A stretch of 64,000 nt of DNA from Bacteroidota bacterium. GTDB taxonomy: Bacteria > Bacteroidota > JABWAT01. Under the pieces are notes generated by a model. The model did no database searches, was not told the DNA's origin, and worked only from the letters and a program-made list of their open reading frames with translations. The position numbers and the translations under genes were made by a program. Location: contig JAKLJL010000007.1 of NCBI GenBank assembly GCA_023151185.1, positions 62,001 to 126,000 of the forward strand, read 5' to 3'. Positions 1 to 64,000 of the stretch are shown one piece after another (position 1 is the stretch's first letter; each line of letters opens with the position of its first letter).

Positions 1-1170
1 TCCTTTGGCTTCACGGCGGGTTTTTTCGGCTTCTGCCTCGGCAGCAATTTCGATTTTCTGCTTGTCAATTTCCTGCCGCACGACTTCAAGAGCATTCAAG
101 CGCTGCTGTTCAGCTCTATACTGGGCTTTCTGGATTTCAACTTCGGCTTCACGGCGGGCAACCTCTCCCTTTTGCAGGGCTTCAGCCTGCCGGGTTGCCA
201 GTTGGGCATTGTAGTCGGCTATGCTGGCCTTTGACAGGTTTTCTCCCTGAACGGCCTGTGCTTCCTGCTCCTGAACAAAGATCCGTTTATCCGCTTCGGC
301 CTTCTTCTTCCCTTTTTCAGATTCAGCCACGTTTTCGGCGACTTTGATTTCCTTTTCCCGGTTGGCTACAGCTTCACCGATGGTTGCAGTCGTTTCCTGC
401 TGCTGAACAAATACCCGTTGGTCCGCCTCGGCTTTCTTCTTTCCTTTCTCAGATTCAGCTACATTTTCAGCAACCCGGATCTCTTTAACCTTGGTTGCCT
501 CGGCTTCCCCGATGGCTCCCAGCTTTTCCTGTTCAGCAACATCCACTTTAGCCTTATTGATTGCCTCGGCTGCCGCTTTTTTACCGATGGAGTCAATATA
601 GCCCGACTCATCGGTGATATCGGTGATGTTGACGTTGATCAGATACAAACCAATTTTATTCAACTCGGGAGAGACGTTTTTCCGAATGGATTCCAGAAAA
701 CTTTCACGGTCCTGATTGATCTGCTCAATGGTCAGGGAGGCAACGGTCAGACGGAGCTGTCCGAAAATAATTTCCTTGGCCATTTCTTCGATCTGGACTG
801 ATGTCAGGTTCAGGAGCCGTTCTGCGGCAGAATTCATGACCTCCGGGTCGGTGCTGATTCCGATGGTGAAGGTTGAAGGTACGTTAATCCGGATATTCTG
901 AAGCGAAAGGGCTTTGGACAGCGGGATGGAAATGGTCATCGGAGTCAGGTTCAGGAATGAATAGTCCTGAATCAACGGCCAGACCAGGGTTCCGCCGCCG
1001 TGGATACACCGGGCAGACTGACCTTCACCAACCTTCCCGTAAACGACCAGAATTTTATCCGACGGACACCGTTTATACCGGGACGCCAGAAATAAAAAGG
1101 TGGAGACCAGAATAATGACCAGAGCTGTGACCGACACAACCCATAAATCGAGTGAGTCCAGAATTTCCAT
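1..1170 (-). CDS. Flotillin-like SPFH-domain protein (C-terminus beyond window)
   Basis: Reading left from the ATG at 1170, 390 codons stay open to the window edge. The protein has one N-terminal membrane segment (about residues 8-29), an SPFH/band-7 domain (about 30-190) and a long Ala/Glu/Lys-rich coiled coil with repeated A-E-A-E and V-A-E-N-V-A-E-S-E-K-G-K-K-K stretches, the standard flotillin layout. Flotillins scaffold membrane microdomains. A 44-residue unit of the coiled coil occurs twice in tandem, with DNA copies 132 bases apart near 279-340 and 413-472. The start lies one base past the NfeD stop and an AGGTAA-type site precedes it, so both genes share an operon. The family call is firm; the C-terminal end is not visible. 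Confidence 0.9.
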   Translation of the reverse strand, partial: MEILDSLDLWVVSVTALVIILVSTFLFLASRYKRCPSDKILVVYGKVGEGQSARCIHGGGTLVWPLIQDYSFLNLTPMTISIPLSKALSLQNIRINVPSTFTIGISTDPEVMNSAAERLLNLTSVQIEEMAKEIIFGQLRLTVASLTIEQINQDRESFLESIRKNVSPELNKIGLYLINVNITDITDESGYIDSIGKKAAAEAINKAKVDVAEQEKLGAIGEAEATKVKEIRVAENVAESEKGKKKAEADQRVFVQQQETTATIGEAVANREKEIKVAENVAESEKGKKKAEADKRIFVQEQEAQAVQGENLSKASIADYNAQLATRQAEALQKGEVARREAEVEIQKAQYRAEQQRLNALEVVRQEIDKQKIEIAAEAEAEKTRREAKG

Positions 1171-1171
1171 G

Positions 1172-1726
1172 TTATTTACCTGTTTCGACTAGTAAAGTTT
1201 TACCGCTGACTTCCCTGACGATGACAGTTTCCCCGGTTGCAACGGCTTTACCGGTGATTTCACGGGCATCATATTCCCGGCTTCGCCCAGAAAAATGCAC
1301 CGTGACCGTTCCCGTTCCGTTTTTGGGAATGTGAAGATAAACAGTTGCCTGTTTACCCGTCATTTCTTCTACACCCACGGTTCCGGACGACTGCAGCCGT
1401 TTTGCCACCCCGAACAACCTGGCAATTGCCCAGACTGCTGCAAAACCGGCAAGCAGAGCAACCACTACCGAAAACGGGACACCAGCCTTGCTTTCACGAA
1501 GCATGGCAAGTCCCACAAGACCAAACAGGAGGAAAAAGGCTCCGATCCCCTGAAGCGACAGCATTTTAAATCCATCATCCGGGTGCCCGCCGACGTCATC
1601 AGTTCCCAGATCAGAATCACTTCCCGCTATGAACTGAATAACCAGTTTCACGAGAACAATCACGCCGCCGATAACTGCACTGGTTAAAAAGAAATACTCC
1701 AGACCAGATAAACCGGAACCGTCCAT
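1172..1726 (-). CDS. NfeD-like membrane protein, flotillin partner
   Basis: This 184-aa protein has three hydrophobic segments (about residues 10-33, 57-76 and 83-102), then a C-terminal beta-rich domain of about 70 residues that begins G-T-V-G-V-E and includes G-K-A-V-A-T-G-E-T-V, which looks like the OB-fold NfeD C-terminal domain. It lacks the N-terminal ClpP-like protease found in long NfeD proteins, so it is the short type. Short NfeD proteins are typically encoded next to flotillins and act with them in membrane organisation. Here the flotillin follows after one base. A TTG-N20-TATATTCG promoter lies about 30 bases upstream. Confidence 0.8.
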   Translation of the reverse strand: MDGSGLSGLEYFFLTSAVIGGVIVLVKLVIQFIAGSDSDLGTDDVGGHPDDGFKMLSLQGIGAFFLLFGLVGLAMLRESKAGVPFSVVVALLAGFAAVWAIARLFGVAKRLQSSGTVGVEEMTGKQATVYLHIPKNGTGTVTVHFSGRSREYDAREITGKAVATGETVIVREVSGKTLLVETGK

Positions 1727-1755
1727 TTCTGATTTCCTTTATTTGATTTTCTTAA

Positions 1756-1786
1756 CGAATATACAGAGTCTGACCTCTTTATTCAA
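1756..1786 (-). promoter_or_regulatory. Bacteroidetes-type promoter for nfeD-flotillin
   Basis: On the minus strand TTG (1786-1784), a 20-base spacer and TATATTCG (1763-1756) match the TTG-N20-TAnnTTTG pattern seen at several genes here. The element ends about 30 bases before the NfeD start. Confidence 0.5.
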
Positions 1787-1887
1787 CGGGAGTTTTCAAA
1801 ACAACATTTCACGCCGGTCCGAAATCCACTAAAATGTCTGCAAAAACCAACAAAGTGAATCAGATGGCAGTCAGAAAGCCAAGCAGC

Positions 1888-1907
1888 CGCCGGGGAAGGT
1901 GCCGGCG
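1888..1907 (-). terminator. GC-rich hairpin after the CotH gene (weak terminator candidate)
   Basis: CGCCGG (1888-1893) pairs with CCGGCG (1902-1907) across an 8-base loop, 10 bases past the stop of the minus-strand CotH gene. No T tract follows on that strand, so intrinsic termination is doubtful. Confidence 0.25.
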
Positions 1908-1916
1908 TTTAATCGG

Positions 1917-3488
1917 TTACCGGATCAGAACGGCCTTCCGGGTGGCAACATGGTGCCCGGCGGTGATCCGGATGAGATACAGCCCGGAAGCAAGGTCACT
2001 CCCGTCAATCCGGAGGTTCACCGTTTCGCCGGGAAGCGGTGTTCCCTGCCAGAGAGTTCTCAGTTTTCGTCCGGTCAGATCAAACAAACCGGCGGTAACA
2101 GTCCCGGTTTCTGTCACCCGGAAAGATAACCGGCATTCAGGGTTGAACGGGTTGGGAACAGCTTCTGAAACTTCAAACCGTTCCGGTGTGCCGCCAGGGG
2201 AAACCGAAGTCAGTACCTGCCCGGGCAGATACCGGTCCAGCCATTTGATCCGGGCCTGCAGCCAGCCATTCAGGAACCCGATTTCTTCAAGGTAGGTGGA
2301 TCCGATGTAATAATTCGGCCAGACATACTGACCCAGAATCGGCCACTTTTGATAGTTTCTTGCTGCAGCATCCTTCAGAATGTCATGCTGGGCATAAATC
2401 CAGTTTTTCAGGGTATCGGCATGAAGGATGGTTTTCCGGAGGGTAGTCCACCGGGTTTTCACCAGATCCTGAAAATGAGGTTCATGGCAGAGTTTATTCC
2501 ACCAGAACGGGAGTTGAAAACCGTCATAGGTGATATTCCACTCATACTGGAAACCTGAGGTCTTATATCCTTCGTAATAATCGGCATTCCCGTAAGCCAG
2601 ATTGAAGTCCCACATCGGTCCGGCAAAAAGTTTTTTGCTCTTGCTGTCCCGTTTTTTATACAGAAAGGAACTAAGCCGGTAGCCATCCACATTCTTGCCC
2701 AGTTCATTTAAAATCACGAAATCAACAAAGGACGGCAAATCGATATAATTCGGGTACCCCTCAACCGGGTCAGCAAATCCTTCGGAATTCAGCATCGTTT
2801 CAAAACCGGTGAACCAGGTCTGAATGTAAGTTTTCTGCGCATCGGTCAGTTCATCTTCGACCGGATCGTGATACTGGATCGGGACATTGAATCCGTTCAC
2901 CTGAACGATGGAGTTCCAGCCACCGCCCCAGGATCCATCCATTTTATCCACCTTCAGAATATATCCGCCTGTCAGGGAATCCCCGGCATTGTCATCCGCA
3001 TCCAGTTTAGAGACATCTACCCGGTTTTTATCCCGCTTGATTTTTTCCTCCAGAATGTAAATGCCCTGATAGTCGTCATTCAGTGTCAGTTCCACATACC
3101 GGAACCGGCTGGCATAATGCCCCATTTTCCGGGACAGATCGAAGGTCATCACATCCCGGATCATCGACTTATCGGTATAGGGGGCATATAAAATCCAGTC
3201 ACTTTCTTTCGGAAGCCCGAGAAGTGACAGATTGACATCCTCACCAAAAGCATCCCGGGTTTCGAACCCGTAGGATTTTTTAGGAAACCACTGGCTGGAA
3301 CTGCCTCTGATTTCAATGCCGATTGGGGTGGTCAGTGCAGCGGCACCGTTTTCGGTGATGGTCAGGGAAGCGGTAATTTTAGGTTCGTTCGGGATTTCGG
3401 CACCGCTGGTGTTGATGGATACTTGCGGCAAGGGCACCTGAGCCGGCAAAACAAACGGAAAAAGCAGGAGAGTAAGAACGGATTTCAT
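1917..3488 (-). CDS. CotH-kinase family protein with T9SS C-terminal sorting domain
   Basis: The ATG at 3488 gives 523 aa beginning with a signal peptide (MKSVLTLLLFPFVLPAQ); a GTG three codons upstream is an alternative. The middle matches the CotH kinase fold: an R-G-S-S-S-Q-W-F-P-K-K-S-Y region, the D-W-I-L-Y-A-P-Y segment, Y-I-L-E-E-K-I-K-R and a later G-P-M-W-D-F-N-L motif. CotH is an atypical protein kinase of spore coats, but secreted homologues in non-spore-formers have unknown substrates. The last 80 residues form a T9SS type A domain beginning P-N-P-F-N-P-E and ending K-A-V-L-I-R, so export to the surface is likely. A second CotH protein lies at 8008-10362. The substrate is unknown. 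Confidence 0.85.
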   Translation of the reverse strand: MKSVLTLLLFPFVLPAQVPLPQVSINTSGAEIPNEPKITASLTITENGAAALTTPIGIEIRGSSSQWFPKKSYGFETRDAFGEDVNLSLLGLPKESDWILYAPYTDKSMIRDVMTFDLSRKMGHYASRFRYVELTLNDDYQGIYILEEKIKRDKNRVDVSKLDADDNAGDSLTGGYILKVDKMDGSWGGGWNSIVQVNGFNVPIQYHDPVEDELTDAQKTYIQTWFTGFETMLNSEGFADPVEGYPNYIDLPSFVDFVILNELGKNVDGYRLSSFLYKKRDSKSKKLFAGPMWDFNLAYGNADYYEGYKTSGFQYEWNITYDGFQLPFWWNKLCHEPHFQDLVKTRWTTLRKTILHADTLKNWIYAQHDILKDAAARNYQKWPILGQYVWPNYYIGSTYLEEIGFLNGWLQARIKWLDRYLPGQVLTSVSPGGTPERFEVSEAVPNPFNPECRLSFRVTETGTVTAGLFDLTGRKLRTLWQGTPLPGETVNLRIDGSDLASGLYLIRITAGHHVATRKAVLIR

Positions 3489-3585
3489 AACGGTCACTTA
3501 TGGAAGTTGTAGTAAGTGAACATGGGGAAATCCTGACAATGAAACAATATTCTGTGCCGGAATTTTACCTGACACGGTTTTTTTT

Positions 3586-3593
3586 TATCTTTG
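3586..3593 (+). promoter_or_regulatory. -7 promoter element TATCTTTG upstream of trhO
   Basis: TATCTTTG is an exact match to the Bacteroidetes -7 consensus TAnnTTTG. It contains the TTG at 3591 that would extend the trhO reading frame upstream, so transcription should start after that codon. I found no clear TTG at the expected upstream spacing. Confidence 0.55.
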
Positions 3594-3620
3594 CGCCCCA
3601 ATCAGGAAAGAGTTGTGCAG

Positions 3621-4511
3621 ATGGATCAGATCGTTATTCTTCTTTATTATAAATACACAGCAATTGAAAATCCAGAGGAATTTGCCGCCGGGCATCTGGA
3701 GTTTTGCAAGTCGCTGGGCCTGGTTGGCCGGATTATTGTGGCTGCAGAGGGATTGAACGGAACGGTTTCCGGAACACCCGAACAAACCGGGGCCTATAAA
3801 GCCCATCTGCTGGCTGATCCCCGTTTTGCGGGCATTGAATTTAAAACTGAATTCTGGGACCGCCATCCATTTAAAAAAATGCACGTCCGGGCAAAAAATG
3901 AAATCGTGAATCTGGGTGCTCCCGGTCTCGATCCGAACCAGGTTACCGGCACTTATCTGGAACCCGATGAATTCCTGACGATGATGGAAACCGATCCGGA
4001 TGTTGTGGTTCTGGATACCCGGAACAATTATGAAAGCAAAATCGGCCGGTTCAAAAATGCCATCACCCCGGATATTGATCATTTCAGGCATTTTCCTGAC
4101 TACATCCAATCGATTGACCATCTGAAGGATAAAAAGATTCTGGCTTACTGCACCGGCGGCATCCGGTGCGAAAAGGCAACCGGACTTCTGGTTCAGGCTG
4201 GTTTTAAGCATGTCTATCAGCTCCATGGCGGTATCATTACTTACGGGCAGAAAACCGGCGGGAAAAACTGGGAAGGAAAATGCTATGTGTTTGACGGACG
4301 GATTTCAGTTCCGGTAAACCGGATAGATGAAACGGTAATTTCGGACTGTGACTGCTGCGGCAAAAAATCGGACCGGTACCTCAACTGCACCAATGCCCTG
4401 TGCAATAAACAGATTATCCTGTGCGAGACGTGTGAACCCATCCGTCACGGGGCCTGTTCAGATGCCTGTGCAACCCATCCGATGGCCCGTTGGAGCCAGA
4501 CAGAAGCCTGA
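3621..4511 (+). CDS. trhO: tRNA uridine(34) hydroxylase TrhO, rhodanese-like
   Basis: The ATG at 3621 gives 296 aa, with AGGAAAG ten bases upstream. An upstream in-frame TTG (3591) falls inside the -7 promoter element and is rejected. The order is that of the YceA/TrhO family: an N-terminal acylphosphatase-like domain with A-A-E-G-L-N-G-T-V-S-G, a central rhodanese domain with active-site Cys177 in C-T-G-G-I-R-C-E-K-A, and a C-terminal cysteine cluster (C-D-C-C-G then C-x4-C and C-E-T-C) expected to bind zinc. TrhO makes 5-hydroxyuridine at the wobble position of tRNAs. MnmA, another U34 enzyme, lies at the other end of the window. Assignment is strong. Confidence 0.9.
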   Translation: MDQIVILLYYKYTAIENPEEFAAGHLEFCKSLGLVGRIIVAAEGLNGTVSGTPEQTGAYKAHLLADPRFAGIEFKTEFWDRHPFKKMHVRAKNEIVNLGAPGLDPNQVTGTYLEPDEFLTMMETDPDVVVLDTRNNYESKIGRFKNAITPDIDHFRHFPDYIQSIDHLKDKKILAYCTGGIRCEKATGLLVQAGFKHVYQLHGGIITYGQKTGGKNWEGKCYVFDGRISVPVNRIDETVISDCDCCGKKSDRYLNCTNALCNKQIILCETCEPIRHGACSDACATHPMARWSQTEA

Positions 4512-4579
4512 AGCAAAAGGTCAGGGAAAACCGGACATAACCCCTTAAACCAACGCCAACTCTCTTAATTAAAGCCAAA

Positions 4580-6457
4580 ATGACCCTTTTTACAACCTAC
4601 CAGCTTTCCAAATCCTACCATAACCGGTTGTTGTTTGAGGGCATTTCCTTCGGCATGGAAGAAGGTGAACGGGTTGGCATTATCGGCAGAAACGGGGCGG
4701 GAAAAACAACCCTGCTCAGGATCCTTGCCGGGCAGGAAGATCCGGATTCCGGTTCGGTAGCCTGGAACAAAACTGCCCGGTTCGAATACCTGCATCAGCT
4801 TCCGGTATTTACAGAAAAGGAATCGGTGCTGACGACGGTTTTAAAGGCCAGGCCAGAAGTCTTCTCAGTTCTGGATGCCTATCACCGGGAACTGGAAAAT
4901 CCGTCTGCCGACCCGAAAGTTCTTGAAAACCTGCTGCACGATCTGGACCACCATCAGGGCTGGAATCTGGAAACCGAGGCAAAAAAAATCCTGCATAAAC
5001 TGGGAATGGACCAACTGGATGCAGATGTAACCACACTTTCCGGCGGCCAGCGGAAACGGGTTGCACTTGCCCGGGTTCTGCTTTCTGATCCCGACCTGCT
5101 TATCCTCGACGAACCGACGAATCACCTGGATGCTGATTCGGTTCAATGGCTTCAGGATTATCTTCAGCAGTCCTCCAGAGCTCTGCTTCTCATTACTCAC
5201 GACCGGTATTTTCTGGATGCGGTTTCGACTAAAATTCTGGAACTGGACCGGCAGAAAATTATCCACTATCCTGGGAATTATGAACAATTTCTGGAACGGA
5301 AAACAGCCGTTCTGGAAGCTGAACAGGCGGCAGAGGACCATCTCAGGAACAAACTCAGAACCGAACTGGCCTGGCTTGCCAGAGGAGCCCGGGCACGCAG
5401 AACCAAACAGAAAAGCCGGATTGACTGGATTGCCGGCATGCAGGCTGCCCCTAAACCTCAGGAAGAAAAAAATATTAAAATTGAACTGGGAAATGCCTTC
5501 CTTGGTGCCCGGGTCATCGATGCAGTCAACATCAGTAAAACGCTGGGCGGGAAGGTCCTGTTTAAGAACTTTACCCTGACAACTGCTCCAGGTGACCGGT
5601 TTGGAATTATCGGTCAGAACGGATCGGGAAAAACCACGTTTTTACGGGTTCTCGCCGGGCAGGTTGAGCCGGATACCGGAACTCTGAAAATCGGACCAAC
5701 CGTCAGCATCGGATACTTCAGGCAGGAAATCAATGACCTGTCTGATGAACAGACGGTGATCGGATCTCTGAAGGAAATTGCAGAATATATTGATGTCGGC
5801 ATCGGCCGGGAACGGTATCTGACCCCAAAGGATCTGCTCGACCAGTTCCTTTTTTCACCCAACCAGCATTATTCGAAAGTTAAAACCCTTTCCGGCGGGG
5901 AACGCCGGCGGCTGTCTCTGCTCAGAATCCTCATGCGGAATCCGAATGTATTGCTGCTGGATGAACCGACCAATGATTTTGATCTCGATACCCTGTCTGC
6001 ACTGGAATCGTATCTGGACAATTTTGGCGGGTGTCTGATTGTGGTTTCGCACGACAGAGCCTTCCTCGACCGGACGGTTTCATTTATCTATGCCTTTGAA
6101 GATGGCGGACTGATCCGTCAGTACCCTGGGAATTATTCGGCCTATCTGGAAAGAAAGGAAGAGGAACAGGCAGCCAAACCGGCACCGGCAGTCAAAAAAC
6201 CGGAGTCAAAAGCAGAAACTCCCAAAGCCGGCAGCAAACGGAAACTTTCCTACCGGGAACAACGGGAACTTGAACAGTTAACCCGGGATATTGACCTGAT
6301 GGAAGAGGAAAAGTCGGAACTCACCACCCTTCTGAATTCCCAGGATGCTGATTACCAGAAACTGATGGATTCTTCCAGGCGGATCGGTGAACTGGATCAG
6401 CAACTCGAAAAAGCCATGGTGAGATGGATGGAACTGACCGAAATTGCGGAAGGATGA
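4580..6457 (+). CDS. uup: ABC-F family ATPase, Uup type
   Basis: This 625-aa soluble protein carries two ABC ATPase domains without membrane segments. Walker A motifs are G-R-N-G-A-G-K-T-T (36-44) and G-Q-N-G-S-G-K-T-T (about 343-351). Signatures are L-S-G-G-Q-R-K-R (about 152) and L-S-G-G-E-R-R-R (about 435). Each is followed by a Walker B of the L-D-E-P-T-N type. After a Pro/Ala/Lys-rich linker (about 535-555) comes a C-terminal coiled coil, which marks Uup rather than EttA. Uup acts on ribosomes or branched DNA intermediates. No clear ribosome-binding site precedes the start. A second ABC-F protein, EttA, is cut by the right window edge. Confidence 0.88.
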   Translation: MTLFTTYQLSKSYHNRLLFEGISFGMEEGERVGIIGRNGAGKTTLLRILAGQEDPDSGSVAWNKTARFEYLHQLPVFTEKESVLTTVLKARPEVFSVLDAYHRELENPSADPKVLENLLHDLDHHQGWNLETEAKKILHKLGMDQLDADVTTLSGGQRKRVALARVLLSDPDLLILDEPTNHLDADSVQWLQDYLQQSSRALLLITHDRYFLDAVSTKILELDRQKIIHYPGNYEQFLERKTAVLEAEQAAEDHLRNKLRTELAWLARGARARRTKQKSRIDWIAGMQAAPKPQEEKNIKIELGNAFLGARVIDAVNISKTLGGKVLFKNFTLTTAPGDRFGIIGQNGSGKTTFLRVLAGQVEPDTGTLKIGPTVSIGYFRQEINDLSDEQTVIGSLKEIAEYIDVGIGRERYLTPKDLLDQFLFSPNQHYSKVKTLSGGERRRLSLLRILMRNPNVLLLDEPTNDFDLDTLSALESYLDNFGGCLIVVSHDRAFLDRTVSFIYAFEDGGLIRQYPGNYSAYLERKEEEQAAKPAPAVKKPESKAETPKAGSKRKLSYREQRELEQLTRDIDLMEEEKSELTTLLNSQDADYQKLMDSSRRIGELDQQLEKAMVRWMELTEIAEG

Positions 6458-6466
6458 ACTGAATCG

Positions 6467-7852
6467 TTATTTGATCAGCACTAATTTTAAAGTTCCGGAA
6501 ACCTGCCCGTTCATCTCAATCCGGGCGAAGTAAATCCCGCTTCCATAGCCCGATAAATCTAACGGATACAACTGTTTCCCGGCTGAAAATGAGACCTGCT
6601 GACTAAACAATGTCTGCCCCGTTAAAGTCGTCACAGAGATGACTGCCCGGCCCGCATGGGGCTGTTGCCAACTCAGCATGGTTGTTGGGTTGAACGGATT
6701 TGGGTATCCGGTCACTAATACGGTTTTATCCGGTACTGCTGCCTCCCCAATCGCGGAAGCTGTTTCATAAGAAAACTGGATCAAGGTGGCAGTATCTCCG
6801 GCAAGACAGGTTATACAACTCTGAATCCTGGATTGTGCATCCCACTGATAGAATTTCTCTGACAATGATTGATTCGGTACAAATTCATTTATTTGGGAGA
6901 TTAGATTTTCGCCCTCAAAATGATACCAGTCTTTTTCCTTCAGGCCCCAGGTCTCACCATTTGAGTCATAGGCATATTTCCGGATTAAAAATTGATTTAC
7001 ACCCTGTGAATAGGAATAATTCCAGGTAAAATTGAACAACGGTTGTGCTTCACTGATATATTTTTTACTCAAAATTTTCCCGGAACCATCATAGGCGGAA
7101 AAAGTACTATCCAATTTTTTAAGTTCAAATTCCCCTTGAGGCCTCTCGTAATTTACACATGTCAGTAAAAATCCGTTTGCATCATAGGTGGATAAGGATT
7201 TGAAATTAAGGACAGGTATTTCAGTGGAATAATCAAGATTTTCCTGATAATACGGATTCCCGGCTTCGTTGAAGAAAATTGTCACTGAGTGAGATTGTTT
7301 CCCTCCCGAGAATAGCTCAAAAACTTTCTTCTCAATGACTCCGTTCGACCTGAACTTCCCGGTTCTGATCTCAGTCAGGTTGTTTTGCCCGGAAGTTGTC
7401 TCCCAAATTTCTATTTTATTCCGGTGCCCGTTTTCATAGAAACACCGGTATTCAAAGGATTTACCTGAGAGTTCGGTAAAAAAGACTTTTTTAAGCAGCG
7501 AGTTTTGCCAGTCATAACGGAAAGAATAAAATTTCTGTAAGTTCCCGTTTTTTATACCAAATTTCTCCATGGATAGCAGATTTCCGTCAGGAGCAGCAGT
7601 ATACACCGACTTTTCAGATACAGAGAAATTCCCGTTTACTTTTTTATAAACTACTCTTGTTTTAGAAACCCATTGGTTTCCGTCAATTAAAAGAACATCC
7701 GCTTCAGGCTCAAGGTTAAAGCCTGCGGGTGCTTCACCGGATGTTACCTGGTCCAAGGTCTCTTCGGAGACAGGGAGACTCTGGGAAAAACAGGTATTGG
7801 CCGCGACTTGAAAAAGAAAAAGGAACACAAAAAAAGGAAAGAAATTTTTCAT
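6467..7852 (-). CDS. Secreted protein of unknown function with T9SS C-terminal domain
   Basis: The ATG at 7852 starts a strong signal peptide (MKNFFPFFVFLFLFQ, ending N-T-C-F-S-Q); the frame extends upstream only to a TTG at 7903 that would add 17 residues before it. I do not recognise the central 350 residues, which are rich in Tyr, Asn and Ser with recurring Y-x-x-x-G-x-x motifs, as in beta-rich surface proteins. The last 80 residues are a T9SS type A domain with G-Y-P-N-P-F-N-P-T-T-M-L and a final L-K-L-V-L-I-K. The gene converges on uup with 9 bases between. Its A+T content looks higher than that of its neighbours, so it may be more recent or less constrained. Confidence 0.75.
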   Translation of the reverse strand: MKNFFPFFVFLFLFQVAANTCFSQSLPVSEETLDQVTSGEAPAGFNLEPEADVLLIDGNQWVSKTRVVYKKVNGNFSVSEKSVYTAAPDGNLLSMEKFGIKNGNLQKFYSFRYDWQNSLLKKVFFTELSGKSFEYRCFYENGHRNKIEIWETTSGQNNLTEIRTGKFRSNGVIEKKVFELFSGGKQSHSVTIFFNEAGNPYYQENLDYSTEIPVLNFKSLSTYDANGFLLTCVNYERPQGEFELKKLDSTFSAYDGSGKILSKKYISEAQPLFNFTWNYSYSQGVNQFLIRKYAYDSNGETWGLKEKDWYHFEGENLISQINEFVPNQSLSEKFYQWDAQSRIQSCITCLAGDTATLIQFSYETASAIGEAAVPDKTVLVTGYPNPFNPTTMLSWQQPHAGRAVISVTTLTGQTLFSQQVSFSAGKQLYPLDLSGYGSGIYFARIEMNGQVSGTLKLVLIK

Positions 7853-7929
7853 ACTTTTCTCAGGAATTTCAGCAAGTAAAAACCGGATCTTATCTAAAGG
7901 CAAGTTAATTAGTCTTTCTGAGAGGGAAA

Positions 7930-7943
7930 GTGACTGAAGTCAC
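7930..7943. promoter_or_regulatory. Palindrome GTGACT-GA-AGTCAC between divergent secreted-protein genes
   Basis: Six-base arms with a two-base spacer lie between the start of the unknown T9SS cargo (7852, minus) and the CotH/LTD gene (8008, plus). Size and place suit an operator for a dimeric regulator. No regulator can be named. Confidence 0.3.
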
Positions 7944-8007
7944 CGCATGGGTTCGGAATTGCCCCGTTTTTTCCGTAAAATCGCTTTCATTTCAACCGGG
8001 AGTTCCC

Positions 8008-10362
8008 ATGTTCAGAGTGCCTTTTTTTCTAGTGCTCACTCTCATTCTAACAGGAAAAGCCCTTTCCCAACCCCTTCCTGTTAAATTCAATCCGGTTTTT
8101 CTGGATACTTCCGTTGCAGTCATTGAACTGACGCTTCACCCCGACTCCCTGGCCCTGATTCTCTCGGCTGACAGTGCCCACAGTGATCATGAATATCCCG
8201 CCCGGTTTGTTTTCCGGAATTCCCTCGTTCAGGATACGGTCGAAAATACCGGACTCCGTCTGCGGGGAAACACTTCACGGGACTCACAGAAGAAATCGTT
8301 CAAAGTGTCCTTCAATACCTTTAAGCCTGGCAGAAAATGGCACGGACTGGAAAAACTGAACCTGAATGGGGAACACAACGACCCCACAATTTCAAGAAGC
8401 AAACTGGTCTGGGACATCAGCAACCAGGCCGGCGTTCCTTCCTCCCGGGCTGCCTTTGCCAGGGTTTACATCAACGGTGCTTATTTCGGCCTGCAGATGA
8501 ATGTTGAACACATCGATGAAAATTTTGCTGACTCCCGGTTCGGATCCGGCTCAGGCAATCTGTATAAATGCCTCTGGCCGGCAGACCTCGCCTGGCTGGG
8601 CAGTTCGGCAAACTCCTGGAAAAAAATGTCCAACGGCCGCAGAATCTATGAACTGCAAACCAATAAAGAGGCCGATGATTATTCGGATCTGGCCAATTTT
8701 ATGAAGGTGCTGCACCAGACTCCCGACAGTATTTTCGTCAGGGAAATCCAGAAAGTGTTTAACGTGAATGCCTTTCTGAAGTCAATGGCCGTCGATGTGC
8801 TTGCCGGAAGCTGGGATAATTACTGGATATTGAAAAATAATTTCTACCTGTACAGGAATCCGGTTTCTGACCGGTTTGAATGGATCCCGTACGATTATGA
8901 CAATACTCTGGGTATCTGGTGGGACGTGATCCCCAACGGAAACATCGGCAGCCGGAATATTTACACCTGGGGTAATCCGTCTGAATCACGGCCTCTCATG
9001 ACCCGGATTCTGGCTCAGCCGGATTTCAAAAAACGGTACACCTTTTTTATCCGGCAGTTACTGAACTCGAGCTACAAACCAGAGGTTCAGAACCCGAAAA
9101 TTGACGAAATCCATACCCGGATCACTCCCTATGCCGAAGCAGATCCTTACCGGCCGCTGGATTACGGATTTACCGTTTCCCAGTTCCATCAGTCGTTCGA
9201 ACAGGCACTCGGCGCGCATGTTCAGTCCGGTCTCAAACCCTTTTTTCAGACCCGGGCTTCATCTGCCCTGAATCAGCTCTCGGGCGGGCCGATCGCACCG
9301 GTTTTTGTGCGGGTGACTCAGGATCTGAAAACCGTTCCGGCCAACGGGAATCTGGTCATAACTGCACGGGTTGACTCGGATAGTCCCATTCAGAAACTCA
9401 GAATCCTGACGTCGTCCGGCGGAGCCTTTTCCGAAGAAACCGTCATGCAGGATGACGGACTTTTCCCGGACCGGGCAGCCGGAGATCATGAATTTACCGG
9501 AACCCTGTCTGCACCCGCATCCGGATCGTTTCTGGGATACTATCTGGAGGCAAAAGATCAGGATGCCAGAGTTTCTGTTTACCCGGATTTCTCGCCGAAA
9601 CAGGCCGTTTGGGTCCCGGTCACCTCTTCGGTTCCCCGGCTTCTGATCAATGAAATTCAGGCGGACAATAAAACAACCTTTGCTGACGAAGCCGGGCAGT
9701 TCGATGACTGGCTCGAGTTGGTCAATGCCGGCACTGAGAGTGTTTCTACCGCCGGATGGTACCTTACCGACAACCGGATGAACCCTAACCAATGGGCACT
9801 TCCTGACACACTCCTAGCACCTGGCGGATTTTTACTTATCTGGGCAGATTCTGACGGAAAACAGGGGAAATGGCACGCCAGCTTTAAACTGGCAGCCGTC
9901 GGCGAATTTGCAGGCCTGTATCTGAAATCGGGAGAAAGCTACATCGCAGCCGATACCCTGACCTTTCCTTCAGTGGCTCCCGATCATTCCTTCGGCCGGG
10001 TTCCGGACGGCGGTCATAACTGGGCAGAACTGGACGTTCCCAGCCCCGGAAAAGAAATTGCCACTCAGGTTGGGGAAGTTCCACTTCCAGTTCCCGGTCA
10101 ATTAACGGTTTTCCCTGCCTGGCCGAATCCGTTCAATCCTGAAACAACAGTTTCTTTCCGGTTGAGTGAACCGGCTTTGGTAACAGCGGGAGTTTATGAT
10201 GTTCTGGGACGGCAGGTTCGGGTGCTTTCTGAGGGAAACCGGTTTCCGGAAGGACTTTCCCAATTCCGGATTCCCGGGGCAGGGCTTTCATCGGGTGTTT
10301 ACCTGATCCGGATTCAGGCCGGAACCCAGAGTAAAACTGTTAAAATTCAGTTAATCAGATAA
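8008..10362 (+). CDS. CotH-kinase and lamin-tail-domain surface protein with T9SS C-terminal domain
   Basis: I chose the ATG at 8008 (784 aa) because it begins a signal peptide (MFRVPFFLVLTLILTGKALSQ) and follows GGGAG; the frame can extend to a GTG at 7930. The CotH domain holds R-L-R-G-N-T-S-R-D-S-Q-K-K-S-F-K, the D-x-x-x-N-Y-W segment and F-E-W-I-P-Y-D-Y-D-N-T-L-G, whose Y-D-Y-D residues suit the metal-binding site. A lamin-tail domain follows from about L-L-I-N-E-I-Q-A-D-N to S-F-G-R-V-P-D-G. The C-terminus has W-P-N-P-F-N-P-E-T-T-V-S and ends K-I-Q-L-I-R. The lamin tail is a common carbohydrate- or DNA-associated module of secreted proteins. Substrate unknown. Confidence 0.87.
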   Translation: MFRVPFFLVLTLILTGKALSQPLPVKFNPVFLDTSVAVIELTLHPDSLALILSADSAHSDHEYPARFVFRNSLVQDTVENTGLRLRGNTSRDSQKKSFKVSFNTFKPGRKWHGLEKLNLNGEHNDPTISRSKLVWDISNQAGVPSSRAAFARVYINGAYFGLQMNVEHIDENFADSRFGSGSGNLYKCLWPADLAWLGSSANSWKKMSNGRRIYELQTNKEADDYSDLANFMKVLHQTPDSIFVREIQKVFNVNAFLKSMAVDVLAGSWDNYWILKNNFYLYRNPVSDRFEWIPYDYDNTLGIWWDVIPNGNIGSRNIYTWGNPSESRPLMTRILAQPDFKKRYTFFIRQLLNSSYKPEVQNPKIDEIHTRITPYAEADPYRPLDYGFTVSQFHQSFEQALGAHVQSGLKPFFQTRASSALNQLSGGPIAPVFVRVTQDLKTVPANGNLVITARVDSDSPIQKLRILTSSGGAFSEETVMQDDGLFPDRAAGDHEFTGTLSAPASGSFLGYYLEAKDQDARVSVYPDFSPKQAVWVPVTSSVPRLLINEIQADNKTTFADEAGQFDDWLELVNAGTESVSTAGWYLTDNRMNPNQWALPDTLLAPGGFLLIWADSDGKQGKWHASFKLAAVGEFAGLYLKSGESYIAADTLTFPSVAPDHSFGRVPDGGHNWAELDVPSPGKEIATQVGEVPLPVPGQLTVFPAWPNPFNPETTVSFRLSEPALVTAGVYDVLGRQVRVLSEGNRFPEGLSQFRIPGAGLSSGVYLIRIQAGTQSKTVKIQLIR

Positions 10363-10365
10363 CTG

Positions 10366-11538
10366 TCAGCCGGCTGGCTCGGTTTTCAGTTCAATCGGGA
10401 TAAAGACATCGAACCGGGTGCCTTTTCCCAGTTCACTCGAAAACCGGATGGTACCGTGGTGATGTTCTACACATTGCCTGACGATGGTCAGACCCAGGCC
10501 GGTTCCCGGCGTTTTGCCGACATTGCTTCCCCGCTGGAAATTTTCGAACAGTTTCTGCTGATCTTCCGGCGATATCCCGATTCCTTCATCCCGGATGGTA
10601 AACCGGGCAACACCTTCTGAACAGTCTGCTTCGAACCAGATGGTCGTGCCGTGCGGCGAATATTTCACCGCATTCGACAGCAGATTCGACAGAATCCGGT
10701 GCAGCATTTTCGGGTCGGCGAGGGCAGTTTCTGAATTCCGGAGCACCTGATAGTTCAGGTGGTGGGCATGATCATCAATCAGTTCAGATTCCTGTACGAC
10801 TCTGGTGCAGAATTCTTCAATATTGATCAGTTCAGGTTCAAAGGTGAGTTTTCCCATTTCACTCTGGGTCGCAATCAGAATGTCATCGAGAAGCTGGGTC
10901 ATCTGTGAAATGGACTTCTGGATCTTGTTATACCCGTCGGCCTGATCAGCAGAAATCCCGTTTTCTCTGGGCACCAGAGACCGGGAATAAAGAGAAATAA
11001 CCGTAAGCGGCCGGCGCAGTTCGTGCGAAGCCATCCCGACCAGACCTGTTTTTAGCCGGTTCAACTCCTTTTCCCGGATCAGAGCTTCATCCAGCAGGCT
11101 ATTTTTCCGGGCCAGTTCCTCATTTTTTGCTTCGAGACTCCGTTTCAGATCCTGAATCATGAGGTGGGCATTTACACGTGACAAAACTTCTTCGTGCTGA
11201 AACGGTTTGGTAATATAATCCACTGCTCCAAGCGAAAATCCCCTTACCTTATCAACAGTATCCGCCAGGGCAGTCATAAAAATTACAGGGATATCGGCAG
11301 TTTCTTCATTTTCCTTTAAGATCCGGCAGGTCTCAAATCCGTCAATTCCGGGCATGAGAACATCCAGCAGAATCAGATCCGGTTTGGCGAAGGAAGCCCG
11401 TTGAATTGCCTCTTCACCACTTTTGGCAGCGAGCAGTTTGAATCCATGATGTTTAAGAGCATCCAGAAGTACATTCAGGTTGATGGGGTTATCATCCACC
11501 ATCAGAATGGTATGTTTTCTGGCTGCTTCAATTGTCAT
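10366..11538 (-). CDS. Hybrid sensor: receiver-HisKA-HATPase histidine kinase
   Basis: The ATG at 11538 (390 aa) overlaps the end of the upstream kinase gene by 11 bases; the open frame reaches 11586 but has no better start. The order is an N-terminal receiver (I-L-M-V-D-D, acceptor Asp59 in L-L-D-V-L-M-P, K-P-F at about 111), a coiled-coil linker (130-165), HisKA with His172 in S-H-E-L-R-R-P-L, then an HATPase domain with N-L-L-S-N-A-V-K-Y, D-E-G-I-G-I and G-T-G-L-G-L. It has no membrane segment or sensory domain, so it is soluble. Overlap with the PAS-containing kinase suggests phosphoryl transfer between the two. The gene ends three bases from the convergent CotH/LTD gene. Confidence 0.88.
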   Translation of the reverse strand: MTIEAARKHTILMVDDNPINLNVLLDALKHHGFKLLAAKSGEEAIQRASFAKPDLILLDVLMPGIDGFETCRILKENEETADIPVIFMTALADTVDKVRGFSLGAVDYITKPFQHEEVLSRVNAHLMIQDLKRSLEAKNEELARKNSLLDEALIREKELNRLKTGLVGMASHELRRPLTVISLYSRSLVPRENGISADQADGYNKIQKSISQMTQLLDDILIATQSEMGKLTFEPELINIEEFCTRVVQESELIDDHAHHLNYQVLRNSETALADPKMLHRILSNLLSNAVKYSPHGTTIWFEADCSEGVARFTIRDEGIGISPEDQQKLFENFQRGSNVGKTPGTGLGLTIVRQCVEHHHGTIRFSSELGKGTRFDVFIPIELKTEPAG

Positions 11539-13657
11539 AATGGTATCCTTTTTCCTCCGCCATTTTAATGATTTTGCCAAGTTCAAACGATTTCACCCAT
11601 TTCCGGATGGTTTTGGGGATCATTTTATGGGCGGCGGTTCCGTTTTCAATCCGGTCTGCCAGGAGCAACAGTTCTTCAACATCCCCCATCATTGCAGCCT
11701 GGTACATCGGGTAGGCAAATTCTTCTGGAACCGGAACAAAACTGTTGGGGTCGGGAGTTCCTGACGGATCGGAACTCTCGGGAACATCGGCTTCATAAAT
11801 CCAGGAGATATCGAGATGGTTCTGCAGCAGGCCCAGAATCCGGCTCATCTGAAAGGGTTTTGCAATGAAGTCATCGCATCCTGACCTGACGCTGTCCTCC
11901 CGGTTGTGTTCAAACACACTGGCCGATACCGCAATAATGACGGTTTCACTTTTCTTTCTGGCAGATCTGACCCGCCGGGCAACTTCAAGTCCGTCCATTT
12001 CAGGCATTCTCAGATCCAGCAGAATCAGATCGGGCTTAAAGGTCACCACCTTGTTCAGACAGTCAAATCCATCCTTCGATTCAAGGATATCAAATCCGAG
12101 CGGGGAGAGCATTTTAACCAGAACCGATCGGTTCTCCCATTTATCATCCACGATAAGAATTTTTTTGCGTGGACCCTCATACCCGACAACCATCCGTTCA
12201 TTGACTTTCGGTGCCGCCTGAAAGTCCTCAACCGGGATCAGATCAGCTTCAAACCAGAAGGTACTGCCTTCACCCGGCTGGCTTTTTACATTGATTTCTG
12301 AGCCAAGCATCCGGGCAAGCCTCTGGCTGATGGCCAGCCCCAGACCGGTTCCTTCAACGTGACGGAACTTGTCGCCAACCTGATGAAACGGCAGGAACAA
12401 TTCCCGGATTTTATCGGATGCAATCCCGATTCCGGTATCTTCGATCTGAAACCGGATTTTCCCTTCATGGTAGCCAACCTTAAAGGCAACACCGCCTTCA
12501 TCGGTGAATTTAACCGCATTGCTGAGCAGATTGAACAGAATCTGGCGCAGCTTCTTTTCATCCGAATGGATAGCCGGCGGCAGATCAGAGAGCCGTTCAA
12601 AAATAAAGTTAATGCCTTTTTCCTTCGACTTCATCCGGGTAATTTCGGCAATCGCATCCAGGAAATCAGTAAAATCGAAATCATGGCGGTGCAGTTCCAT
12701 GTGGCCCGATTCAATTTTGGACAGATCCAGAATGTCATTGATCAGGGTCAGCAGATGCTCACCGCTCCGCCGGATAATTTCAAGCCCCTCCCGCTGCTGC
12801 GGGACGAGGGTTTTGTCTTTCTCAAGAATCTGGCAGTACCCCAGAATGGCATTCAGCGGGGTCCGCAGTTCATGGCTCATGTTGGCAAGAAATTCACTTT
12901 TTGCCCGGTTGGCGCTTTCGGCATCATCCCGTGCCCGTTTCAGCTCAGCTTCCGTGTTCTTTCTTGTGGTAATATCCCGGATGGCACTGGCAACCTGCAG
13001 TCCGGTTTCGGTCATGACCGGACTTAAACTGATTTCGACCGGGAACTGACTGCCGTTTTTCTTCTGGCACCAGAGATCCAGTCCTGAGCCCATCGGGCGG
13101 ACCCGGGGAGATTTCATGAACTGACCCCGGTGTGCCGGATGCTGGTCGCGCATCTGGGCCGGCATGAGCAGTTCCATCCGTTCCCCGATCAGTTCTTCAG
13201 TTTTGTAACCAAACAGGTCGAGAGCCTGGTCATTGACGAAGGTGATCCGGCCGTCCTGATCAACAATGACTATAGCATCTGGAGTTGCCTGAAGGGTTTT
13301 CCGGAATTTTCCTTCCAGTTTTTTTGAGGACAGCAGATCTTCAGTCATCCGGCGGAATTCAAAATCAAGCGACAGATCCCGGTTCAGCAGTCTGAGAATC
13401 TGGCGGATATCAGTTTCATCTGCATTGGGTCTCAGGCGGGTCACATAAGGCAGATCGACCGGCTCAGCCGTCAGGTGAATGGACCGGGAAGGAACAGAGG
13501 GGAAATCCTGAAGCCGGGTTTCTGACGGATTCAGGATAATCAGCCAGCCATCAGGAGAGTTTTCATCCCCATGAAATCCTTCCTGCTCCAGCAACGGTTT
13601 AAACCGGTTCATTTCCTCCCGGCTGACTCCCGAAAACTTGTACCCCCAAACCGGCAT
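11528..13657 (-). CDS. Hybrid histidine kinase: PAS-HisKA-HATPase-receiver
   Basis: This 709-aa protein has an N-terminal region of about 115 residues that I do not recognise, a PAS domain (about 118-230), HisKA with His262 in S-H-E-L-R-T-P-L-N-A, an HATPase domain (N-L-L-S-N-A-V-K-F at about 377; G-T-G-L-G-L-A at about 437), and a receiver from about 499 with acceptor Asp548 in L-L-D-L-R-M-P. A helical tail of about 90 residues resembles the extension found on some hybrid kinases. There is no membrane segment. GGAGAG lies four bases before the start. With the downstream receiver-kinase it probably forms a cytoplasmic phosphorelay; no DNA-binding output is encoded beside it. Confidence 0.88.
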   Translation of the reverse strand: MPVWGYKFSGVSREEMNRFKPLLEQEGFHGDENSPDGWLIILNPSETRLQDFPSVPSRSIHLTAEPVDLPYVTRLRPNADETDIRQILRLLNRDLSLDFEFRRMTEDLLSSKKLEGKFRKTLQATPDAIVIVDQDGRITFVNDQALDLFGYKTEELIGERMELLMPAQMRDQHPAHRGQFMKSPRVRPMGSGLDLWCQKKNGSQFPVEISLSPVMTETGLQVASAIRDITTRKNTEAELKRARDDAESANRAKSEFLANMSHELRTPLNAILGYCQILEKDKTLVPQQREGLEIIRRSGEHLLTLINDILDLSKIESGHMELHRHDFDFTDFLDAIAEITRMKSKEKGINFIFERLSDLPPAIHSDEKKLRQILFNLLSNAVKFTDEGGVAFKVGYHEGKIRFQIEDTGIGIASDKIRELFLPFHQVGDKFRHVEGTGLGLAISQRLARMLGSEINVKSQPGEGSTFWFEADLIPVEDFQAAPKVNERMVVGYEGPRKKILIVDDKWENRSVLVKMLSPLGFDILESKDGFDCLNKVVTFKPDLILLDLRMPEMDGLEVARRVRSARKKSETVIIAVSASVFEHNREDSVRSGCDDFIAKPFQMSRILGLLQNHLDISWIYEADVPESSDPSGTPDPNSFVPVPEEFAYPMYQAAMMGDVEELLLLADRIENGTAAHKMIPKTIRKWVKSFELGKIIKMAEEKGYHYDN

Positions 13658-13686
13658 GATCTCTCCGTGTTCTATTTATACTGAAT

Positions 13687-13694
13687 TCAATATA
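13687..13694 (-). promoter_or_regulatory. -7-like element TATATTGA for the histidine-kinase operon
   Basis: TATATTGA on the minus strand (13694-13687) is 29 bases before the kinase start. The trinucleotide at the expected upstream spacing is GTG rather than TTG. Confidence 0.35.
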
Positions 13695-13898
13695 AAGAAT
13701 TCCCGGATTGAAATCACACTGAAATTTTAATGAAATTATAATACAAGGAGACCGGCATCCGGTACCAGGTTCTTGTTTTTCCCGGCCGGGAACTGAAAAT
13801 CAGGACCGGAAGAACTCCGGATTGGCGGCCTTTCATTAAAAATTGAATCTGGAACTGCCTGAAACCATGTTTTTCATGATATTTCCCGGCGTTTACTT

Positions 13899-13906
13899 TA
13901 TATTGC
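13899..13906 (+). promoter_or_regulatory. -7-like element TATATTGC before the NhaD-like permease
   Basis: TATATTGC, followed by AGG, lies 39 bases before the permease start. A near-identical TATCTTGCAGG precedes the ALDH7 gene (29327). The upstream half of the promoter is not evident. Confidence 0.35.
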
Positions 13907-13945
13907 AGGTTAGTTTTCAACAACTAAAAACAGGAGTAACCCTCA

Positions 13946-15280
13946 ATGAGCAAAACGATCATGGCCTCCATTGGCATTTTCGCCGTTTTCTGTATTTTTC
14001 TGGCAGTCGCCCTGACCGGCGTTTCCCCCCACGGTCCTATTGTCCTCGGCATCCGGGCAGAATTTTTACTGTTTGCCCTGACTCTCATCGGGGTTGCCCT
14101 GTTTCATCATCACGTTCTGGAAGTAGCTCTTACCGGACTTGTTTCGATTCTGATCCTGAAGTTTGCCTTTATACCCGGGTTCGATCTGATGCACCATATT
14201 GTGGGATCCAATTCTCTTGCAGACCAGATCCTCAATAAAGATATGCGTCAGGGAGAATGGCCGATCCTGCTGAACCTGTTCGGACTTTTGCTCGGGTTTG
14301 CCCTTCTTGCCAAGCATTTCGAAGAATCCAATATCCCGGCACTCCTTCCCAAATTCCTTCCCGATGACTGGAAAGGTGGATTTGTTCTGCTGATTCTGGT
14401 CTTTATTCTATCCTCTTTCCTGGACAACATTGCCGCAGCCATGATCGGCGGAACAATTGCCCTCGTGGTATTCAAGGGAAAAGTCGATATCGGGTATCTG
14501 GCAGGTATTGTTGCAGCCAGCAACGCCGGTGGTGCCGGGTCTGTGGTCGGCGATACGACCACCACAATGATGTGGATTGACGGAGTCGCTGCTGCCGATG
14601 TGTTACATGCTTATGTTGCAGCCGTTCCTGCACTTTTGATTTTCGGGTATTTTGCCGCTAAAAAACAGCATGCATTCAACCCGATTACACGGGATGCCGC
14701 GGTCACTGCCACCATCGATTTTTCAAAAATCGGGGTTGTGGTTATGATTCTGGCAGGTGCCATTCTGACCAATGTATACTTTGATTTCCCGGCTCTGGGT
14801 GTCTGGGTTGCAATATTACTTGGAGCCCTGTTCACCAAAACACACTGGGCTGAAATTCCGGCTTCTTTAAAAGGATCCGTGTTCCTGCTCTCCCTCGTGA
14901 TGTGTGCCTCGATGATGCCGGTTGACGAACTGCCTCCGGCAAGCTGGTTTACGGCCCTTTCCCTCGGGTTCATTTCTGCGGTCTTCGATAATATCCCTCT
15001 AACCAAACTGGCGCTTGATCAGGGTGGATATGACTGGGGATTCCTGGCGTATGCAGTCGGTTTCGGTGGCTCGATGATCTGGTTCGGATCCTCTGCCGGG
15101 GTTGCCCTTTCGAATATGTATCCGCAGGCAAAATCGGTCGGCGCTTACCTGAAGCACGGCTGGTTTGTAACGGTTGCCTATGTGGTCGGATTCTTCATCC
15201 TGCTGGCTGTAATGGGCTGGACGCCTCACCCACCCCATAAGTCTGAATCCGGGAAGCCTGCTACAGAAATGCATCACTAA
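13946..15280 (+). CDS. Ion-transporter-superfamily permease, NhaD/citrate-transporter type
   Basis: This 444-aa integral membrane protein has about eleven hydrophobic segments. Key motifs are S-S-F-L-D-N-I-A-A-A-M-I-G-G-T, N-A-G-G-A-G-S-V-V-G-D-T-T-T-T-M-M-W and, in the second half, A-V-F-D-N-I-P-L-T. The paired D-N helix breaks and the N-A-G-G-A-x-S-x-x-G-D-x-T-T-T-M-x-W motif are those of NhaD-like Na+/H+ antiporters and the related citrate/arsenite permeases. Position at the head of a cation-transport block favours Na+ antiport over anion uptake, but the substrate is inferred. A terminator separates it from kup. Confidence 0.72.
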   Translation: MSKTIMASIGIFAVFCIFLAVALTGVSPHGPIVLGIRAEFLLFALTLIGVALFHHHVLEVALTGLVSILILKFAFIPGFDLMHHIVGSNSLADQILNKDMRQGEWPILLNLFGLLLGFALLAKHFEESNIPALLPKFLPDDWKGGFVLLILVFILSSFLDNIAAAMIGGTIALVVFKGKVDIGYLAGIVAASNAGGAGSVVGDTTTTMMWIDGVAAADVLHAYVAAVPALLIFGYFAAKKQHAFNPITRDAAVTATIDFSKIGVVVMILAGAILTNVYFDFPALGVWVAILLGALFTKTHWAEIPASLKGSVFLLSLVMCASMMPVDELPPASWFTALSLGFISAVFDNIPLTKLALDQGGYDWGFLAYAVGFGGSMIWFGSSAGVALSNMYPQAKSVGAYLKHGWFVTVAYVVGFFILLAVMGWTPHPPHKSESGKPATEMHH

Positions 15281-15298
15281 CGGAACCTGGTTTTCACT

Positions 15299-15340
15299 GG
15301 AGAGAGATCGGATACCTGTCTGACCTCTCTCCTTTTTTTT
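15299..15340 (+). terminator. Intrinsic terminator after the NhaD-like permease
   Basis: GGAGAGAG (15299-15306) pairs with CTCTCTCC (15325-15332) and eight T residues follow directly. It begins 18 bases past the permease stop and ends before kup. Confidence 0.85.
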
Positions 15341-15361
15341 GACTTGATTAACGGCACGTTC

Positions 15362-17278
15362 ATGACAACTGACTCTGCCCCGGCGGGCAATAAATCCCTC
15401 ACCCAGCTCCTTCTGGCCTTTGGTGCCCTCGGCGTTGTGTACGGGGATATCGGGACCAGCCCACTGTATGCGTTCAACGAAACTTTTTTTGGGCACTATC
15501 CGGTTTCCAGAAATCCGGTTGATATCATTGGGGTACTTTCTCTTTTTTTCTGGGCACTCACCCTGGTCATTTCCGTAAAATACCTGATTTTTATTCTCCG
15601 CGCAGATAATCACGGTGAAGGGGGTGTTTTTTCTGAACTGTCCCTGATTCAGTCAAAAGGCAGGAAAACGCCGGTCTTTGTCTTTATTTCCTTCCTGCTG
15701 GCCTTCGGGGCCTGCCTGCTGTACGCCGAAGGCCTCATCACCCCGGCTATTTCGGTTCTTTCTGCTGTTGAAGGTCTTGCCATTATTGCTCCCGGATTCA
15801 AATCTGCTGTCGTACCCATAACTGTGGTCATTCTGATTCTGCTGTTTATGGTTCAGCGGATCGGAACGGGAAAAATTAGCCGGTATTTCGGTCTGATCAT
15901 GCTGGTTTGGTTTCTATCCATCGGGTTGCTGGCGGTTCCCTACATTATTGCCCACCCTCAGGTGCTTGAAGCGTTAAATCCGGTCAATGCCGTTTCTTTT
16001 CTGTTTACCCATCAGTTTCACTCCCTGTTTGTTCTGGGGGCTGTTACCCTGTGCATCACCGGTGGTGAAGCCTTATATGCCGATATGGGACATTTTGGGC
16101 GAACACCCATCCGGATTGCCTGGTACTTCGTGGTGTATCCCTGTCTGGTTCTGAATTATTTCGGACAGGGCGCTTATCTGCTTGCAGACGGAACTGTTTT
16201 TAACGGAAATGTCTTTTATTCACTGGCACCCGACTGGTTCCTGATCCCATTGGTGATTCTGGCCACCATGGCCACGGTAATTGCCTCGCAGGCCCTGATT
16301 TCAGGCGCCTTCAGTCTGACCCAGCAGGCCATTGGTCTCGGGTTTTTCCCCCGGATCAAAATCGTCCACACCAGCCACGAACTGCACGGCCAGATCTATA
16401 TGCCCGCTGTAAACTGGCTGCTCATGGCCGGAACCATCGGGCTGGTCCTTGCCTTTAAAAGTTCCTCGAACCTTGCAGTAGCCTATGGGTTAACCGTCAC
16501 AGCCACCATGTCGATAACCACCTTCGGATTTTTTATTGTGGCAACCGAAGTCTGGGGTTGGCGGAAGGTTTGGGTGGCACCCGTCATTTTTTTCCTGTTC
16601 ATGATCGATTTCACCTTCTTTACCGCCAACACATTAAAGTTCCTGCAGGGCGGTTTTGTTCCTGTGGTCATCGGGCTGGGACTGTTCTCGGTAATGTGGC
16701 TCTGGAACTGGGGCAGGGGCAAACTTGGCGAAGTATACCGGCAGGCAACCCTGACCCTTGGCGACCTTTTTGCCCTGAAAGGGGTTGAATGGCAGGGACG
16801 GATGCCGGCTAAAATCAACTTTTTCTCACCCTCTCCGGTTGTTGATGAAAACAGCCAGATTTCCCTTTCCCTGCAAACCTTTATCACCCGGTATCACATG
16901 CTGCCATCCGGGCTGTCGTTTATAACCGTTCAGATCAGTCCGCAGCCGGTTTGGAACGGGCCAAGGGTTGTGAAGTACAATCTGCCCGAAGGCATGATTT
17001 CCATCGTGATCCGGTACGGTTATATGGAAGAAATTAAACTGGCAGAAATTCTGGAACGGGAGAATATTAAAGGAAGCATTCTGGTCGGGGATCATGAAAT
17101 TGTTTCGGATGATTCCTCTGCCTGGCATAACCTGAAAGTCAGAGCATTCAGGAATCTGCTCAGACTGGCTCTGCCCACTTACCGGTATTTCGGAATGCGG
17201 GGTCAGACCAAGATCATCAAGGAAATCATGCCGGTTGAATTCACAAAAAAGACAGCATTCCTGCTGGACGTTGAGTAA
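15362..17278 (+). CDS. kup: Low-affinity potassium uptake protein Kup
   Basis: The protein opens with the Kup signature F-G-A-L-G-V-V-Y-G-D-I-G-T-S-P-L-Y-A, has about twelve membrane helices, G-G-E-A-L-Y-A-D-M-G-H-F-G and a cytoplasmic C-terminal domain of about 150 residues; length (638 aa) is typical. Kup imports K+ with H+. I took the ATG at 15362; a TTG at 15344 would add six residues, and neither has a clear ribosome-binding site. The last 52 codons have a degenerate second copy at 17440-17598, left from a former paralogue. Nine bases downstream starts a truncated response regulator. Confidence 0.92.
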   Translation: MTTDSAPAGNKSLTQLLLAFGALGVVYGDIGTSPLYAFNETFFGHYPVSRNPVDIIGVLSLFFWALTLVISVKYLIFILRADNHGEGGVFSELSLIQSKGRKTPVFVFISFLLAFGACLLYAEGLITPAISVLSAVEGLAIIAPGFKSAVVPITVVILILLFMVQRIGTGKISRYFGLIMLVWFLSIGLLAVPYIIAHPQVLEALNPVNAVSFLFTHQFHSLFVLGAVTLCITGGEALYADMGHFGRTPIRIAWYFVVYPCLVLNYFGQGAYLLADGTVFNGNVFYSLAPDWFLIPLVILATMATVIASQALISGAFSLTQQAIGLGFFPRIKIVHTSHELHGQIYMPAVNWLLMAGTIGLVLAFKSSSNLAVAYGLTVTATMSITTFGFFIVATEVWGWRKVWVAPVIFFLFMIDFTFFTANTLKFLQGGFVPVVIGLGLFSVMWLWNWGRGKLGEVYRQATLTLGDLFALKGVEWQGRMPAKINFFSPSPVVDENSQISLSLQTFITRYHMLPSGLSFITVQISPQPVWNGPRVVKYNLPEGMISIVIRYGYMEEIKLAEILERENIKGSILVGDHEIVSDDSSAWHNLKVRAFRNLLRLALPTYRYFGMRGQTKIIKEIMPVEFTKKTAFLLDVE

Positions 17279-17287
17279 TAGTTTGGC

Positions 17288-17455
17288 ATGAAACCGGCAA
17301 TCCTGATCATTGATGATGAAGCCAAGCTTCGGATGCTGCTTTCCCGTCTGTTCAAAATGGAAGGGTACCGGGTTTTTGAAGCCGGGACCGGTGAAGAAGG
17401 ACTTTCCATTGCTGCTGCTGAACCAATTCAGGTCGCAGTTGGTTTCATGATCTGA
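17288..17455 (+). pseudogene. Response-regulator receiver fragment truncated by a deletion junction
   Basis: An ATG nine bases after kup opens 55 codons that read as the first half of a receiver domain: A-I-L-I-I-D-D-E-A at the acidic pocket, then helix 1 and strand 2 (Y-R-V-F-E-A-G-T-G-E-E-G). At A-E-P-I-Q-V-A-V, where a receiver should continue L-D-x-x-M-P with the phospho-acceptor Asp, the sequence switches to the tail of a kup gene in another frame and stops five codons later. The product would lack Asp acceptor, Lys and output domain. Spacing suggests the intact gene was transcribed with kup. Confidence 0.82.
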
Positions 17456-17598
17456 AAGTACGCCTGTTCCGGAACCTGCTCCGGCAGGCCTTCCCCACCT
17501 ACCGGTATTTCGGCCTTCGGGGACACACCAAAATTATACGGGAAATCATGCCCGTAAAAATAACCCCCACCAGCGCCTGGCTGATGAATGTGGAATAG
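17440..17598 (+). pseudogene. C-terminal remnant of a second kup gene
   Basis: From 17440 to the TAG at 17598 a frame of 52 codons aligns without gaps to the end of the upstream Kup. Shared blocks include L-K-V-R-x-F-R-N-L-L-R, P-T-Y-R-Y-F-G, R-G-x-T-K-I-I and E-I-M-P-V, with about 60 percent identity by eye. There is no start or membrane domain. Its frame differs by two from that of the response-regulator fragment to which it is joined. The simplest reading is a former order kup1-regulator-kup2 from which one deletion removed the end of the regulator and nearly all of kup2. Confidence 0.85.
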
Positions 17599-17623
17599 GG
17601 TAACCCTCCTGACAGTGGCCCGT

Positions 17624-17799
17624 CCCTGGCCCTGCCCGTCACCGGCGGGAGTTATCAATTTAAAAGTGTTCAGGGTTATAAGTTACTCCGAATCAGGCAA
17701 TTCAAAAAATCAATTGGGTTCCGCCCATTTCCCTGTCTTTTAAAACCCCAAAGCAGGTTCCCATTTCTATTCCCGCCACGTGAACGGGGAGGGCCAGGG
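17624..17799. repeat. Imperfect inverted-repeat element in the gap after the kup remnant
   Basis: CCCTGGCCCTGCCCGT (17624-17639) returns as its reverse complement with one mismatch, ACGGGGAGGGCCAGGG (17784-17799). Similarity continues inward with small gaps (GGCGGGA on the left, TCCCGCC near 17771). The interior is noncoding and A+T richer. This non-genic stretch (17599-17868) otherwise shows nothing recognisable. It may be a MITE- or REP-like element or recombination debris. Confidence 0.45.
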
Positions 17800-17868
17800 T
17801 GGGGTCGGCACCACTAACCCTCAAAAATCCGTCTTGTAAATCCACCGACTTATTCTTAACTTCCGGTC

Positions 17869-18393
17869 ATGAATTTACCGCAGCAAAATCCGGATTTTTC
17901 GGCAGAGATTCTTCAGGGTGATCTGCTGTTCACTCCGGCCGGTGCCATTCTCTGTCCATGCAGCCAGAACGGCAAACATGATCTGGGAATCTGCCGTCAG
18001 ATCCTGCATCTGGCAGGCCGTGAAATTGAAAAGCAGATCCGGATGGGCAACTCGAAGCCCGGCAGTTTTATCACCGGTTCCGGCCGCCTGGCCATGAGAC
18101 GGATCGGCAAAATTATCCATCTGAATGTATCACCCGAACCGCCTTTGAAACCGGCCATTGAAACTGCACTTGATCAGGCTCTTGCTCTTTCGGTAAAAAA
18201 CAATCTGCCTGTCCTTTCGCTTGGTTCCCTGAATGCAACCGCATTTGGCCTTTCCTGGCAGGATGCAGCAACTTTGGCAGGCGGCTTCATCGCCAAAGCC
18301 CGGTCCGGTTCCGGTATCCGGCAGATTCTGATCCGGGATTCCAATTCACAGTTTATTTCGAAATTAGTAGAGGTTTACCATGCACCAGCCTAA
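17869..18393 (+). CDS. Divergent macro-domain protein
   Basis: The 174-aa protein follows the macro-domain plan: I-L-Q-G-D-L-L (about 14-20), A-G-A-I-L-C-P-C-S-Q where ADP-ribose binders usually have D-A-I-V-N-A-A-N, A-G-R-E-I-E-K-Q near 49, a G-S-F-I-T-G-S-G-R-L stretch, K-I-I-H-L-N-V, and a second loop S-L-G-S-L-N-A-T-A-F-G-L in place of I-G-T-G-x-x-G. Macro domains bind ADP-ribose or related ligands and some hydrolyse its esters. Loss of the Asn pair and the G-G-G loop argues against hydrolase activity and for binding or a changed ligand. It overlaps the Nudix gene by 14 bases and leads a four-gene operon with a K+ channel. Confidence 0.68.
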   Translation: MNLPQQNPDFSAEILQGDLLFTPAGAILCPCSQNGKHDLGICRQILHLAGREIEKQIRMGNSKPGSFITGSGRLAMRRIGKIIHLNVSPEPPLKPAIETALDQALALSVKNNLPVLSLGSLNATAFGLSWQDAATLAGGFIAKARSGSGIRQILIRDSNSQFISKLVEVYHAPA

Positions 18394-18853
18394 AGGGCAG
18401 TTTACTTATGACTATCCCAGACCAATGGTTACCTGTGATGCCGCCGTTTTTTCACAGAAGGACCACAAAGAATGGCATATTCTGCTGATCGAACGGAAAA
18501 ACGACCCGTTCAAATATCACTGGGCCCTTCCCGGCGGATTTATCGAAATGGAAGAAACCCTTGAACAAACAGCCCTTCGTGAACTGAAGGAGGAAACCGG
18601 GATCCACGAGGTAGGACTCGAACCCTTCTGGACCTACGGCGACCCGGGCCGGGACCCCAGGGGACGGGTTATCACGGTGGTCTTCATCGGGCGGATCGAT
18701 TGGGAACATGCGATGGAACAAACCCATGCCGGCGATGATGCTGCCAATGCCCGGTGGTTCCCTTTCAGTAAACTGCCGGTGCTGGCCTTTGATCACCGGG
18801 AAATCATCGACCACCTGCTCAGTGAATTCCCGTTTAGCTCTGATCATCTGTGA
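18380..18853 (+). CDS. Nudix hydrolase, ADP-ribose pyrophosphatase-like
   Basis: The 157-aa protein has a complete Nudix box (residues 53-75, G-x5-E-x7-R-E-L-x-E-E-x-G-I) preceded by H-W-A-L-P-G-G-F, which positions the Mg2+-binding glutamates. Upstream D-A-A-V-F and downstream G-D-P-G-R-D-P-R-G-R-V-I-T-V-V-F agree with the family that splits ADP-ribose or similar nucleoside diphosphates; Nudix substrates cannot be fixed from motif alone. It overlaps the macro-domain gene by 14 bases and its TGA overlaps the GTG of the K+ channel by four (GTGA), so the three are probably translationally coupled. Confidence 0.85.
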   Translation: MHQPKGQFTYDYPRPMVTCDAAVFSQKDHKEWHILLIERKNDPFKYHWALPGGFIEMEETLEQTALRELKEETGIHEVGLEPFWTYGDPGRDPRGRVITVVFIGRIDWEHAMEQTHAGDDAANARWFPFSKLPVLAFDHREIIDHLLSEFPFSSDHL

Positions 18854-20034
18854 AACCGGTTTATAAATATTTCCGCCGGTTTTATCACAGCTATGTTCTG
18901 TTTTTCAGATCACTGTTTACTGATTTACCGCACGAAGTCTACAAAATTGCAACCGCAGTTCTTTCTCTGATCATTATCGGCGGAATTGTTGTTCATTTTA
19001 TTGAAGCAGAAGCCAACCCGCTGTATTCCACCATAGAAGATTCCATTTACTGGGCTGTGGTGACTGTTTCGACAACCGGGTACGGCGATATTGTCCCCAA
19101 AACCACCATCGGCCGGATTGCCTCGGGCACAATGATGCTGTTCGGGATAGTAATCATGTCTTTGTTTACTGCTTCCATTTCTTCCATTCTTGTGTCCAGA
19201 AAAATTCAAACCCAGCGTGGTCTTATGTCGATTTATGTAAAAAACCACCTCGTTATCTGCGGATATTACCCAACACTGCGCAATGTGATCCTTTCCCTGT
19301 TCAGGGAAAAACCGGATCTGCACATCGTGATGATCAACGATCAGGAACAGGATCTTATTGATCTGCTGATGAGTGAATTTTCGGGCAAACATCTCCATTA
19401 CGTCAGAGGGAATTACGCCAATGAAACTTTCCTGGAGAAGGCCCGGATCAAGGATGCCGGCTCAGTCATCATCCTGCCGGATATCAGCCATCAGAAACCG
19501 CCCGGCCGGTTCGATGAACTGACCCTGATGACCGTGCTGACTCTGAAGCAGGTTGCGCCAACCGCCAAAATTTACACCCACGTCTATGACCGGGAACTTG
19601 TTCCCCACCTGAAACGGGCCGGTGTCGACGGATACATTATTTCGGATGAAATTTCTGGTGAACTTATGGCCGGGTTTATCTCGGCTCCGGGTGCGCCCCA
19701 GGCTGTAAAACAACTGATGTCGCTGAACTCGGTTCAAAACCTGAAAGTCATCCCCGTACCGGAAGTTTATACCGGAAAAACCTATCAGGAGTTTATGACT
19801 GAAATGAAATCGGCTTCAAACACTCTGGTTCTCGGTTTTATTTCGGTTGAAGAACAGATTGATCTGAATGCCATCCTCTCGAATGACATGTCGGCAATTG
19901 ATGTTTTCATTCAGAAGAAATTCAAGGAAGCCGGTATCGGGGCAGATAAATCTGACCAGGTTCAGGTAAATCTGAATCCGCCGCCCGATTACCTTATTCA
20001 GGCCAATGATGCCGCTTTAATTTTGGGAGCCTGA
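18850..20034 (+). CDS. MthK-like potassium channel with RCK domain
   Basis: This 394-aa protein begins at a GTG inside the Nudix stop. A first membrane helix (about 33-51), a pore helix with selectivity filter T-T-G-Y-G-D (75-80) and a second helix (about 90-115) form a two-helix K+ channel. A cytoplasmic RCK region follows: H-L-V-I-C-G-Y-Y-P-T-L opens the RCK-N fold as in MthK, with G-N-Y-A-N-E-x-x-L-x-K-A further on, and an RCK-C domain lies at about 290-394. RCK domains gate channels with Ca2+, Na+ or nucleotides such as NAD(H), ADP or c-di-AMP; the ligand here is unknown. A separate cyclic-nucleotide-binding gene follows after two bases. Confidence 0.9.
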   Translation: MKPVYKYFRRFYHSYVLFFRSLFTDLPHEVYKIATAVLSLIIIGGIVVHFIEAEANPLYSTIEDSIYWAVVTVSTTGYGDIVPKTTIGRIASGTMMLFGIVIMSLFTASISSILVSRKIQTQRGLMSIYVKNHLVICGYYPTLRNVILSLFREKPDLHIVMINDQEQDLIDLLMSEFSGKHLHYVRGNYANETFLEKARIKDAGSVIILPDISHQKPPGRFDELTLMTVLTLKQVAPTAKIYTHVYDRELVPHLKRAGVDGYIISDEISGELMAGFISAPGAPQAVKQLMSLNSVQNLKVIPVPEVYTGKTYQEFMTEMKSASNTLVLGFISVEEQIDLNAILSNDMSAIDVFIQKKFKEAGIGADKSDQVQVNLNPPPDYLIQANDAALILGA

Positions 20035-20036
20035 TC

Positions 20037-20552
20037 ATGAGCAAGCAGCTAACTCTCGAAGAACTTGCCGGGATTCCGCTTTTCGGAGGAGTTCCCAAAG
20101 ACAAATTATCAAAAATTCTGAGTATCATTTCCTATGAATCACACGGCCCGGGGGTTAAGCTGATTCTGGACGGGGATTTCGGTGATTGTGTCTATATTTT
20201 GCTCGAAGGCGATGTGGAAATCACTAAAATGATGACCCTTTTGCCCGATACCCCGGCCGCCAACCCGGAAAAATCACTCATTAAACTGAACGGCAGCTAT
20301 AAACCGTTCATCGGTGAACTGAGTTTGTTTGATGAAGAATCCAAACGGACCGCCACTGTCAAATCACTGACCCCTGTTCAGGTTGCGGTGATAAAACGGC
20401 AGGATTTTATGGATGTTGCCGAACATGATTTCGAAATCGGTTTCAGAATCATGCTGAATATCTCCCGAACCCTGGCCAAACGTCTGGGAAAAGCCAATGT
20501 GGATATTCTGAAACTGACAACAGCATTTTCCCTTGCCCTGACCAAACGGTAA
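20037..20552 (+). CDS. Stand-alone cyclic-nucleotide-binding domain protein
   Basis: The 171-aa protein is one CNBD with a helical tail. Helix L-E-E-L-A-G-I-P-L-F-G-G-V is followed by the beta roll (V-Y-I-L-L-E-G-D-V-E-I). The phosphate-binding cassette keeps Glu94 in I-G-E-L-S-L-F and Arg104 in K-R-T-A-T-V, so cAMP or cGMP binding is plausible. No helix-turn-helix follows, so it is not a CRP-type activator, and there is no membrane segment. About ten extra residues are inserted in the roll (L-L-P-D-T-P-A-A-N-P). It starts two bases after the K+ channel stop, which suggests it acts with the channel in trans. Confidence 0.85.
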   Translation: MSKQLTLEELAGIPLFGGVPKDKLSKILSIISYESHGPGVKLILDGDFGDCVYILLEGDVEITKMMTLLPDTPAANPEKSLIKLNGSYKPFIGELSLFDEESKRTATVKSLTPVQVAVIKRQDFMDVAEHDFEIGFRIMLNISRTLAKRLGKANVDILKLTTAFSLALTKR

Positions 20553-20601
20553 AACAGCACGGCATTTCGGATTCAGAACGCGGTCGGTTATTTTTACAAA
20601 G

Positions 20602-20629
20602 TCCGGATTGCTTCCGGATTTTTTTTTTT
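20602..20629 (+). terminator. Intrinsic terminator after the channel operon
   Basis: TCCGGA (20602-20607) and TCCGGA (20613-20618) pair across a TTGCT loop and eleven T residues follow. It ends the macro-Nudix-channel-CNBD unit before the Kef-type gene. Confidence 0.8.
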
Positions 20630-20647
20630 AGTTAACCGGTCTTCTCC

Positions 20648-22468
20648 ATGATAAAAAAACTGTTAGTTCTGCTGGTTTCAGCTCTGGTGCTTCCCCTGAC
20701 CACATTTGCAGGCGGTGGTGAAGGAGGATCGACTCTGGTCACCAGTGTCGGAATCTCAATCATTGCCGCTACCGTCCTGGCGTTCCTCGCCCATTTTTTT
20801 AAACAGCCGCTGCTTCTGGCCTATCTGGCTGCCGGGGCCCTGATCGGCCCGCTGATCGGATTTGGCTGGGTGGATAACCAGACCGATATTGAAACGATTT
20901 CCCACATCGGTTTAATTCTGCTTCTCTTTCTCATCGGGCTCGAAATTGATATAAAAAAACTGGCGGATTCAGGTCCGTCACTGATCAGTGCCGGTGCAGG
21001 TCAGTTTCTGATCAATACGCTGATCGGTCTGGGATTTTTCAGTCTTGCCGGATTTTGCTTTTTGGGCGGAACCTATGATCTGCTGTATCTGGCTGTTTGT
21101 ACTTCGCTTAGCTCTACTGCCATTGCAGTTAAACTGCTGTATTCAAAGTTCGAACTGGATACCCTTGCCGGCCGCCTGACGCTGGGAGTTCTGGTTTTTC
21201 AGGATATCTGGGCCATTCTGGTACTGGGAATCCAGCCAGACCTTGCCAACCCCAATCTGCTGGCCATTCTGGCCTCCCTGCTGAAAGGCGTGCTACTGGT
21301 TATCATCGCTCTGGCTGCAAGTAAATACCTGCTTCCGGTTCTGTTTAAACGGATCGGAAAAAATCCTGAAATGATTCTGGTTGCTTCGTTAGGCTGGTGT
21401 TTTTCACTGTGCGGACTTTCAGTTCAACTGGGAATGTCTGCCGAAATGGGTGCGTTGATTGCAGGGGTCTCGATTTCTACTTTCCCTTACAACCTTGATG
21501 TCATCGCCAAAGTGATTAACATCCGTGATTTTTTTGTAACCCTGTTTTTTGTGGCACTCGGTATGCAGATCCCGAATCCGGCAGAACAGCCGGCGTTACT
21601 TGGAATGGCCTTCATCACGGCCGGCTTTCTGGTTGCCTCCCGGTTTCTTTCGGTTTATCCGGTTTTATATCTCTTTAAAAACGGCCACCGGGTCAGTTTG
21701 CTGACCTCACTCAATCTGGCACAGCTTTCCGAGTTTTCACTGGTGATTGCTTCCCTGGGATTCGCAGCCGGTCACATCAGCCGGGAACTCCTGACCCTTA
21801 TCATGTTTACCTTCGTTATTACCTCGGTCGGCTCAACTTACCTCATCCAGTGGAATCAGACGGTCCAGGCTGTTCTTGCAAAAGGACTGCTTGCTGCCGG
21901 GCTGAAAGATGCCGGTACCACAGCCTCAGAGTCTGACCCGGATGAGGAGAACACGGGAAAGGATGTTGCACTTCTGGGCTTTTTCAGGGTGGCAAGTTCA
22001 CTGATCCGGGAAATCATGGATGATCCGTCATCAGAACTGAAGGATAAAGTTGTAGTTGTGGATTTTAATCCCGAAGTTCACAATACACTCCATTCACTGG
22101 GAATCAAGGCCATTTACGGAGATATCAGCCATCTGGATACCCTTCATCATGCCGGTATTCATGAGGCAAAACTGGTTATCTCGACCATACCGGATAACAT
22201 ACTGGTAGGAACCGACAATCTGAAGATGATCCGGGCTATCCGGTCGCTTTGCCCGCATGCACGGATTATTGTAACTGCTGAAAGCGCACCAAGGGCACTT
22301 AAAATGTATCAGGAAGGTGCTGATTACGTGTTTCTTCCCCGGATTCTGGCGGCTGAGCATCTGAAAAGCCGGATGGACCTGATGACCTCCGGAAGTGAGT
22401 CGGATATTACTGCCCTCAGGGAAAACGAAATTGCCCGGCTTTCTGTCCGGCAGGAAATAATCAGTTAG
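20648..22468 (+). CDS. Kef-type K+/H+ antiporter (CPA2) with C-terminal Rossmann domain
   Basis: After a signal-like N-terminus, residues of about 30-400 contain twelve or so membrane helices with CPA2 features: K-Q-P-L-L-L-A-Y-L-A-A-G, L-L-L-F-L-I-G-L-E-I and S-L-S-S-T-A-I-A-V-K. The C-terminal 130 residues look like a TrkA-N/RCK domain (V-V-V-V-D-F-N-P-E-V, I-Y-G-D-I-S, A-K-L-V-I-S-T-I-P-D-N). It exchanges K+ or Na+ for H+ across the inner membrane. Length of 606 aa is normal. ALDH3 follows after eight bases, perhaps as an operon; E. coli KefC is gated by glutathione adducts of electrophiles, so a linked aldehyde dehydrogenase is of interest. Confidence 0.9.
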   Translation: MIKKLLVLLVSALVLPLTTFAGGGEGGSTLVTSVGISIIAATVLAFLAHFFKQPLLLAYLAAGALIGPLIGFGWVDNQTDIETISHIGLILLLFLIGLEIDIKKLADSGPSLISAGAGQFLINTLIGLGFFSLAGFCFLGGTYDLLYLAVCTSLSSTAIAVKLLYSKFELDTLAGRLTLGVLVFQDIWAILVLGIQPDLANPNLLAILASLLKGVLLVIIALAASKYLLPVLFKRIGKNPEMILVASLGWCFSLCGLSVQLGMSAEMGALIAGVSISTFPYNLDVIAKVINIRDFFVTLFFVALGMQIPNPAEQPALLGMAFITAGFLVASRFLSVYPVLYLFKNGHRVSLLTSLNLAQLSEFSLVIASLGFAAGHISRELLTLIMFTFVITSVGSTYLIQWNQTVQAVLAKGLLAAGLKDAGTTASESDPDEENTGKDVALLGFFRVASSLIREIMDDPSSELKDKVVVVDFNPEVHNTLHSLGIKAIYGDISHLDTLHHAGIHEAKLVISTIPDNILVGTDNLKMIRAIRSLCPHARIIVTAESAPRALKMYQEGADYVFLPRILAAEHLKSRMDLMTSGSESDITALRENEIARLSVRQEIIS

Positions 22469-22476
22469 AGGTAACC

Positions 22477-23880
22477 ATGTCCTATCAGGATTTGCTGACC
22501 CGTCAGCAGACACACTTTTTTTCTGTCGTCCGCCCGGCACCAGTTTCCGCACGGAAGGAAAAACTGAAAAAACTCAGGTCCTGGATTATGACTCACCGGA
22601 AGGACATTCAGCAGGCTGTTTTCCTCGATTTCAGAAAAGGAGCCGAAGATGCAGATCTTTCCGAAATCAAACCGCTTCTTGCTGAAATTGATCATACTCT
22701 GCGCCATTTAAAGGACTGGACCCGGTACCGTGCAGTTGGCACCCCGTTGTATCTCCTTGGCTCCCGGTCGGGTATTCAGCGTGACCCCAAAGGAGTTGCC
22801 CTTATTATTTCACCCTGGAATTTCCCGTTCATGCTGGCAGTTAATCCGCTGATTTCTGCTGTATCTGCCGGATGCTGTGCGGTGATCAAGCCCTCAGAAC
22901 TGTCGCCAAACACGTCCCGCCTGCTCGAAAAAATGGCCGGTGAGTGCTTCCCGCCAGAAGAGGTTTCAGTTGTTCAGGGAGATGCCTCCGTTTCGGAATC
23001 CCTGCTGAAGTTAAAATGGGACCATATTTTCTTTACCGGAAGTCCGCAGATCGGCAAACTGGTCATGACAGCGGCGGCGGCAAATCTAACCTCTGTAACC
23101 CTGGAGCTTGGCGGTGAAAATCCGGCCATTGTTGATGAGACAGCCAACCTGCGGGATACGGCCGAAAAACTGATCTGGGGCAAGTTCATGAACAACGGAC
23201 AGTCCTGCGTCTCGGTTAACACCGTTTTCGTTCAGGAGACAGTCAAACATCAGTTCGAACAGGAACTCATCCGGGCTTTAACTAAACTCTATCCGGATCT
23301 TGCCAGCCGGATTTCTGGCCCGGAGTGGATCCGGGTGATAAACGAAAAACATACTCAGCGGATAGCCCGTTTGATTTATTCAGCAACCGAGGCGGGTGCA
23401 AGAGAACTTGCCGGCGGGGGAATTTCGGTGACCGACCGGGTTATTCCTCCAACGATTCTCACCGACATCCCGCCAGATCATCCCATCGTGTCAGAAGAAC
23501 TTTTCGGCCCGGTACTTCCGGTGGTGACCTTCCGGAATATAGAGGAAGTTTTTCACCGGATGAGGACTGCTGATTGTCCGCTGATGGCCTATCTCTTCAC
23601 CCGGTCACGAACCAACCTCGACCGGTTCCTTCTCGAAACCCGTTCTGGCGGGGTTGCGGTCAATGAGACCACCCTGCCGTTTGTTCATCCTGGGCTTCCA
23701 TTTGGCGGAACAGGAAAATCAGGACTTGGAAAAGCCCATGGGGTTGCCGGCTTCCTTGCTTTTACCAACGAAAAGCCGGTTTTCATACAGCGCCGCGGAT
23801 TGACCACCATGAAACTCGTCTATCCGCCATTCAACCCTGTTAAGAAACTGATCATTGACATTTTACTGAAGTGGCTGTAA
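22477..23880 (+). CDS. Aldehyde dehydrogenase, ALDH3 class
   Basis: The 467-aa length, I-S-P-W-N-F-P cofactor segment, F-F-T-G-S nucleotide loop, L-E-L-G-G-E-N with the general-base Glu, and catalytic Cys244 in G-Q-S-C-V-S identify a short ALDH3-type enzyme that oxidises medium or long-chain aldehydes with NAD(P)+. The C-terminus (V-Y-P-P-F-N-P-V-K-K plus a hydrophobic end, I-I-D-I-L-L-K-W-L) resembles the membrane-associated tails of fatty-aldehyde dehydrogenases. It follows the Kef-type antiporter by eight bases. Confidence 0.9.
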   Translation: MSYQDLLTRQQTHFFSVVRPAPVSARKEKLKKLRSWIMTHRKDIQQAVFLDFRKGAEDADLSEIKPLLAEIDHTLRHLKDWTRYRAVGTPLYLLGSRSGIQRDPKGVALIISPWNFPFMLAVNPLISAVSAGCCAVIKPSELSPNTSRLLEKMAGECFPPEEVSVVQGDASVSESLLKLKWDHIFFTGSPQIGKLVMTAAAANLTSVTLELGGENPAIVDETANLRDTAEKLIWGKFMNNGQSCVSVNTVFVQETVKHQFEQELIRALTKLYPDLASRISGPEWIRVINEKHTQRIARLIYSATEAGARELAGGGISVTDRVIPPTILTDIPPDHPIVSEELFGPVLPVVTFRNIEEVFHRMRTADCPLMAYLFTRSRTNLDRFLLETRSGGVAVNETTLPFVHPGLPFGGTGKSGLGKAHGVAGFLAFTNEKPVFIQRRGLTTMKLVYPPFNPVKKLIIDILLKWL

Positions 23881-23942
23881 GCATAGCCGCACCCAACCGC
23901 CTCTTCCGTTACTGACCCCCTCCCGGTTTTTGCTTTTTGGCT

Positions 23943-23972
23943 TTGTCACGCCAGGATTATTTTATATCTTAT
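23943..23972 (+). promoter_or_regulatory. Promoter candidate for nhaB
   Basis: TTG (23943-23945) is followed by 19 bases and TATCTTAT (23965-23972), near the TTG-N20-TAnnTTTG pattern. The nhaB start lies 31 bases further. Confidence 0.4.
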
Positions 23973-24002
23973 CCGGATAATCACCAACTGAAAGGACACC
24001 TG

Positions 24003-25481
24003 ATGCAGAAACTGCTGTCTCACCTGATTGATTCCTTCATGGGACAGGCTCCCGTCTGGTATAAATACGCCGTTCTTGGAGCTTTGGTCGCCAATCCGCT
24101 GATTTTAATGGCTGCCGGACCGTTTGTTACCGGCTGGATTATTCTGATCGAGTTCATTTTTACTCTGGCAATGGCCCTGAAATGTTACCCCCTGCTTCCG
24201 GGTGGTTTGCTTGCCGTCCAGACCGTTTTTATGGGCCTGGCTGCCCCTGCTGTCGTTTATGAAGAGACCCGGAATAACTTTCCGGTTATCCTGCTTCTGA
24301 TGTTTATGGTTGCCGGAATTTACTTTATGAAGGATTTCCTGGCCTATACATTTACCAAAATTTTATTTTCCACCCGCAGTAAATTATTGCTTTCCCTCAT
24401 GTTTCTGATTGCCGGTGCAGTTCTTTCAGCCTGGCTGGATGCGTTAACGGTTATTGCGGTGATTATCACGGTTTCAGTCGCATTTTATCAGATTTATAAT
24501 TCGGCCGGATATGAAGAACGGGTTCCGGGTGTTGAAGATGAAACAGAACGGGAGAAAACCGGCCGGGAAGACCTGGAGCAGTTCAGGGGATTTTTAAGAA
24601 ATCTGCTCATGCATGCTGCGGTAGGAACAGCCCTTGGCGGCGTTTCAACCCTGGTAGGGGAACCTCAAAACCTGCTGATCGGTACGGTAATGGGCTGGAA
24701 TTTTCCTGAATTTTTCTTCCGGATGCTCCATGTTTCAGCTCCTGTCTTTGCTGCCGGAGTCCTGACCTGTATGGCAGTTGAACAGTTTAAAATCTTTGGG
24801 TTTGGATATCAGCTTCCTGAACGGGTCAGGCTGGTATTGAAAAAGCAGGCTGATGAAGACAGCCTTAACCGCACCTCACAGGATGTGTTCAAACTTTGGG
24901 TGATGGGAACCGGGGCTGTCTGGCTGGTCATTGCCCTTGCCCTGCATCTGGCAGAAGTCGGTCTTATCGGACTTTCAGTTATTATCTTCCTGACTTCCTT
25001 TACCGGGAAGTCGGATGAACACCAGATCGGAAAGGCGTTTGAAGAAGCCCTTCCGTTTACAGCACTTCTGGTTGTCTTTTTCGGGATTGTAGGCATGATC
25101 CACAGTTTGCACCTGTTCAAACCCATCTCAGACTGGGCTCTTTCTTTCGAAGGACAAAGCCAGTTGAATGCCTTTTTCATTGCCAGTGCCGTGCTTTCGG
25201 CCATCAGTGATAACGTGTTTGTAGCCACAATTTATATATCTGAAGCCCAGCAGGCTTTCCTTAACGGTCTTATCAACCGGGATCAGTTTGACCACCTTGC
25301 CATTGCCATCAATGTCGGGACGAACATCCCTTCAGTGGCAACACCAAACGGTCAGGCTGCCTTTTTATTCCTTCTGACTTCGGCAATCGCCTCCAGAATT
25401 AACCTGTCCTATCTGGAAATGCTCAAACTGGCTTTCCCCTACACGGTCATTCTGACTCTGGCTGCCTTTTTCTTTCTTTAA
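24003..25481 (+). CDS. nhaB: Na+/H+ antiporter NhaB
   Basis: The ATG at 24003 (492 aa) follows AAAGGA; an upstream in-frame TTG (23937) would add 22 non-hydrophobic residues and lies before the promoter. The sequence follows E. coli NhaB closely in the first third: P-x-W-Y-K, F-I-F-T-L-A-M-A-L-K-C-Y-P-L-L-P-G-G-L-L-A, L-L-L-M-F-M-V-A-G-I-Y-F-M-K and F-L-D-A-L-T-V-x-A-V. Conserved blocks G-T-A-L-G-G-V-S-T-L-V-G-E-P-Q-N and S-D-N-V-F-V-A-T follow. It exports Na+ in exchange for H+ at the inner membrane. NhaB is best known from Gammaproteobacteria, so its presence here is worth noting. Confidence 0.93.
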   Translation: MQKLLSHLIDSFMGQAPVWYKYAVLGALVANPLILMAAGPFVTGWIILIEFIFTLAMALKCYPLLPGGLLAVQTVFMGLAAPAVVYEETRNNFPVILLLMFMVAGIYFMKDFLAYTFTKILFSTRSKLLLSLMFLIAGAVLSAWLDALTVIAVIITVSVAFYQIYNSAGYEERVPGVEDETEREKTGREDLEQFRGFLRNLLMHAAVGTALGGVSTLVGEPQNLLIGTVMGWNFPEFFFRMLHVSAPVFAAGVLTCMAVEQFKIFGFGYQLPERVRLVLKKQADEDSLNRTSQDVFKLWVMGTGAVWLVIALALHLAEVGLIGLSVIIFLTSFTGKSDEHQIGKAFEEALPFTALLVVFFGIVGMIHSLHLFKPISDWALSFEGQSQLNAFFIASAVLSAISDNVFVATIYISEAQQAFLNGLINRDQFDHLAIAINVGTNIPSVATPNGQAAFLFLLTSAIASRINLSYLEMLKLAFPYTVILTLAAFFFL

Positions 25482-25489
25482 AGTTTACT

Positions 25490-25525
25490 CCTGTTCCCTG
25501 GAAAAAATTCCGGGAACAGGATTTT
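25490..25525 (+). terminator. Terminator after nhaB
   Basis: CCTGTTCCC (25490-25498) pairs with GGGAACAGG (25512-25520) and an ATTTT run follows, nine bases past the stop. Confidence 0.75.
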
Positions 25526-25584
25526 CCTCTTTCTTAGAATTCCGTTAAACCCCGTTTTGACTTCAGATTCTAATGTCATCCGGG

Positions 25585-25615
25585 TTGAATCATTTTTCCG
25601 GAATCCCTACCTTTA
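25585..25615 (+). promoter_or_regulatory. Promoter for gap
   Basis: TTG (25585-25587), a 20-base spacer and TACCTTTA (25608-25615) fit TTG-N20-TAnnTTTG with one mismatch. The gap start lies 46 bases downstream with an AAAGGAG ribosome-binding site. Confidence 0.55.
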
Positions 25616-25628
25616 CGTCGCTTTATAA

Positions 25629-26729
<1,101 letters not shown>

Positions 26730-26753
26730 TTCTTTCCGGTTCTGATTCTGAAG

Positions 26754-26782
26754 GCCGTCCCCGAAAAGGACGGCTTTTTTTT
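26754..26782 (+). terminator. Intrinsic terminator after gap
   Basis: GCCGTCC (26754-26760) pairs with GGACGGC (26768-26774) and eight T residues follow. Confidence 0.9.
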
Positions 26783-26898
26783 GCCTTTTAACCGGATTCG
26801 GCCAACCACCAATGGCCACCCTGGTTTATCCTCTTACCTGCCTGAAATTTCCTTTTTTCCACTTTTAAAGCGATTTTTACCGTTTTAAAGGAAAATAA

Positions 26899-28218
26899 AT
26901 GCTGACATTGGGTGACGTTGCCTCGGAACTGCTGATCCTCGGGATTCTGATTCTTCTGAACGGGCTTTTTGCCATGGCTGAAATGGCGGTTATGTCTTCC
27001 AGAAAAGCCCGGCTTCAGCACCGGGCCGAAAACGGCGATTCCGGCGCAGAAAAGACACTCGAAGTACTCGGAGAACCCACCCGGTTCCTTTCCTCCATTC
27101 AGGTGGGCATTACCCTGATCGGCATTTTCACCGGGGCTTTCGGGGGAATTACCCTGACGGCTTTTATCAACCAGTATATCCGGTTAATTCCCGGTCTGGA
27201 ACCTTACAGCACCGGCATCAGCCTGGGGCTTGTCGTTGCCGGGATCGGGTACTTCTCTCTGGTCATGGGGGAGATTGTTCCGAAACGGATTGCCATCACC
27301 CATCCCGAAACACTTGCGTCCCGGCTGATTTTCCCCCTTCAGGCAGTTGGCCTGATCACCCGCCCGCTGATCTGGTTCCTGACTGTTTCAACCGAGCTGG
27401 TGTTAAAACTGCTCCGCATCCGACCGGATGAGAATCCGGGTGTGACCGAAGAAGAGATCAAGATGATGGTCAGGCAGGGTGCACGGGCGGGAGTTATCGA
27501 AGAGATGGAAGAGAATCTGGTCGAGAATGCCTTTAACCTGAATGACCTCAGAGTTTCGCAGATCATGACGCCGCGTCTCCAACTGGTCTGGCTGGATGTT
27601 CAGGACTCACCGGAGGTGAACAGAGAAAAAATTACCGGTTCAGGGTATTCCCGGTTTCTCGTTGCAGATGGTGACCCGGATCAGATTCGGGGAGTTGTCT
27701 CAGTCAACCGCCTGTTCAGCAGGAATGCCGGAACCGGCAGCGAGGATCTGAAATCGTGTCTTCAGGAAGCATTTTTTATTCCTGAACACCTGCTGGTTTC
27801 TGATCTGATGGTAAAACTGAAGGAAAACGGCCAGCACCTTGCTGTAGTTGTCGATGAATATGGAAGTGTGCAGGGGCTCGTCACCCTGACTGATATCGTT
27901 CTGACCTTAGTCGGGGATTCTGCCACCGATCCGGAAACCGGACATCCAGGAGTGGTAACCCGGGCAGACGGAAGCTGGCTGGTTGACGGTATGCTTCCCT
28001 TTCATGAATTTTCGGAACTGGCAGAACTTCCTGAAACTGATGAGGAATGGGAGGGATTTAATACCGTCGGCGGTTTTGTCCTGAACCACCTTGGTAAAAT
28101 TCCGGCTGAAGGAGATCTGTTCGATTCGGCTGGATTCCGCTTTGAAGTTGTAGATATGGACGGCCGCCGGATCGACAAATTGCTCGTCACCCGGCTTGCA
28201 GAACCCGGCCGGGATTAA
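26899..28218 (+). CDS. CNNM/CorC-HlyC family membrane protein with CBS pair
   Basis: This 439-aa protein starts with a DUF21 (CNNM transmembrane) domain of four hydrophobic segments with L-L-N-G-L-F-A-M-A-E-M-A and G-E-I-V-P-K-R. Next come a CBS pair (about 215-335; V-S-Q-I-M-T-P-R and V-V-V-D-E-Y-G-S-V-Q-G-L-V-T-L-T-D) and a C-terminal CorC_HlyC domain ending in G-R-R-I-D-K-L. Members are linked to Mg2+ or other cation efflux; the old haemolysin name is misleading. It ends four bases inside the convergent REC-GAF gene. Confidence 0.9.
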   Translation: MLTLGDVASELLILGILILLNGLFAMAEMAVMSSRKARLQHRAENGDSGAEKTLEVLGEPTRFLSSIQVGITLIGIFTGAFGGITLTAFINQYIRLIPGLEPYSTGISLGLVVAGIGYFSLVMGEIVPKRIAITHPETLASRLIFPLQAVGLITRPLIWFLTVSTELVLKLLRIRPDENPGVTEEEIKMMVRQGARAGVIEEMEENLVENAFNLNDLRVSQIMTPRLQLVWLDVQDSPEVNREKITGSGYSRFLVADGDPDQIRGVVSVNRLFSRNAGTGSEDLKSCLQEAFFIPEHLLVSDLMVKLKENGQHLAVVVDEYGSVQGLVTLTDIVLTLVGDSATDPETGHPGVVTRADGSWLVDGMLPFHEFSELAELPETDEEWEGFNTVGGFVLNHLGKIPAEGDLFDSAGFRFEVVDMDGRRIDKLLVTRLAEPGRD

Positions 28219-29207
28219 TCCAGAAGGTTATCCCAGGATCCTTTTTTGTCTTTTTTCAATTCCATCCGGTAAACGTGGGCCAGAATGGCGGACATCTGCC
28301 GGACCAGTTTTTCCATGATCTCGAATTCGGCTTCCGTCATGAGCTGACTTTTATGCGAAACCAGAACTCCGAACACGTTTTGCTGGGCATAGTCGATGTT
28401 CGATCCCATCAGAAAGACCTTCTCTTTCACGTCAAACACAGGAAAAACCGCTTCACAGATCAGCCCGATTTCCTTCGCCCAGGTTTCATTGATCACCCGT
28501 GCTGAACGGAAGGCATTGTTGGTAAGAATACCCGATTTGTTATGCAGAAGTTCTGAAAGTGCATCCTGAGAATGAATCTCAATCTCATCCATCGGCAGTT
28601 CATAGCCAAAAACCCCGGCATGCGCCAGCTTGACCATTTTCCCTTCATCATCGGTCGTATCGGGAGTCTTAACCCAGAAGGATACGTTTTCGCATCCCAT
28701 AAACTGAAGAATTGCATTGACCAGCACATTGGCGACAATTGCCTGATTCTCTGACTTGCTCGATTCGGCAATCTTGTTGATCACCTTCTGTTTTTTCCGG
28801 CGGAGCTCCAGATCTTCCAGACTGTCATCCGGTATGGTATGCTGGTTTGAAATGTTGAGAAAAACCAGAGATTCCAGTTTGTCAAAATCGATAGGTTTGG
28901 TCACGTAATCCACCCCGCCGAGTTTTTTACCTTCAGACTCAAGAAAATTCGGAGGGAGTGAACTGATTACAATCATGGGGATTTTGGTAATAACCTTATC
29001 GGCCTTCACCGATTCAATAAAGGAAAAACCACCCTCACCGGGCATTAAAATATCGGTAATCACCAGATTGATCCGCCTGGTTTTTAAAATATTGATCCCC
29101 TGCTGGGCATTGTAGGCAAAATGGCATTGGTAGCCGGCCTTGGTCAGCCGTTTCCCGACAAGGACGTGGATTGTGGTATCATCATCAACAATCAGAATAT
29201 CTTTCAT
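28215..29207 (-). CDS. Response regulator: receiver plus GAF domain
   Basis: The 330-aa protein has an N-terminal receiver (D-I-L-I-V-D-D-D, acceptor Asp in V-I-T-D-I-L-M-P, K-P-I near 108), a charged helical linker (about 125-150), and a C-terminal region of about 170 residues with the alpha/beta pattern of a GAF domain (V-S-F-W-V-K, E-L-L-H-N-K-S-G-I-L-T-N-N, A-V-F-P-V-F, G-V-L-V-S-H-K-S-Q-L-M-T-E-A-E). No kinase, cyclase or DNA-binding output is present, so it may act by protein contact. No sensor kinase is adjacent. Confidence 0.8.
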   Translation of the reverse strand: MKDILIVDDDTTIHVLVGKRLTKAGYQCHFAYNAQQGINILKTRRINLVITDILMPGEGGFSFIESVKADKVITKIPMIVISSLPPNFLESEGKKLGGVDYVTKPIDFDKLESLVFLNISNQHTIPDDSLEDLELRRKKQKVINKIAESSKSENQAIVANVLVNAILQFMGCENVSFWVKTPDTTDDEGKMVKLAHAGVFGYELPMDEIEIHSQDALSELLHNKSGILTNNAFRSARVINETWAKEIGLICEAVFPVFDVKEKVFLMGSNIDYAQQNVFGVLVSHKSQLMTEAEFEIMEKLVRQMSAILAHVYRMELKKDKKGSWDNLLD

Positions 29208-29326
29208 GGGGATTCCTTCCTGATACTGTTAATATACTGCTTTTCCTGCACTCCGCAAACAGTTTTTTTCATGTTTATCAAAATCAGGGACTGGAAACAC
29301 AACTTTATAAATTGAAGTTTCATTTA

Positions 29327-29334
29327 TATCTTGC
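29327..29334 (+). promoter_or_regulatory. -7-like element TATCTTGC before ALDH7
   Basis: TATCTTGC followed by AGG resembles the element before the NhaD-like permease. It lies 34 bases before the start, which has AAAGGAACG as ribosome-binding site. No TTG stands at the usual spacing. Confidence 0.35.
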
Positions 29335-29368
29335 AGGCTGACGTTTTAAGTACAGAAAAGGAACGACC

Positions 29369-30901
29369 ATGCAAGATTTTTTAAAAACTCTCGGACTTGA
29401 GGCTGAGAATTCGGGTGTCTCGACCGGACTAAACTGGCTTCCGGTTGACAAAACCCGGCAGACAGCCATTCATTCACCGGTAGACGGTTCCCTGATCGGA
29501 AAATTGAATAAAGGCGGTGCGGCAGAATATGACCAGGTTCTGGCTACCGCTGAAAAGGCTTTTCAGACCTGGCGTCTGATTCCCGCCCCAAAGCGGGGAG
29601 AGATTGTACGGCAGATCGGAAACGTCCTTCGTGAAAATAAACGGCCCCTGGGGCAGTTGGTTTCCTATGAAATGGGTAAATCTCTGCAGGAAGGTATGGG
29701 TGAAGTCCAGGAAATGATCGATATCTGTGATTTTGCCGTCGGGCTGTCACGTCAGCTTTACGGCCTGACCATTGCTTCTGAACGGCCTAACCACCGGATG
29801 ATGGAAACCTGGCAGCCGCTTGGAATCGTCGGCGTGATTACTTCTTTTAACTTCCCGGTTGCAGTCTGGGCCTGGAATGCTATGCTGGCTGCTGTTTGCG
29901 GCGATGTAGTCATCTGGAAGCCTTCGCACAAAACACCGCTTTCTGCAGTTGCCACCCAGAAACTCCTTGCCGGTGTCCTGAAAGAAAATCAGGTTCCCGA
30001 GGGAGTATTCAGCCTGATTACCGGCGATACCCGTGATATTTCAGAAAGACTGACTCTGGATCACCGGGTTCCCCTGATTTCCGCAACCGGGTCAACCCGG
30101 ATGGGGAAACTCGTCGGCAGGGCCTGCGCCGACCGGTTTGCACGGACCATTCTGGAACTTGGCGGAAACAATGCCATTATCCTGTCTCAGGAAGCTGATC
30201 TGAAACTGGCCCTTCCGGCAATTGTTTTCGGTGCAGTCGGTACCGCCGGGCAGCGGTGCACCACAACCCGCCGTCTGATTGTTCATGACTCCATTTACGA
30301 TTCCGTCCGCGAAAAACTGGTAACTGCCTATTCAAGTCTTAAAATCGGTAATCCGCTGGATGAGAAAAACCATGTCGGACCCCTGATTGATCTGGATGCA
30401 GTAAAAACGATGCAGGCTGCACTTGTAAGCCTGAAAAATCAGGGCGGCAAGGTTATTTTTGGTGGTGACGTTCTATCCGGACCGGGATATGAAACCGGCA
30501 CTTACGTCCGACCGGCAATTTGTGAAGCTGAAAACAGCTATCCCATTGTTCAGGAAGAAACCTTTGCCCCGATTTTGTACCTCATCCGGTACAAGTCCAT
30601 CGAAGAGGCTATTGCACTTCAGAACGGCGTTCAGCAGGGACTCAGCTCAGCCATTTTCACCAACAACATGCGGGAAATGGAAAAATTCCTGTCACCTGCG
30701 GGCAGTGACTGCGGGATCGCCAATGTAAACATCGGAACCTCAGGCGCTGAAATCGGCGGGGCTTTCGGCGGAGAAAAAGAAACCGGCGGCGGCCGTGAAT
30801 CCGGTTCAGATTCATGGAAGATCTATATGCGCCGGCAAACCGTGACCGTCAATTACGGAACCACGATTCCGCTTGCCCAGGGTATAAAATTCGACCTGTA
30901 A
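29369..30901 (+). CDS. Aldehyde dehydrogenase, ALDH7 (aminoadipate-semialdehyde type)
   Basis: The 510-aa enzyme has the ALDH7 pattern: G-V-I-T-S-F-N-F-P-V-A-V-W-A-W-N, W-K-P-S, G-S-T-R-M-G-K, L-E-L-G-G-N-N with the general-base Glu, catalytic Cys297 in A-G-Q-R-C-T-T-T-R-R, and G-T-S-G-A-E-I-G-G-A-F-G-G-E-K near the end. ALDH7 members oxidise alpha-aminoadipic semialdehyde in lysine catabolism and other aldehydes under osmotic or oxidative stress. No other lysine-degradation gene is in the window. A strong terminator follows. Confidence 0.9.
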   Translation: MQDFLKTLGLEAENSGVSTGLNWLPVDKTRQTAIHSPVDGSLIGKLNKGGAAEYDQVLATAEKAFQTWRLIPAPKRGEIVRQIGNVLRENKRPLGQLVSYEMGKSLQEGMGEVQEMIDICDFAVGLSRQLYGLTIASERPNHRMMETWQPLGIVGVITSFNFPVAVWAWNAMLAAVCGDVVIWKPSHKTPLSAVATQKLLAGVLKENQVPEGVFSLITGDTRDISERLTLDHRVPLISATGSTRMGKLVGRACADRFARTILELGGNNAIILSQEADLKLALPAIVFGAVGTAGQRCTTTRRLIVHDSIYDSVREKLVTAYSSLKIGNPLDEKNHVGPLIDLDAVKTMQAALVSLKNQGGKVIFGGDVLSGPGYETGTYVRPAICEAENSYPIVQEETFAPILYLIRYKSIEEAIALQNGVQQGLSSAIFTNNMREMEKFLSPAGSDCGIANVNIGTSGAEIGGAFGGEKETGGGRESGSDSWKIYMRRQTVTVNYGTTIPLAQGIKFDL

Positions 30902-30912
30902 CCCTGATTTTC

Positions 30913-30955
30913 TGCCGGATCCGGAGGAACAGAATCCCGGATCCGGCATTTTTTT
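30913..30955 (+). terminator. Intrinsic terminator after ALDH7
   Basis: TGCCGGATCCGG (30913-30924) pairs perfectly with CCGGATCCGGCA (30937-30948), followed by seven T residues. Confidence 0.92.
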
Positions 30956-30998
30956 CGTTTTCCTTTCACTTCCTTTTCTCCTGTTTCCGGATAGTACC

Positions 30999-32042
30999 AT
31001 GCGAATCCTGCTGCTTCTGCCCGCTGCTTTTTTGTATTTTGCCTGCTCTGATCCCCAAAAAGATACCCCGGTTACCGGCCTGGTCCCTGATGGTTACACA
31101 TTAGTCTGGCAGGATGAATTTTCGGGTTCTGAACCGGACCTGTCGAAATGGAGTTATGAAACCGGAACCGGTGTCAACGGAGATTTTGGAACCGGTCAAC
31201 TGGACCGGGCAACTTCCCGTCCTGAAAATATTTCGGTGCTTACCGGAATCTCCGGGGCAGATGGCGGTTGTCTGGCTATTACCCTGCGGAAGGAAGTTTA
31301 CCTGGACCGCACCTATACCTCGGGCAGACTGACCACTTCAGGAAAAGGCGCCTGGGGTCCCGGCTACCGGATCGAAGCCCGGATCAAACCGGACGGAATC
31401 CGGTACAAGGGTCAGGGATTTGCCTTTTGGATGATGCCCGCAGAAAAACCGCCCGGTCAACCGGCTGTTATGTGGCCCCAGGGTGGTGAAGTTGATATTA
31501 TGGAATACGTCGGCTCCATTCCCTTTCACAATCTGGGATCCGTTCATTACGCCTGGCAATATCTCGAAAACCAGTATGCAGACTGGAATCACGGCCATCA
31601 GGGCGCTTATTTTTCCTTTTCGTCGGGTGATGTTCCGGTGACTGCACCTGGCTGGGGAGGGTACCCGGTAACCGGTGAAAATGCGTCGGCAGGATCGCAG
31701 GGCTGGCACCGGTACGCGGTTGACTGGTTCGCAGACCGGATGGAATTCCTGGTCGATGAAAAAGTCTATCACATTCACTGGTTCGAAGACGGGAGCGGGT
31801 TTCCCGGAAAAGACGGGCAGGATAAAACTGAACTGAAAACAGTTTCCGGCAGACGGATCCTGGTTTCAGAGTACAGTCATCATTTTGCCGAGTGGAAGCC
31901 ATTTGCCCACACCTTTTACCTCATCCTCAGTGCAGGTGTCGGAGGAAGCGATCAGAAAACTTACGGGGGAGCCATTACAGCCGATGCCGTTTTTCCGGCA
32001 TCGGTTTATGTGGATTGGGTGCGGGTGGCAAAACGGAACTGA
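30999..32042 (+). CDS. GH16 family glycoside hydrolase lipoprotein
   Basis: A lipoprotein signal ends in lipobox F-A-C (Cys16). W-Q-D-E-F-S-G-S opens the GH16 jelly roll. The catalytic motif is G-G-E-V-D-I-M-E-Y (nucleophile Glu164, Asp166, acid/base Glu169). Later W-H-R-Y-A-V-D-W and V-Y-V-D-W-V-R-V-A complete the fold. The extra Met between Ile and the second Glu is typical of laminarinase-type (beta-1,3-glucanase) GH16 enzymes. It would sit on the outer-membrane or periplasmic face. Length of 347 aa suits a single-domain enzyme. The gene ends six bases from the convergent DUF5686 gene. Confidence 0.9.
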   Translation: MRILLLLPAAFLYFACSDPQKDTPVTGLVPDGYTLVWQDEFSGSEPDLSKWSYETGTGVNGDFGTGQLDRATSRPENISVLTGISGADGGCLAITLRKEVYLDRTYTSGRLTTSGKGAWGPGYRIEARIKPDGIRYKGQGFAFWMMPAEKPPGQPAVMWPQGGEVDIMEYVGSIPFHNLGSVHYAWQYLENQYADWNHGHQGAYFSFSSGDVPVTAPGWGGYPVTGENASAGSQGWHRYAVDWFADRMEFLVDEKVYHIHWFEDGSGFPGKDGQDKTELKTVSGRRILVSEYSHHFAEWKPFAHTFYLILSAGVGGSDQKTYGGAITADAVFPASVYVDWVRVAKRN

Positions 32043-32048
32043 TACCGG

Positions 32049-34508
32049 TTAAAACAGGCTTGACAGTCCGACGGTGGTGATCCAGTCTTTTCGGGAGGTG
32101 TAGGTTACATCCAGTTTCAAAAATCCGAATATACGGGAAAGGCCACCATAAACTTCCCAATATGGTTTTTTAACTGTAAATAGTCCGGAAGAACCCGAAA
32201 TCTGACGGGATGCAGCCCAGGCAGCACCGGTATTCACTTCAATTGCCTTTTCAGCCAGCCAGTCCAGATACATCCACTGGAAGGGAACACTCCGCCAGTT
32301 ATGTTCCGCCCAGAGTGTTGCAACCCGGTCTCCCCCAAGTTCCCAGGGTTTCAATCCGTTGAAGACTCCGGGAACCGACACCAGATCCAGTGCAGTCGAC
32401 GGAGTGAACATCTGGCGCAGATCCGGTTTTCCGAAAGCACCATAAACTTCAGTACGGAGCAGGAGATAAGGAGCCAGAAAATTTTCGGAATACAGGGTTT
32501 TCAGTCTCACCTGCCCGGCAAGCATGACCGTGGAATATGAGAAATCACTTCCTGAAAGCCGGTTAGACCAGGTTGTTTTAACTAAAAACCCATTTTGACG
32601 GACTACCGACAATCCGGTTGGGTCATCACCCCAAAGGACCTGAAGCCCGGCTTTGCTATCCCAGCCCTCCTTTACAATCGGATTTATTCTGTAGTTGGTT
32701 TTCCGGTTGAAAAGCGAGACCAGAGAATGGGCCCGTTCATTCCGGATCTGTTCACCGGTCAGGTCGAACCGGATGGAAAGTGAATCTGTGAAAAAGTAAG
32801 AAAAGCCTCCGGTAAGACCGGTGTTCAGCGTATAATTCCAGGGGTCGCTTCCCAGAACGGTATGAAGGACAGAGACCTCGACCGGATCATGGACAGACTG
32901 AAAAGGATAAGGTTTTACCTGCCGGTACAGGGTTAAATCCATCCGGTCCAGAAAATCTGGTCCCAGGTACCAGCCTCCGGTCAGGCTCCCTTCGGGCTGT
33001 TTCAGTGAAAAGGCATACCCGGCTTCACCCCGGTAAAACCAGGGCGAGGAAAGGGAGTCAAACTCAATTTTCAGCCCGGCATACGGTCCTTCAACCCGGT
33101 TATTGCGGAACGAGGTATAAGACCCGATAAAATCGGACACTTTCCCGCCAAAATCCTTTTCCTTTTTTTGCTCAGAGCCAAAATCGACTTCTGCCATTCC
33201 GCTGAGGACACCTTTCGGTTTGATGAGATCTTCCAGAATTTTTGTCGAGTCAAGATCCTTGAAAGCCGCAATTTCCAGTTCAGAAAGCGGGACCGGGCGC
33301 AGGGTATCTTCAAGCGTAGCAGCAAATTCTGCCGGTTTTTCTGCCGGAGTGACCCGGGCCCATTTTTCATCGGGTTTATTCTTTGTCCGCCGTTTTTTAA
33401 TCCAGTCAGGGTAGGATGCCTTCGTAGTGGTATCGGTCGTGTATCCGCCAAAAGCAGATTTTCTGGCTGCCCGGACTGACCCCGGAATTTCGCCGTTCAC
33501 TTTAACAGAGTGCATCACATACGTCTGGGAAACCTCAATTTTATCGAGAGAAATTAACCCGCCAAAGTTCACTTCAAAGCCGGCAGAAGAGTTGGTGACC
33601 TGCGGAATCCAGAATCCGTTATACTCTGTAAAAGTTTGTTTGTAATTCATCGAAAATTCCTCCAGGTAGGGAATTTTAACCCCTTCACTGGCCGAGAGGT
33701 CAGCCCCGGCAAGTGCAAACCGTTCACCTTCAATGGTCAGTGTGCCACGGGTTAAAGCCAGAACTCTGCTTTTGGGAATTACAGAAATCAGATAAAAAGA
33801 CCGTGCCCCATCCGTCCGGGTATTCACCAGTTTATAGTCGTAATAATCGAAGGCATCACCAGCCAGCGGAAGGATAATCGCCACTTCATCTCCAAAGTTG
33901 AGCTTATCCCCGGTCAGGTCTATGAACTGATTCAATGTCGGCGCCTGCATCCCGCTGGTTTTTATATTTTCTGTTTTCCTGACCGACCGGACAAATTCCT
34001 TCAGAGGCTTCCCCGTTTCCTGAACTCCATCCAGAAAGGTTTCCTGAACAAAGGCCATTTTCCCGCCGGATTTCATCCAGACCTTGGAGTAGGCCCCAAA
34101 AGAAAAGGAGTTTAAACCCCTGACATTTTCTTCTTTATTCCGGATTGCGGCCCGGATGATGGCCACGGCCGGATCTTCGCTGGCATTGACAGTCACTTCG
34201 GGAAGTAGAATATCCATGGGCTGAAGAGCATGGTTCAGAACACCCGGTTTGCCGAGGTGAAAGCCGACCGTATCTGTTTTATAGCCCACATAGCTGACAA
34301 TCAGTGCATGATCTCCCGGCGGAAGGTCAAGTAAATAGTTACCATCCTCATTGGTGATCGTGCCGGAGGTGGTTCCCAGAAGACGGATGGTTGCTGCAAT
34401 CAGTGGTTCACCTGACCGGGCATCGGTGATTTTGCCGGTTAAATGATGGGTGGCTGCAGATGAGCCCGAAGCAGTCAGGGTCAGAATCAGGGACAGGAAC
34501 AAACTCAT
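32049..34508 (-). CDS. DUF5686-type outer-membrane protein with carboxypeptidase-regulatory N-domain
   Basis: A signal peptide (ending S-S-A-A) leads into a CarboxypepD_reg-like domain (H-L-T-G-K-I-T-D-A-R-S-G-E-P-L-I-A-A-T-I, G-N-Y-L-L-D-L, V-S-Y-V-G-Y). The remaining 700 residues match the Bacteroidota DUF5686 family: A-x-x-I-I-R-A-A-I-x-N-K-E-E-N, a plug-like middle and a beta-rich C-terminus ending with aromatic F. Function is unknown. It is 62 bases downstream of the ketosamine-kinase gene on the same strand. Confidence 0.82.
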   Translation of the reverse strand: MSLFLSLILTLTASGSSAATHHLTGKITDARSGEPLIAATIRLLGTTSGTITNEDGNYLLDLPPGDHALIVSYVGYKTDTVGFHLGKPGVLNHALQPMDILLPEVTVNASEDPAVAIIRAAIRNKEENVRGLNSFSFGAYSKVWMKSGGKMAFVQETFLDGVQETGKPLKEFVRSVRKTENIKTSGMQAPTLNQFIDLTGDKLNFGDEVAIILPLAGDAFDYYDYKLVNTRTDGARSFYLISVIPKSRVLALTRGTLTIEGERFALAGADLSASEGVKIPYLEEFSMNYKQTFTEYNGFWIPQVTNSSAGFEVNFGGLISLDKIEVSQTYVMHSVKVNGEIPGSVRAARKSAFGGYTTDTTTKASYPDWIKKRRTKNKPDEKWARVTPAEKPAEFAATLEDTLRPVPLSELEIAAFKDLDSTKILEDLIKPKGVLSGMAEVDFGSEQKKEKDFGGKVSDFIGSYTSFRNNRVEGPYAGLKIEFDSLSSPWFYRGEAGYAFSLKQPEGSLTGGWYLGPDFLDRMDLTLYRQVKPYPFQSVHDPVEVSVLHTVLGSDPWNYTLNTGLTGGFSYFFTDSLSIRFDLTGEQIRNERAHSLVSLFNRKTNYRINPIVKEGWDSKAGLQVLWGDDPTGLSVVRQNGFLVKTTWSNRLSGSDFSYSTVMLAGQVRLKTLYSENFLAPYLLLRTEVYGAFGKPDLRQMFTPSTALDLVSVPGVFNGLKPWELGGDRVATLWAEHNWRSVPFQWMYLDWLAEKAIEVNTGAAWAASRQISGSSGLFTVKKPYWEVYGGLSRIFGFLKLDVTYTSRKDWITTVGLSSLF

Positions 34509-34570
34509 AGTTTTCTCAGATATTCCGGGTAAATTAATCTGCGCCGTTTACGGAAGATTCTCAGGAAAGG

Positions 34571-35455
34571 TTACCTGCCCTGGACATACCGGCGTAAAAC
34601 TCCAAGCACCTGATCCCGGTAACTGCCACCGAACAGCCGCACATGCAGCAGTAAATGATATAACTGTGAAAGGGGAATCCGGAATTCCCAGTCGTCTTCC
34701 AGATTCCATTCCCGGTGGTAGGACTGAAAAAAATTGCGGGGAAATCCGCCAAAAAGAAGTGCCATACCCAGATCGATTTCCCGATGGCCAAAATAAACAG
34801 CAGGATCAATCAGAACCGGATCCTGTCCGTCTGAGCAAAGAAAATTTCCTGACCACAAGTCACCGTGAATAAGTGATGGAGCCTCCACGGGGAATCGGGG
34901 TTCTGACAGAAACCACCGGCTGAACTGAGTAAACAGACCGGCATCTGACGGGGAAAATAAACCGGAATCCCGGCAAAATCTGAACTCAGGTTCCAATCTG
35001 CGGTGAAAATAGAAATCGGTCCACGTTTCAGAAAACCGGTTATCCATGGGAATATTTCCGCACCAGGTTTGCACAGGATACCCAAACTGCGGGTTTGTGG
35101 TCCGGTGCAAACCGGCCAGACCCCGGGCAAAGTGATCCCAGAACTCACCCGATGGCATGACCTGATCAAACCATTCCATCAGTAAATAGGGTTCAGGCAC
35201 TGTACCTAACCCGATCACCCGTGGAACCCGCAGGGTATGGGTTTCTTCTATGGCTTTCAGTCCGGCCGCCTCACCGGAAAACTGCCCGGAGTAACCGGCA
35301 GCGGGGGTGGTTTTTAAAAACCAGCTAAAATTCCTGCCGGTGAGCCGGTAAACAGAATTCAGGGTACTGCCTGTTACCGGGTGGCAGGTTACCTGTTTTT
35401 CACCCGGAACCAAAACCTCCGGCCAGTTTAACATTGGAAACTCATTAGAATCCAA
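34571..35455 (-). CDS. Fructosamine/ketosamine-3-kinase family protein
   Basis: The 294-aa protein has the aminoglycoside-phosphotransferase fold of the FN3K family: F-L-K-T with the ATP-binding Lys, a G-E-A-A-G-L-K-A-I region, L-L-M-E-W-F, L-A-G-L-H-R, catalytic loop L-I-H-G-D-L-W-S-G-N and D-P-A-V-Y-F-G-H-R-E-I-D-L with the metal-binding Asp. It phosphorylates sugar-derived ketoamines on glycated proteins so that they break down. This is a protein-repair role in the cytoplasm. Confidence 0.9.
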   Translation of the reverse strand: MDSNEFPMLNWPEVLVPGEKQVTCHPVTGSTLNSVYRLTGRNFSWFLKTTPAAGYSGQFSGEAAGLKAIEETHTLRVPRVIGLGTVPEPYLLMEWFDQVMPSGEFWDHFARGLAGLHRTTNPQFGYPVQTWCGNIPMDNRFSETWTDFYFHRRLEPEFRFCRDSGLFSPSDAGLFTQFSRWFLSEPRFPVEAPSLIHGDLWSGNFLCSDGQDPVLIDPAVYFGHREIDLGMALLFGGFPRNFFQSYHREWNLEDDWEFRIPLSQLYHLLLHVRLFGGSYRDQVLGVLRRYVQGR

Positions 35456-35631
35456 AAAATAAATGACATTATTACCCGTAACTCTTATCTATATACCAAC
35501 CTGAAAATTTTCAGCTATCCAAAGGCTGTAAATTGGTGGGTACATTCGCAATCAACCATACATTCAGCAGATATAATACTCCGTAACTCCTTATTGAGGC
35601 TTATGTTGCTGACAACAAACCAGGAGAAACC

Positions 35632-37104
35632 ATGAAACGATTTGCCCTTGCACTCATTGCACTGGCCACAGCAACTGCCCTGATGGCACAGAACGGCACA
35701 AAACTGATCGATTATAATGCCAAATCCCTTGGCCGTGGCGGTACATCAATCGGTGTATTCGACAGCCCGAACCTGATGATGACCAACCCTGCCGGATTGT
35801 CCTTTCTGGGAAAACCCATGGTGGATGCCAACTTTTCCCTGATGATCCCGACCGTTAAATTCAAAAATAATCTGAACGACAAGGAAGGCGATCAGAATTA
35901 CTTCCCGATGCCGTCCGTTTCGGGAACCTGGCCCTGCCTGCTGAGTGACAAAGTTACCATGGGTGCCGGATTTTTCACATCTGGCGGAATGGGTGCCGAT
36001 TTTAAACTGAAACATGCCCTTTACAGTGAAGAACAGGATTATCATTCCATGCTGGCCATGATGCAGGGCGGGCTTTCTGCTGCTTACAGGATCAATGATA
36101 ATATGTCTGCCGGGATTACTCTTCACCTGGTTTACAGTATGCTCGAATTCCAGATGCCGTATTCTTTGAATCCGTCGGTGATGAAGGGAACTGCCCAACC
36201 CAATATGACCTTTGGGATGATGTTTGCAGCACCACCGGCAAACGGCGGTTTTGGTTATGATGAAGTTACCGCCTCTGCTGAAATGAAAGATCTGTCTGCC
36301 CTGGGCTTCAACGGTAAACTTGGATTCGCCTGGAAAGTAAATGACGAACTCACTGTTGGTGCATCCTATTCACTGCCGGTTTCTTTAACCTATACGGATG
36401 GCAAAGCCAATATGGATATGACAGCCCAGCTAAATGATGCCTTTGGTAAAGCCGTCATGGGATATATGGCTCAAAATCCGGGATCTACCCAGGAACAGGC
36501 TCAGGGAGCAGTTGCAGTTCAATTCGGAAACATGGGAATTGATCTTTCAAAAGGAGTTAAAGCTGAGTATGATCTGGATGTTGACCTTAAATTCCCGCAA
36601 ACCGTTGGTGTGGGTGCCTCATACAAGGTCCTGCCAGAGTTAAAAGTATCAGCAGATGTTGAGTGGGTTAACTGGTCAGCAGCCTTCGACAAAATGACCC
36701 TGAAACTTAAAAACGGAAGCAATGCAAATGTAAACACCATGATGGGATCCAGCGATCTCACGATCGACTTCCCGCTGGACTGGAAGGATGCTGTCGTGGT
36801 TAAACTGGGTGCTGAATACGAAGTAATCCCCGGACTGTTTGCCCGTGGCGGATATGCCTACGGAACCAATCCCGTTCCAGAGGGAACCGTTTTCCCGGTT
36901 TTCCCCGCTGTGGTTGAGCACCATTTCATGCTCGGCGGAAGTTACACCATCACACCAAACTTCACACTGCATGCAGCCTGGGAAATGGCTCCGGAAAAAT
37001 CTCTGACAGCAACAAACCCAAGCCAGATTGCCAATCAGTTTGATGGCAGTGTTTCAACACTGGGAACCCAACTGTTCCACATTTCCGGAACTTTTGTATT
37101 CTGA
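35632..37104 (+). CDS. FadL/OmpP1 family outer-membrane porin
   Basis: After a signal peptide (ending L-M-A-Q) comes N-G-T-K-L-I-D-Y-N-A-K-S-L-G-R-G-G-T and N-P-A-G-L-S, the hallmark start of FadL-type barrels, then alternating beta-strand sequence to a terminal Phe (S-G-T-F-V-F) typical of BAM recognition. The family carries hydrophobic compounds such as long-chain fatty acids or aromatics across the outer membrane. The middle holds a Met- and Ala-rich helix-prone insertion (about 255-300). CAGGAG precedes the start. Substrate cannot be told. Confidence 0.88.
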   Translation: MKRFALALIALATATALMAQNGTKLIDYNAKSLGRGGTSIGVFDSPNLMMTNPAGLSFLGKPMVDANFSLMIPTVKFKNNLNDKEGDQNYFPMPSVSGTWPCLLSDKVTMGAGFFTSGGMGADFKLKHALYSEEQDYHSMLAMMQGGLSAAYRINDNMSAGITLHLVYSMLEFQMPYSLNPSVMKGTAQPNMTFGMMFAAPPANGGFGYDEVTASAEMKDLSALGFNGKLGFAWKVNDELTVGASYSLPVSLTYTDGKANMDMTAQLNDAFGKAVMGYMAQNPGSTQEQAQGAVAVQFGNMGIDLSKGVKAEYDLDVDLKFPQTVGVGASYKVLPELKVSADVEWVNWSAAFDKMTLKLKNGSNANVNTMMGSSDLTIDFPLDWKDAVVVKLGAEYEVIPGLFARGGYAYGTNPVPEGTVFPVFPAVVEHHFMLGGSYTITPNFTLHAAWEMAPEKSLTATNPSQIANQFDGSVSTLGTQLFHISGTFVF

Positions 37105-37109
37105 TTTTC

Positions 37110-37142
37110 ATCCGGTATCCGCCATCCCGGCGGATACCGGAT
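37110..37142. terminator. Perfect 14-bp hairpin between convergent fadL-like gene and uvrA
   Basis: ATCCGGTATCCGCC (37110-37123) pairs with GGCGGATACCGGAT (37129-37142) across a five-base loop, between the two stop codons. Neither strand has a proper T run after it. It may serve as a bidirectional terminator or an mRNA end stabiliser. Confidence 0.55.
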
Positions 37143-37143
37143 A

Positions 37144-39933
37144 TTACTCTGACAGATAAGGTTTTAAATACCTTCCGGTGTAGCTGCCGGCGTGGGCTGC
37201 TACCTGTTCAGGGGTCCCTTCTGCTACCAGATAGCCGCCTTCATCACCGCCTTCAGGCCCCAAATCCAGAATCCAGTCTGCACATTTGATCACTTCAAGA
37301 TTATGCTCAATGACCACAATTCCGTGTCCGTGATCAATCAGCCGCTGAAAACAGGTTATCAGTTTCCCGATATCCTCGAAATGGAGTCCCGTTGTCGGCT
37401 CATCGAAAAAGAAAAGGGTGGCCTCATCCCGTTCATCTGCCAGGTGGCTGGCCAGTTTCAGCCGCTGGGCTTCACCGCCCGAAAGGGTTGCTGCACTCTG
37501 GCCCAGTCTAAGGTACCCCAGCCCAACATCCATCAGAACCTGAAGTTTCGTCCGGGTTCGTTTCTGTTTGGCAAAGAACGTCAGGCTTTCTTCAATCGTC
37601 ATTGAAAGAACATCGGCAATATTCTTTCCGTTCACCTTCACTTCAAGCACTTCCTTCTTAAACCGTTTGCCGTTGCAGGCTTCACACACAAGCTGAACAT
37701 CCGCAAGAAACTGCATTTCAATCGTTTGGATTCCGTCACCCTGGCAGGCCTCACACCTGCCGCCGGGAACGTTGAAACTAAAAGTTCCGGGAGTGTAATT
37801 CCGAAGTTCGGCCTGGGGCTGTGCTGCAAATAAATTCCGGATATCATCATAAATTTTCAGATAGGTAACCGGGTTTGACCGGGGGGTTTTACCGATAGGC
37901 GACTGATCAACCATTTCGACATGGCGGATGTGTTCACTGCCCATCATGGTTTGGTACCGGCCAATTTTTTCGTTGTAACCGCCCCGTTCTTTCTTGAGGG
38001 CTGCATACATGATGGAATGAACCAGAGTCGACTTGCCGGAACCTGAAACGCCGGTCACACAAACAAAATTCTTCAGGGGGATTTCAACAGTCAGCCGTTT
38101 CAGATTATTCTGCATGGCGCCCTGAACCACCAGTTTCTCTGCCGAAAGCGGACGCCTTTTTACCGGAAGCGGTATTTTCTTCCGTCCGGAAAGATACAGC
38201 CCGGTCAGCGAAGTTTCATGCGCAAGAAGATCAGGCAGCGAGCCCGAAAAGACAACCTTCCCACCATGTTCACCGGCAAGCGGTCCCATATCCACAAGAT
38301 GATCGGCGGCCATCATGATTTCAGAATCATGTTCCACAACCAAAACCGTATTTCCGATCTTCTGAAGTGCCCGCAGAATGCTGATGAGGCGTTCACTGTC
38401 TTTCTGATGCAGCCCGATTGAAGGTTCATCCAGAATATAAAGTGACCCAACCAGTGAACTTCCCAGACTGGTTGCCAGATTGATCCGTTGGGATTCACCA
38501 CCCGAAAGTGTGTTCGACAGACGATTCAGTGTCAGGTAATGCAGACCGACATCATTCAGATATTTCAGCCGTTTTCTGAGTTCATACAAAATGGTTTTAC
38601 CGATCTCGGCTTCGTGATCAGAAAGCGGAACCGTCTGGATCCAGGAATTGGCAGCCCGGATGGTCATACTGGTTACGTCATGAATGGTTCTGGCATCGAC
38701 CCGGATGTTCAGGGCATCTGGCCGGATCCGGCTGCCCTGACAGGTAGGGCAGGTAGTGAAACCCCGGTACCGGCTCAGCAAGACCCGGTAATGAATTTTA
38801 TAGGCTTTTTCTTTCAGTTCTGCAAAAAACCCATCTATACCGATAAATCCTTTTCCTCCTTTTTTTATCCGGCTTTTGGCGGATTCCTCGAGTAAAAACC
38901 AGGGGGTCGTAACCGGTATTCCTTCCCTGCGGCAGAAGTCGAGCATCTGATTCTGATAATGGATGTGAACCGGGGTGGTAAACGGATGGATGGCTCCTTC
39001 TGCCAGCGGTTTGGTCGTGTCGGGGATAACCAGATCCAGATCAATTCCCATCGTATTTCCAAACCCCTGACATTCCGGGCAGGCGCCATACGGATTGTTG
39101 AAACTGAACATCTGGGGCTCAGGTTCAGTAAAAGCCAGCTTGCACGGGGCACATTCAAATGCTTCCGAGAACAGATGAGTTTCTCCGCCGGTAACCCGGA
39201 CGGCGCATTTGCCCATTCCCTCCCGAAAGGCGGTCTCTGCCGAGTCGGATAGTCTTGAATCAGAAAAACTGTCTTCAGTTAGCCTGAACCGGTCAACCAG
39301 AACAAAAATATTTTCCTTGCCTGCCCTGACCTTTCTGGTTTCATTGAGATCGATAATCTCATCCCCGACAACGACCCTGAAAAAGCCCCTGTCTTTCAGG
39401 ACATCGAGTTCAGCTTCCAGATTTTTTCCCTTGTGTTCATGAAGGGGAAAAAGAAGATAGATCCGGCTATCCGGCGGTAACGTTTTAAGATAGTCGAGAA
39501 CGTGGCGTGAATTCTGTTTGATGACTTCCCTGCCGCAGGAAGGGCAAAAGGTGCGGCCGATCCGGGCATACAGCAGCCGGAGGTAGTCATAAATCTCGGT
39601 TGTGGTTCCAACGGTGGATCTCGGGTTACGGGTATTGGTCTTCTGCTGTATGGCCATTGCCGGCGAAATACCCTGGATAAAATCCACGTCCGGTTTTTCC
39701 ATCCGGGAAAGAAACTGCCGGGCATAGGCACTGAGTGACTCGACGTACCTGCGGTGGCCTTCGGCATACAGAGTATCAAATGCCAGGCTGGACTTCCCGG
39801 AGCCGGAAACCCCGGTGACCACAATGAATTGATTACGGGGAAGGTCCAGATCAATATTTTTCAGGTTATGAACCCGGGCACCCCGGATGACAATTCCTGT
39901 TTTTTTCTGTGAGGGGACAGAGTTTTTTTTCAT
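37144..39933 (-). CDS. uvrA: Excinuclease ABC subunit A
   Basis: The 929-aa protein has two ABC ATPase halves: Walker A G-V-S-G-S-G-K-S-S near 41 and G-V-S-G-S-G-K-S-T in the second half, with signatures L-S-G-G-E-S-Q-R-I and L-S-G-G-E-A-Q-R-L. Cysteine clusters C-P-S-C, C-x-x-C...C-P-E-C and C-E-A-C...C-E-A-C are the zinc modules. It is the damage-recognition subunit of nucleotide excision repair. The divergent upstream region contains a perfect palindrome at about -35 that could bind a regulator. Confidence 0.97.
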   Translation of the reverse strand: MKKNSVPSQKKTGIVIRGARVHNLKNIDLDLPRNQFIVVTGVSGSGKSSLAFDTLYAEGHRRYVESLSAYARQFLSRMEKPDVDFIQGISPAMAIQQKTNTRNPRSTVGTTTEIYDYLRLLYARIGRTFCPSCGREVIKQNSRHVLDYLKTLPPDSRIYLLFPLHEHKGKNLEAELDVLKDRGFFRVVVGDEIIDLNETRKVRAGKENIFVLVDRFRLTEDSFSDSRLSDSAETAFREGMGKCAVRVTGGETHLFSEAFECAPCKLAFTEPEPQMFSFNNPYGACPECQGFGNTMGIDLDLVIPDTTKPLAEGAIHPFTTPVHIHYQNQMLDFCRREGIPVTTPWFLLEESAKSRIKKGGKGFIGIDGFFAELKEKAYKIHYRVLLSRYRGFTTCPTCQGSRIRPDALNIRVDARTIHDVTSMTIRAANSWIQTVPLSDHEAEIGKTILYELRKRLKYLNDVGLHYLTLNRLSNTLSGGESQRINLATSLGSSLVGSLYILDEPSIGLHQKDSERLISILRALQKIGNTVLVVEHDSEIMMAADHLVDMGPLAGEHGGKVVFSGSLPDLLAHETSLTGLYLSGRKKIPLPVKRRPLSAEKLVVQGAMQNNLKRLTVEIPLKNFVCVTGVSGSGKSTLVHSIMYAALKKERGGYNEKIGRYQTMMGSEHIRHVEMVDQSPIGKTPRSNPVTYLKIYDDIRNLFAAQPQAELRNYTPGTFSFNVPGGRCEACQGDGIQTIEMQFLADVQLVCEACNGKRFKKEVLEVKVNGKNIADVLSMTIEESLTFFAKQKRTRTKLQVLMDVGLGYLRLGQSAATLSGGEAQRLKLASHLADERDEATLFFFDEPTTGLHFEDIGKLITCFQRLIDHGHGIVVIEHNLEVIKCADWILDLGPEGGDEGGYLVAEGTPEQVAAHAGSYTGRYLKPYLSE

Positions 39934-39955
39934 AAACAGCCAGAACGTAATCGGG

Positions 39956-39997
39956 TGAAGATAGGGTTCCGGGAAGTGAAATGAAATCTGACGTCAG
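39956..39997 (-). promoter_or_regulatory. uvrA promoter candidate with palindrome CTGACGTCAG
   Basis: TATCTTCA on the minus strand (39963-39956) is a -7-like element 22 bases before uvrA. A perfect ten-base palindrome, CTGACGTCAG (39988-39997), overlaps the expected upstream half. uvrA is damage-inducible in many bacteria, so this is a candidate repressor site; its sequence is not the E. coli LexA box. Confidence 0.35.
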
Positions 39998-40041
39998 GAA
40001 TTTACACCCCGGAAATTACCGCTGTGTCCTGAACTGACGGT

Positions 40042-40072
40042 TTGAAGTTTCGGAACCTGTCTGTTACCTTTA
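40042..40072 (+). promoter_or_regulatory. Promoter for the GH13 gene
   Basis: TTG (40042-40044), 20 bases and TACCTTTA (40065-40072) repeat the pattern and spacing seen before gap. Transcription should start just after 40076, so the upstream ATG at 40078 is unlikely to be the translation start. Confidence 0.55.
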
Positions 40073-40107
40073 AACTCATGTTATTTCACCTAAATCACCG
40101 GTTGGAT

Positions 40108-41457
40108 ATGAAAAAAGCGGTGCATTTTCTCCTGCTGTTGTTTACTGTGGCTGCAAGTTCCTGCAGGGAGTCTTCCGGCCCGGAGGGAGAGGTCTCCCCC
40201 GTTGCAGGTCCGGTTATTCCGGCCGACCAGGTGGTTATTTATGAAATTCTGGTCCGGAATTTCAGTCAGACCGGAGATTTTAACGGGGTCACCCAAAGGC
40301 TTGATACCCTGAAAAACCTTGGCATTAACACCCTTTGGCTGATGCCGGTTCACCCGGTGGGACAGATTAAGAAAAACGGAACTTACGGATCGCCCTATTC
40401 GGTAAAAAACTATACCGGGGTTAATCCTGAATTCGGGACCCTGAACGAGTTCAAAACACTGATCACTGAAAGTCACCGCAGGGGAATGGCCGTCATTCTG
40501 GATTGGGTGGCCAACCACACCGCCTGGGACCATGACTGGATTTCACGGCACAAGGACTGGTACACGCAGGACGGATCGGGTAACATTGTGATCCCGCCGG
40601 GTACCAACTGGCAGGATGTTGCCGACCTGAATTATTCAAATACCTCGCTGCGGCATGAAATGATCAGGTCCATGGCCTGGTGGATTACTGAAACAGGCGT
40701 GGATGGTTTCCGGTGCGATGCGGCAGATATGGTCCCGGATGATTTCTGGAAGCAGGCACTTGATTCTCTAAAAACCCTGAAACCAAACCTGATACTGCTG
40801 GCTGAAGGATCAAAATCAACCCACTTTACAAGTGGTTTCAGGATGAATTACGGGTGGGATTTTTATTCTGCACTGAAAACTGTATTTAAATCCGGGCAGT
40901 CTGCAACCGCCCTGAATCTTTCTGACCAGACCGAGGTATTTTACCGGCCTTCCGGCAATTTCAAACTCCGGTTTACAACCAATCATGATGAATCGTCCTG
41001 GGATGCAACACCGGTTTCCCTTTTCGGGGGAACCGCCGGCGCCATGGCAGCAACTGCTGTTTCACTTTCTCTTGGCGAAATCCCCCTGATTTACAACGGA
41101 CAGGAAACCGGGATCAGTTCAACACAGAATATTTTTGAAAAATCCACCATCGACTGGACAAAAAACCGGGAGATGCAGACGTTTTACCGGCAGATACTGA
41201 ACCTGGTCCGGGAGCACGGTGCCTTCAGGTCTGGCTCCAAAACCTCCTATTCAAGCACTCATGTTTTCCGGGTTAGAAGAGAAACTTCCGCAGAAACCCT
41301 TTTTATTGCTGTCAATACCCGAAATATTGCCCAACCTCTTGCCTTCCCTTCCGAACTTCGGACCCAAACCTGGCAAAATCTGATGACAGGTAGCCCTTTT
41401 ACTGCTTTCGATGGGACCCTGGGCCCCTATGGGATTCTGATTCTGAAATCCGACTGA
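40108..41457 (+). CDS. GH13 alpha-amylase family lipoprotein
   Basis: From the ATG at 40108 (449 aa) a lipoprotein signal (MKKAVHFLLLLFTVAASSC) is followed by a GH13 barrel: Y-E-I-L-V-R-N-F, W-L-M-P-V, D-W-V-A-N-H-T, nucleophile Asp204 in G-F-R-C-D-A-A-D, acid/base Glu233 in L-L-A-E-G and transition-state Asp294 in T-N-H-D-E-S. A short beta domain C ends the protein. It should hydrolyse alpha-glucans at the cell surface or in the periplasm. In-frame starts at 40042 (TTG, inside the promoter) and 40078 are less likely. Confidence 0.9.
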   Translation: MKKAVHFLLLLFTVAASSCRESSGPEGEVSPVAGPVIPADQVVIYEILVRNFSQTGDFNGVTQRLDTLKNLGINTLWLMPVHPVGQIKKNGTYGSPYSVKNYTGVNPEFGTLNEFKTLITESHRRGMAVILDWVANHTAWDHDWISRHKDWYTQDGSGNIVIPPGTNWQDVADLNYSNTSLRHEMIRSMAWWITETGVDGFRCDAADMVPDDFWKQALDSLKTLKPNLILLAEGSKSTHFTSGFRMNYGWDFYSALKTVFKSGQSATALNLSDQTEVFYRPSGNFKLRFTTNHDESSWDATPVSLFGGTAGAMAATAVSLSLGEIPLIYNGQETGISSTQNIFEKSTIDWTKNREMQTFYRQILNLVREHGAFRSGSKTSYSSTHVFRVRRETSAETLFIAVNTRNIAQPLAFPSELRTQTWQNLMTGSPFTAFDGTLGPYGILILKSD

Positions 41458-41476
41458 AGAAAAAAAAGAGTATTTG

Positions 41477-41507
41477 TTGCTTTCTGATTTTCACGGGTCT
41501 ATATTTG
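41477..41507 (+). promoter_or_regulatory. Promoter for rpsT, TTG-N20-TATATTTG
   Basis: TTG (41477-41479), exactly 20 bases, then TATATTTG (41500-41507), an exact TAnnTTTG match. It lies 34 bases before the S20 start, in front of a gene expected to be strongly expressed. Confidence 0.7.
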
Positions 41508-41541
41508 CAGTTCATTTTTCGGTACGAACAGGAATTGAGAC

Positions 41542-41793
41542 ATGCCAAATCATAAATCAGCAAAAAAACGCATGCGTCAGACGATCAAACGGAATGATCA
41601 AAACCGGTCTGACATGGGCGAAATGAGAACAATGATCAAGAAAAGCCTTGCCCTTACAGACAAAGCAGCCGGTGCTGCCGTTCTGAGTGAGACTTTCTCT
41701 GTCATTGACAAGCTGGCCAAAAAGGGACTGATCCACAAGAACAATGCGGCTAACAAAAAATCCCGGATTGCTTCTCATTTAAACAGTCTCTGA
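41542..41793 (+). CDS. rpsT: 30S ribosomal protein S20
   Basis: The 83-aa basic, helical protein begins M-P-N-H-K-S-A-K-K-R-M-R-Q and contains I-D-K-L-A-K-K-G-L-I-H-K-N-N-A-A-N-K-K-S-R, the conserved S20 end. It binds 16S rRNA in the small subunit. CAGGAA precedes the start. It stands alone between its promoter and a strong terminator. Confidence 0.96.
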   Translation: MPNHKSAKKRMRQTIKRNDQNRSDMGEMRTMIKKSLALTDKAAGAAVLSETFSVIDKLAKKGLIHKNNAANKKSRIASHLNSL

Positions 41794-41815
41794 TCCGGTT
41801 TTCTGCTTTTTTTTT

Positions 41816-41853
41816 AAAAGACTTACTGCATCCGCGGTAAGTCTTTTTTTTTA
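41816..41853 (+). terminator. Intrinsic terminator after rpsT
   Basis: AAAAGACTTAC (41816-41826) pairs with GTAAGTCTTTT (41837-41847), and the T run continues beyond. Confidence 0.9.
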
Positions 41854-41874
41854 TATCACCCTGTCCGGATTTGT

Positions 41875-42789
41875 ATGACCACCACAGACAGATCACTTCA
41901 AGGCGGTTTGTTTGTACTTCTGGCAGCCTTCTCATGGGGAATCAGCGGTACTGCAGCACAGTTTCTGTTTTCCAGAAACATTCAGGTCATGCAGGTGGTT
42001 CAAACCCGGTCAACCTTTGCCTTTCTGTTTTTTCTTCTGATACTTGCCCTCTTCCGCAGGTCCTCCCTGAAACCCGATTTTAAAAAGACCGGATGGTTTC
42101 TTGCTGCCGGGATAATCGGCGTTGGATTTTCCAATTTTACCTATTATTACACGATCAGTGTATCCTCGGTCGGTACGGCCATTATCCTGCAGTACACGGC
42201 ACCGGTCATTGTAATGGTGTATGGAATTCTGTCGAAAGACGAGGCAGCAAGCTGGATGAAATGGCTGGCGCTTTCGGTCAGTCTGGCGGGGTGTATCCTG
42301 GCTGTCGGGGCCGGAAGTACAGATTTGTTTGATGCCGGTCCGCTGGCAGTAGCAATCGGGGTAGCCTCTGCTTTTTGTTTTGCCGCCATGGGAATTATCG
42401 GGCGCAGACTGAACCGGCATAAAGAGTCAGATCTCTGGCAGAATCTGGTCTTTACCATGATGGCGGCTGCTTTATTCTGGGCCGTTCTCAGACCACCGGT
42501 TCTTTGGCCGTCCTGGAATCTGACACCGGCTGAATGGGGAACACTTGGCCTCTTCAGTCTGATTTCTGTGGTTGTCCCGTATTTGTTTTTCTATCTGGGC
42601 CTCAGGTTCCTGCCGCCGTCAACCGTTTTGATCATCTCCACCTTCGAACCTATAACTGCAATTGCCAGCGCCTGGATCGTTTTAGGTGAAACCATGTCGG
42701 CAATCCAGATTGCCGGTGCGTCCCTGGTCATTCTGGCGATTCTGATTCTGGCCCTTGAAAACCGGGTTACCCTCCGGCGGATGCGTTAA
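41875..42789 (+). CDS. EamA-family (DMT superfamily) permease
   Basis: The 304-aa protein has ten hydrophobic segments in two EamA halves. The first opens L-L-A-A-F-S-W-G-I-S-G-T and has Y-T-A-P-V-I-V-M at its end; the second has G-L-R-F-L-P-P-S and I-S-T-F-E-P-I-T-A-I. Members export amino acids, drugs or metabolites, or import them; the substrate cannot be told. The gene ends four bases inside the convergent CrtI-like gene. Confidence 0.88.
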   Translation: MTTTDRSLQGGLFVLLAAFSWGISGTAAQFLFSRNIQVMQVVQTRSTFAFLFFLLILALFRRSSLKPDFKKTGWFLAAGIIGVGFSNFTYYYTISVSSVGTAIILQYTAPVIVMVYGILSKDEAASWMKWLALSVSLAGCILAVGAGSTDLFDAGPLAVAIGVASAFCFAAMGIIGRRLNRHKESDLWQNLVFTMMAAALFWAVLRPPVLWPSWNLTPAEWGTLGLFSLISVVVPYLFFYLGLRFLPPSTVLIISTFEPITAIASAWIVLGETMSAIQIAGASLVILAILILALENRVTLRRMR

Positions 42790-44276
42790 CCCCGGTCATC
42801 TTCGGCGATCCGTAAAAAGGTATTGATTCCGCTTTGCGCTACGGCCGAAATTCCCTGCCCGGGAAAAGTTGTATCACCAACCATGTAAAGATTTTTCATT
42901 GGCGTTCTTGGACTGGCCATCCTGAAAATGGTTTTCAACCCGTCCGACGGAATCCCGCCAACCCGTCCATGCTTTCTCCCGATCCACTCATTAAAGGACC
43001 GGGAAGTACCCGAAAACCGAACCCTGATGTCTTCGCTTTCAACCGGTAAAACCTGACGGATCCGGTCAAGAACTGCAGATTCAATTTCCCGTTTCCGGTC
43101 CTCATAGACTTCGGGCGACAGATTAAACCACATCTCAGGATCTGGATCGTGTGTCGAAATATTGACACTTCGAAATCCGGCGGGCGCCCTGTTGAGATCT
43201 GAAGGATCATTTGCGGACAGAAAAACCGAGACGGAACCCAGATGCGGAAGGGGTTCAGTGAAAATAACCTGATGATGAAGATGCTTCAGTTCAGGGAACC
43301 GGTCCCGGACTCCCAGGTTTAAAATAAAAGCGCCCCAGCCAAAATCGAACCGTCTGCCAAGCCGTGAAAAGTAATCACACTGATCCTCCTGCACCATTTC
43401 GGCCATATTCCAGATTGTGCTGTTTGAGATAACCCGCGGAGTTTCATAAAAAGAACCATCAGAGCATTCCAGATAAAATCCGGTTCCCTTTTGCCGGATC
43501 GAAACAACCTCTTTCCGGTAATGAATGGCCCCCTGATACTGCCGGATGATTTTTATCAGTTGATCGGGTAATTGAATCAGGCCGCCGGAAAGATAATAAT
43601 TCGGGGAGTTGGTGTAGGTCAGGACTGGTGCCCCAACCAGAAACTGGGTTTTTGCAGAATAAGCCTGGGCAGCAATAAGCATTTGCTGATCAATGAACCT
43701 GAGAAAATGGCTATTTTGAGTCAGCCTGAAACCGGAAAGTACATCCTGAGTTGATTTAAGTACCCACGGAAGGGATTTTAAAAACCTGAGATTGGCAGGC
43801 TTCGCAAGCTGTATCCAGTCCGGAAGGCTGGCGGGTGGGAAGAAGGGCATGGAATAGGACATTTCCCAGGCATCTGCTGCCACCTGATAACACAATTCCC
43901 AGAATTCTCTCTGGTTGGTTTCCCCGAAAACAGTTTCTGCTTCCTGGATCCAGTCATTCAGGTTTTCATGTCGGCGTATGGGCTTTCCGTCAAGCCAGAC
44001 GGTCATCGGGATGTCCAGTTTTTTCCGATCAAGGTGCAGGCCCAGCTCCCGTTCAAGACGGTCCATGGGCTGAAACCGGTCGAATCCCATCAGGGTAGTA
44101 GCCCCGGCCTCGAACCTGAATCCAGATCTGGGAAAAGTTGACACACATCCGCCGGGAAGGTGGTTTTTTTCCAGAATCAGAACTTTCCGGCCTGCCTTTG
44201 CCAGAAGTGCTCCGGCGGTCAGTCCGCCAATGCCGGAACCGATTACAATGATATCAAAACGGTGAGATGTGGCCAT
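42786..44276 (-). CDS. CrtI/CrtO-like FAD-dependent oxidoreductase
   Basis: The 496-aa protein starts with a dinucleotide-binding motif (I-V-I-G-S-G-I-G-G-L-T-A-G) and L-E-K-N-H-L-P-G-G-C-V-S-T, and ends with the family motif N-L-Y-M-V-G-D-T-T-F-P-G-Q-G-I-S-A-V-A-Q-S-G. This is the phytoene desaturase / carotene isomerase superfamily (CrtI, CrtH, CrtO). No other carotenoid gene is nearby, though Dxr at 47407 feeds isoprenoid precursors. The reaction is not defined by sequence. Confidence 0.85.
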   Translation of the reverse strand: MATSHRFDIIVIGSGIGGLTAGALLAKAGRKVLILEKNHLPGGCVSTFPRSGFRFEAGATTLMGFDRFQPMDRLERELGLHLDRKKLDIPMTVWLDGKPIRRHENLNDWIQEAETVFGETNQREFWELCYQVAADAWEMSYSMPFFPPASLPDWIQLAKPANLRFLKSLPWVLKSTQDVLSGFRLTQNSHFLRFIDQQMLIAAQAYSAKTQFLVGAPVLTYTNSPNYYLSGGLIQLPDQLIKIIRQYQGAIHYRKEVVSIRQKGTGFYLECSDGSFYETPRVISNSTIWNMAEMVQEDQCDYFSRLGRRFDFGWGAFILNLGVRDRFPELKHLHHQVIFTEPLPHLGSVSVFLSANDPSDLNRAPAGFRSVNISTHDPDPEMWFNLSPEVYEDRKREIESAVLDRIRQVLPVESEDIRVRFSGTSRSFNEWIGRKHGRVGGIPSDGLKTIFRMASPRTPMKNLYMVGDTTFPGQGISAVAQSGINTFLRIAEDDRG

Positions 44277-44333
44277 AACTACCTGAACGAAAAACCGGGC
44301 TGACTCCGTTCCGGAAGGACCAGCTGAACCGGG

Positions 44334-45596
44334 TCAGGTTTTATGTTTTTTCTTTTTGGCAGCGGGAAAAAGAATATTATTCAGAATCAACCGGTACCCG
44401 GGTGAGTTTTTATGGAGGGCCAGATCGGTTGGCGGATCGCCCACCGCATGCTGGAAATCTTCGGGATCATGTCCGCCGTAAAAGGTAAAGGTCCCTTTGC
44501 CGAACACTCCGGTCAGGTATTTTACCTGATCCCGGCCTTCATATTCTCCCATTACAAGCACATTGGGTTTGATAAACTTTTTCTTGAACAGGGTAGTCTG
44601 CCCCAAAAAACCCTTGATAACCTTCCGGTGATTCTGTGTCAGCATAGTCGGAACAGGATCCCATTTTGCAGAAAATTCGAAGAGGGTGAAAAAATCGGTT
44701 TGCTGGGCTGCAATCCGCTGCTGAACCTCATCAGGCTGAAGATCAATATCCGAATATTCGTATTCCCAGGCATTCAGATTTATGGTAAAATTCTGAAACG
44801 CCAGAGCATCCTGAAAGTGAAGTTTTTTGTTGGCAGAAGGGTCGGCAGGAGTTCCGTCAAACTCAGGCGGTGCAATATCAATTCCCAGCGAGGCGAGTGC
44901 AATGTCATAGGTATCAGTTGCCGAACACATGGCGAACATAAAGCCGCCTTCACCCACATAGTCCCTTATTTTGGCTGCAACTGCCTTTTTTTCGTCAGAA
45001 ACAGAGGAAAAACCCTGTTCTCTGGCAAATGCTTCATAGTCCGCCTGCTGCCTGACATACCAGGGTGCTGTTGAAAATGAGGCATAGAATTTCCCGTACT
45101 GACCGGTAAAATCTTCGTGGTGAAGGTGAAGCCAGTCATAGTCTTTCAATTTCCCGTCAAGAACTTCCTTATCCCAAACCTTTTCATACCGGATTTCTGC
45201 ATAGGTCAATGCTAAGGTAACCGCATCATCCCAGGGCAAGGTATTCGGGGGTGTATAAACCGCAATTTTGGGCGCTTTTTCAAGTTTGACAATATCGGCA
45301 TTCACCTCTTCACGGGAAATTTCCTGCTTGATCCCGGCTTCTTCAGATGCAGAAACCGGCTGATAGCTGATTTCTCTGAGAAGGCACTCTTCACGGGTCA
45401 CCGGTGTATCATCAATCAGAAAACTACCTCCAAGGTAATTTAGAAGCCAGTCAATTGTCCGGCCCTGTTCAAGCTGCCAGTATGCCAGTCCATAAGCCTT
45501 TAAATGATTGGTTTGGGAATCATCCATCGGAATCAGCAATTTCTGGGCCCGGGCAGAGGCCGGAAGCATCAGAATCAGGAAGAGCAGGATCCGCAT
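44334..45596 (-). CDS. Conserved Bacteroidota periplasmic protein, often misnamed asparagine synthetase B
   Basis: A signal peptide (ending A-R-A-Q) is followed by a 400-residue protein with K-L-L-I-P-M-D-D-S-Q-T-N-H-L-K-A-Y-G, K-L-E-K-A-P-K-I-A-V-Y-T-P-P-N, D-W-L-H-L-H-H-E-D-F-T-G-Q-Y-G-K-F, F-M-F-A-M-C-S-A-T-D-T and F-Y-G-G-H-D-P-E-D. From memory, this family is common in Bacteroidota and carries an asparagine synthetase B label. I see neither an N-terminal catalytic Cys nor the S-G-G-x-D-S ATP motif of AsnB, and a secreted AsnB makes no sense. G-G-H-D-P-E-D and A-M-C-S-A-T-D recall glutamine-amidotransferase-like folds. It is translationally coupled (TGATG) to the TPR gene upstream. Confidence 0.78.
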   Translation of the reverse strand: MRILLFLILMLPASARAQKLLIPMDDSQTNHLKAYGLAYWQLEQGRTIDWLLNYLGGSFLIDDTPVTREECLLREISYQPVSASEEAGIKQEISREEVNADIVKLEKAPKIAVYTPPNTLPWDDAVTLALTYAEIRYEKVWDKEVLDGKLKDYDWLHLHHEDFTGQYGKFYASFSTAPWYVRQQADYEAFAREQGFSSVSDEKKAVAAKIRDYVGEGGFMFAMCSATDTYDIALASLGIDIAPPEFDGTPADPSANKKLHFQDALAFQNFTINLNAWEYEYSDIDLQPDEVQQRIAAQQTDFFTLFEFSAKWDPVPTMLTQNHRKVIKGFLGQTTLFKKKFIKPNVLVMGEYEGRDQVKYLTGVFGKGTFTFYGGHDPEDFQHAVGDPPTDLALHKNSPGYRLILNNILFPAAKKKKHKT

Positions 45597-47392
45597 CAGG
45601 CTTCTCCTTTTATTCTGAGATCTGCCAGAATTTCCCGTGCACGGCTGCTCCAGACAGACTCCGGGAACCGGCCAATCAGCAGTTCAAGTGCAGACCGGAC
45701 TTCGCTTCGGTAACCGGCACGGATCAGAACTGGTGCAGACTCACAAAGGGCCTGACCGGTCCATTTCAAAAGTTCTGGGGATTCTGCTACCCGGCGGGTC
45801 AGGTTCAGCAGTTCACCCGTTTCATGGATTTGAAGGTAAATTTCCCACAAACCTGCTAAAGCTGTACCGGCTACAACCGGGTCCGTGGCAGAAGCTGCTG
45901 CCTCCGAAAACTGACTTATGGCTTCTGATTTCAGTCCAAGTTTCTGAAACAACAGACCTCTGGCAACCGGGCAGAATTCATCGAACCGGATAGCCGGAAC
46001 CGGTACCGACTGGATCAGGAAAAACAGGTAAGCCGGGGCATCGGCAGATCTGAGGTCTCTGGCAAAGGAAAATAAATCGGACCTGAGGGAATCTGCCGGA
46101 ATTCCGTCAGCCAGTGAAGTGAGAATGTACTCAAGACGGACCGTACTTCTGAACTGCTGGTTTTTAAAGATTTCCGGCATTTTTTCTTTTTCCCCAGAAA
46201 TAAAGGCCAGAACCCACTCCCAATACTGACGGTTGGTAACTCTTCCGGCAGAAATAAGTTGCCGGATCTTGCTCTGCTTGTCAGCAAGGGGGCCCTTTGC
46301 ATTCAGGATGGTTTTCAAATACCCGTCCCGAAGCTGTGCGGCATCGCGTTCCGTTCCCTGTCGGGTGTATAAGGTTTCAGCTTTTTTCAGCAACTCCGGC
46401 GAAAACCAAACCCCTTCGGCACAGGCGGAAATCATTTTCACCTCGGTCTGAATCCGGAACTGGCTCTCAGGAAACCGGCTGACCATCCGGTCACCCAACT
46501 GCAGAATCAGATTGCCTGATTCTTTTGAGGACAAGCTGTTGATCAGAGTCCAGGAAACAGATCCGCCGTTTTTCATTTTACGGTCATAGGCAGCAAACCG
46601 GTCAAAAGCAGCCAGCGGTTGCTGGGTCAGGCGATAAAGAGTTCCCAGAATCCGGTGAAAGGAAGGAGGCATTCCGGCAGAATCAGCACCTGAAAACCGG
46701 GACAGAATCCGGGCCGCAGACAAACTGTCGCCGAAATACTGGGAAATCCGGGATTCGACAAGTCCATCCTGATCAGGCCGGGTTTTAAGGAGATACAAAA
46801 ATTCAGTGCCGATTCCTTCTGCATTTGCAGTTTGGGTATAAAGGTGAATGAGTTCCTGATTGAAGGCACCCGGATCTGTTGGGCTTCTCTGACCAAGGAA
46901 CAGAGACTTTGCCAGATCATATCGCTTCAGGCTCATCATAGTCATCCCGACTGCACGGATACTGTTGGGGTTATACCCCTGGCTTTCAAGCAGCAGCTTC
47001 CACTCCTGTTCAGCCTGTTTCTGATTTCCTGAAAGCAAACTCATTCGGGCCATGTCATCCAGATATCCCGCATCCCCGGTTCTGAGTTTCTGTGCTGCCA
47101 GCAGATCGTGAGCAAGGGCATAATTCCCCAGTTCATACAGACAGGTCCAGTACCGGTCAAAATAAAACGTGTTTTCTGGTGCCCCCGATGAAAGCGAGGC
47201 ATAGAGTTTTTCTGCCTGTGCGAACTCTTTTGAAGCAAAATAGCGTTCTGCCAGACGTTCCACATCCTGAACCCTGCTGGTTTGCCCCCAGGCTGTACCG
47301 GTTAACAAAAGAGAGAAGAATAAAAGCCGGATCAATTTTTTTTCCGTCGGTGGTTTTGTAACTTGCTCGATTCCATGAAAATACAGGTTCAT
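45596..47392 (-). CDS. Secreted TPR-repeat protein
   Basis: I chose the ATG at 47392 (598 aa). A TTG at 47407 would overlap the divergent dxr start, and an internal TTG just before I-R-L-L-F-F-S-L-L-L-T would give a cleaner signal peptide, so the start is uncertain. After the signal (ending T-A-W-G-Q) come TPR-like helical pairs (L-A-E-R-Y-F-A-S-K-E-F-A-Q-A-E-K-L-Y, L-Y-E-L-G-N-Y-A-L-A-H-D-L-L) across most of the length. Such proteins act as periplasmic scaffolds. Its TGA overlaps the ATG of the next gene, so the two are likely a functional pair. Confidence 0.75.
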   Translation of the reverse strand: MNLYFHGIEQVTKPPTEKKLIRLLFFSLLLTGTAWGQTSRVQDVERLAERYFASKEFAQAEKLYASLSSGAPENTFYFDRYWTCLYELGNYALAHDLLAAQKLRTGDAGYLDDMARMSLLSGNQKQAEQEWKLLLESQGYNPNSIRAVGMTMMSLKRYDLAKSLFLGQRSPTDPGAFNQELIHLYTQTANAEGIGTEFLYLLKTRPDQDGLVESRISQYFGDSLSAARILSRFSGADSAGMPPSFHRILGTLYRLTQQPLAAFDRFAAYDRKMKNGGSVSWTLINSLSSKESGNLILQLGDRMVSRFPESQFRIQTEVKMISACAEGVWFSPELLKKAETLYTRQGTERDAAQLRDGYLKTILNAKGPLADKQSKIRQLISAGRVTNRQYWEWVLAFISGEKEKMPEIFKNQQFRSTVRLEYILTSLADGIPADSLRSDLFSFARDLRSADAPAYLFFLIQSVPVPAIRFDEFCPVARGLLFQKLGLKSEAISQFSEAAASATDPVVAGTALAGLWEIYLQIHETGELLNLTRRVAESPELLKWTGQALCESAPVLIRAGYRSEVRSALELLIGRFPESVWSSRAREILADLRIKGEA

Positions 47393-47406
47393 TTCTGAAA
47401 GTTCCA

Positions 47407-48561
47407 ATGAAACAACGTGTTGTTATTCTCGGTTCAACGGGCAGCATCGGCGTAAACACACTTGAAGTTCTTAAAAACCTGTCTTCCGGTTTTGAGATAA
47501 CCGGTTTAATCACTTACTCCAATGCTGATTTGCTGACAGACCAGATCCGGGAATTCAATCCGGCTTTCGCCTGTCTGATATCCGGTGACTTCTCTGTTCC
47601 CGGGACTCAAACCCGGTTATATTCAGGCCGGGAGTCTGCGTTACATCTTTGCGCCGGTGAAGATTACGATATCCTCGTCAGTTCTTTGGTCGGCTTTGCC
47701 GGATTTGAACCGACCGTGGCAGCCATCCGGAGCGGTAAGAAAATTGCTTTGGCCAATAAGGAAACGCTGATCGTTGGCGGACATATCATTCAGGACGAAC
47801 TGAAACGGCATCAGGTTCCGCTTACACCAATCGATTCGGAACATTCTGCGATTCTGCAATGCCTGGCCGGCGAACCCGCCGATTCCATTGAATCCCTTAT
47901 TCTGACTGCATCCGGCGGACCGTTCCTGCATAAATCTGCTGAAGAACTGGCTGCCGTAAAAGTTGAAGATGCACTGAAACATCCCAATTGGGTTATGGGG
48001 AGAAAAATCACGATTGATTCAGCTTCATTGATGAATAAAGGCCTTGAAGTGATCGAAGCCAGGTGGCTGTTTAATGTTCACCCCGACCAGATCTCAGTCG
48101 TTGTCCACCCCCAAAGTATCATTCACAGCATGGTTCAGTTTACAGACGGAAGTGTTAAAGCTCAACTTGGCGTTCCGGATATGAAGATCCCGATCCAATA
48201 TGCCCTGACCTGGCCCGACCGGGCTCCGGCACCTTACAGCCGGATCCGGTTTCCGGATCTGAAATCACTGACATTTTTTGAACCGGATCCCGTCAGATTT
48301 CCATGCCTCCGGATTGCCTTCGAGGCAATGAAACAGGCCGGAAGCCAGCCGTGTGTGATGAATGCAGCCAATGAAATTGCAGTTGATCTGTTCCTTCAGG
48401 AAAAAATCAGGTTTACCGATATTCCCGTTATCATCGAAGAGACGATGAACCGGATTCCGCATCAGGCCTTCCCCGATTTTTCTGAAGTGATTGACCTGGA
48501 CCGGAACGCCCGGCAGGAAGCACTTGTTATTTATAAAAAGTTAAAAAGCGTGGTGGTATGA
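47407..48561 (+). CDS. dxr: 1-deoxy-D-xylulose 5-phosphate reductoisomerase
   Basis: The 384-aa enzyme shows the NADPH-binding start V-V-I-L-G-S-T-G-S-I-G, A-L-A-N-K-E-T-L-I-V-G-G, metal ligands in P-I-D-S-E-H-S-A, T-A-S-G-G-P-F, H-P-N-W-x-M-G-x-K-I-T-I-D-S-A-S-L and the M-N-K-G-L-E-x-I-E-A stretch. It makes methylerythritol phosphate in the MEP isoprenoid pathway. rseP follows with a four-base overlap, a common neighbour pair. Confidence 0.96.
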   Translation: MKQRVVILGSTGSIGVNTLEVLKNLSSGFEITGLITYSNADLLTDQIREFNPAFACLISGDFSVPGTQTRLYSGRESALHLCAGEDYDILVSSLVGFAGFEPTVAAIRSGKKIALANKETLIVGGHIIQDELKRHQVPLTPIDSEHSAILQCLAGEPADSIESLILTASGGPFLHKSAEELAAVKVEDALKHPNWVMGRKITIDSASLMNKGLEVIEARWLFNVHPDQISVVVHPQSIIHSMVQFTDGSVKAQLGVPDMKIPIQYALTWPDRAPAPYSRIRFPDLKSLTFFEPDPVRFPCLRIAFEAMKQAGSQPCVMNAANEIAVDLFLQEKIRFTDIPVIIEETMNRIPHQAFPDFSEVIDLDRNARQEALVIYKKLKSVVV

Positions 48562-49862
48562 TTCTGGAGAGCATTTTTTATTTCGTCATTGTCATCGGTG
48601 TTCTGGTATTTGTACATGAACTCGGGCACTTTCTTGCTGCTAAAAGTTTTGGCATGCGGGTCGATGTTTTCAGTTTGGGAATGGGGCCGAGAGCCATCGG
48701 ATTTACCCACGGCGAGACGGATTACCGCATTAGCTGGTTCCCGCTGGGCGGTTATGTTAAAATTGCCGGGATGATTGATGAAAGTCTGGATACCGAGTTT
48801 GTAAACCAGCCTGCTGAACCCTGGGAGTATAGATCCAAACCCCGTTGGCAGCGGATGGTGGTGATCTCGGCCGGGGTTATCATGAACCTGTTTATCGCCG
48901 GTGTCATTTTCTCGTACCTGAATCTGAGCAACGGGAAAATGCTGGTTCCGTTCAGCCAGTCAAAACCCCTGATCATTGAAGAAAACTCCCTCGCCTGGGA
49001 AACAGGACTCAGAACCGGAGATTTTCTGCTTAAAATCAATGACCAGCCGGTTGCTTACTGGAATGATCTGGCCAGCCTTGAAGAAATCAGTAAATCGAAT
49101 CTTTCCTTTACCATCCGGCGTGAAGGAAAAGAACTTATCCTGCCCGCACCCGATAACTTTCAGAGCAATCTCGGGAAAAAATCATTTGGAATTCTGATGA
49201 CCCGTGAACCGGTTATCGGTTCCGTCCAACCGGGATCGGCTGCTGAAGAAGCCGGATTGCAGGCCGGTGACCGGATAACTTCGATTGGGGGAACCCCGGT
49301 ACTCTACTTTGAAGATATACCAGCCTATCTCGAAAAATTCAAACCGGAAACTCTGGCCCTGACTCTCGACAGAAACGGACTTCCGCTTTCACTGACCCTG
49401 ACTCCCAAAGGAAATAAACTGGGAATTACCAACAAAGAGACCAGTGTCGTTTATGTTGAATACGGTTTTTTTGAGGGAATAGGACATGGATTTGCACAGA
49501 CCGTTACCGGGATCGGGGCAATGATCAACAGTTTTGTCAGAATCTTTCAGGGGAAAGAGGATGCAGCACAAGCGATCGGCGGACCGATTAAAATTGTTCA
49601 GCTTTCCGGTCAGATGGGGTCGATGGGATTGGATACTCTGCTCAATTTTATTGCCATGCTGTCACTTTCTCTTGCACTGCTCAATATTCTGCCGATTCCT
49701 GCTCTGGACGGCGGTCATCTTCTGATTCTGGCCATTGAAACCCTGACCCGCCGTGATCTCCCCAATAAAATCAAAATCGGGATTCAGCAGGTTGGGTTTG
49801 CCTTGCTCATTTCGCTGATGCTGTTTACTGTGTACAACGACATCACCAATATTTTCTTCTGA
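48558..49862 (+). CDS. rseP: Site-2 intramembrane protease RseP
   Basis: The 434-aa membrane protein has the zinc motif H20-E21-x-x-H24 in its first helix (V-H-E-L-G-H-F-L-A-A), G-G-Y-V-K-I-A-G-M after it, two tandem PDZ domains (about 120-280) and the third metal ligand in N-I-L-P-I-P-A-L-D-G-G-H. It cleaves anti-sigma factors and leftover signal peptides within the membrane. ATGA overlap with dxr implies coupled translation. Confidence 0.95.
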   Translation: MILESIFYFVIVIGVLVFVHELGHFLAAKSFGMRVDVFSLGMGPRAIGFTHGETDYRISWFPLGGYVKIAGMIDESLDTEFVNQPAEPWEYRSKPRWQRMVVISAGVIMNLFIAGVIFSYLNLSNGKMLVPFSQSKPLIIEENSLAWETGLRTGDFLLKINDQPVAYWNDLASLEEISKSNLSFTIRREGKELILPAPDNFQSNLGKKSFGILMTREPVIGSVQPGSAAEEAGLQAGDRITSIGGTPVLYFEDIPAYLEKFKPETLALTLDRNGLPLSLTLTPKGNKLGITNKETSVVYVEYGFFEGIGHGFAQTVTGIGAMINSFVRIFQGKEDAAQAIGGPIKIVQLSGQMGSMGLDTLLNFIAMLSLSLALLNILPIPALDGGHLLILAIETLTRRDLPNKIKIGIQQVGFALLISLMLFTVYNDITNIFF

Positions 49863-49863
49863 T

Positions 49864-49889
49864 AAAAAAGGGGGCTGTGCCCCCTTTTT
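49864..49889. terminator. Bidirectional terminator between rseP and the 1048-aa T9SS gene
   Basis: GGGGGC (49870-49875) pairs with GCCCCC (49879-49884). A run of T follows on the plus strand and a run of A precedes, so it can end both convergent genes. Confidence 0.85.
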
Positions 49890-49890
49890 C

Positions 49891-52800
49891 TTACCTGATC
49901 AGCACCAGTTTCCTGATTACGGTTTTCCCGCCGGATTCCAGTTTGCAGAAATAGAGTCCGGAAGCAAGTGAACTTCCGCTGAACACTACTGAATACGTTC
50001 CTGCCGGTTTAAATCCGTTTTCAATAACTGCAACTTCCTGTCCGGTAACTGATATTACCGACAGCCGGATTGTATTTCCTGATGGAATTGAATAGTCAAA
50101 CCGGGTTTCCGGATTGAACGGGTTCGGATAGTTCTGGCTCAGGGTTAATTCCCTGGGCGTTATCTCCTCTTTTCCGGCTGAAGTGTAGATTTCACCTGTG
50201 GCCGCTTTAACCACAACGATGGTGTCATTCCCTTCTTCAGTTCTGAACTCCACAAACCAATATTCGGTCAATGGATCTGTGGGATAGGAATATCCGGGGA
50301 AAGCACCGGTGAGCAGGGTGGCCGAAACACGGGTCACATTACCTTCAAACGGATGGATTTTCAGGTAATTGACGACCGAATTAGCAACTGCCTCTGAACC
50401 GATCCAGCCTGGTTTTAACTGCGGGATGGAATTTATGTAATCATCCATCCCCTCTTCCATTTCATTGGCTTCGAGTGGCAGTTCCTGATTTCCATGTGTC
50501 AGGACCATTAATATTTCGCCGGTATCCAGACTCCAGACGTACCGCCAAACCCTGGCCAGACCGGTTGAGTCAATGTTTTCTGCCCGGACCGCTTTAAGGA
50601 TTTTCCCTTCACCCATTACCGCCATCGATCCATAGGCAGCCCGGAGCCCGGTCCGTTCATTAAACTTCAGATCGAGAGTATCAATCCGCCGCCCGGTCTT
50701 TCCGTCCAGATAAACCAGAAGTTCTTCTTCCGGGATTTCCTCCCGAAGCTGGTTATCTCCTCCCGGATCAGAGAAACCCTGCGGTTTTAAAATCCAGACC
50801 GGGTGTCCCTTTACCCCCATCAACCCTGCTGTCAGAATTCTTCCGTCTATTTCGCCATAAATTTCCTGAACCGCAGAAACAGAATCGTCACCGATAAACT
50901 CCATCGGAAGATCTTCATTTTCGGCAGGGATTCCGGCCGGGATGAAAACAGGCAGCTCAAGTTCATCCTCTGCCGACAGAAATACCCGCAGATAATCATT
51001 CAGCAACGGCCGTTTAAAATCATAGACCCAGGCAGTAACTCCCTTTTCAGTCATTCTGCCGGCAGTCTCAATGTTAAACAGTTTGGCATTGGGGCTCCAT
51101 TTCTGTGCGATGGATACGGCATCCGTCAGCCGGTCCTTTACATGGATAACACTGTCCTGCCTGATTTCACCGGTTCTGGCATTAAATGAAAAGCGGTAGT
51201 CAAACAGAGAGTTAAGTCTGGCAACCAGGTTTTCCCGGTTCAGCTCGCCGGAAGCAATCCGTCCTTCCGGAATTTCTGCTGTGAAATACCAATACAGGCT
51301 TGTATCCCGGGGAAAAATCTGGTTTTCATTCATCAGAGTCAGCATTTTAAAGCCGGACATTTCGCCACCCTGATGACTGAGTTCTGCTTTCACAATTTCC
51401 ATGGCAGCATCAGAATCCAGCCACTCACCGGTAATTTCCCGGTTGATATAAGGCGGGAAATCAAACGGAACCTCTACCGGCACCGGATAAACCATGTTTC
51501 CCATGGTGATGTAAACCGAGTACCGGCCTGTCCCGGGTGATTTTACCAGTTGGGCCCAGTAGGAGGTTCCGGTATCACTGATGGACATTGAAAACAGGGC
51601 TACAATTTTATCCGGGGAGTCCATCCACTTCAAATCACTGTTCAGTTCATGGAAGGCTGACGAAGCCGTCCCGGATTCCATCCGGATGATATGGCCTGTA
51701 AACCCTGAGGATATCACACTTTCCCAGGGCTCAGGATCAGTGTCCTTCCCGCACCCTTTGCAAACCGGAACCTCACCGAATACCCGGGTGTACCAATAGG
51801 GTTTTACATATTCCGGTATCTCCATTTCAGAAGACTTCCCGTAACCTGAAAAGATTTGGGGTCCTGATGAGAAAAATCCGGGGGCTGTCACGGTTTGCTT
51901 GGCCTTCATCATCAAACCTGAAACCAATGCCATCTCAAATCTGAACCTTCCGGACGGGTGGTAATAAGCCTGCTGCCGCAGGTGATTCCTCAAGGAGCCG
52001 GCAACCTGATCAGAGGAAAGGAATTTTGGGTAAATCCCGGGAATGATATCATCATCAAATCCTCCGGATTCTGCTTCCTCGGAAAGTAATATGGAAGTGC
52101 CCGAACCCAGGATCTGTAACCCCATTCCTCCCGGTTCCTGAAAAATAAATCCCCACGAATCGGTCACCCCTGTTGTGTCACAATCCCTCAAACCCTGAAT
52201 CATCATCAGTTTGGCCTCCGGATTCCAGTTAGAAGCAAATGCAGAGGCAGCATCCCAGGCAGGACCGCTTCCAGAAAGGGTCATTTCAAACACTCCGAAC
52301 GTAATTCCGGAAACCGGCTCCTGGCCCGAAACTGTAATTTTATCCGGGCGGCTGTCTGAATTCGCATCAAAGATTCCAATGTTATCGCCGTTTTGATAGT
52401 CGAATAGCGGGTCATTATCTCCGTTAACGACCAGAACTGCCTGATAATCGCCGGGTTCAACAACGGTAAAGGAGAACGATCCATCCGGGTCGAGGTCCTC
52501 CATCCGGTAGGCATCGATCAGAACATGAAGATTTGTACCAAACAGCCGGACTTCTGACGGAAACAGCATAACATAATCGGTTTCAGGATTGAATCCGCCT
52601 GTAATTGTTCCTGAAACGGTTGCAGCAGGCAGCACAGCACCGGTTGTGAAAAACCCGGAATAAAAGATGAGTTCATTTCCGGCAGTACTTCGGGCATCCC
52701 AGAGTCTGATCTGGTAGGTTTTGTTTTCGGTGAACTGACACAACAGGGTCAGAACCGTGGCAGAATCGTTAATTTGGTATCCATAGACCGGCCACTCGTC

Positions 52801-53037
52801 AGGATCCTGGCTTTTTACCACAACACTGATAAAGGGAACCGGGGAACTGTAATAGGAGTCTTCCCAATTAGCCTGGTTAGTGAGATCAAGCGGTTCGGAA
52901 AACCGGATGGACAGGTGCTGGTTAAGCGGAACCAGAACCGAGTTTTCTGAGGGTGAAACAGATTTGACCCGGAAGGTTTGCCCTGTACACAGGACAGAAC
53001 AGAAAGTCAGGAAGGAAACAAGCAGCATTTTAAGCAT
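49891..53037 (-). CDS. Large secreted protein with Ig-like start and T9SS C-terminal domain
   Basis: A signal peptide (ending C-T-G-Q) leads into a Big_5-like Ig domain (V-S-P-S-E-N-S-V-L-V-P-L-N, I-R-F-S-E-P-L, about 25-130), then a second beta domain (G-T-I-T-G-G-F-N-P-E-T, about 135-235). The middle 700 residues, with repeated A-x-x-x-A-x-x-W-x-P-x-A-K-L-M/F segments near 265 and 665, I cannot assign; they hint at an internal duplication of PepSY-like units. Four cysteines sit near C-K-G-C-G-K-D. The end carries N-Y-P-N-P-F-N-P-E-T-R and K-L-V-L-I-R. GGAGG precedes the start, inside a possible hairpin. Confidence 0.8.
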   Translation of the reverse strand: MLKMLLVSFLTFCSVLCTGQTFRVKSVSPSENSVLVPLNQHLSIRFSEPLDLTNQANWEDSYYSSPVPFISVVVKSQDPDEWPVYGYQINDSATVLTLLCQFTENKTYQIRLWDARSTAGNELIFYSGFFTTGAVLPAATVSGTITGGFNPETDYVMLFPSEVRLFGTNLHVLIDAYRMEDLDPDGSFSFTVVEPGDYQAVLVVNGDNDPLFDYQNGDNIGIFDANSDSRPDKITVSGQEPVSGITFGVFEMTLSGSGPAWDAASAFASNWNPEAKLMMIQGLRDCDTTGVTDSWGFIFQEPGGMGLQILGSGTSILLSEEAESGGFDDDIIPGIYPKFLSSDQVAGSLRNHLRQQAYYHPSGRFRFEMALVSGLMMKAKQTVTAPGFFSSGPQIFSGYGKSSEMEIPEYVKPYWYTRVFGEVPVCKGCGKDTDPEPWESVISSGFTGHIIRMESGTASSAFHELNSDLKWMDSPDKIVALFSMSISDTGTSYWAQLVKSPGTGRYSVYITMGNMVYPVPVEVPFDFPPYINREITGEWLDSDAAMEIVKAELSHQGGEMSGFKMLTLMNENQIFPRDTSLYWYFTAEIPEGRIASGELNRENLVARLNSLFDYRFSFNARTGEIRQDSVIHVKDRLTDAVSIAQKWSPNAKLFNIETAGRMTEKGVTAWVYDFKRPLLNDYLRVFLSAEDELELPVFIPAGIPAENEDLPMEFIGDDSVSAVQEIYGEIDGRILTAGLMGVKGHPVWILKPQGFSDPGGDNQLREEIPEEELLVYLDGKTGRRIDTLDLKFNERTGLRAAYGSMAVMGEGKILKAVRAENIDSTGLARVWRYVWSLDTGEILMVLTHGNQELPLEANEMEEGMDDYINSIPQLKPGWIGSEAVANSVVNYLKIHPFEGNVTRVSATLLTGAFPGYSYPTDPLTEYWFVEFRTEEGNDTIVVVKAATGEIYTSAGKEEITPRELTLSQNYPNPFNPETRFDYSIPSGNTIRLSVISVTGQEVAVIENGFKPAGTYSVVFSGSSLASGLYFCKLESGGKTVIRKLVLIR

Positions 53038-53041
53038 AAGA

Positions 53042-53072
53042 CCTCCGCTGGTTAGGTATCTAATATCGGAGG
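53042..53072 (-). promoter_or_regulatory. Inverted repeat covering the ribosome-binding site of the 1048-aa gene
   Basis: On the minus strand CCTCCG (53072-53067) can pair with CGGAGG (53047-53042), which includes the GGAGG ribosome-binding site five bases before the ATG. Between them UUAG and CUAA can form an inner stem. A TATATTCC -7-like element overlaps the upstream edge, so if transcription starts there the repeat may instead be an operator. Confidence 0.35.
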
Positions 53073-53103
53073 AATATACCTTTTTATCTGTGATTTATCT
53101 AAC

Positions 53104-53132
53104 AAAAAAAAGGCCGCTTGAAGGCGGCCTTT
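53104..53132 (-). terminator. Terminator of the LacI-TonB-PorV operon
   Basis: AAAGGCCGC (53109-53117) pairs with GCGGCCTTT (53124-53132); the A run at 53104-53110 is a T run on the minus strand, past the PorV-like stop. Confidence 0.85.
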
Positions 53133-53151
53133 GAAAAGGTACAGAATGGGG

Positions 53152-54162
53152 TCAGAATTGGATACTGACGGAATAAATCATGACATCTCCAAACCGCTCC
53201 CGCTGTGAATAAGAACCGTCAAATTTAAGACGGTAACCCATAATCGGGTAGGCTAATCCGAATCCGGCAGCAAAACCTTCATCAGTTTCCCCACGGAAAA
53301 GATCTTTATAACCGGCTCTGAGAGAAACCATGTCATTCCAAACATATTCTGTTCCCAGATTTACAGATTCATTATGGTTGCTGGGCCTCATTGCATCAGC
53401 AGTAACAACCAACGCATTCATATCATCCCGATAGGCATCCATGGCTACCCCAACCCGGAAAAAGATCGGAAGATCCCAGGCATCTGTTTTGTAATTAACC
53501 GGGATTTTCCCATTATTTCCGCTGGTAGTTTCATCAGCATCGTAGACTTTGGTCAGATCTTTTCCATCATATTGAAGCGGAGACCCAAAGTTTGCAACTG
53601 ACATCCCAAGTTTCAGACCATTCCAGTTGGAATTATACAGAAGACCGAAGTCCACCGCAACGGCATTTGCAGTTTCATGCCAGATTTGGGACCGGATGTA
53701 TTTTCCTGTTGCACCAAATGAAAACTGATCTGTCAGAGCCTGAGAGTAGGTAATTCCGAAATAAATATCCCGGGCATTCCATTTCTCACCGGTTCCGTTT
53801 TCGTTTTCAACCGTTGTCACATCCTCATCTCCATAATTCAGGCTTGCAAACTGAAATCCAAGAACCGAACCATCCGAGATGGCAACAGTGGCTCCAACCC
53901 AGTCGTACTGTGTCCCAACCAGCCAGTAAGTTTTGGAGAAAGCAACTTCAGTTTTAGGCCGGGCACTGATAGCACCCGGATTCCAATACAATGCAGATGC
54001 ATCCTGTTTGTGGGCAACAACAGCGCTACCCATTCCTACTGCATCGGGGCCGACCCCGATTCCCAGGAAAGCAGCACCGCTGGTACCGTATTTAGCCTGG
54101 GCCATTGCCATAACCGAGAATCCGGAAAAGGCAAGTGTCAAAAGAATATTTTTGGCTTTCAT
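53152..54162 (-). CDS. PorV/PorQ-like outer-membrane protein
   Basis: I chose the ATG at 54162 (336 aa): GGAAAGAG lies nine bases upstream and a clean signal peptide follows (MKAKNILLTLAFSGFSVMAMAQ). The in-frame ATG at 54189 would overlap the preceding gene. The mature start G-T-S-G-A-A-F-L-G-I-G-V-G-P-D-A-V-G-M-G-S-A and D-A-S-A-L-Y-W-N-P-G-A are the PorV/UPF0164 hallmark, followed by a beta barrel ending in Phe (V-S-I-Q-F). PorV shuttles T9SS cargo on the outer membrane. Standing next to a cargo-like 1326-aa gene, it may be a dedicated partner. Confidence 0.88.
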   Translation of the reverse strand: MKAKNILLTLAFSGFSVMAMAQAKYGTSGAAFLGIGVGPDAVGMGSAVVAHKQDASALYWNPGAISARPKTEVAFSKTYWLVGTQYDWVGATVAISDGSVLGFQFASLNYGDEDVTTVENENGTGEKWNARDIYFGITYSQALTDQFSFGATGKYIRSQIWHETANAVAVDFGLLYNSNWNGLKLGMSVANFGSPLQYDGKDLTKVYDADETTSGNNGKIPVNYKTDAWDLPIFFRVGVAMDAYRDDMNALVVTADAMRPSNHNESVNLGTEYVWNDMVSLRAGYKDLFRGETDEGFAAGFGLAYPIMGYRLKFDGSYSQRERFGDVMIYSVSIQF

Positions 54163-54185
54163 AAGACTAAACTCTTTCCTTTTCA

Positions 54186-57100
54186 TCATTTAATGATACC
54201 GATTTTACCTTCTTTTTTGCCGTATTTGGACTCAAGGACGTAGAAATAAACTCCGGCTGCAACGTCCAGGTTTTCCTTGGTCTTCAAATCCCATTTGACA
54301 GTTCCATTCAATAGTGCACCATCTGCATAAAGGGTTCTGATCAGATCGCCTGCAGAGGTGAAAATGTAAATGGTTGCATCATTCGGCACATTCCGGAATT
54401 CAATCCGGCGTTCACCGCGGCCGCTGGTAATATTCGGCGGAAGGGGTCTTTCCATGGAATTTGCCGCAACATAAGGATTAGGTACAACCCGGATATTCAT
54501 CATATCGGCCTTGGCTGTCGGTGCACTTTCAATGGTTCCAACCTTTGTTGTAAATTCAAAAACATCGGATGAGGAAAACGGTTTGGTGGTTTTGAATAGG
54601 AACTTCAGAGGCCGGTTGATAGTCAGATCCTTATTATCCTTCTGTGCGAATTCCAATTGGTATCCGTAAACGTATTTTCCATCGAGTGTGTTATGATAAA
54701 CATCAAACGGAATACTAACACCATTGACAACCCGGTTTTCCTTCCCGTTGTAGTCCTTTTTCGCCTCTTCCAGAATAACAATATTATCCAGAGTTCCGAT
54801 TTCACCACTGGTTGATCCGGAGTTGGAGTTATACAGGAATTTGACATATTTACCGGTCGTCAGGTTTTTAATTCTGAATTTAACCGGAAGTGAATCCAGA
54901 CCAAACAAATCATCTCCCCGGCTTTTCCCGATTATGGTATTGCTGGTTTCAATTTCATAATCATAAGGGAATGCGGTGTAGGAAATTGCAAGTTTTGAGG
55001 AATTATCTCTGAACTCAAAAGCTGCAATGCTTAATTTAAGGGAAGTTGTATCTCCAGTGACCACAACCGTTGAGTCAATCTTTTGAACCGACCAGAAGTT
55101 GTCGAGTTTCATCGTGACACCATCAAATGTGATATCATCCGATCCGCTTCTGTTTGCTGTCTCTGGCAGAGCCGGGTTGTTAGGCAAATACGGACTCTTG
55201 AATACATTAAATGGCTTATATTCAACTGAGAAGATGGCACCGTCGCTGAACGGATTATCCACTCCCTTTCGCCGGGTTATTTTGCCATTTTTGCTGTCAA
55301 CTTTATAAACTGCAGGACTTAAAACCGTGCCGGATGCAGTTTTTACCACCACATCTGCCGAATCGATGTAGGCAGGTTTATTGGCCAGTTCGTAGTTTCC
55401 GCTTCCATCCGCTGTGAATGTTTCGACAATACCGGTTGTGTTCTTAACCGAATACCCGATCGTTGATGGGATGAGTTCATAATAATCGTCTGAATCCACT
55501 TTTCCATTCGAATTATTATCAGCACCATCTGTCGACTGATCGTTAAACGTTACCTGGTACGTTTTTCCGTCAAGCAATCTGGAATCATCAACGACATTCA
55601 CAGAAATTCCTGAATTGGTAAACCCGGATTTTCTGGCAAGCGGGAAGGAAGACTCAAAACGGTAACCCGATGCAGGGGCAACCGGAACAACTACCGCTGT
55701 ATTCACATCCGTGATATAGTCACCTGAAGATTCCTGGCGGATTGACAATGTATTTTCTGATGGGAAAATACCAAGTGTATCTACACCGCGGTCATAGGCT
55801 GTAACAGCATAAAAATAGGTGATCCCGTTTTTAACTTCGGTATCGACATATTTGTGCACCAGACCGACCTGATCATCTCCCAGATAAAACGTATACCCGC
55901 TTGAAGTCTGGAATATATCCGAAGTGGTTTCAAAATACCCCAATACCTTATTACCCGGAATGTCGTACTGGGCGATAGGTTGGTAGCCAACTTTACGGCC
56001 ATCAGCATCGGTAATCAGCCGGATGTCTTCGAAGTTGTTATCTCTGGAGCGGTAAACCTTATATCCTTCGAAGTCTTTGACCGGCTTGCCGTTTTCATCC
56101 TTCAGTACCGGGTCAACAGATTCTTCAGAAATCCGGCCCCAGTACAGTGTTACCATATTATCACCGGCAACAGCTTTCAGGATTGGTTTTTCGGGAGGCT
56201 GCGGGAACCGGTAGTTGTTGTCATAAATATTCTGAACCACCCGGCGGTTTTTATAAAAATCCTTCAGATCCTCGCCATATAACAAGGCAAAGCTGAAACG
56301 TTCAGTGTTTTTGGACAACAGTGGGAAGAATCCTGAGCCAAATGTAAAGTCACCATCATCTCCGAACAGTGCTTTTCCATCGGCAATATTACTTGGGGTT
56401 GAAAAAAGACCCGGTGACAGGTTTGTCCAGAGAGACTCGTCTGATTTCAGGTCAATTTCATTGGAAGGTGCAAAATAGTTGAACGAGGTCAGACCGATCT
56501 GGTCAGATTCATCGACATCTGTTGCATCAAAATTGGGTTCGCCCGGGCTGGGAACACCGTCATTTTCTCCATCTGAGAGATCTCCGCTGTTTGCAATACC
56601 ATCAGCACCCACGTCGTCGGTAGCCGGATCCCAGTCACCGTCATTATCGATTCCGTCATCCCGGCCTTCATCAATCATGGGGTCAGCTACGGAACCGTTA
56701 AGGCCAACGCCTCCTTTGTAATTGATATAGGCAGCAGGCACAATTTTATCGAACAGAACAACCCCGTTCTGGTCAATTTTATATTGCCGGTAATGGACGT
56801 AATAGTTCTCATCAATCAGGCCGTCAAAGTCATTATCAATCCCGTCAAGGGCATTGGGATTAATCACATCTTCAAAATGAGCGGGAACTCCACCGCTTGC
56901 TGCAACAAATTTCTTTATCACATTTCCTTCCATGAGCTTGGTTACCCCCGGGGTAATGGTGACCGGAGCCTTCATACCCAGAGTCTGAAGTTGAAATGGA
57001 GTTGCGTCTGTTACATCATGTGCTTCCCGGATATAGACAACACGGGATTTTGTGCCAACCAGTACAGTTGACCGGCGGATTGTAATTAATTTGCTACCAA

Positions 57101-58166
57101 TTTGAACAACGGCCTTATTCGTATCAAAATCATCCGGTGTAAACTTTGTAGCGGTAATTTTGGAGTCCCGGTCGTTGTCGATTCCGTCAAATTGATTACC
57201 GGGTGATTCCAGGAAGGCATATCCAACATATCCCACCTTCTTCCCAACCCAGTTCGGGTTCCGGTTATTATTCTGCGGGAAATCCCAGGAATAAACCAGA
57301 TTGTTTTCAACATCGAAGAAAGAGGCATCATCATTGTATTCCTGAGGGGAGTCATCCGTACCGGTTACCCCGATATAAGTACCGCAAATCAGGCCAAAAA
57401 CAGCCTTATTGTAATCTACTACTGACGAGTTTTCGATTTCATACAGCCAGAAAATACAGTCCTGAGCCAGGAACTGACTCCATTGCAATCCGCGGACTTT
57501 TACATTGAGTCCCATTCCTTTCCGGGTCAAATCGGCCGGATCCGGAACCAGGTTGAAAGGGGGAAGGTTAAACTCCTGGTCAATGTTGTCATCCATCACA
57601 AAATAGGATTCCTGATCCGACTTGGGCGCTTTGCCGAAATACCCATTCCAGTACCCATTCCAGTCTGATGACTTATCCGGCCAGGTGCTTGGCCAGGTTT
57701 TAGGATCGGTAGACATGGCAATATATTTCTGACTTGCATTTGCGTAACCGCCTTTTGGCTGAAAGGTCCATGGATTTCCGGAAGGATCCTGTTCCTGAGC
57801 TTTAGCCGGACGGGCTACGTCAGAAATAATGACAGAATGGTAAATACTGTCCTTATTTGCGGTGATCAGGTTTTTGATAGTTGTATTGGTGTAATCAACT
57901 TCGGAGCCCATCTTTTTCTCGACACCAACCATCAGACTGATGTCGCCGATATACCCGTTGTTGTCATAAATCCAGGCACCTCTTGGCCCGCCGTTTGACG
58001 GTTGACCAATAACGCCGGCATTACTGAAAACTGTTTTCACCAGATTTCCGGAGTGAACAGCAATTTTCTTGTTTGCAGGGTTACCATATTGGTTTCCCTG
58101 GGCCAGAACTGAACCGGCAAAAAATGCCAGAGCTGAAATGACCGTTAAAGTCGTTTTCAATTTCAT
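54186..58166 (-). CDS. 1326-aa secreted protein with Ca-binding-like repeats, FN3 and FlgD-like C-terminus
   Basis: A signal peptide (ending S-V-L-A-Q) starts the protein. Between about residues 320 and 560 lie several thrombospondin-3-like Asp-rich motifs (D-G-I-D-N-D-R-D, D-G-I-D-N-D-F-D-G-L-I-D, D-G-I-D-N-D-G-D), and another at about 870 (G-A-D-N-N-S-N-G-K-V-D). A fibronectin type III domain follows P-P-E-K-P-I-L (about 660-790). The last 90 residues (V-V-P-N-P-Y-V to E-G-K-I-G-I-I-K) form a FlgD-like Ig domain usable as a T9SS signal but lacking N-P-F-N-P. It lies between a TonB receptor and a PorV-like gene and may be the surface ligand-binding protein of that system. Confidence 0.8.
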   Translation of the reverse strand: MKLKTTLTVISALAFFAGSVLAQGNQYGNPANKKIAVHSGNLVKTVFSNAGVIGQPSNGGPRGAWIYDNNGYIGDISLMVGVEKKMGSEVDYTNTTIKNLITANKDSIYHSVIISDVARPAKAQEQDPSGNPWTFQPKGGYANASQKYIAMSTDPKTWPSTWPDKSSDWNGYWNGYFGKAPKSDQESYFVMDDNIDQEFNLPPFNLVPDPADLTRKGMGLNVKVRGLQWSQFLAQDCIFWLYEIENSSVVDYNKAVFGLICGTYIGVTGTDDSPQEYNDDASFFDVENNLVYSWDFPQNNNRNPNWVGKKVGYVGYAFLESPGNQFDGIDNDRDSKITATKFTPDDFDTNKAVVQIGSKLITIRRSTVLVGTKSRVVYIREAHDVTDATPFQLQTLGMKAPVTITPGVTKLMEGNVIKKFVAASGGVPAHFEDVINPNALDGIDNDFDGLIDENYYVHYRQYKIDQNGVVLFDKIVPAAYINYKGGVGLNGSVADPMIDEGRDDGIDNDGDWDPATDDVGADGIANSGDLSDGENDGVPSPGEPNFDATDVDESDQIGLTSFNYFAPSNEIDLKSDESLWTNLSPGLFSTPSNIADGKALFGDDGDFTFGSGFFPLLSKNTERFSFALLYGEDLKDFYKNRRVVQNIYDNNYRFPQPPEKPILKAVAGDNMVTLYWGRISEESVDPVLKDENGKPVKDFEGYKVYRSRDNNFEDIRLITDADGRKVGYQPIAQYDIPGNKVLGYFETTSDIFQTSSGYTFYLGDDQVGLVHKYVDTEVKNGITYFYAVTAYDRGVDTLGIFPSENTLSIRQESSGDYITDVNTAVVVPVAPASGYRFESSFPLARKSGFTNSGISVNVVDDSRLLDGKTYQVTFNDQSTDGADNNSNGKVDSDDYYELIPSTIGYSVKNTTGIVETFTADGSGNYELANKPAYIDSADVVVKTASGTVLSPAVYKVDSKNGKITRRKGVDNPFSDGAIFSVEYKPFNVFKSPYLPNNPALPETANRSGSDDITFDGVTMKLDNFWSVQKIDSTVVVTGDTTSLKLSIAAFEFRDNSSKLAISYTAFPYDYEIETSNTIIGKSRGDDLFGLDSLPVKFRIKNLTTGKYVKFLYNSNSGSTSGEIGTLDNIVILEEAKKDYNGKENRVVNGVSIPFDVYHNTLDGKYVYGYQLEFAQKDNKDLTINRPLKFLFKTTKPFSSSDVFEFTTKVGTIESAPTAKADMMNIRVVPNPYVAANSMERPLPPNITSGRGERRIEFRNVPNDATIYIFTSAGDLIRTLYADGALLNGTVKWDLKTKENLDVAAGVYFYVLESKYGKKEGKIGIIK

Positions 58167-58184
58167 AAATTCAAGACTCCCGAA

Positions 58185-60971
58185 TTAAAAATTGTAACTG
58201 ACGCCAAATTCGATCCGGCGTGGTTCAGAGTAAAATTGCGGATTGGTGAAATACTCATCCAGTGTATTGATTCCTCTCAGGTTAGCCTGAGCATTATTTC
58301 TTTCCGCATATAGTTTATCCACTGTATACCCTGCACGGCCGGAATCATTAAAGACTCCATATTCATTCAAGGTGTCGAACAGGTTATAAATCCGGGCAAA
58401 CAGACTCAGACTACCCGTCGGCAACTCAATATTATAATATCCCCTTAAATCCATATTAACAACCGAGGGTTTAACCTGGCTGTTGAGTGCAAGGGATGAA
58501 ATATCGGCGGTGGTTCTTGGTGTGTAGGGCATACCGGTTCCGAATGTAATAATAGTTGCAACGCCCCAGTCTTTCTGGCTGTAATTTACAGTGGTATTGA
58601 TGGTATGGGTCTGATCCCAGTCCAGAGACACCAGTTTCACTTCAGGTGCCTGTCCACCCAGGAGGGCATTCCGGGCCGCATCTGGGTCAGATGCCGTTCC
58701 CTTTGCAATCTGGAAGGTATAATCAACGGTAACAGCAAGACCATCGGTCATTTTCTGATTAAGGGTTAGAATAAACCCGCGGATGAAAGCAAAATCAGAA
58801 TTCACAACCTGATTGTAACTGTTGCTGATGTAGGTTACAATTTCATCGCTCCGGGTACCCGACAGATCCCTGTAATCCCGGAAATAAATTGTAGCATCAA
58901 CGGCCATATTATCGGTCAATTGCTGGTTCACACCCAATTCCATAGAAACGTTTTTCTCTGGTTTCAGATCGGCATTGCCAACGGTTCCAACATTTCCTGA
59001 ATTCTGGGTGATTTTATAGTTGGCATTCCGGTACAACAGATCGAAGTTCGGAAACTGATAAAAGTGGCCATAGGAAAAATAAATCTTACCCCGGTCGGTT
59101 ATTGGAAATGCTGCACCGATTCTGGGCGAAATCTGATATTTGGCAGATGATTTTTTCCACCAGTATTTTTCGCGGTCTGCCAGCGATTTTGCATTGTTGA
59201 TGGGATCCTGCTCAGACGGGTCAATTTTACCGTTATTGTTGGTATCATTGAACCGGTTGGATTCCTTCATCGGAGCGTAAATGTTCGGGTCGGTCAGATC
59301 CGCCGGCATCCGCCCATCAGCATCAAACCAATCGAACCGGAGCCCAATATTCAGAATGAAGTTGTTCAGCTCAATTTTATCCTGGATGTAGGCTGCAAAT
59401 TCCATCGGGCTGCGGGAGTAGGAATCATAATTATTGGTGGTAATGTCTCCATACCGGGGGGTGATATAAGGAGAGGTCCCTGCGGCACCAAGGAACGTTT
59501 CCTCAGAAACTGAAGGAAGCACATTTTTGCTCAGAAAATCAATGGAGTGGAATTTGATTTCGGCCCCTGTTTTAATCTGGTGTTCATTGTTTACCTGGCT
59601 CCACAAATCAACTTTTCCTGCAAGGGAATTCGTTTCACGCTGAAACTGGTTCATATCCATTCCGCCTGCTGCAAAGGTGTACTGGGCATAGGAATTTGAC
59701 AGACTGGGGTGCACATAATTATTGCTGAGTCCGTCAAAGACATAATTTTCGAAGAATTTGTTAAATCCTGAAAAGGAGGCAGTGTAGAATGTACTTGGGC
59801 TCAGAGTGTGAGTCAGAGCCAGAATCCCAGTCCAGGAATCCTGATAATTGGTTTTTAAACCGTCCGGATTGAAAACATAATACCGGTTATAATCTTTCCA
59901 TTCCCGGGTTTCGTAAATGACATTTGCAGTTGCTTTCAGGCTGGTTGAAATTGGCCAGGTTAGTTTTCCCTGACCTGAAATCTTGCTTGAGTTATTCATT
60001 TTAACCCACTCATTATCTCCCAGGCTGGTGAAAACATCCTTACCGGTTGCATCTTTATAGATAAAGTTTTCAGGGTTGTATTTCCGTTTGCCATACAAAT
60101 GGCCACCAAAATCCACATAACGGCCTACCACGAAAAAGTAAAGCTGATCTTTAAGCAGGGCACCACTCAAAGTTCCTTCGTAGTTCTGAATATTCATCGG
60201 GTTGAAATAATCAGCCTTCGGGAAAATATCATCATTACTTGTGATGTAATCGCCGAAATAGGTACTTAACGATCCTTCAAGTTTATTATTCCCGTCTTTG
60301 GTGGTCACGTTAACGATAGCCGACATGGCCTGACCGTATTCTGCATTGAAAGCCCCTGAAATAACCTGAAGTTCAGAAACCATATTTTTATTGACTTCGA
60401 CAGCAGCAGAACCGTCATATTTATCGGTAACAGGCACACCGTCGATCATGTATCCAACTTCTCCCGACCGGCCGCCACGGAAGTGCCCGCCTACGTTACC
60501 TGCAGAAAGTGAAACAACCTGTGAAACTTCTGTTACCGGCAGGGCCGCAATCTGGTCACCTGAGACAATTGCGGTACTGGCAGTCTGGTCTTTCTGAACC
60601 ATCGGCTTTTCTGCAACAACGGTAATTTCCTCGCCAAGAGTAAGGACCTCAGCCGAGAGCTGAACATCGATACGGGCAGTGAGTCCGGTTGAAACCCGGA
60701 TGTTGCTGATGGTTTTATTGGTGTATCCGACGTAGGAAATCCGGATAGTATACACTCCCGGCGGTACGTTCAGAATATTGTAATTGCCATCGAAATCTGT
60801 TGCGGCACCCAGAGAGGTTCCCACAACAAGTACGCTGGCTCCAATCAAAGCCTCTCCGTTTTCAGCATCGGTCACCTTACCGGCGATTTTACCGGATTGG
60901 GCGAAAGCGGCTGTGGATGCTGCTGCGAACAGCAGGGCTAAGAACAGACGTCCTGTCAGTTTTGTCATCAT
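58185..60971 (-). CDS. TonB-dependent receptor with carboxypeptidase-regulatory N-domain
   Basis: The 928-aa protein has a signal peptide (ending A-A-F-A-Q), a CarboxypepD_reg-like domain (G-K-V-T-D-A-E-N-G-E-A-L-I-G-A-S, G-N-Y-N-I-L-N-V-P-P-G-V-Y), a plug (G-E-E-I-T-V-V-A-E-K-P; G-E-V-G-Y-M-I-D-G-V-P-V-T-D) and a 22-strand-type barrel ending in Phe (E-F-G-V-S-Y-N-F). It takes up a specific ligand across the outer membrane using TonB energy. GGAG lies ten bases before the start. No SusD follows; a large secreted protein takes that place. The LacI gene 27 bases upstream suggests a sugar ligand. Confidence 0.92.
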   Translation of the reverse strand: MMTKLTGRLFLALLFAAASTAAFAQSGKIAGKVTDAENGEALIGASVLVVGTSLGAATDFDGNYNILNVPPGVYTIRISYVGYTNKTISNIRVSTGLTARIDVQLSAEVLTLGEEITVVAEKPMVQKDQTASTAIVSGDQIAALPVTEVSQVVSLSAGNVGGHFRGGRSGEVGYMIDGVPVTDKYDGSAAVEVNKNMVSELQVISGAFNAEYGQAMSAIVNVTTKDGNNKLEGSLSTYFGDYITSNDDIFPKADYFNPMNIQNYEGTLSGALLKDQLYFFVVGRYVDFGGHLYGKRKYNPENFIYKDATGKDVFTSLGDNEWVKMNNSSKISGQGKLTWPISTSLKATANVIYETREWKDYNRYYVFNPDGLKTNYQDSWTGILALTHTLSPSTFYTASFSGFNKFFENYVFDGLSNNYVHPSLSNSYAQYTFAAGGMDMNQFQRETNSLAGKVDLWSQVNNEHQIKTGAEIKFHSIDFLSKNVLPSVSEETFLGAAGTSPYITPRYGDITTNNYDSYSRSPMEFAAYIQDKIELNNFILNIGLRFDWFDADGRMPADLTDPNIYAPMKESNRFNDTNNNGKIDPSEQDPINNAKSLADREKYWWKKSSAKYQISPRIGAAFPITDRGKIYFSYGHFYQFPNFDLLYRNANYKITQNSGNVGTVGNADLKPEKNVSMELGVNQQLTDNMAVDATIYFRDYRDLSGTRSDEIVTYISNSYNQVVNSDFAFIRGFILTLNQKMTDGLAVTVDYTFQIAKGTASDPDAARNALLGGQAPEVKLVSLDWDQTHTINTTVNYSQKDWGVATIITFGTGMPYTPRTTADISSLALNSQVKPSVVNMDLRGYYNIELPTGSLSLFARIYNLFDTLNEYGVFNDSGRAGYTVDKLYAERNNAQANLRGINTLDEYFTNPQFYSEPRRIEFGVSYNF

Positions 60972-60998
60972 ATGACGTTCACTCCACGTATGGTTGTT

Positions 60999-62030
60999 CT
61001 ACGATTTTGGTTGTTTTTTTTCCGTACCGCACGTTTCCCTGACAATGAGAGTCGGCGAAAATGTGGTATGTGAAGGCGGAAATTCGTTATTCTGGATCCG
61101 GTGAAACAGCTTCTCGACCGCAAGAACCCCCATCTGGTACATGGGCTGGCGCATGGTGGTGAGTCCGATGTGTTTTGCAAGTTCAATGTCATCGAATCCA
61201 AGTATGGCAATATCCTCGGGGGCAGTCAGTTTTCTGTCCTTCATGGCGTTCAGGGCACCGATTGCCTGAATATCCGAGGAAATAAAAAAGGCTTCGGGAA
61301 GGTCTTCCCGGTTTTTATCAATAATTTCAGCCATGGCCTGGTAACCGGCCTCGCGGTTAAATCCGTCTGCCTTGCTGTGTTTGCTGATTCTGAAATACCG
61401 TTCAGAGAAGGGGAGTTTGGCTTCGTCAAGTGCACGGCGGTACCCATTGTACCGCATTCTGGCCGGTTCGGAATCCAGAGAAGCATTAATCATCCCGATT
61501 TTTTTGTATCCGAGTTTAACCAGATACCGGGTGGCAACATAGGCGCCCTCTTCATTCTGCACGGTGATGGAATCAAAATCAGGATGGTAGGTATCCACCA
61601 GAATGGTTGGAAGCTGAATTTCCTTCAGCTTGGCATCAAATCCATCGGGCAGTTTCATAGAGAAGAACAGAATTCCGTCTACTTTTCCCTTCTGAAGAGC
61701 TCTTTTCAGGTATTCTTCGACCTGGTTGGTTTGGTTAACGCCATAGAGCATGATGTCATAGCCCAGATCAGAAATTTTATCCTGAATCCCCTGAAGGACT
61801 TCCACGAAGAAGTAATTGGTAAAGAACGGCATGATCAGGGCAATGGTATTGGTCTTTCGTTTGGCAAGACCCTGGGCATAGGCATGAGGCTGGTAGCTGA
61901 GACGGCGTGAAATTTCGAGGATACGGTTCTTGGTTTTTGCCGCAATTTTGGGATGATTATTCAATGCCCGCGAAACCGTTCCGATACCAACGTTGGCTTC
62001 TCTGGCAATATCGTAAATCGTCACACCCAT
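60999..62030 (-). CDS. LacI-family transcriptional regulator
   Basis: The 343-aa protein has the LacI helix-turn-helix at its start (T-I-Y-D-I-A-R-E-A-N-V-G-I-G-T-V-S-R-A-L-N), a hinge helix (Y-Q-P-H-A-Y-A-Q-G-L) and a periplasmic-binding-protein-like effector domain (I-A-L-I-M-P-F-F-T-N-Y-F-F to F-D-D-I-E-L-A). It heads an operon with the TonB receptor, the 1326-aa protein and the PorV-like gene. Two matching 14-bp sites flank its own promoter, so self-repression lifted by a sugar or derivative is likely. The effector is unknown. Confidence 0.93.
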   Translation of the reverse strand: MGVTIYDIAREANVGIGTVSRALNNHPKIAAKTKNRILEISRRLSYQPHAYAQGLAKRKTNTIALIMPFFTNYFFVEVLQGIQDKISDLGYDIMLYGVNQTNQVEEYLKRALQKGKVDGILFFSMKLPDGFDAKLKEIQLPTILVDTYHPDFDSITVQNEEGAYVATRYLVKLGYKKIGMINASLDSEPARMRYNGYRRALDEAKLPFSERYFRISKHSKADGFNREAGYQAMAEIIDKNREDLPEAFFISSDIQAIGALNAMKDRKLTAPEDIAILGFDDIELAKHIGLTTMRQPMYQMGVLAVEKLFHRIQNNEFPPSHTTFSPTLIVRETCGTEKKQPKS

Positions 62031-62062
62031 TTTTCTTCCCCCGATTCAGTCAAAAAGGTTAT

Positions 62063-62076
62063 TGGAAAGGCTTCCA
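62063..62076. promoter_or_regulatory. LacI-type operator 1
   Basis: TGGAAAGGCTTCCA has perfect five-base arms and a LacI-family look. On the minus strand it begins one or two bases after the promoter's second element, where a bound repressor would block initiation. It shares 11 of 14 positions with operator 2. Confidence 0.55.
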
Positions 62077-62078
62077 CA

Positions 62079-62107
62079 ATATTGACTAAATTTTTATGCA
62101 TTGTCAA
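62079..62107 (-). promoter_or_regulatory. Promoter of the LacI-TonB-PorV operon
   Basis: On the minus strand TTGACA (62107-62102) is followed by 17 bases and CAATAT (62084-62079); read the Bacteroidetes way it is TTG-N20-CAATATTG. It lies about 50 bases before the lacI start, between two operator-like sites. Confidence 0.45.
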
Positions 62108-62118
62108 CCACCGGGCAA

Positions 62119-62132
62119 TGGAAACGCTTGGA
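62119..62132. promoter_or_regulatory. LacI-type operator 2
   Basis: TGGAAACGCTTGGA contains the AAACGCTT core typical of LacI-family sites with a central CG. Its reverse complement matches that of operator 1 at 11 of 14 positions. The centres are 56 bases apart, with the promoter between. Confidence 0.5.
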
Positions 62133-62469
62133 TCACCTAAGTTCCAATCATTTTCTAAGGGTTGAATTCATCATGATTCAACACAATTCCCCCAACAGGT
62201 CACCTTTTTGGCGCATATCTGTGAAGATAATTGACATCTTTGTAAAAGCAATGAAAAACGTGACGGAATTTGCGTACAGAGGAAGTGGAAGAAGAAAAGT
62301 GGAACATGTCACCCGGAATAAAAAAGGAAGCGCTTTTTTATGACCCTTAAATAAATTAGGAATTGACCACTGATGACCTGAATAAAGAAAGAAACCGGAC
62401 AATAAAAACAATCAGATTACAGTAAAAGAATTTCAGACCCGGAAGGATATTTCTGTCGGAAACCGGCAT
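62133..62469. other. Non-genic stretch upstream of lacI
   Basis: No convincing gene: the short open frames here on both strands lack ribosome-binding sites and family features. An inverted repeat GTTGAAT/ATTCAAC (62161-62167 and 62176-62182) and a self-complementary AAGCGCTT (62328-62335, in an A/T-flanked weak hairpin) are the only structures I see. The base composition is A+T rich. Confidence 0.6.
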
Positions 62470-62694
62470 TTATTCCTGAGAGTGGTCCCTGCCGGTGTAC
62501 TGAATAAAAAACCGGAGCAGAATCCGGCCAAGCATCAAAGCAAGAACGGCTCCGATCATGGAAACAGACAGACCATCCGGCATCGGAAGAATTCCGGATG
62601 CACCGGCCAGTGCAGCGGCACCCAGGCCGATAATGATCAGATAGGCCTTCCAGCCCAGAAGAAACAGGACAAACGGATTTTCATTCAGTTTCAT
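62470..62694 (-). CDS. Small two-helix membrane protein of unknown function
   Basis: The 74-aa protein has two hydrophobic segments (about 8-30 and 42-64) with a short G-I-L-P-M-P-D-G loop and charged ends (K-L-N-E-N, T-G-R-D-H-S-Q-E). Its start overlaps the mnmA stop by four bases, so it is probably translated from the same mRNA. I do not recognise the family. Reality is supported by coupling and by a coherent membrane pattern. Confidence 0.55.
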   Translation of the reverse strand: MKLNENPFVLFLLGWKAYLIIIGLGAAALAGASGILPMPDGLSVSMIGAVLALMLGRILLRFFIQYTGRDHSQE

Positions 62695-63803
62695 TGGATA
62701 AATGCCCTTTCAATTATGCCGCCTCCCGCCAGATCATCGCCTTCATAAAAAACAACGGATTGCCCGGGAGTGACAGCCCGCTTGGCCTGGTCAAAAACAA
62801 TTTCAGTCAGCCCTGCTTCACCGGGACGGATCAGGGCTGGTTCTGCAGAATCCTTGTACCGGATTTTCGCCTCTGCCCGGATGCCCGTTTCAGGCAGGGA
62901 TTCCCAGGCAATCAGGTTGACCTGGCCGGCAAGAACCCGGGTTGTCAGAAGGGAGTCATCTTCGCCAACATACACGATATTGGCGTCAGGATCAATCCGG
63001 GTCACGTAAACCGGCCGGCCGACTGCAATATTTAGCCCACGCCGCTGCCCGATGGTATAAAACGGGTACCCGTCATGCTCACCGATTACCTCGCCGGCTT
63101 CTGTCATGATTTTACCGTGATTCACCTTTTCTTCCAGCCCGGGGACGGTATCCTTCAGAAACCGGTTATAATCATTATCCGGTATAAAGCAGATTTCATA
63201 GGATTCTGACTTATCTGCGGTTCTGAGCCCAAACTGCCGGGCAAGATCCCGGACTTCAGGTTTGGTCAGATCGGACAGGGGAAACAGGGTTTTTGACAAG
63301 GCGGCCTGTGAAATCCCCCAAAGAACATAGGTCTGATCTTTTTTCGGATCTTTCCCTTTTGACAGGATATACCGTTTTCTGATTTCATCAAACCGGACCC
63401 GGGCATAATGACCTGTCGATATATAATCAGCACCCAGCGCCAGACCCTTTTTCAGCATGGAATTCCACTTCACCCGGGTGTTGCAGAGGACACACGGATT
63501 GGGTGTCCGCCCGGAGAGGTATTCACCGATAAAATTGGAAATCACTTCCCCGCCGAAATCTTCTCTGAAATCGACGATGTAATGGGGGAATCCATGACGT
63601 ACGGCAATACTTCTGGCGTCATTGATGCTTTCAAGAGAACAGCAGCCGGTTTCTTTTTTTGTATTTCCGCCCGAAGTCTGGTAATCCCAGGTTTTCATGG
63701 TGATCCCGATGACATCGTATCCCTGTTCTTTTAACAGAACGGCAGCTACACTGCTATCCACCCCGCCGCTCATCCCGACGACAACCGTCCCGTGTCTGCT
63801 CAT
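62691..63803 (-). CDS. mnmA: tRNA-specific 2-thiouridylase MnmA
   Basis: The 370-aa enzyme has the PP-loop G-M-S-G-G-V-D-S-S-V (10-19), catalytic cysteines in N-P-C-V-L-C-N and Y-E-I-C-F-I, S-T-G-H-Y-A-R, K-D-Q-T-Y-V-L-W and G-Q-R-R-G-L-N-I. It thiolates U34 of Lys, Glu and Gln tRNAs. The spacing of the two cysteines and the C-terminal beta barrel are standard. AAGGATT precedes the ATG. A small membrane-protein gene follows with a four-base overlap. Confidence 0.96.
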   Translation of the reverse strand: MSRHGTVVVGMSGGVDSSVAAVLLKEQGYDVIGITMKTWDYQTSGGNTKKETGCCSLESINDARSIAVRHGFPHYIVDFREDFGGEVISNFIGEYLSGRTPNPCVLCNTRVKWNSMLKKGLALGADYISTGHYARVRFDEIRKRYILSKGKDPKKDQTYVLWGISQAALSKTLFPLSDLTKPEVRDLARQFGLRTADKSESYEICFIPDNDYNRFLKDTVPGLEEKVNHGKIMTEAGEVIGEHDGYPFYTIGQRRGLNIAVGRPVYVTRIDPDANIVYVGEDDSLLTTRVLAGQVNLIAWESLPETGIRAEAKIRYKDSAEPALIRPGEAGLTEIVFDQAKRAVTPGQSVVFYEGDDLAGGGIIERAFIQ

Positions 63804-63822
63804 ATCAATCCTTATTGCTTTT

Positions 63823-63876
63823 AAAACCGGTAACGTTCCGGGTGGCGGCAGAATTCCGGAACACCCCGTTTACCGG
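63823..63876 (-). terminator. Two-tier hairpin terminator after ettA
   Basis: Outer arms CCGGTAA (63827-63833) and TTACCGG (63870-63876) and inner arms GTTCCGG (63835-63841) and CCGGAAC (63856-63862) nest in one stem. A run of four T follows on the minus strand. Confidence 0.65.
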
Positions 63877-63884
63877 ATGACCTG

Positions 63885-64000
63885 TCAGCTTCTGGTCAGC
63901 TTTTTATACCGGATCCGGTGCGGCTGATCGGCAGCAATTCCAAGCCTCTGTTTCCGGTTGGCTTCATACTCCGAGTAATTCCCGTCGAACCAAACCACCT
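63885..64000 (-). CDS. ettA: Energy-dependent translational throttle protein EttA (C-terminal fragment)
   Basis: The last 37 codons of a minus-strand gene enter from the right edge: V-V-W-F-D-G-N-Y-S-E-Y-E, then R-L-G-I-A-A, and an end R-I-R-Y-K-K-L-T-R-S. F-D-G-N-[FY]-x-E-Y-E followed by a basic [KR]-R-I-[KR]-Y-[KR] tail is the end of EttA, the ABC-F protein that gates the ribosome in response to ADP/ATP. The ATPase domains lie outside the window. Confidence 0.8.
   Translation of the reverse strand, partial: VVWFDGNYSEYEANRKQRLGIAADQPHRIRYKKLTRS

Follow-up and report, generated by a model that had tools for sequence, protein, structure and literature searches.

The stretch at 17288-17598, between kup1 and the following macro-domain gene, is very probably a compound pseudogene, in which a single illegitimate deletion of ~5.2 kb joined the two ends of a lost operon encoding a sigma54-dependent (NtrC-type) response regulator, a membrane histidine kinase, and a second Kup-family potassium transporter (kup2). 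The window, by which we mean the whole stretch of DNA analyzed (64,000 nucleotides, G000:C25:62001-126000), comes from a 3.74-Mb genome assembled in 27 contigs. In window positions, the scar and its surroundings are:

15362..17278, + strand: kup1, an intact K+ transporter of 638 aa (Pfam K_trans 2.8e-175, K_trans_C 7.7e-10; 86% identical to kup1 of two congeners)
17288..17437, + strand: remnant 1, the opening 50 codons of a response regulator of the NtrC type (Response_reg profile 1-46; best congener match the kup2-linked regulator, 61%)
17438..17442, + strand: probable deletion junction, ~5.2 kb missing relative to the congeners; receiver homology stops and kup2 homology starts
17440..17598, + strand: remnant 2, the last 52 codons and stop of kup2, frame-shifted relative to remnant 1 (89% identical to Kup2 of G001 over 54 aa, versus 68% to the genome's own kup1)
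17599..17868, no strand: intergenic DNA reaching to the macro-domain gene; the final ~45 bp of this DNA are conserved 5' of the same gene in the congeners
17869..18393, + strand: macro-domain gene, the first intact gene 3' of the scar (Pfam Macro 8.9e-6), syntenic with kup1 in the congeners

The first remnant opens with an ATG at 17288, 9 bp past the kup1 stop, and residues 5-50 of its reading frame (17288-17455) match positions 1-46 of the 111 in the Pfam Response_reg profile (E 1.1e-6, slightly below the gathering score). Receiver homology reaches the Val-Gln-Val codons immediately 5' of the junction, and the cut falls just 5' of the phospho-acceptor Asp codon. In another frame, 17440-17598 translates to WFHDLKVRLFRNLLRQAFPTYRYFGLRGHTKIIREIMPVKITPTSAWLMNVE followed by a stop; this peptide gives a gap-free alignment with the C-terminal end of the upstream Kup (35/50 identical, E 3e-23), and DNA similarity to the congeners' kup2 starts precisely at 17440. 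These matches bear out the first-pass annotation, which had described a receiver start fused to an out-of-frame Kup C-terminus at about 17438-17442. Relative to the intact orthologues, 50 of 443 regulator codons and 52 of 638 kup2 codons are retained, and both scar frames are still open. A whole-genome search matched kup at kup1 and at the scar tail and in no third place. Downstream of the scar, DNA at 17828-17873 matches G001:C1 and G002:C29 at 80-83%. The wider region (13946-20552) is an ion-transport neighborhood, comprising a membrane transporter that matches no Pfam model, kup1, an RCK-type K+ channel, and the small protein encoded after it, and this block is conserved in the congeners.

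The content of the lost segment can be read from relatives, which for this comparison comprised two congeneric species (G001 and G002) and a sister genus (G003), among the four genomes of the class. Each congener carries a kup1 orthologue (86%) within a shared block (transporter, kup1, macro, NUDIX, K+-channel) and, away from kup1, a second kup (69-70%) that is the last gene of a one-strand operon running from response regulator through histidine kinase to Kup2:

L033 5666-11215: intact regulator-kinase-kup2 operon, G001
L035 8112-13705, - strand: intact regulator-kinase-kup2 operon, G002

In both congeners the regulator (443 aa) combines receiver, Sigma54_activat, and HTH_8 (Fis-type helix-turn-helix) domains; the histidine kinase (611 aa) has 4HB-MCP, HAMP, PAS, HisKA, and HATPase domains; and Kup2 is 638 aa long. 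The scar head finds its best match in each congener in the kup2-linked regulator (61%; 55.8 and 55.3 bits, with the next best at 27.9), while the scar tail is ~90% identical to congener Kup2, versus ~70% (68-70%) to its own kup1. In the congeners, one contiguous unit begins with the regulator and finishes with kup2; the two parts match its 5' end and its 3' end, in the same order and on the same strand. Measured on G001 coordinates, the deletion spans ~5.24 kb and includes the whole kinase gene. Elsewhere in this genome there is no intact orthologue of the regulator, the kinase, or Kup2 (best regulator 38%, best kinase 32%). We also considered whether the tail might be a partial duplicate of the genome's own kup1, and rejected this because it carries the Kup2-specific residues FHDLKVRLF, RQAF, and GHTKIIREIMPVKIT.

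The two remnants, the intact operons of two congeners, and the lack of a second copy in this genome are all evident from the assembled sequences, and they agree with the earlier proposal that one deletion took the greater part of both a regulator and a second kup, since both orthologues are intact in the congeners and none is left here. That proposal was right about the regulator and kup2 but could not have detected the histidine kinase lost with them, and it did not specify that the regulator was an NtrC-type sigma54 activator. Its suggestion that K+ uptake in this organism once had a linked regulator is likewise supported by the congeners' intact operons. As a separate observation, the histidine kinases of G001 and G002 are only 77% identical, against 97-98% for the regulator and Kup2 on either side, and DNA identity drops to 58-80% inside the kinase gene (L033:7301-9100 versus L035); this divergence suggests allele exchange or diversifying selection.

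It is very unlikely that the genome in fact holds an intact regulator-kinase-kup2 operon from which the assembler dropped ~5.2 kb. Although the assembly is a 27-contig draft, it is 97.7% complete and the missing genes lie on no other contig; the lack of any other regulator, kinase, or Kup2 orthologue also argues against a dropped contig piece. The joint is moreover internal to a 187-kb contig, and a 661-bp query spanning the junction matches at full length only itself, so there is no long repeat at the junction able to cause a false join. A conserved functional mini-gene, encoding a receiver cut short or a peptide from the Kup C-tail, is extremely improbable. The two open frames and the few amino-acid changes in the tail might seem to favor it, but few changes are also what the recent loss of a constrained gene predicts, and the fused form, whose conservation in relatives would have counted against a scar, occurs in neither congener. 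The receiver ends before its phospho-acceptor and before the AAA+ and DNA-binding parts, and the tail does not open with a start codon. With no phospho-acceptor Asp in the head, and neither a start codon nor the membrane part in the tail, the scar most likely yields no functional product. Taken alone, the deletion scar is an ordinary pseudogene.

Patterns of codon change point to a loss that is recent on the scale of between-species synonymous change, as had been proposed from the well-kept protein similarity of the tail. Remnant 2 differs from Kup2 of G001 by 23 synonymous and 5 nonsynonymous codon changes, close to the 20 synonymous and 4 nonsynonymous differences in the kup1 tail of the same species pair (dN 0.09 for the scar tail versus 0.067 for the kup1 tail). 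With ~115 nonsynonymous sites in the tail, 5 changes allow at most ~10.5 at 95%, and neutral change since the deletion would therefore be below ~0.06-0.09 per site, compared with synonymous change between the species of the order of 1.5-2. An earlier decay of the head than of the tail, which the head's 61% identity might suggest, is not needed: other receiver pairs between these species share 50-94% identity over their first 50 aa (a range that excludes one apparently non-orthologous pair at 43%), and because 61% falls within this spread it is not evidence of older decay.

The order kup1-regulator-kinase-kup2 holds for this lineage alone and need not be the ancestral one. The first-pass annotation had taken kup1-regulator-kup2 as the ancestral arrangement and expected relatives to keep an intact regulator and second kup between kup1 and the macro gene; the order stands for this lineage, but neither these genes nor the scar is present in that interval in the two congeners. 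There, the macro gene lies 2.5-3.2 kb from kup1, and the interval holds unrelated genes: an ECF sigma factor, a zinc-finger-like small protein, and a rhodanese-like lipoprotein (named from their sequences). The congener operon is on a contig other than that of kup1, behind a heavy-metal-binding lipoprotein gene and adjoining an amino-acid permease that is also found in this genome, in a rearranged setting without the operon. No kup was found in the sister genus G003.

With the congener operon at a different locus, only the scar indicates that the operon stood beside kup1 in the ancestor. It is plausible, though slightly short of an even chance, that the congeners' locus is the ancestral one and that in this lineage the operon collapsed only after it had been relocated behind kup1 (or after kup2 had arisen or moved through recombination with kup1). 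The operon sits elsewhere in both congeners, the genes surrounding the permease are arranged differently from species to species, and the homology of the scar begins exactly at the regulator start codon, 9 bp past kup1, where a different gene precedes the regulator in the congeners. On the other side, the direction of the change is not polarizable with three species of the genus and a sister genus without kup, and such a move would alter the history of the operon, not the deletion itself. Side-by-side kup copies are recurrent, with tandem kup-kup pairs in several unrelated genomes (L016, L046, L054, L067, L069, L101, and L105).

Linkage to potassium transporters appears to be a trait of the lost regulator's family. 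Its homologues (E<=1e-115) occur in 63 of 394 genomes of the phylum, nearly always one per genome, with ~50-57% identity over their length. We inspected the neighborhoods of 20 such loci: 14 have kdpA and kdpB 3' of the regulator, and in another three the same regulator-kinase pair adjoins trkH and trkA (L212:6281-12999, L215:712-6607, and L216:8123-13496). One of the 14 kdp loci (L205, 8111-13859) has kup between the sigma54 regulator and kdpA, such that Kup and Kdp share a regulator locus; at another locus, L207, kdpA lies 6 kb downstream of the regulator. Linked kinases at L211, L212, L215, and L216 are homologous to the G001 kinase from the N-terminus (33-37% over ~600 aa). In a phylogenetic tree, the K+-linked regulators, including those linked to kup2, form one clade apart from four NtrC paralogues (100/100, with a bootstrap that had not fully settled). 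A member of the regulator clade at L201:6473-8742 is arranged convergently with an ion-channel gene (Ion_trans, 302 aa). In two betaproteobacterial loci (L056:7751-11878 and L072:532-4647), genes for a kinase and a receiver protein immediately precede kup; this two-component linkage to kup is a separate one. No KdpA was found in any of the four genomes of the class, where controls were detected. Our search of open-access papers turned up no account of a sigma54 regulator acting on kdp or kup in Bacteroidetes.

These loci also share a candidate operator. The dyad YCAWWWTGR (also given as TCAWWWTGA) was seen 29 times versus 3.6 expected, and in 17 of 20 stretches versus 3.2 expected, often paired ~20 bp apart; the stretches searched were those between regulator and transporter or, in the congeners, between the regulator and kinase-kup2. 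Some dyads that closely follow the regulator gene could, instead of binding the regulator, serve as transcription terminators. Both congeners keep GGCACGGGACTTGT ~50 bp 5' of the kinase gene, a near-consensus sigma54 box of the form GGCAC-N5-TTG that is imperfect in having TTGT rather than TTGC (shuffle p 0.03-0.045). Upstream of kup1, no sigma54 box was convincing. The palindrome CCGACCTCCCGGTCGG, together with its variants, is repeated several times in the regulator-kinase spacer of the congeners (L033:7020-7290 and the corresponding gap of L035).

Where the operon is intact, its kinase may sense K+ shortage or a related state and phosphorylate the regulator, which would then bind the TCAWWWTGA dyads and drive a putative sigma54 promoter 5' of kinase-kup2. 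We infer K+ sensing and promoter control by the two-component pair, and control of the adjacent transporter is predicted from the motif evidence. A K+-responsive sigma54 module that usually heads kdpABC in the phylum would thus have become attached to Kup2 in this genus; since the genus has no KdpA, this attachment probably took place in this lineage before the loss. The window's genome would then have lost regulator, kinase, and kup2, leaving kup1 without a linked regulator. Because the regulator belongs to a K+-linked clade with a common dyad, the scar may be regarded as what remains of a sigma54 two-component system linked to potassium, first tied to Kup and later lost. In our judgement it is an even bet that the phylum holds an undescribed sigma54 K+ regulon, with an NtrC-type activator, often a 4HB-HAMP-PAS kinase, and a TCAWWWTGA operator, whose transporter partner switches among Kdp, Trk, and Kup, and which here moved to a duplicated Kup and has just been lost. 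The scar is of wider interest as a pointer to an intact operon in which a K+ regulator family normally tied to Kdp was apparently attached to Kup, as a lead to a candidate unnamed K+-responsive regulon with a predicted operator, and as the mark of a natural loss mutant for comparison with its sister species.

The scar itself does not differ in kind from the deletion-fusion pseudogenes (operon remnants) of bacterial genomes, in which a single deletion joins two truncated gene ends whose orthologues are intact in sister species. A close known parallel to the congener operon is the KdpD/KdpE two-component system, which controls inducible K+ uptake by kdpFABC (PMC5458449): in both, a two-component pair is encoded with a K+ uptake system, and the congener regulator's own family heads kdpABC in the phylum. 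However, KdpE is an OmpR-type regulator, whereas the congener regulator is NtrC-type and sigma54-dependent; KdpD/KdpE is linked to kdpFABC, whereas the congener operon is linked to Kup in a class without KdpA; and the congener kinase (4HB-HAMP-PAS-HisKA), unlike KdpD, has no KdpD domain match. Kup2 belongs to the same family as Kup (TrkD), a low-affinity K+ transporter (PF02705, PF22776), but while Escherichia coli Kup is described as constitutively expressed (PMC5458449), congener kup2 lies in one operon with a two-component pair of its own. Finally, the congener regulator has the receiver, sigma54-interaction AAA+, and Fis-type HTH domains common to the NtrC-family regulators AtoC, ZraR, and NtrC, but it falls below the cut-off of all NCBIfam models shown and belongs to its own clade of regulators linked to K+ transporters.
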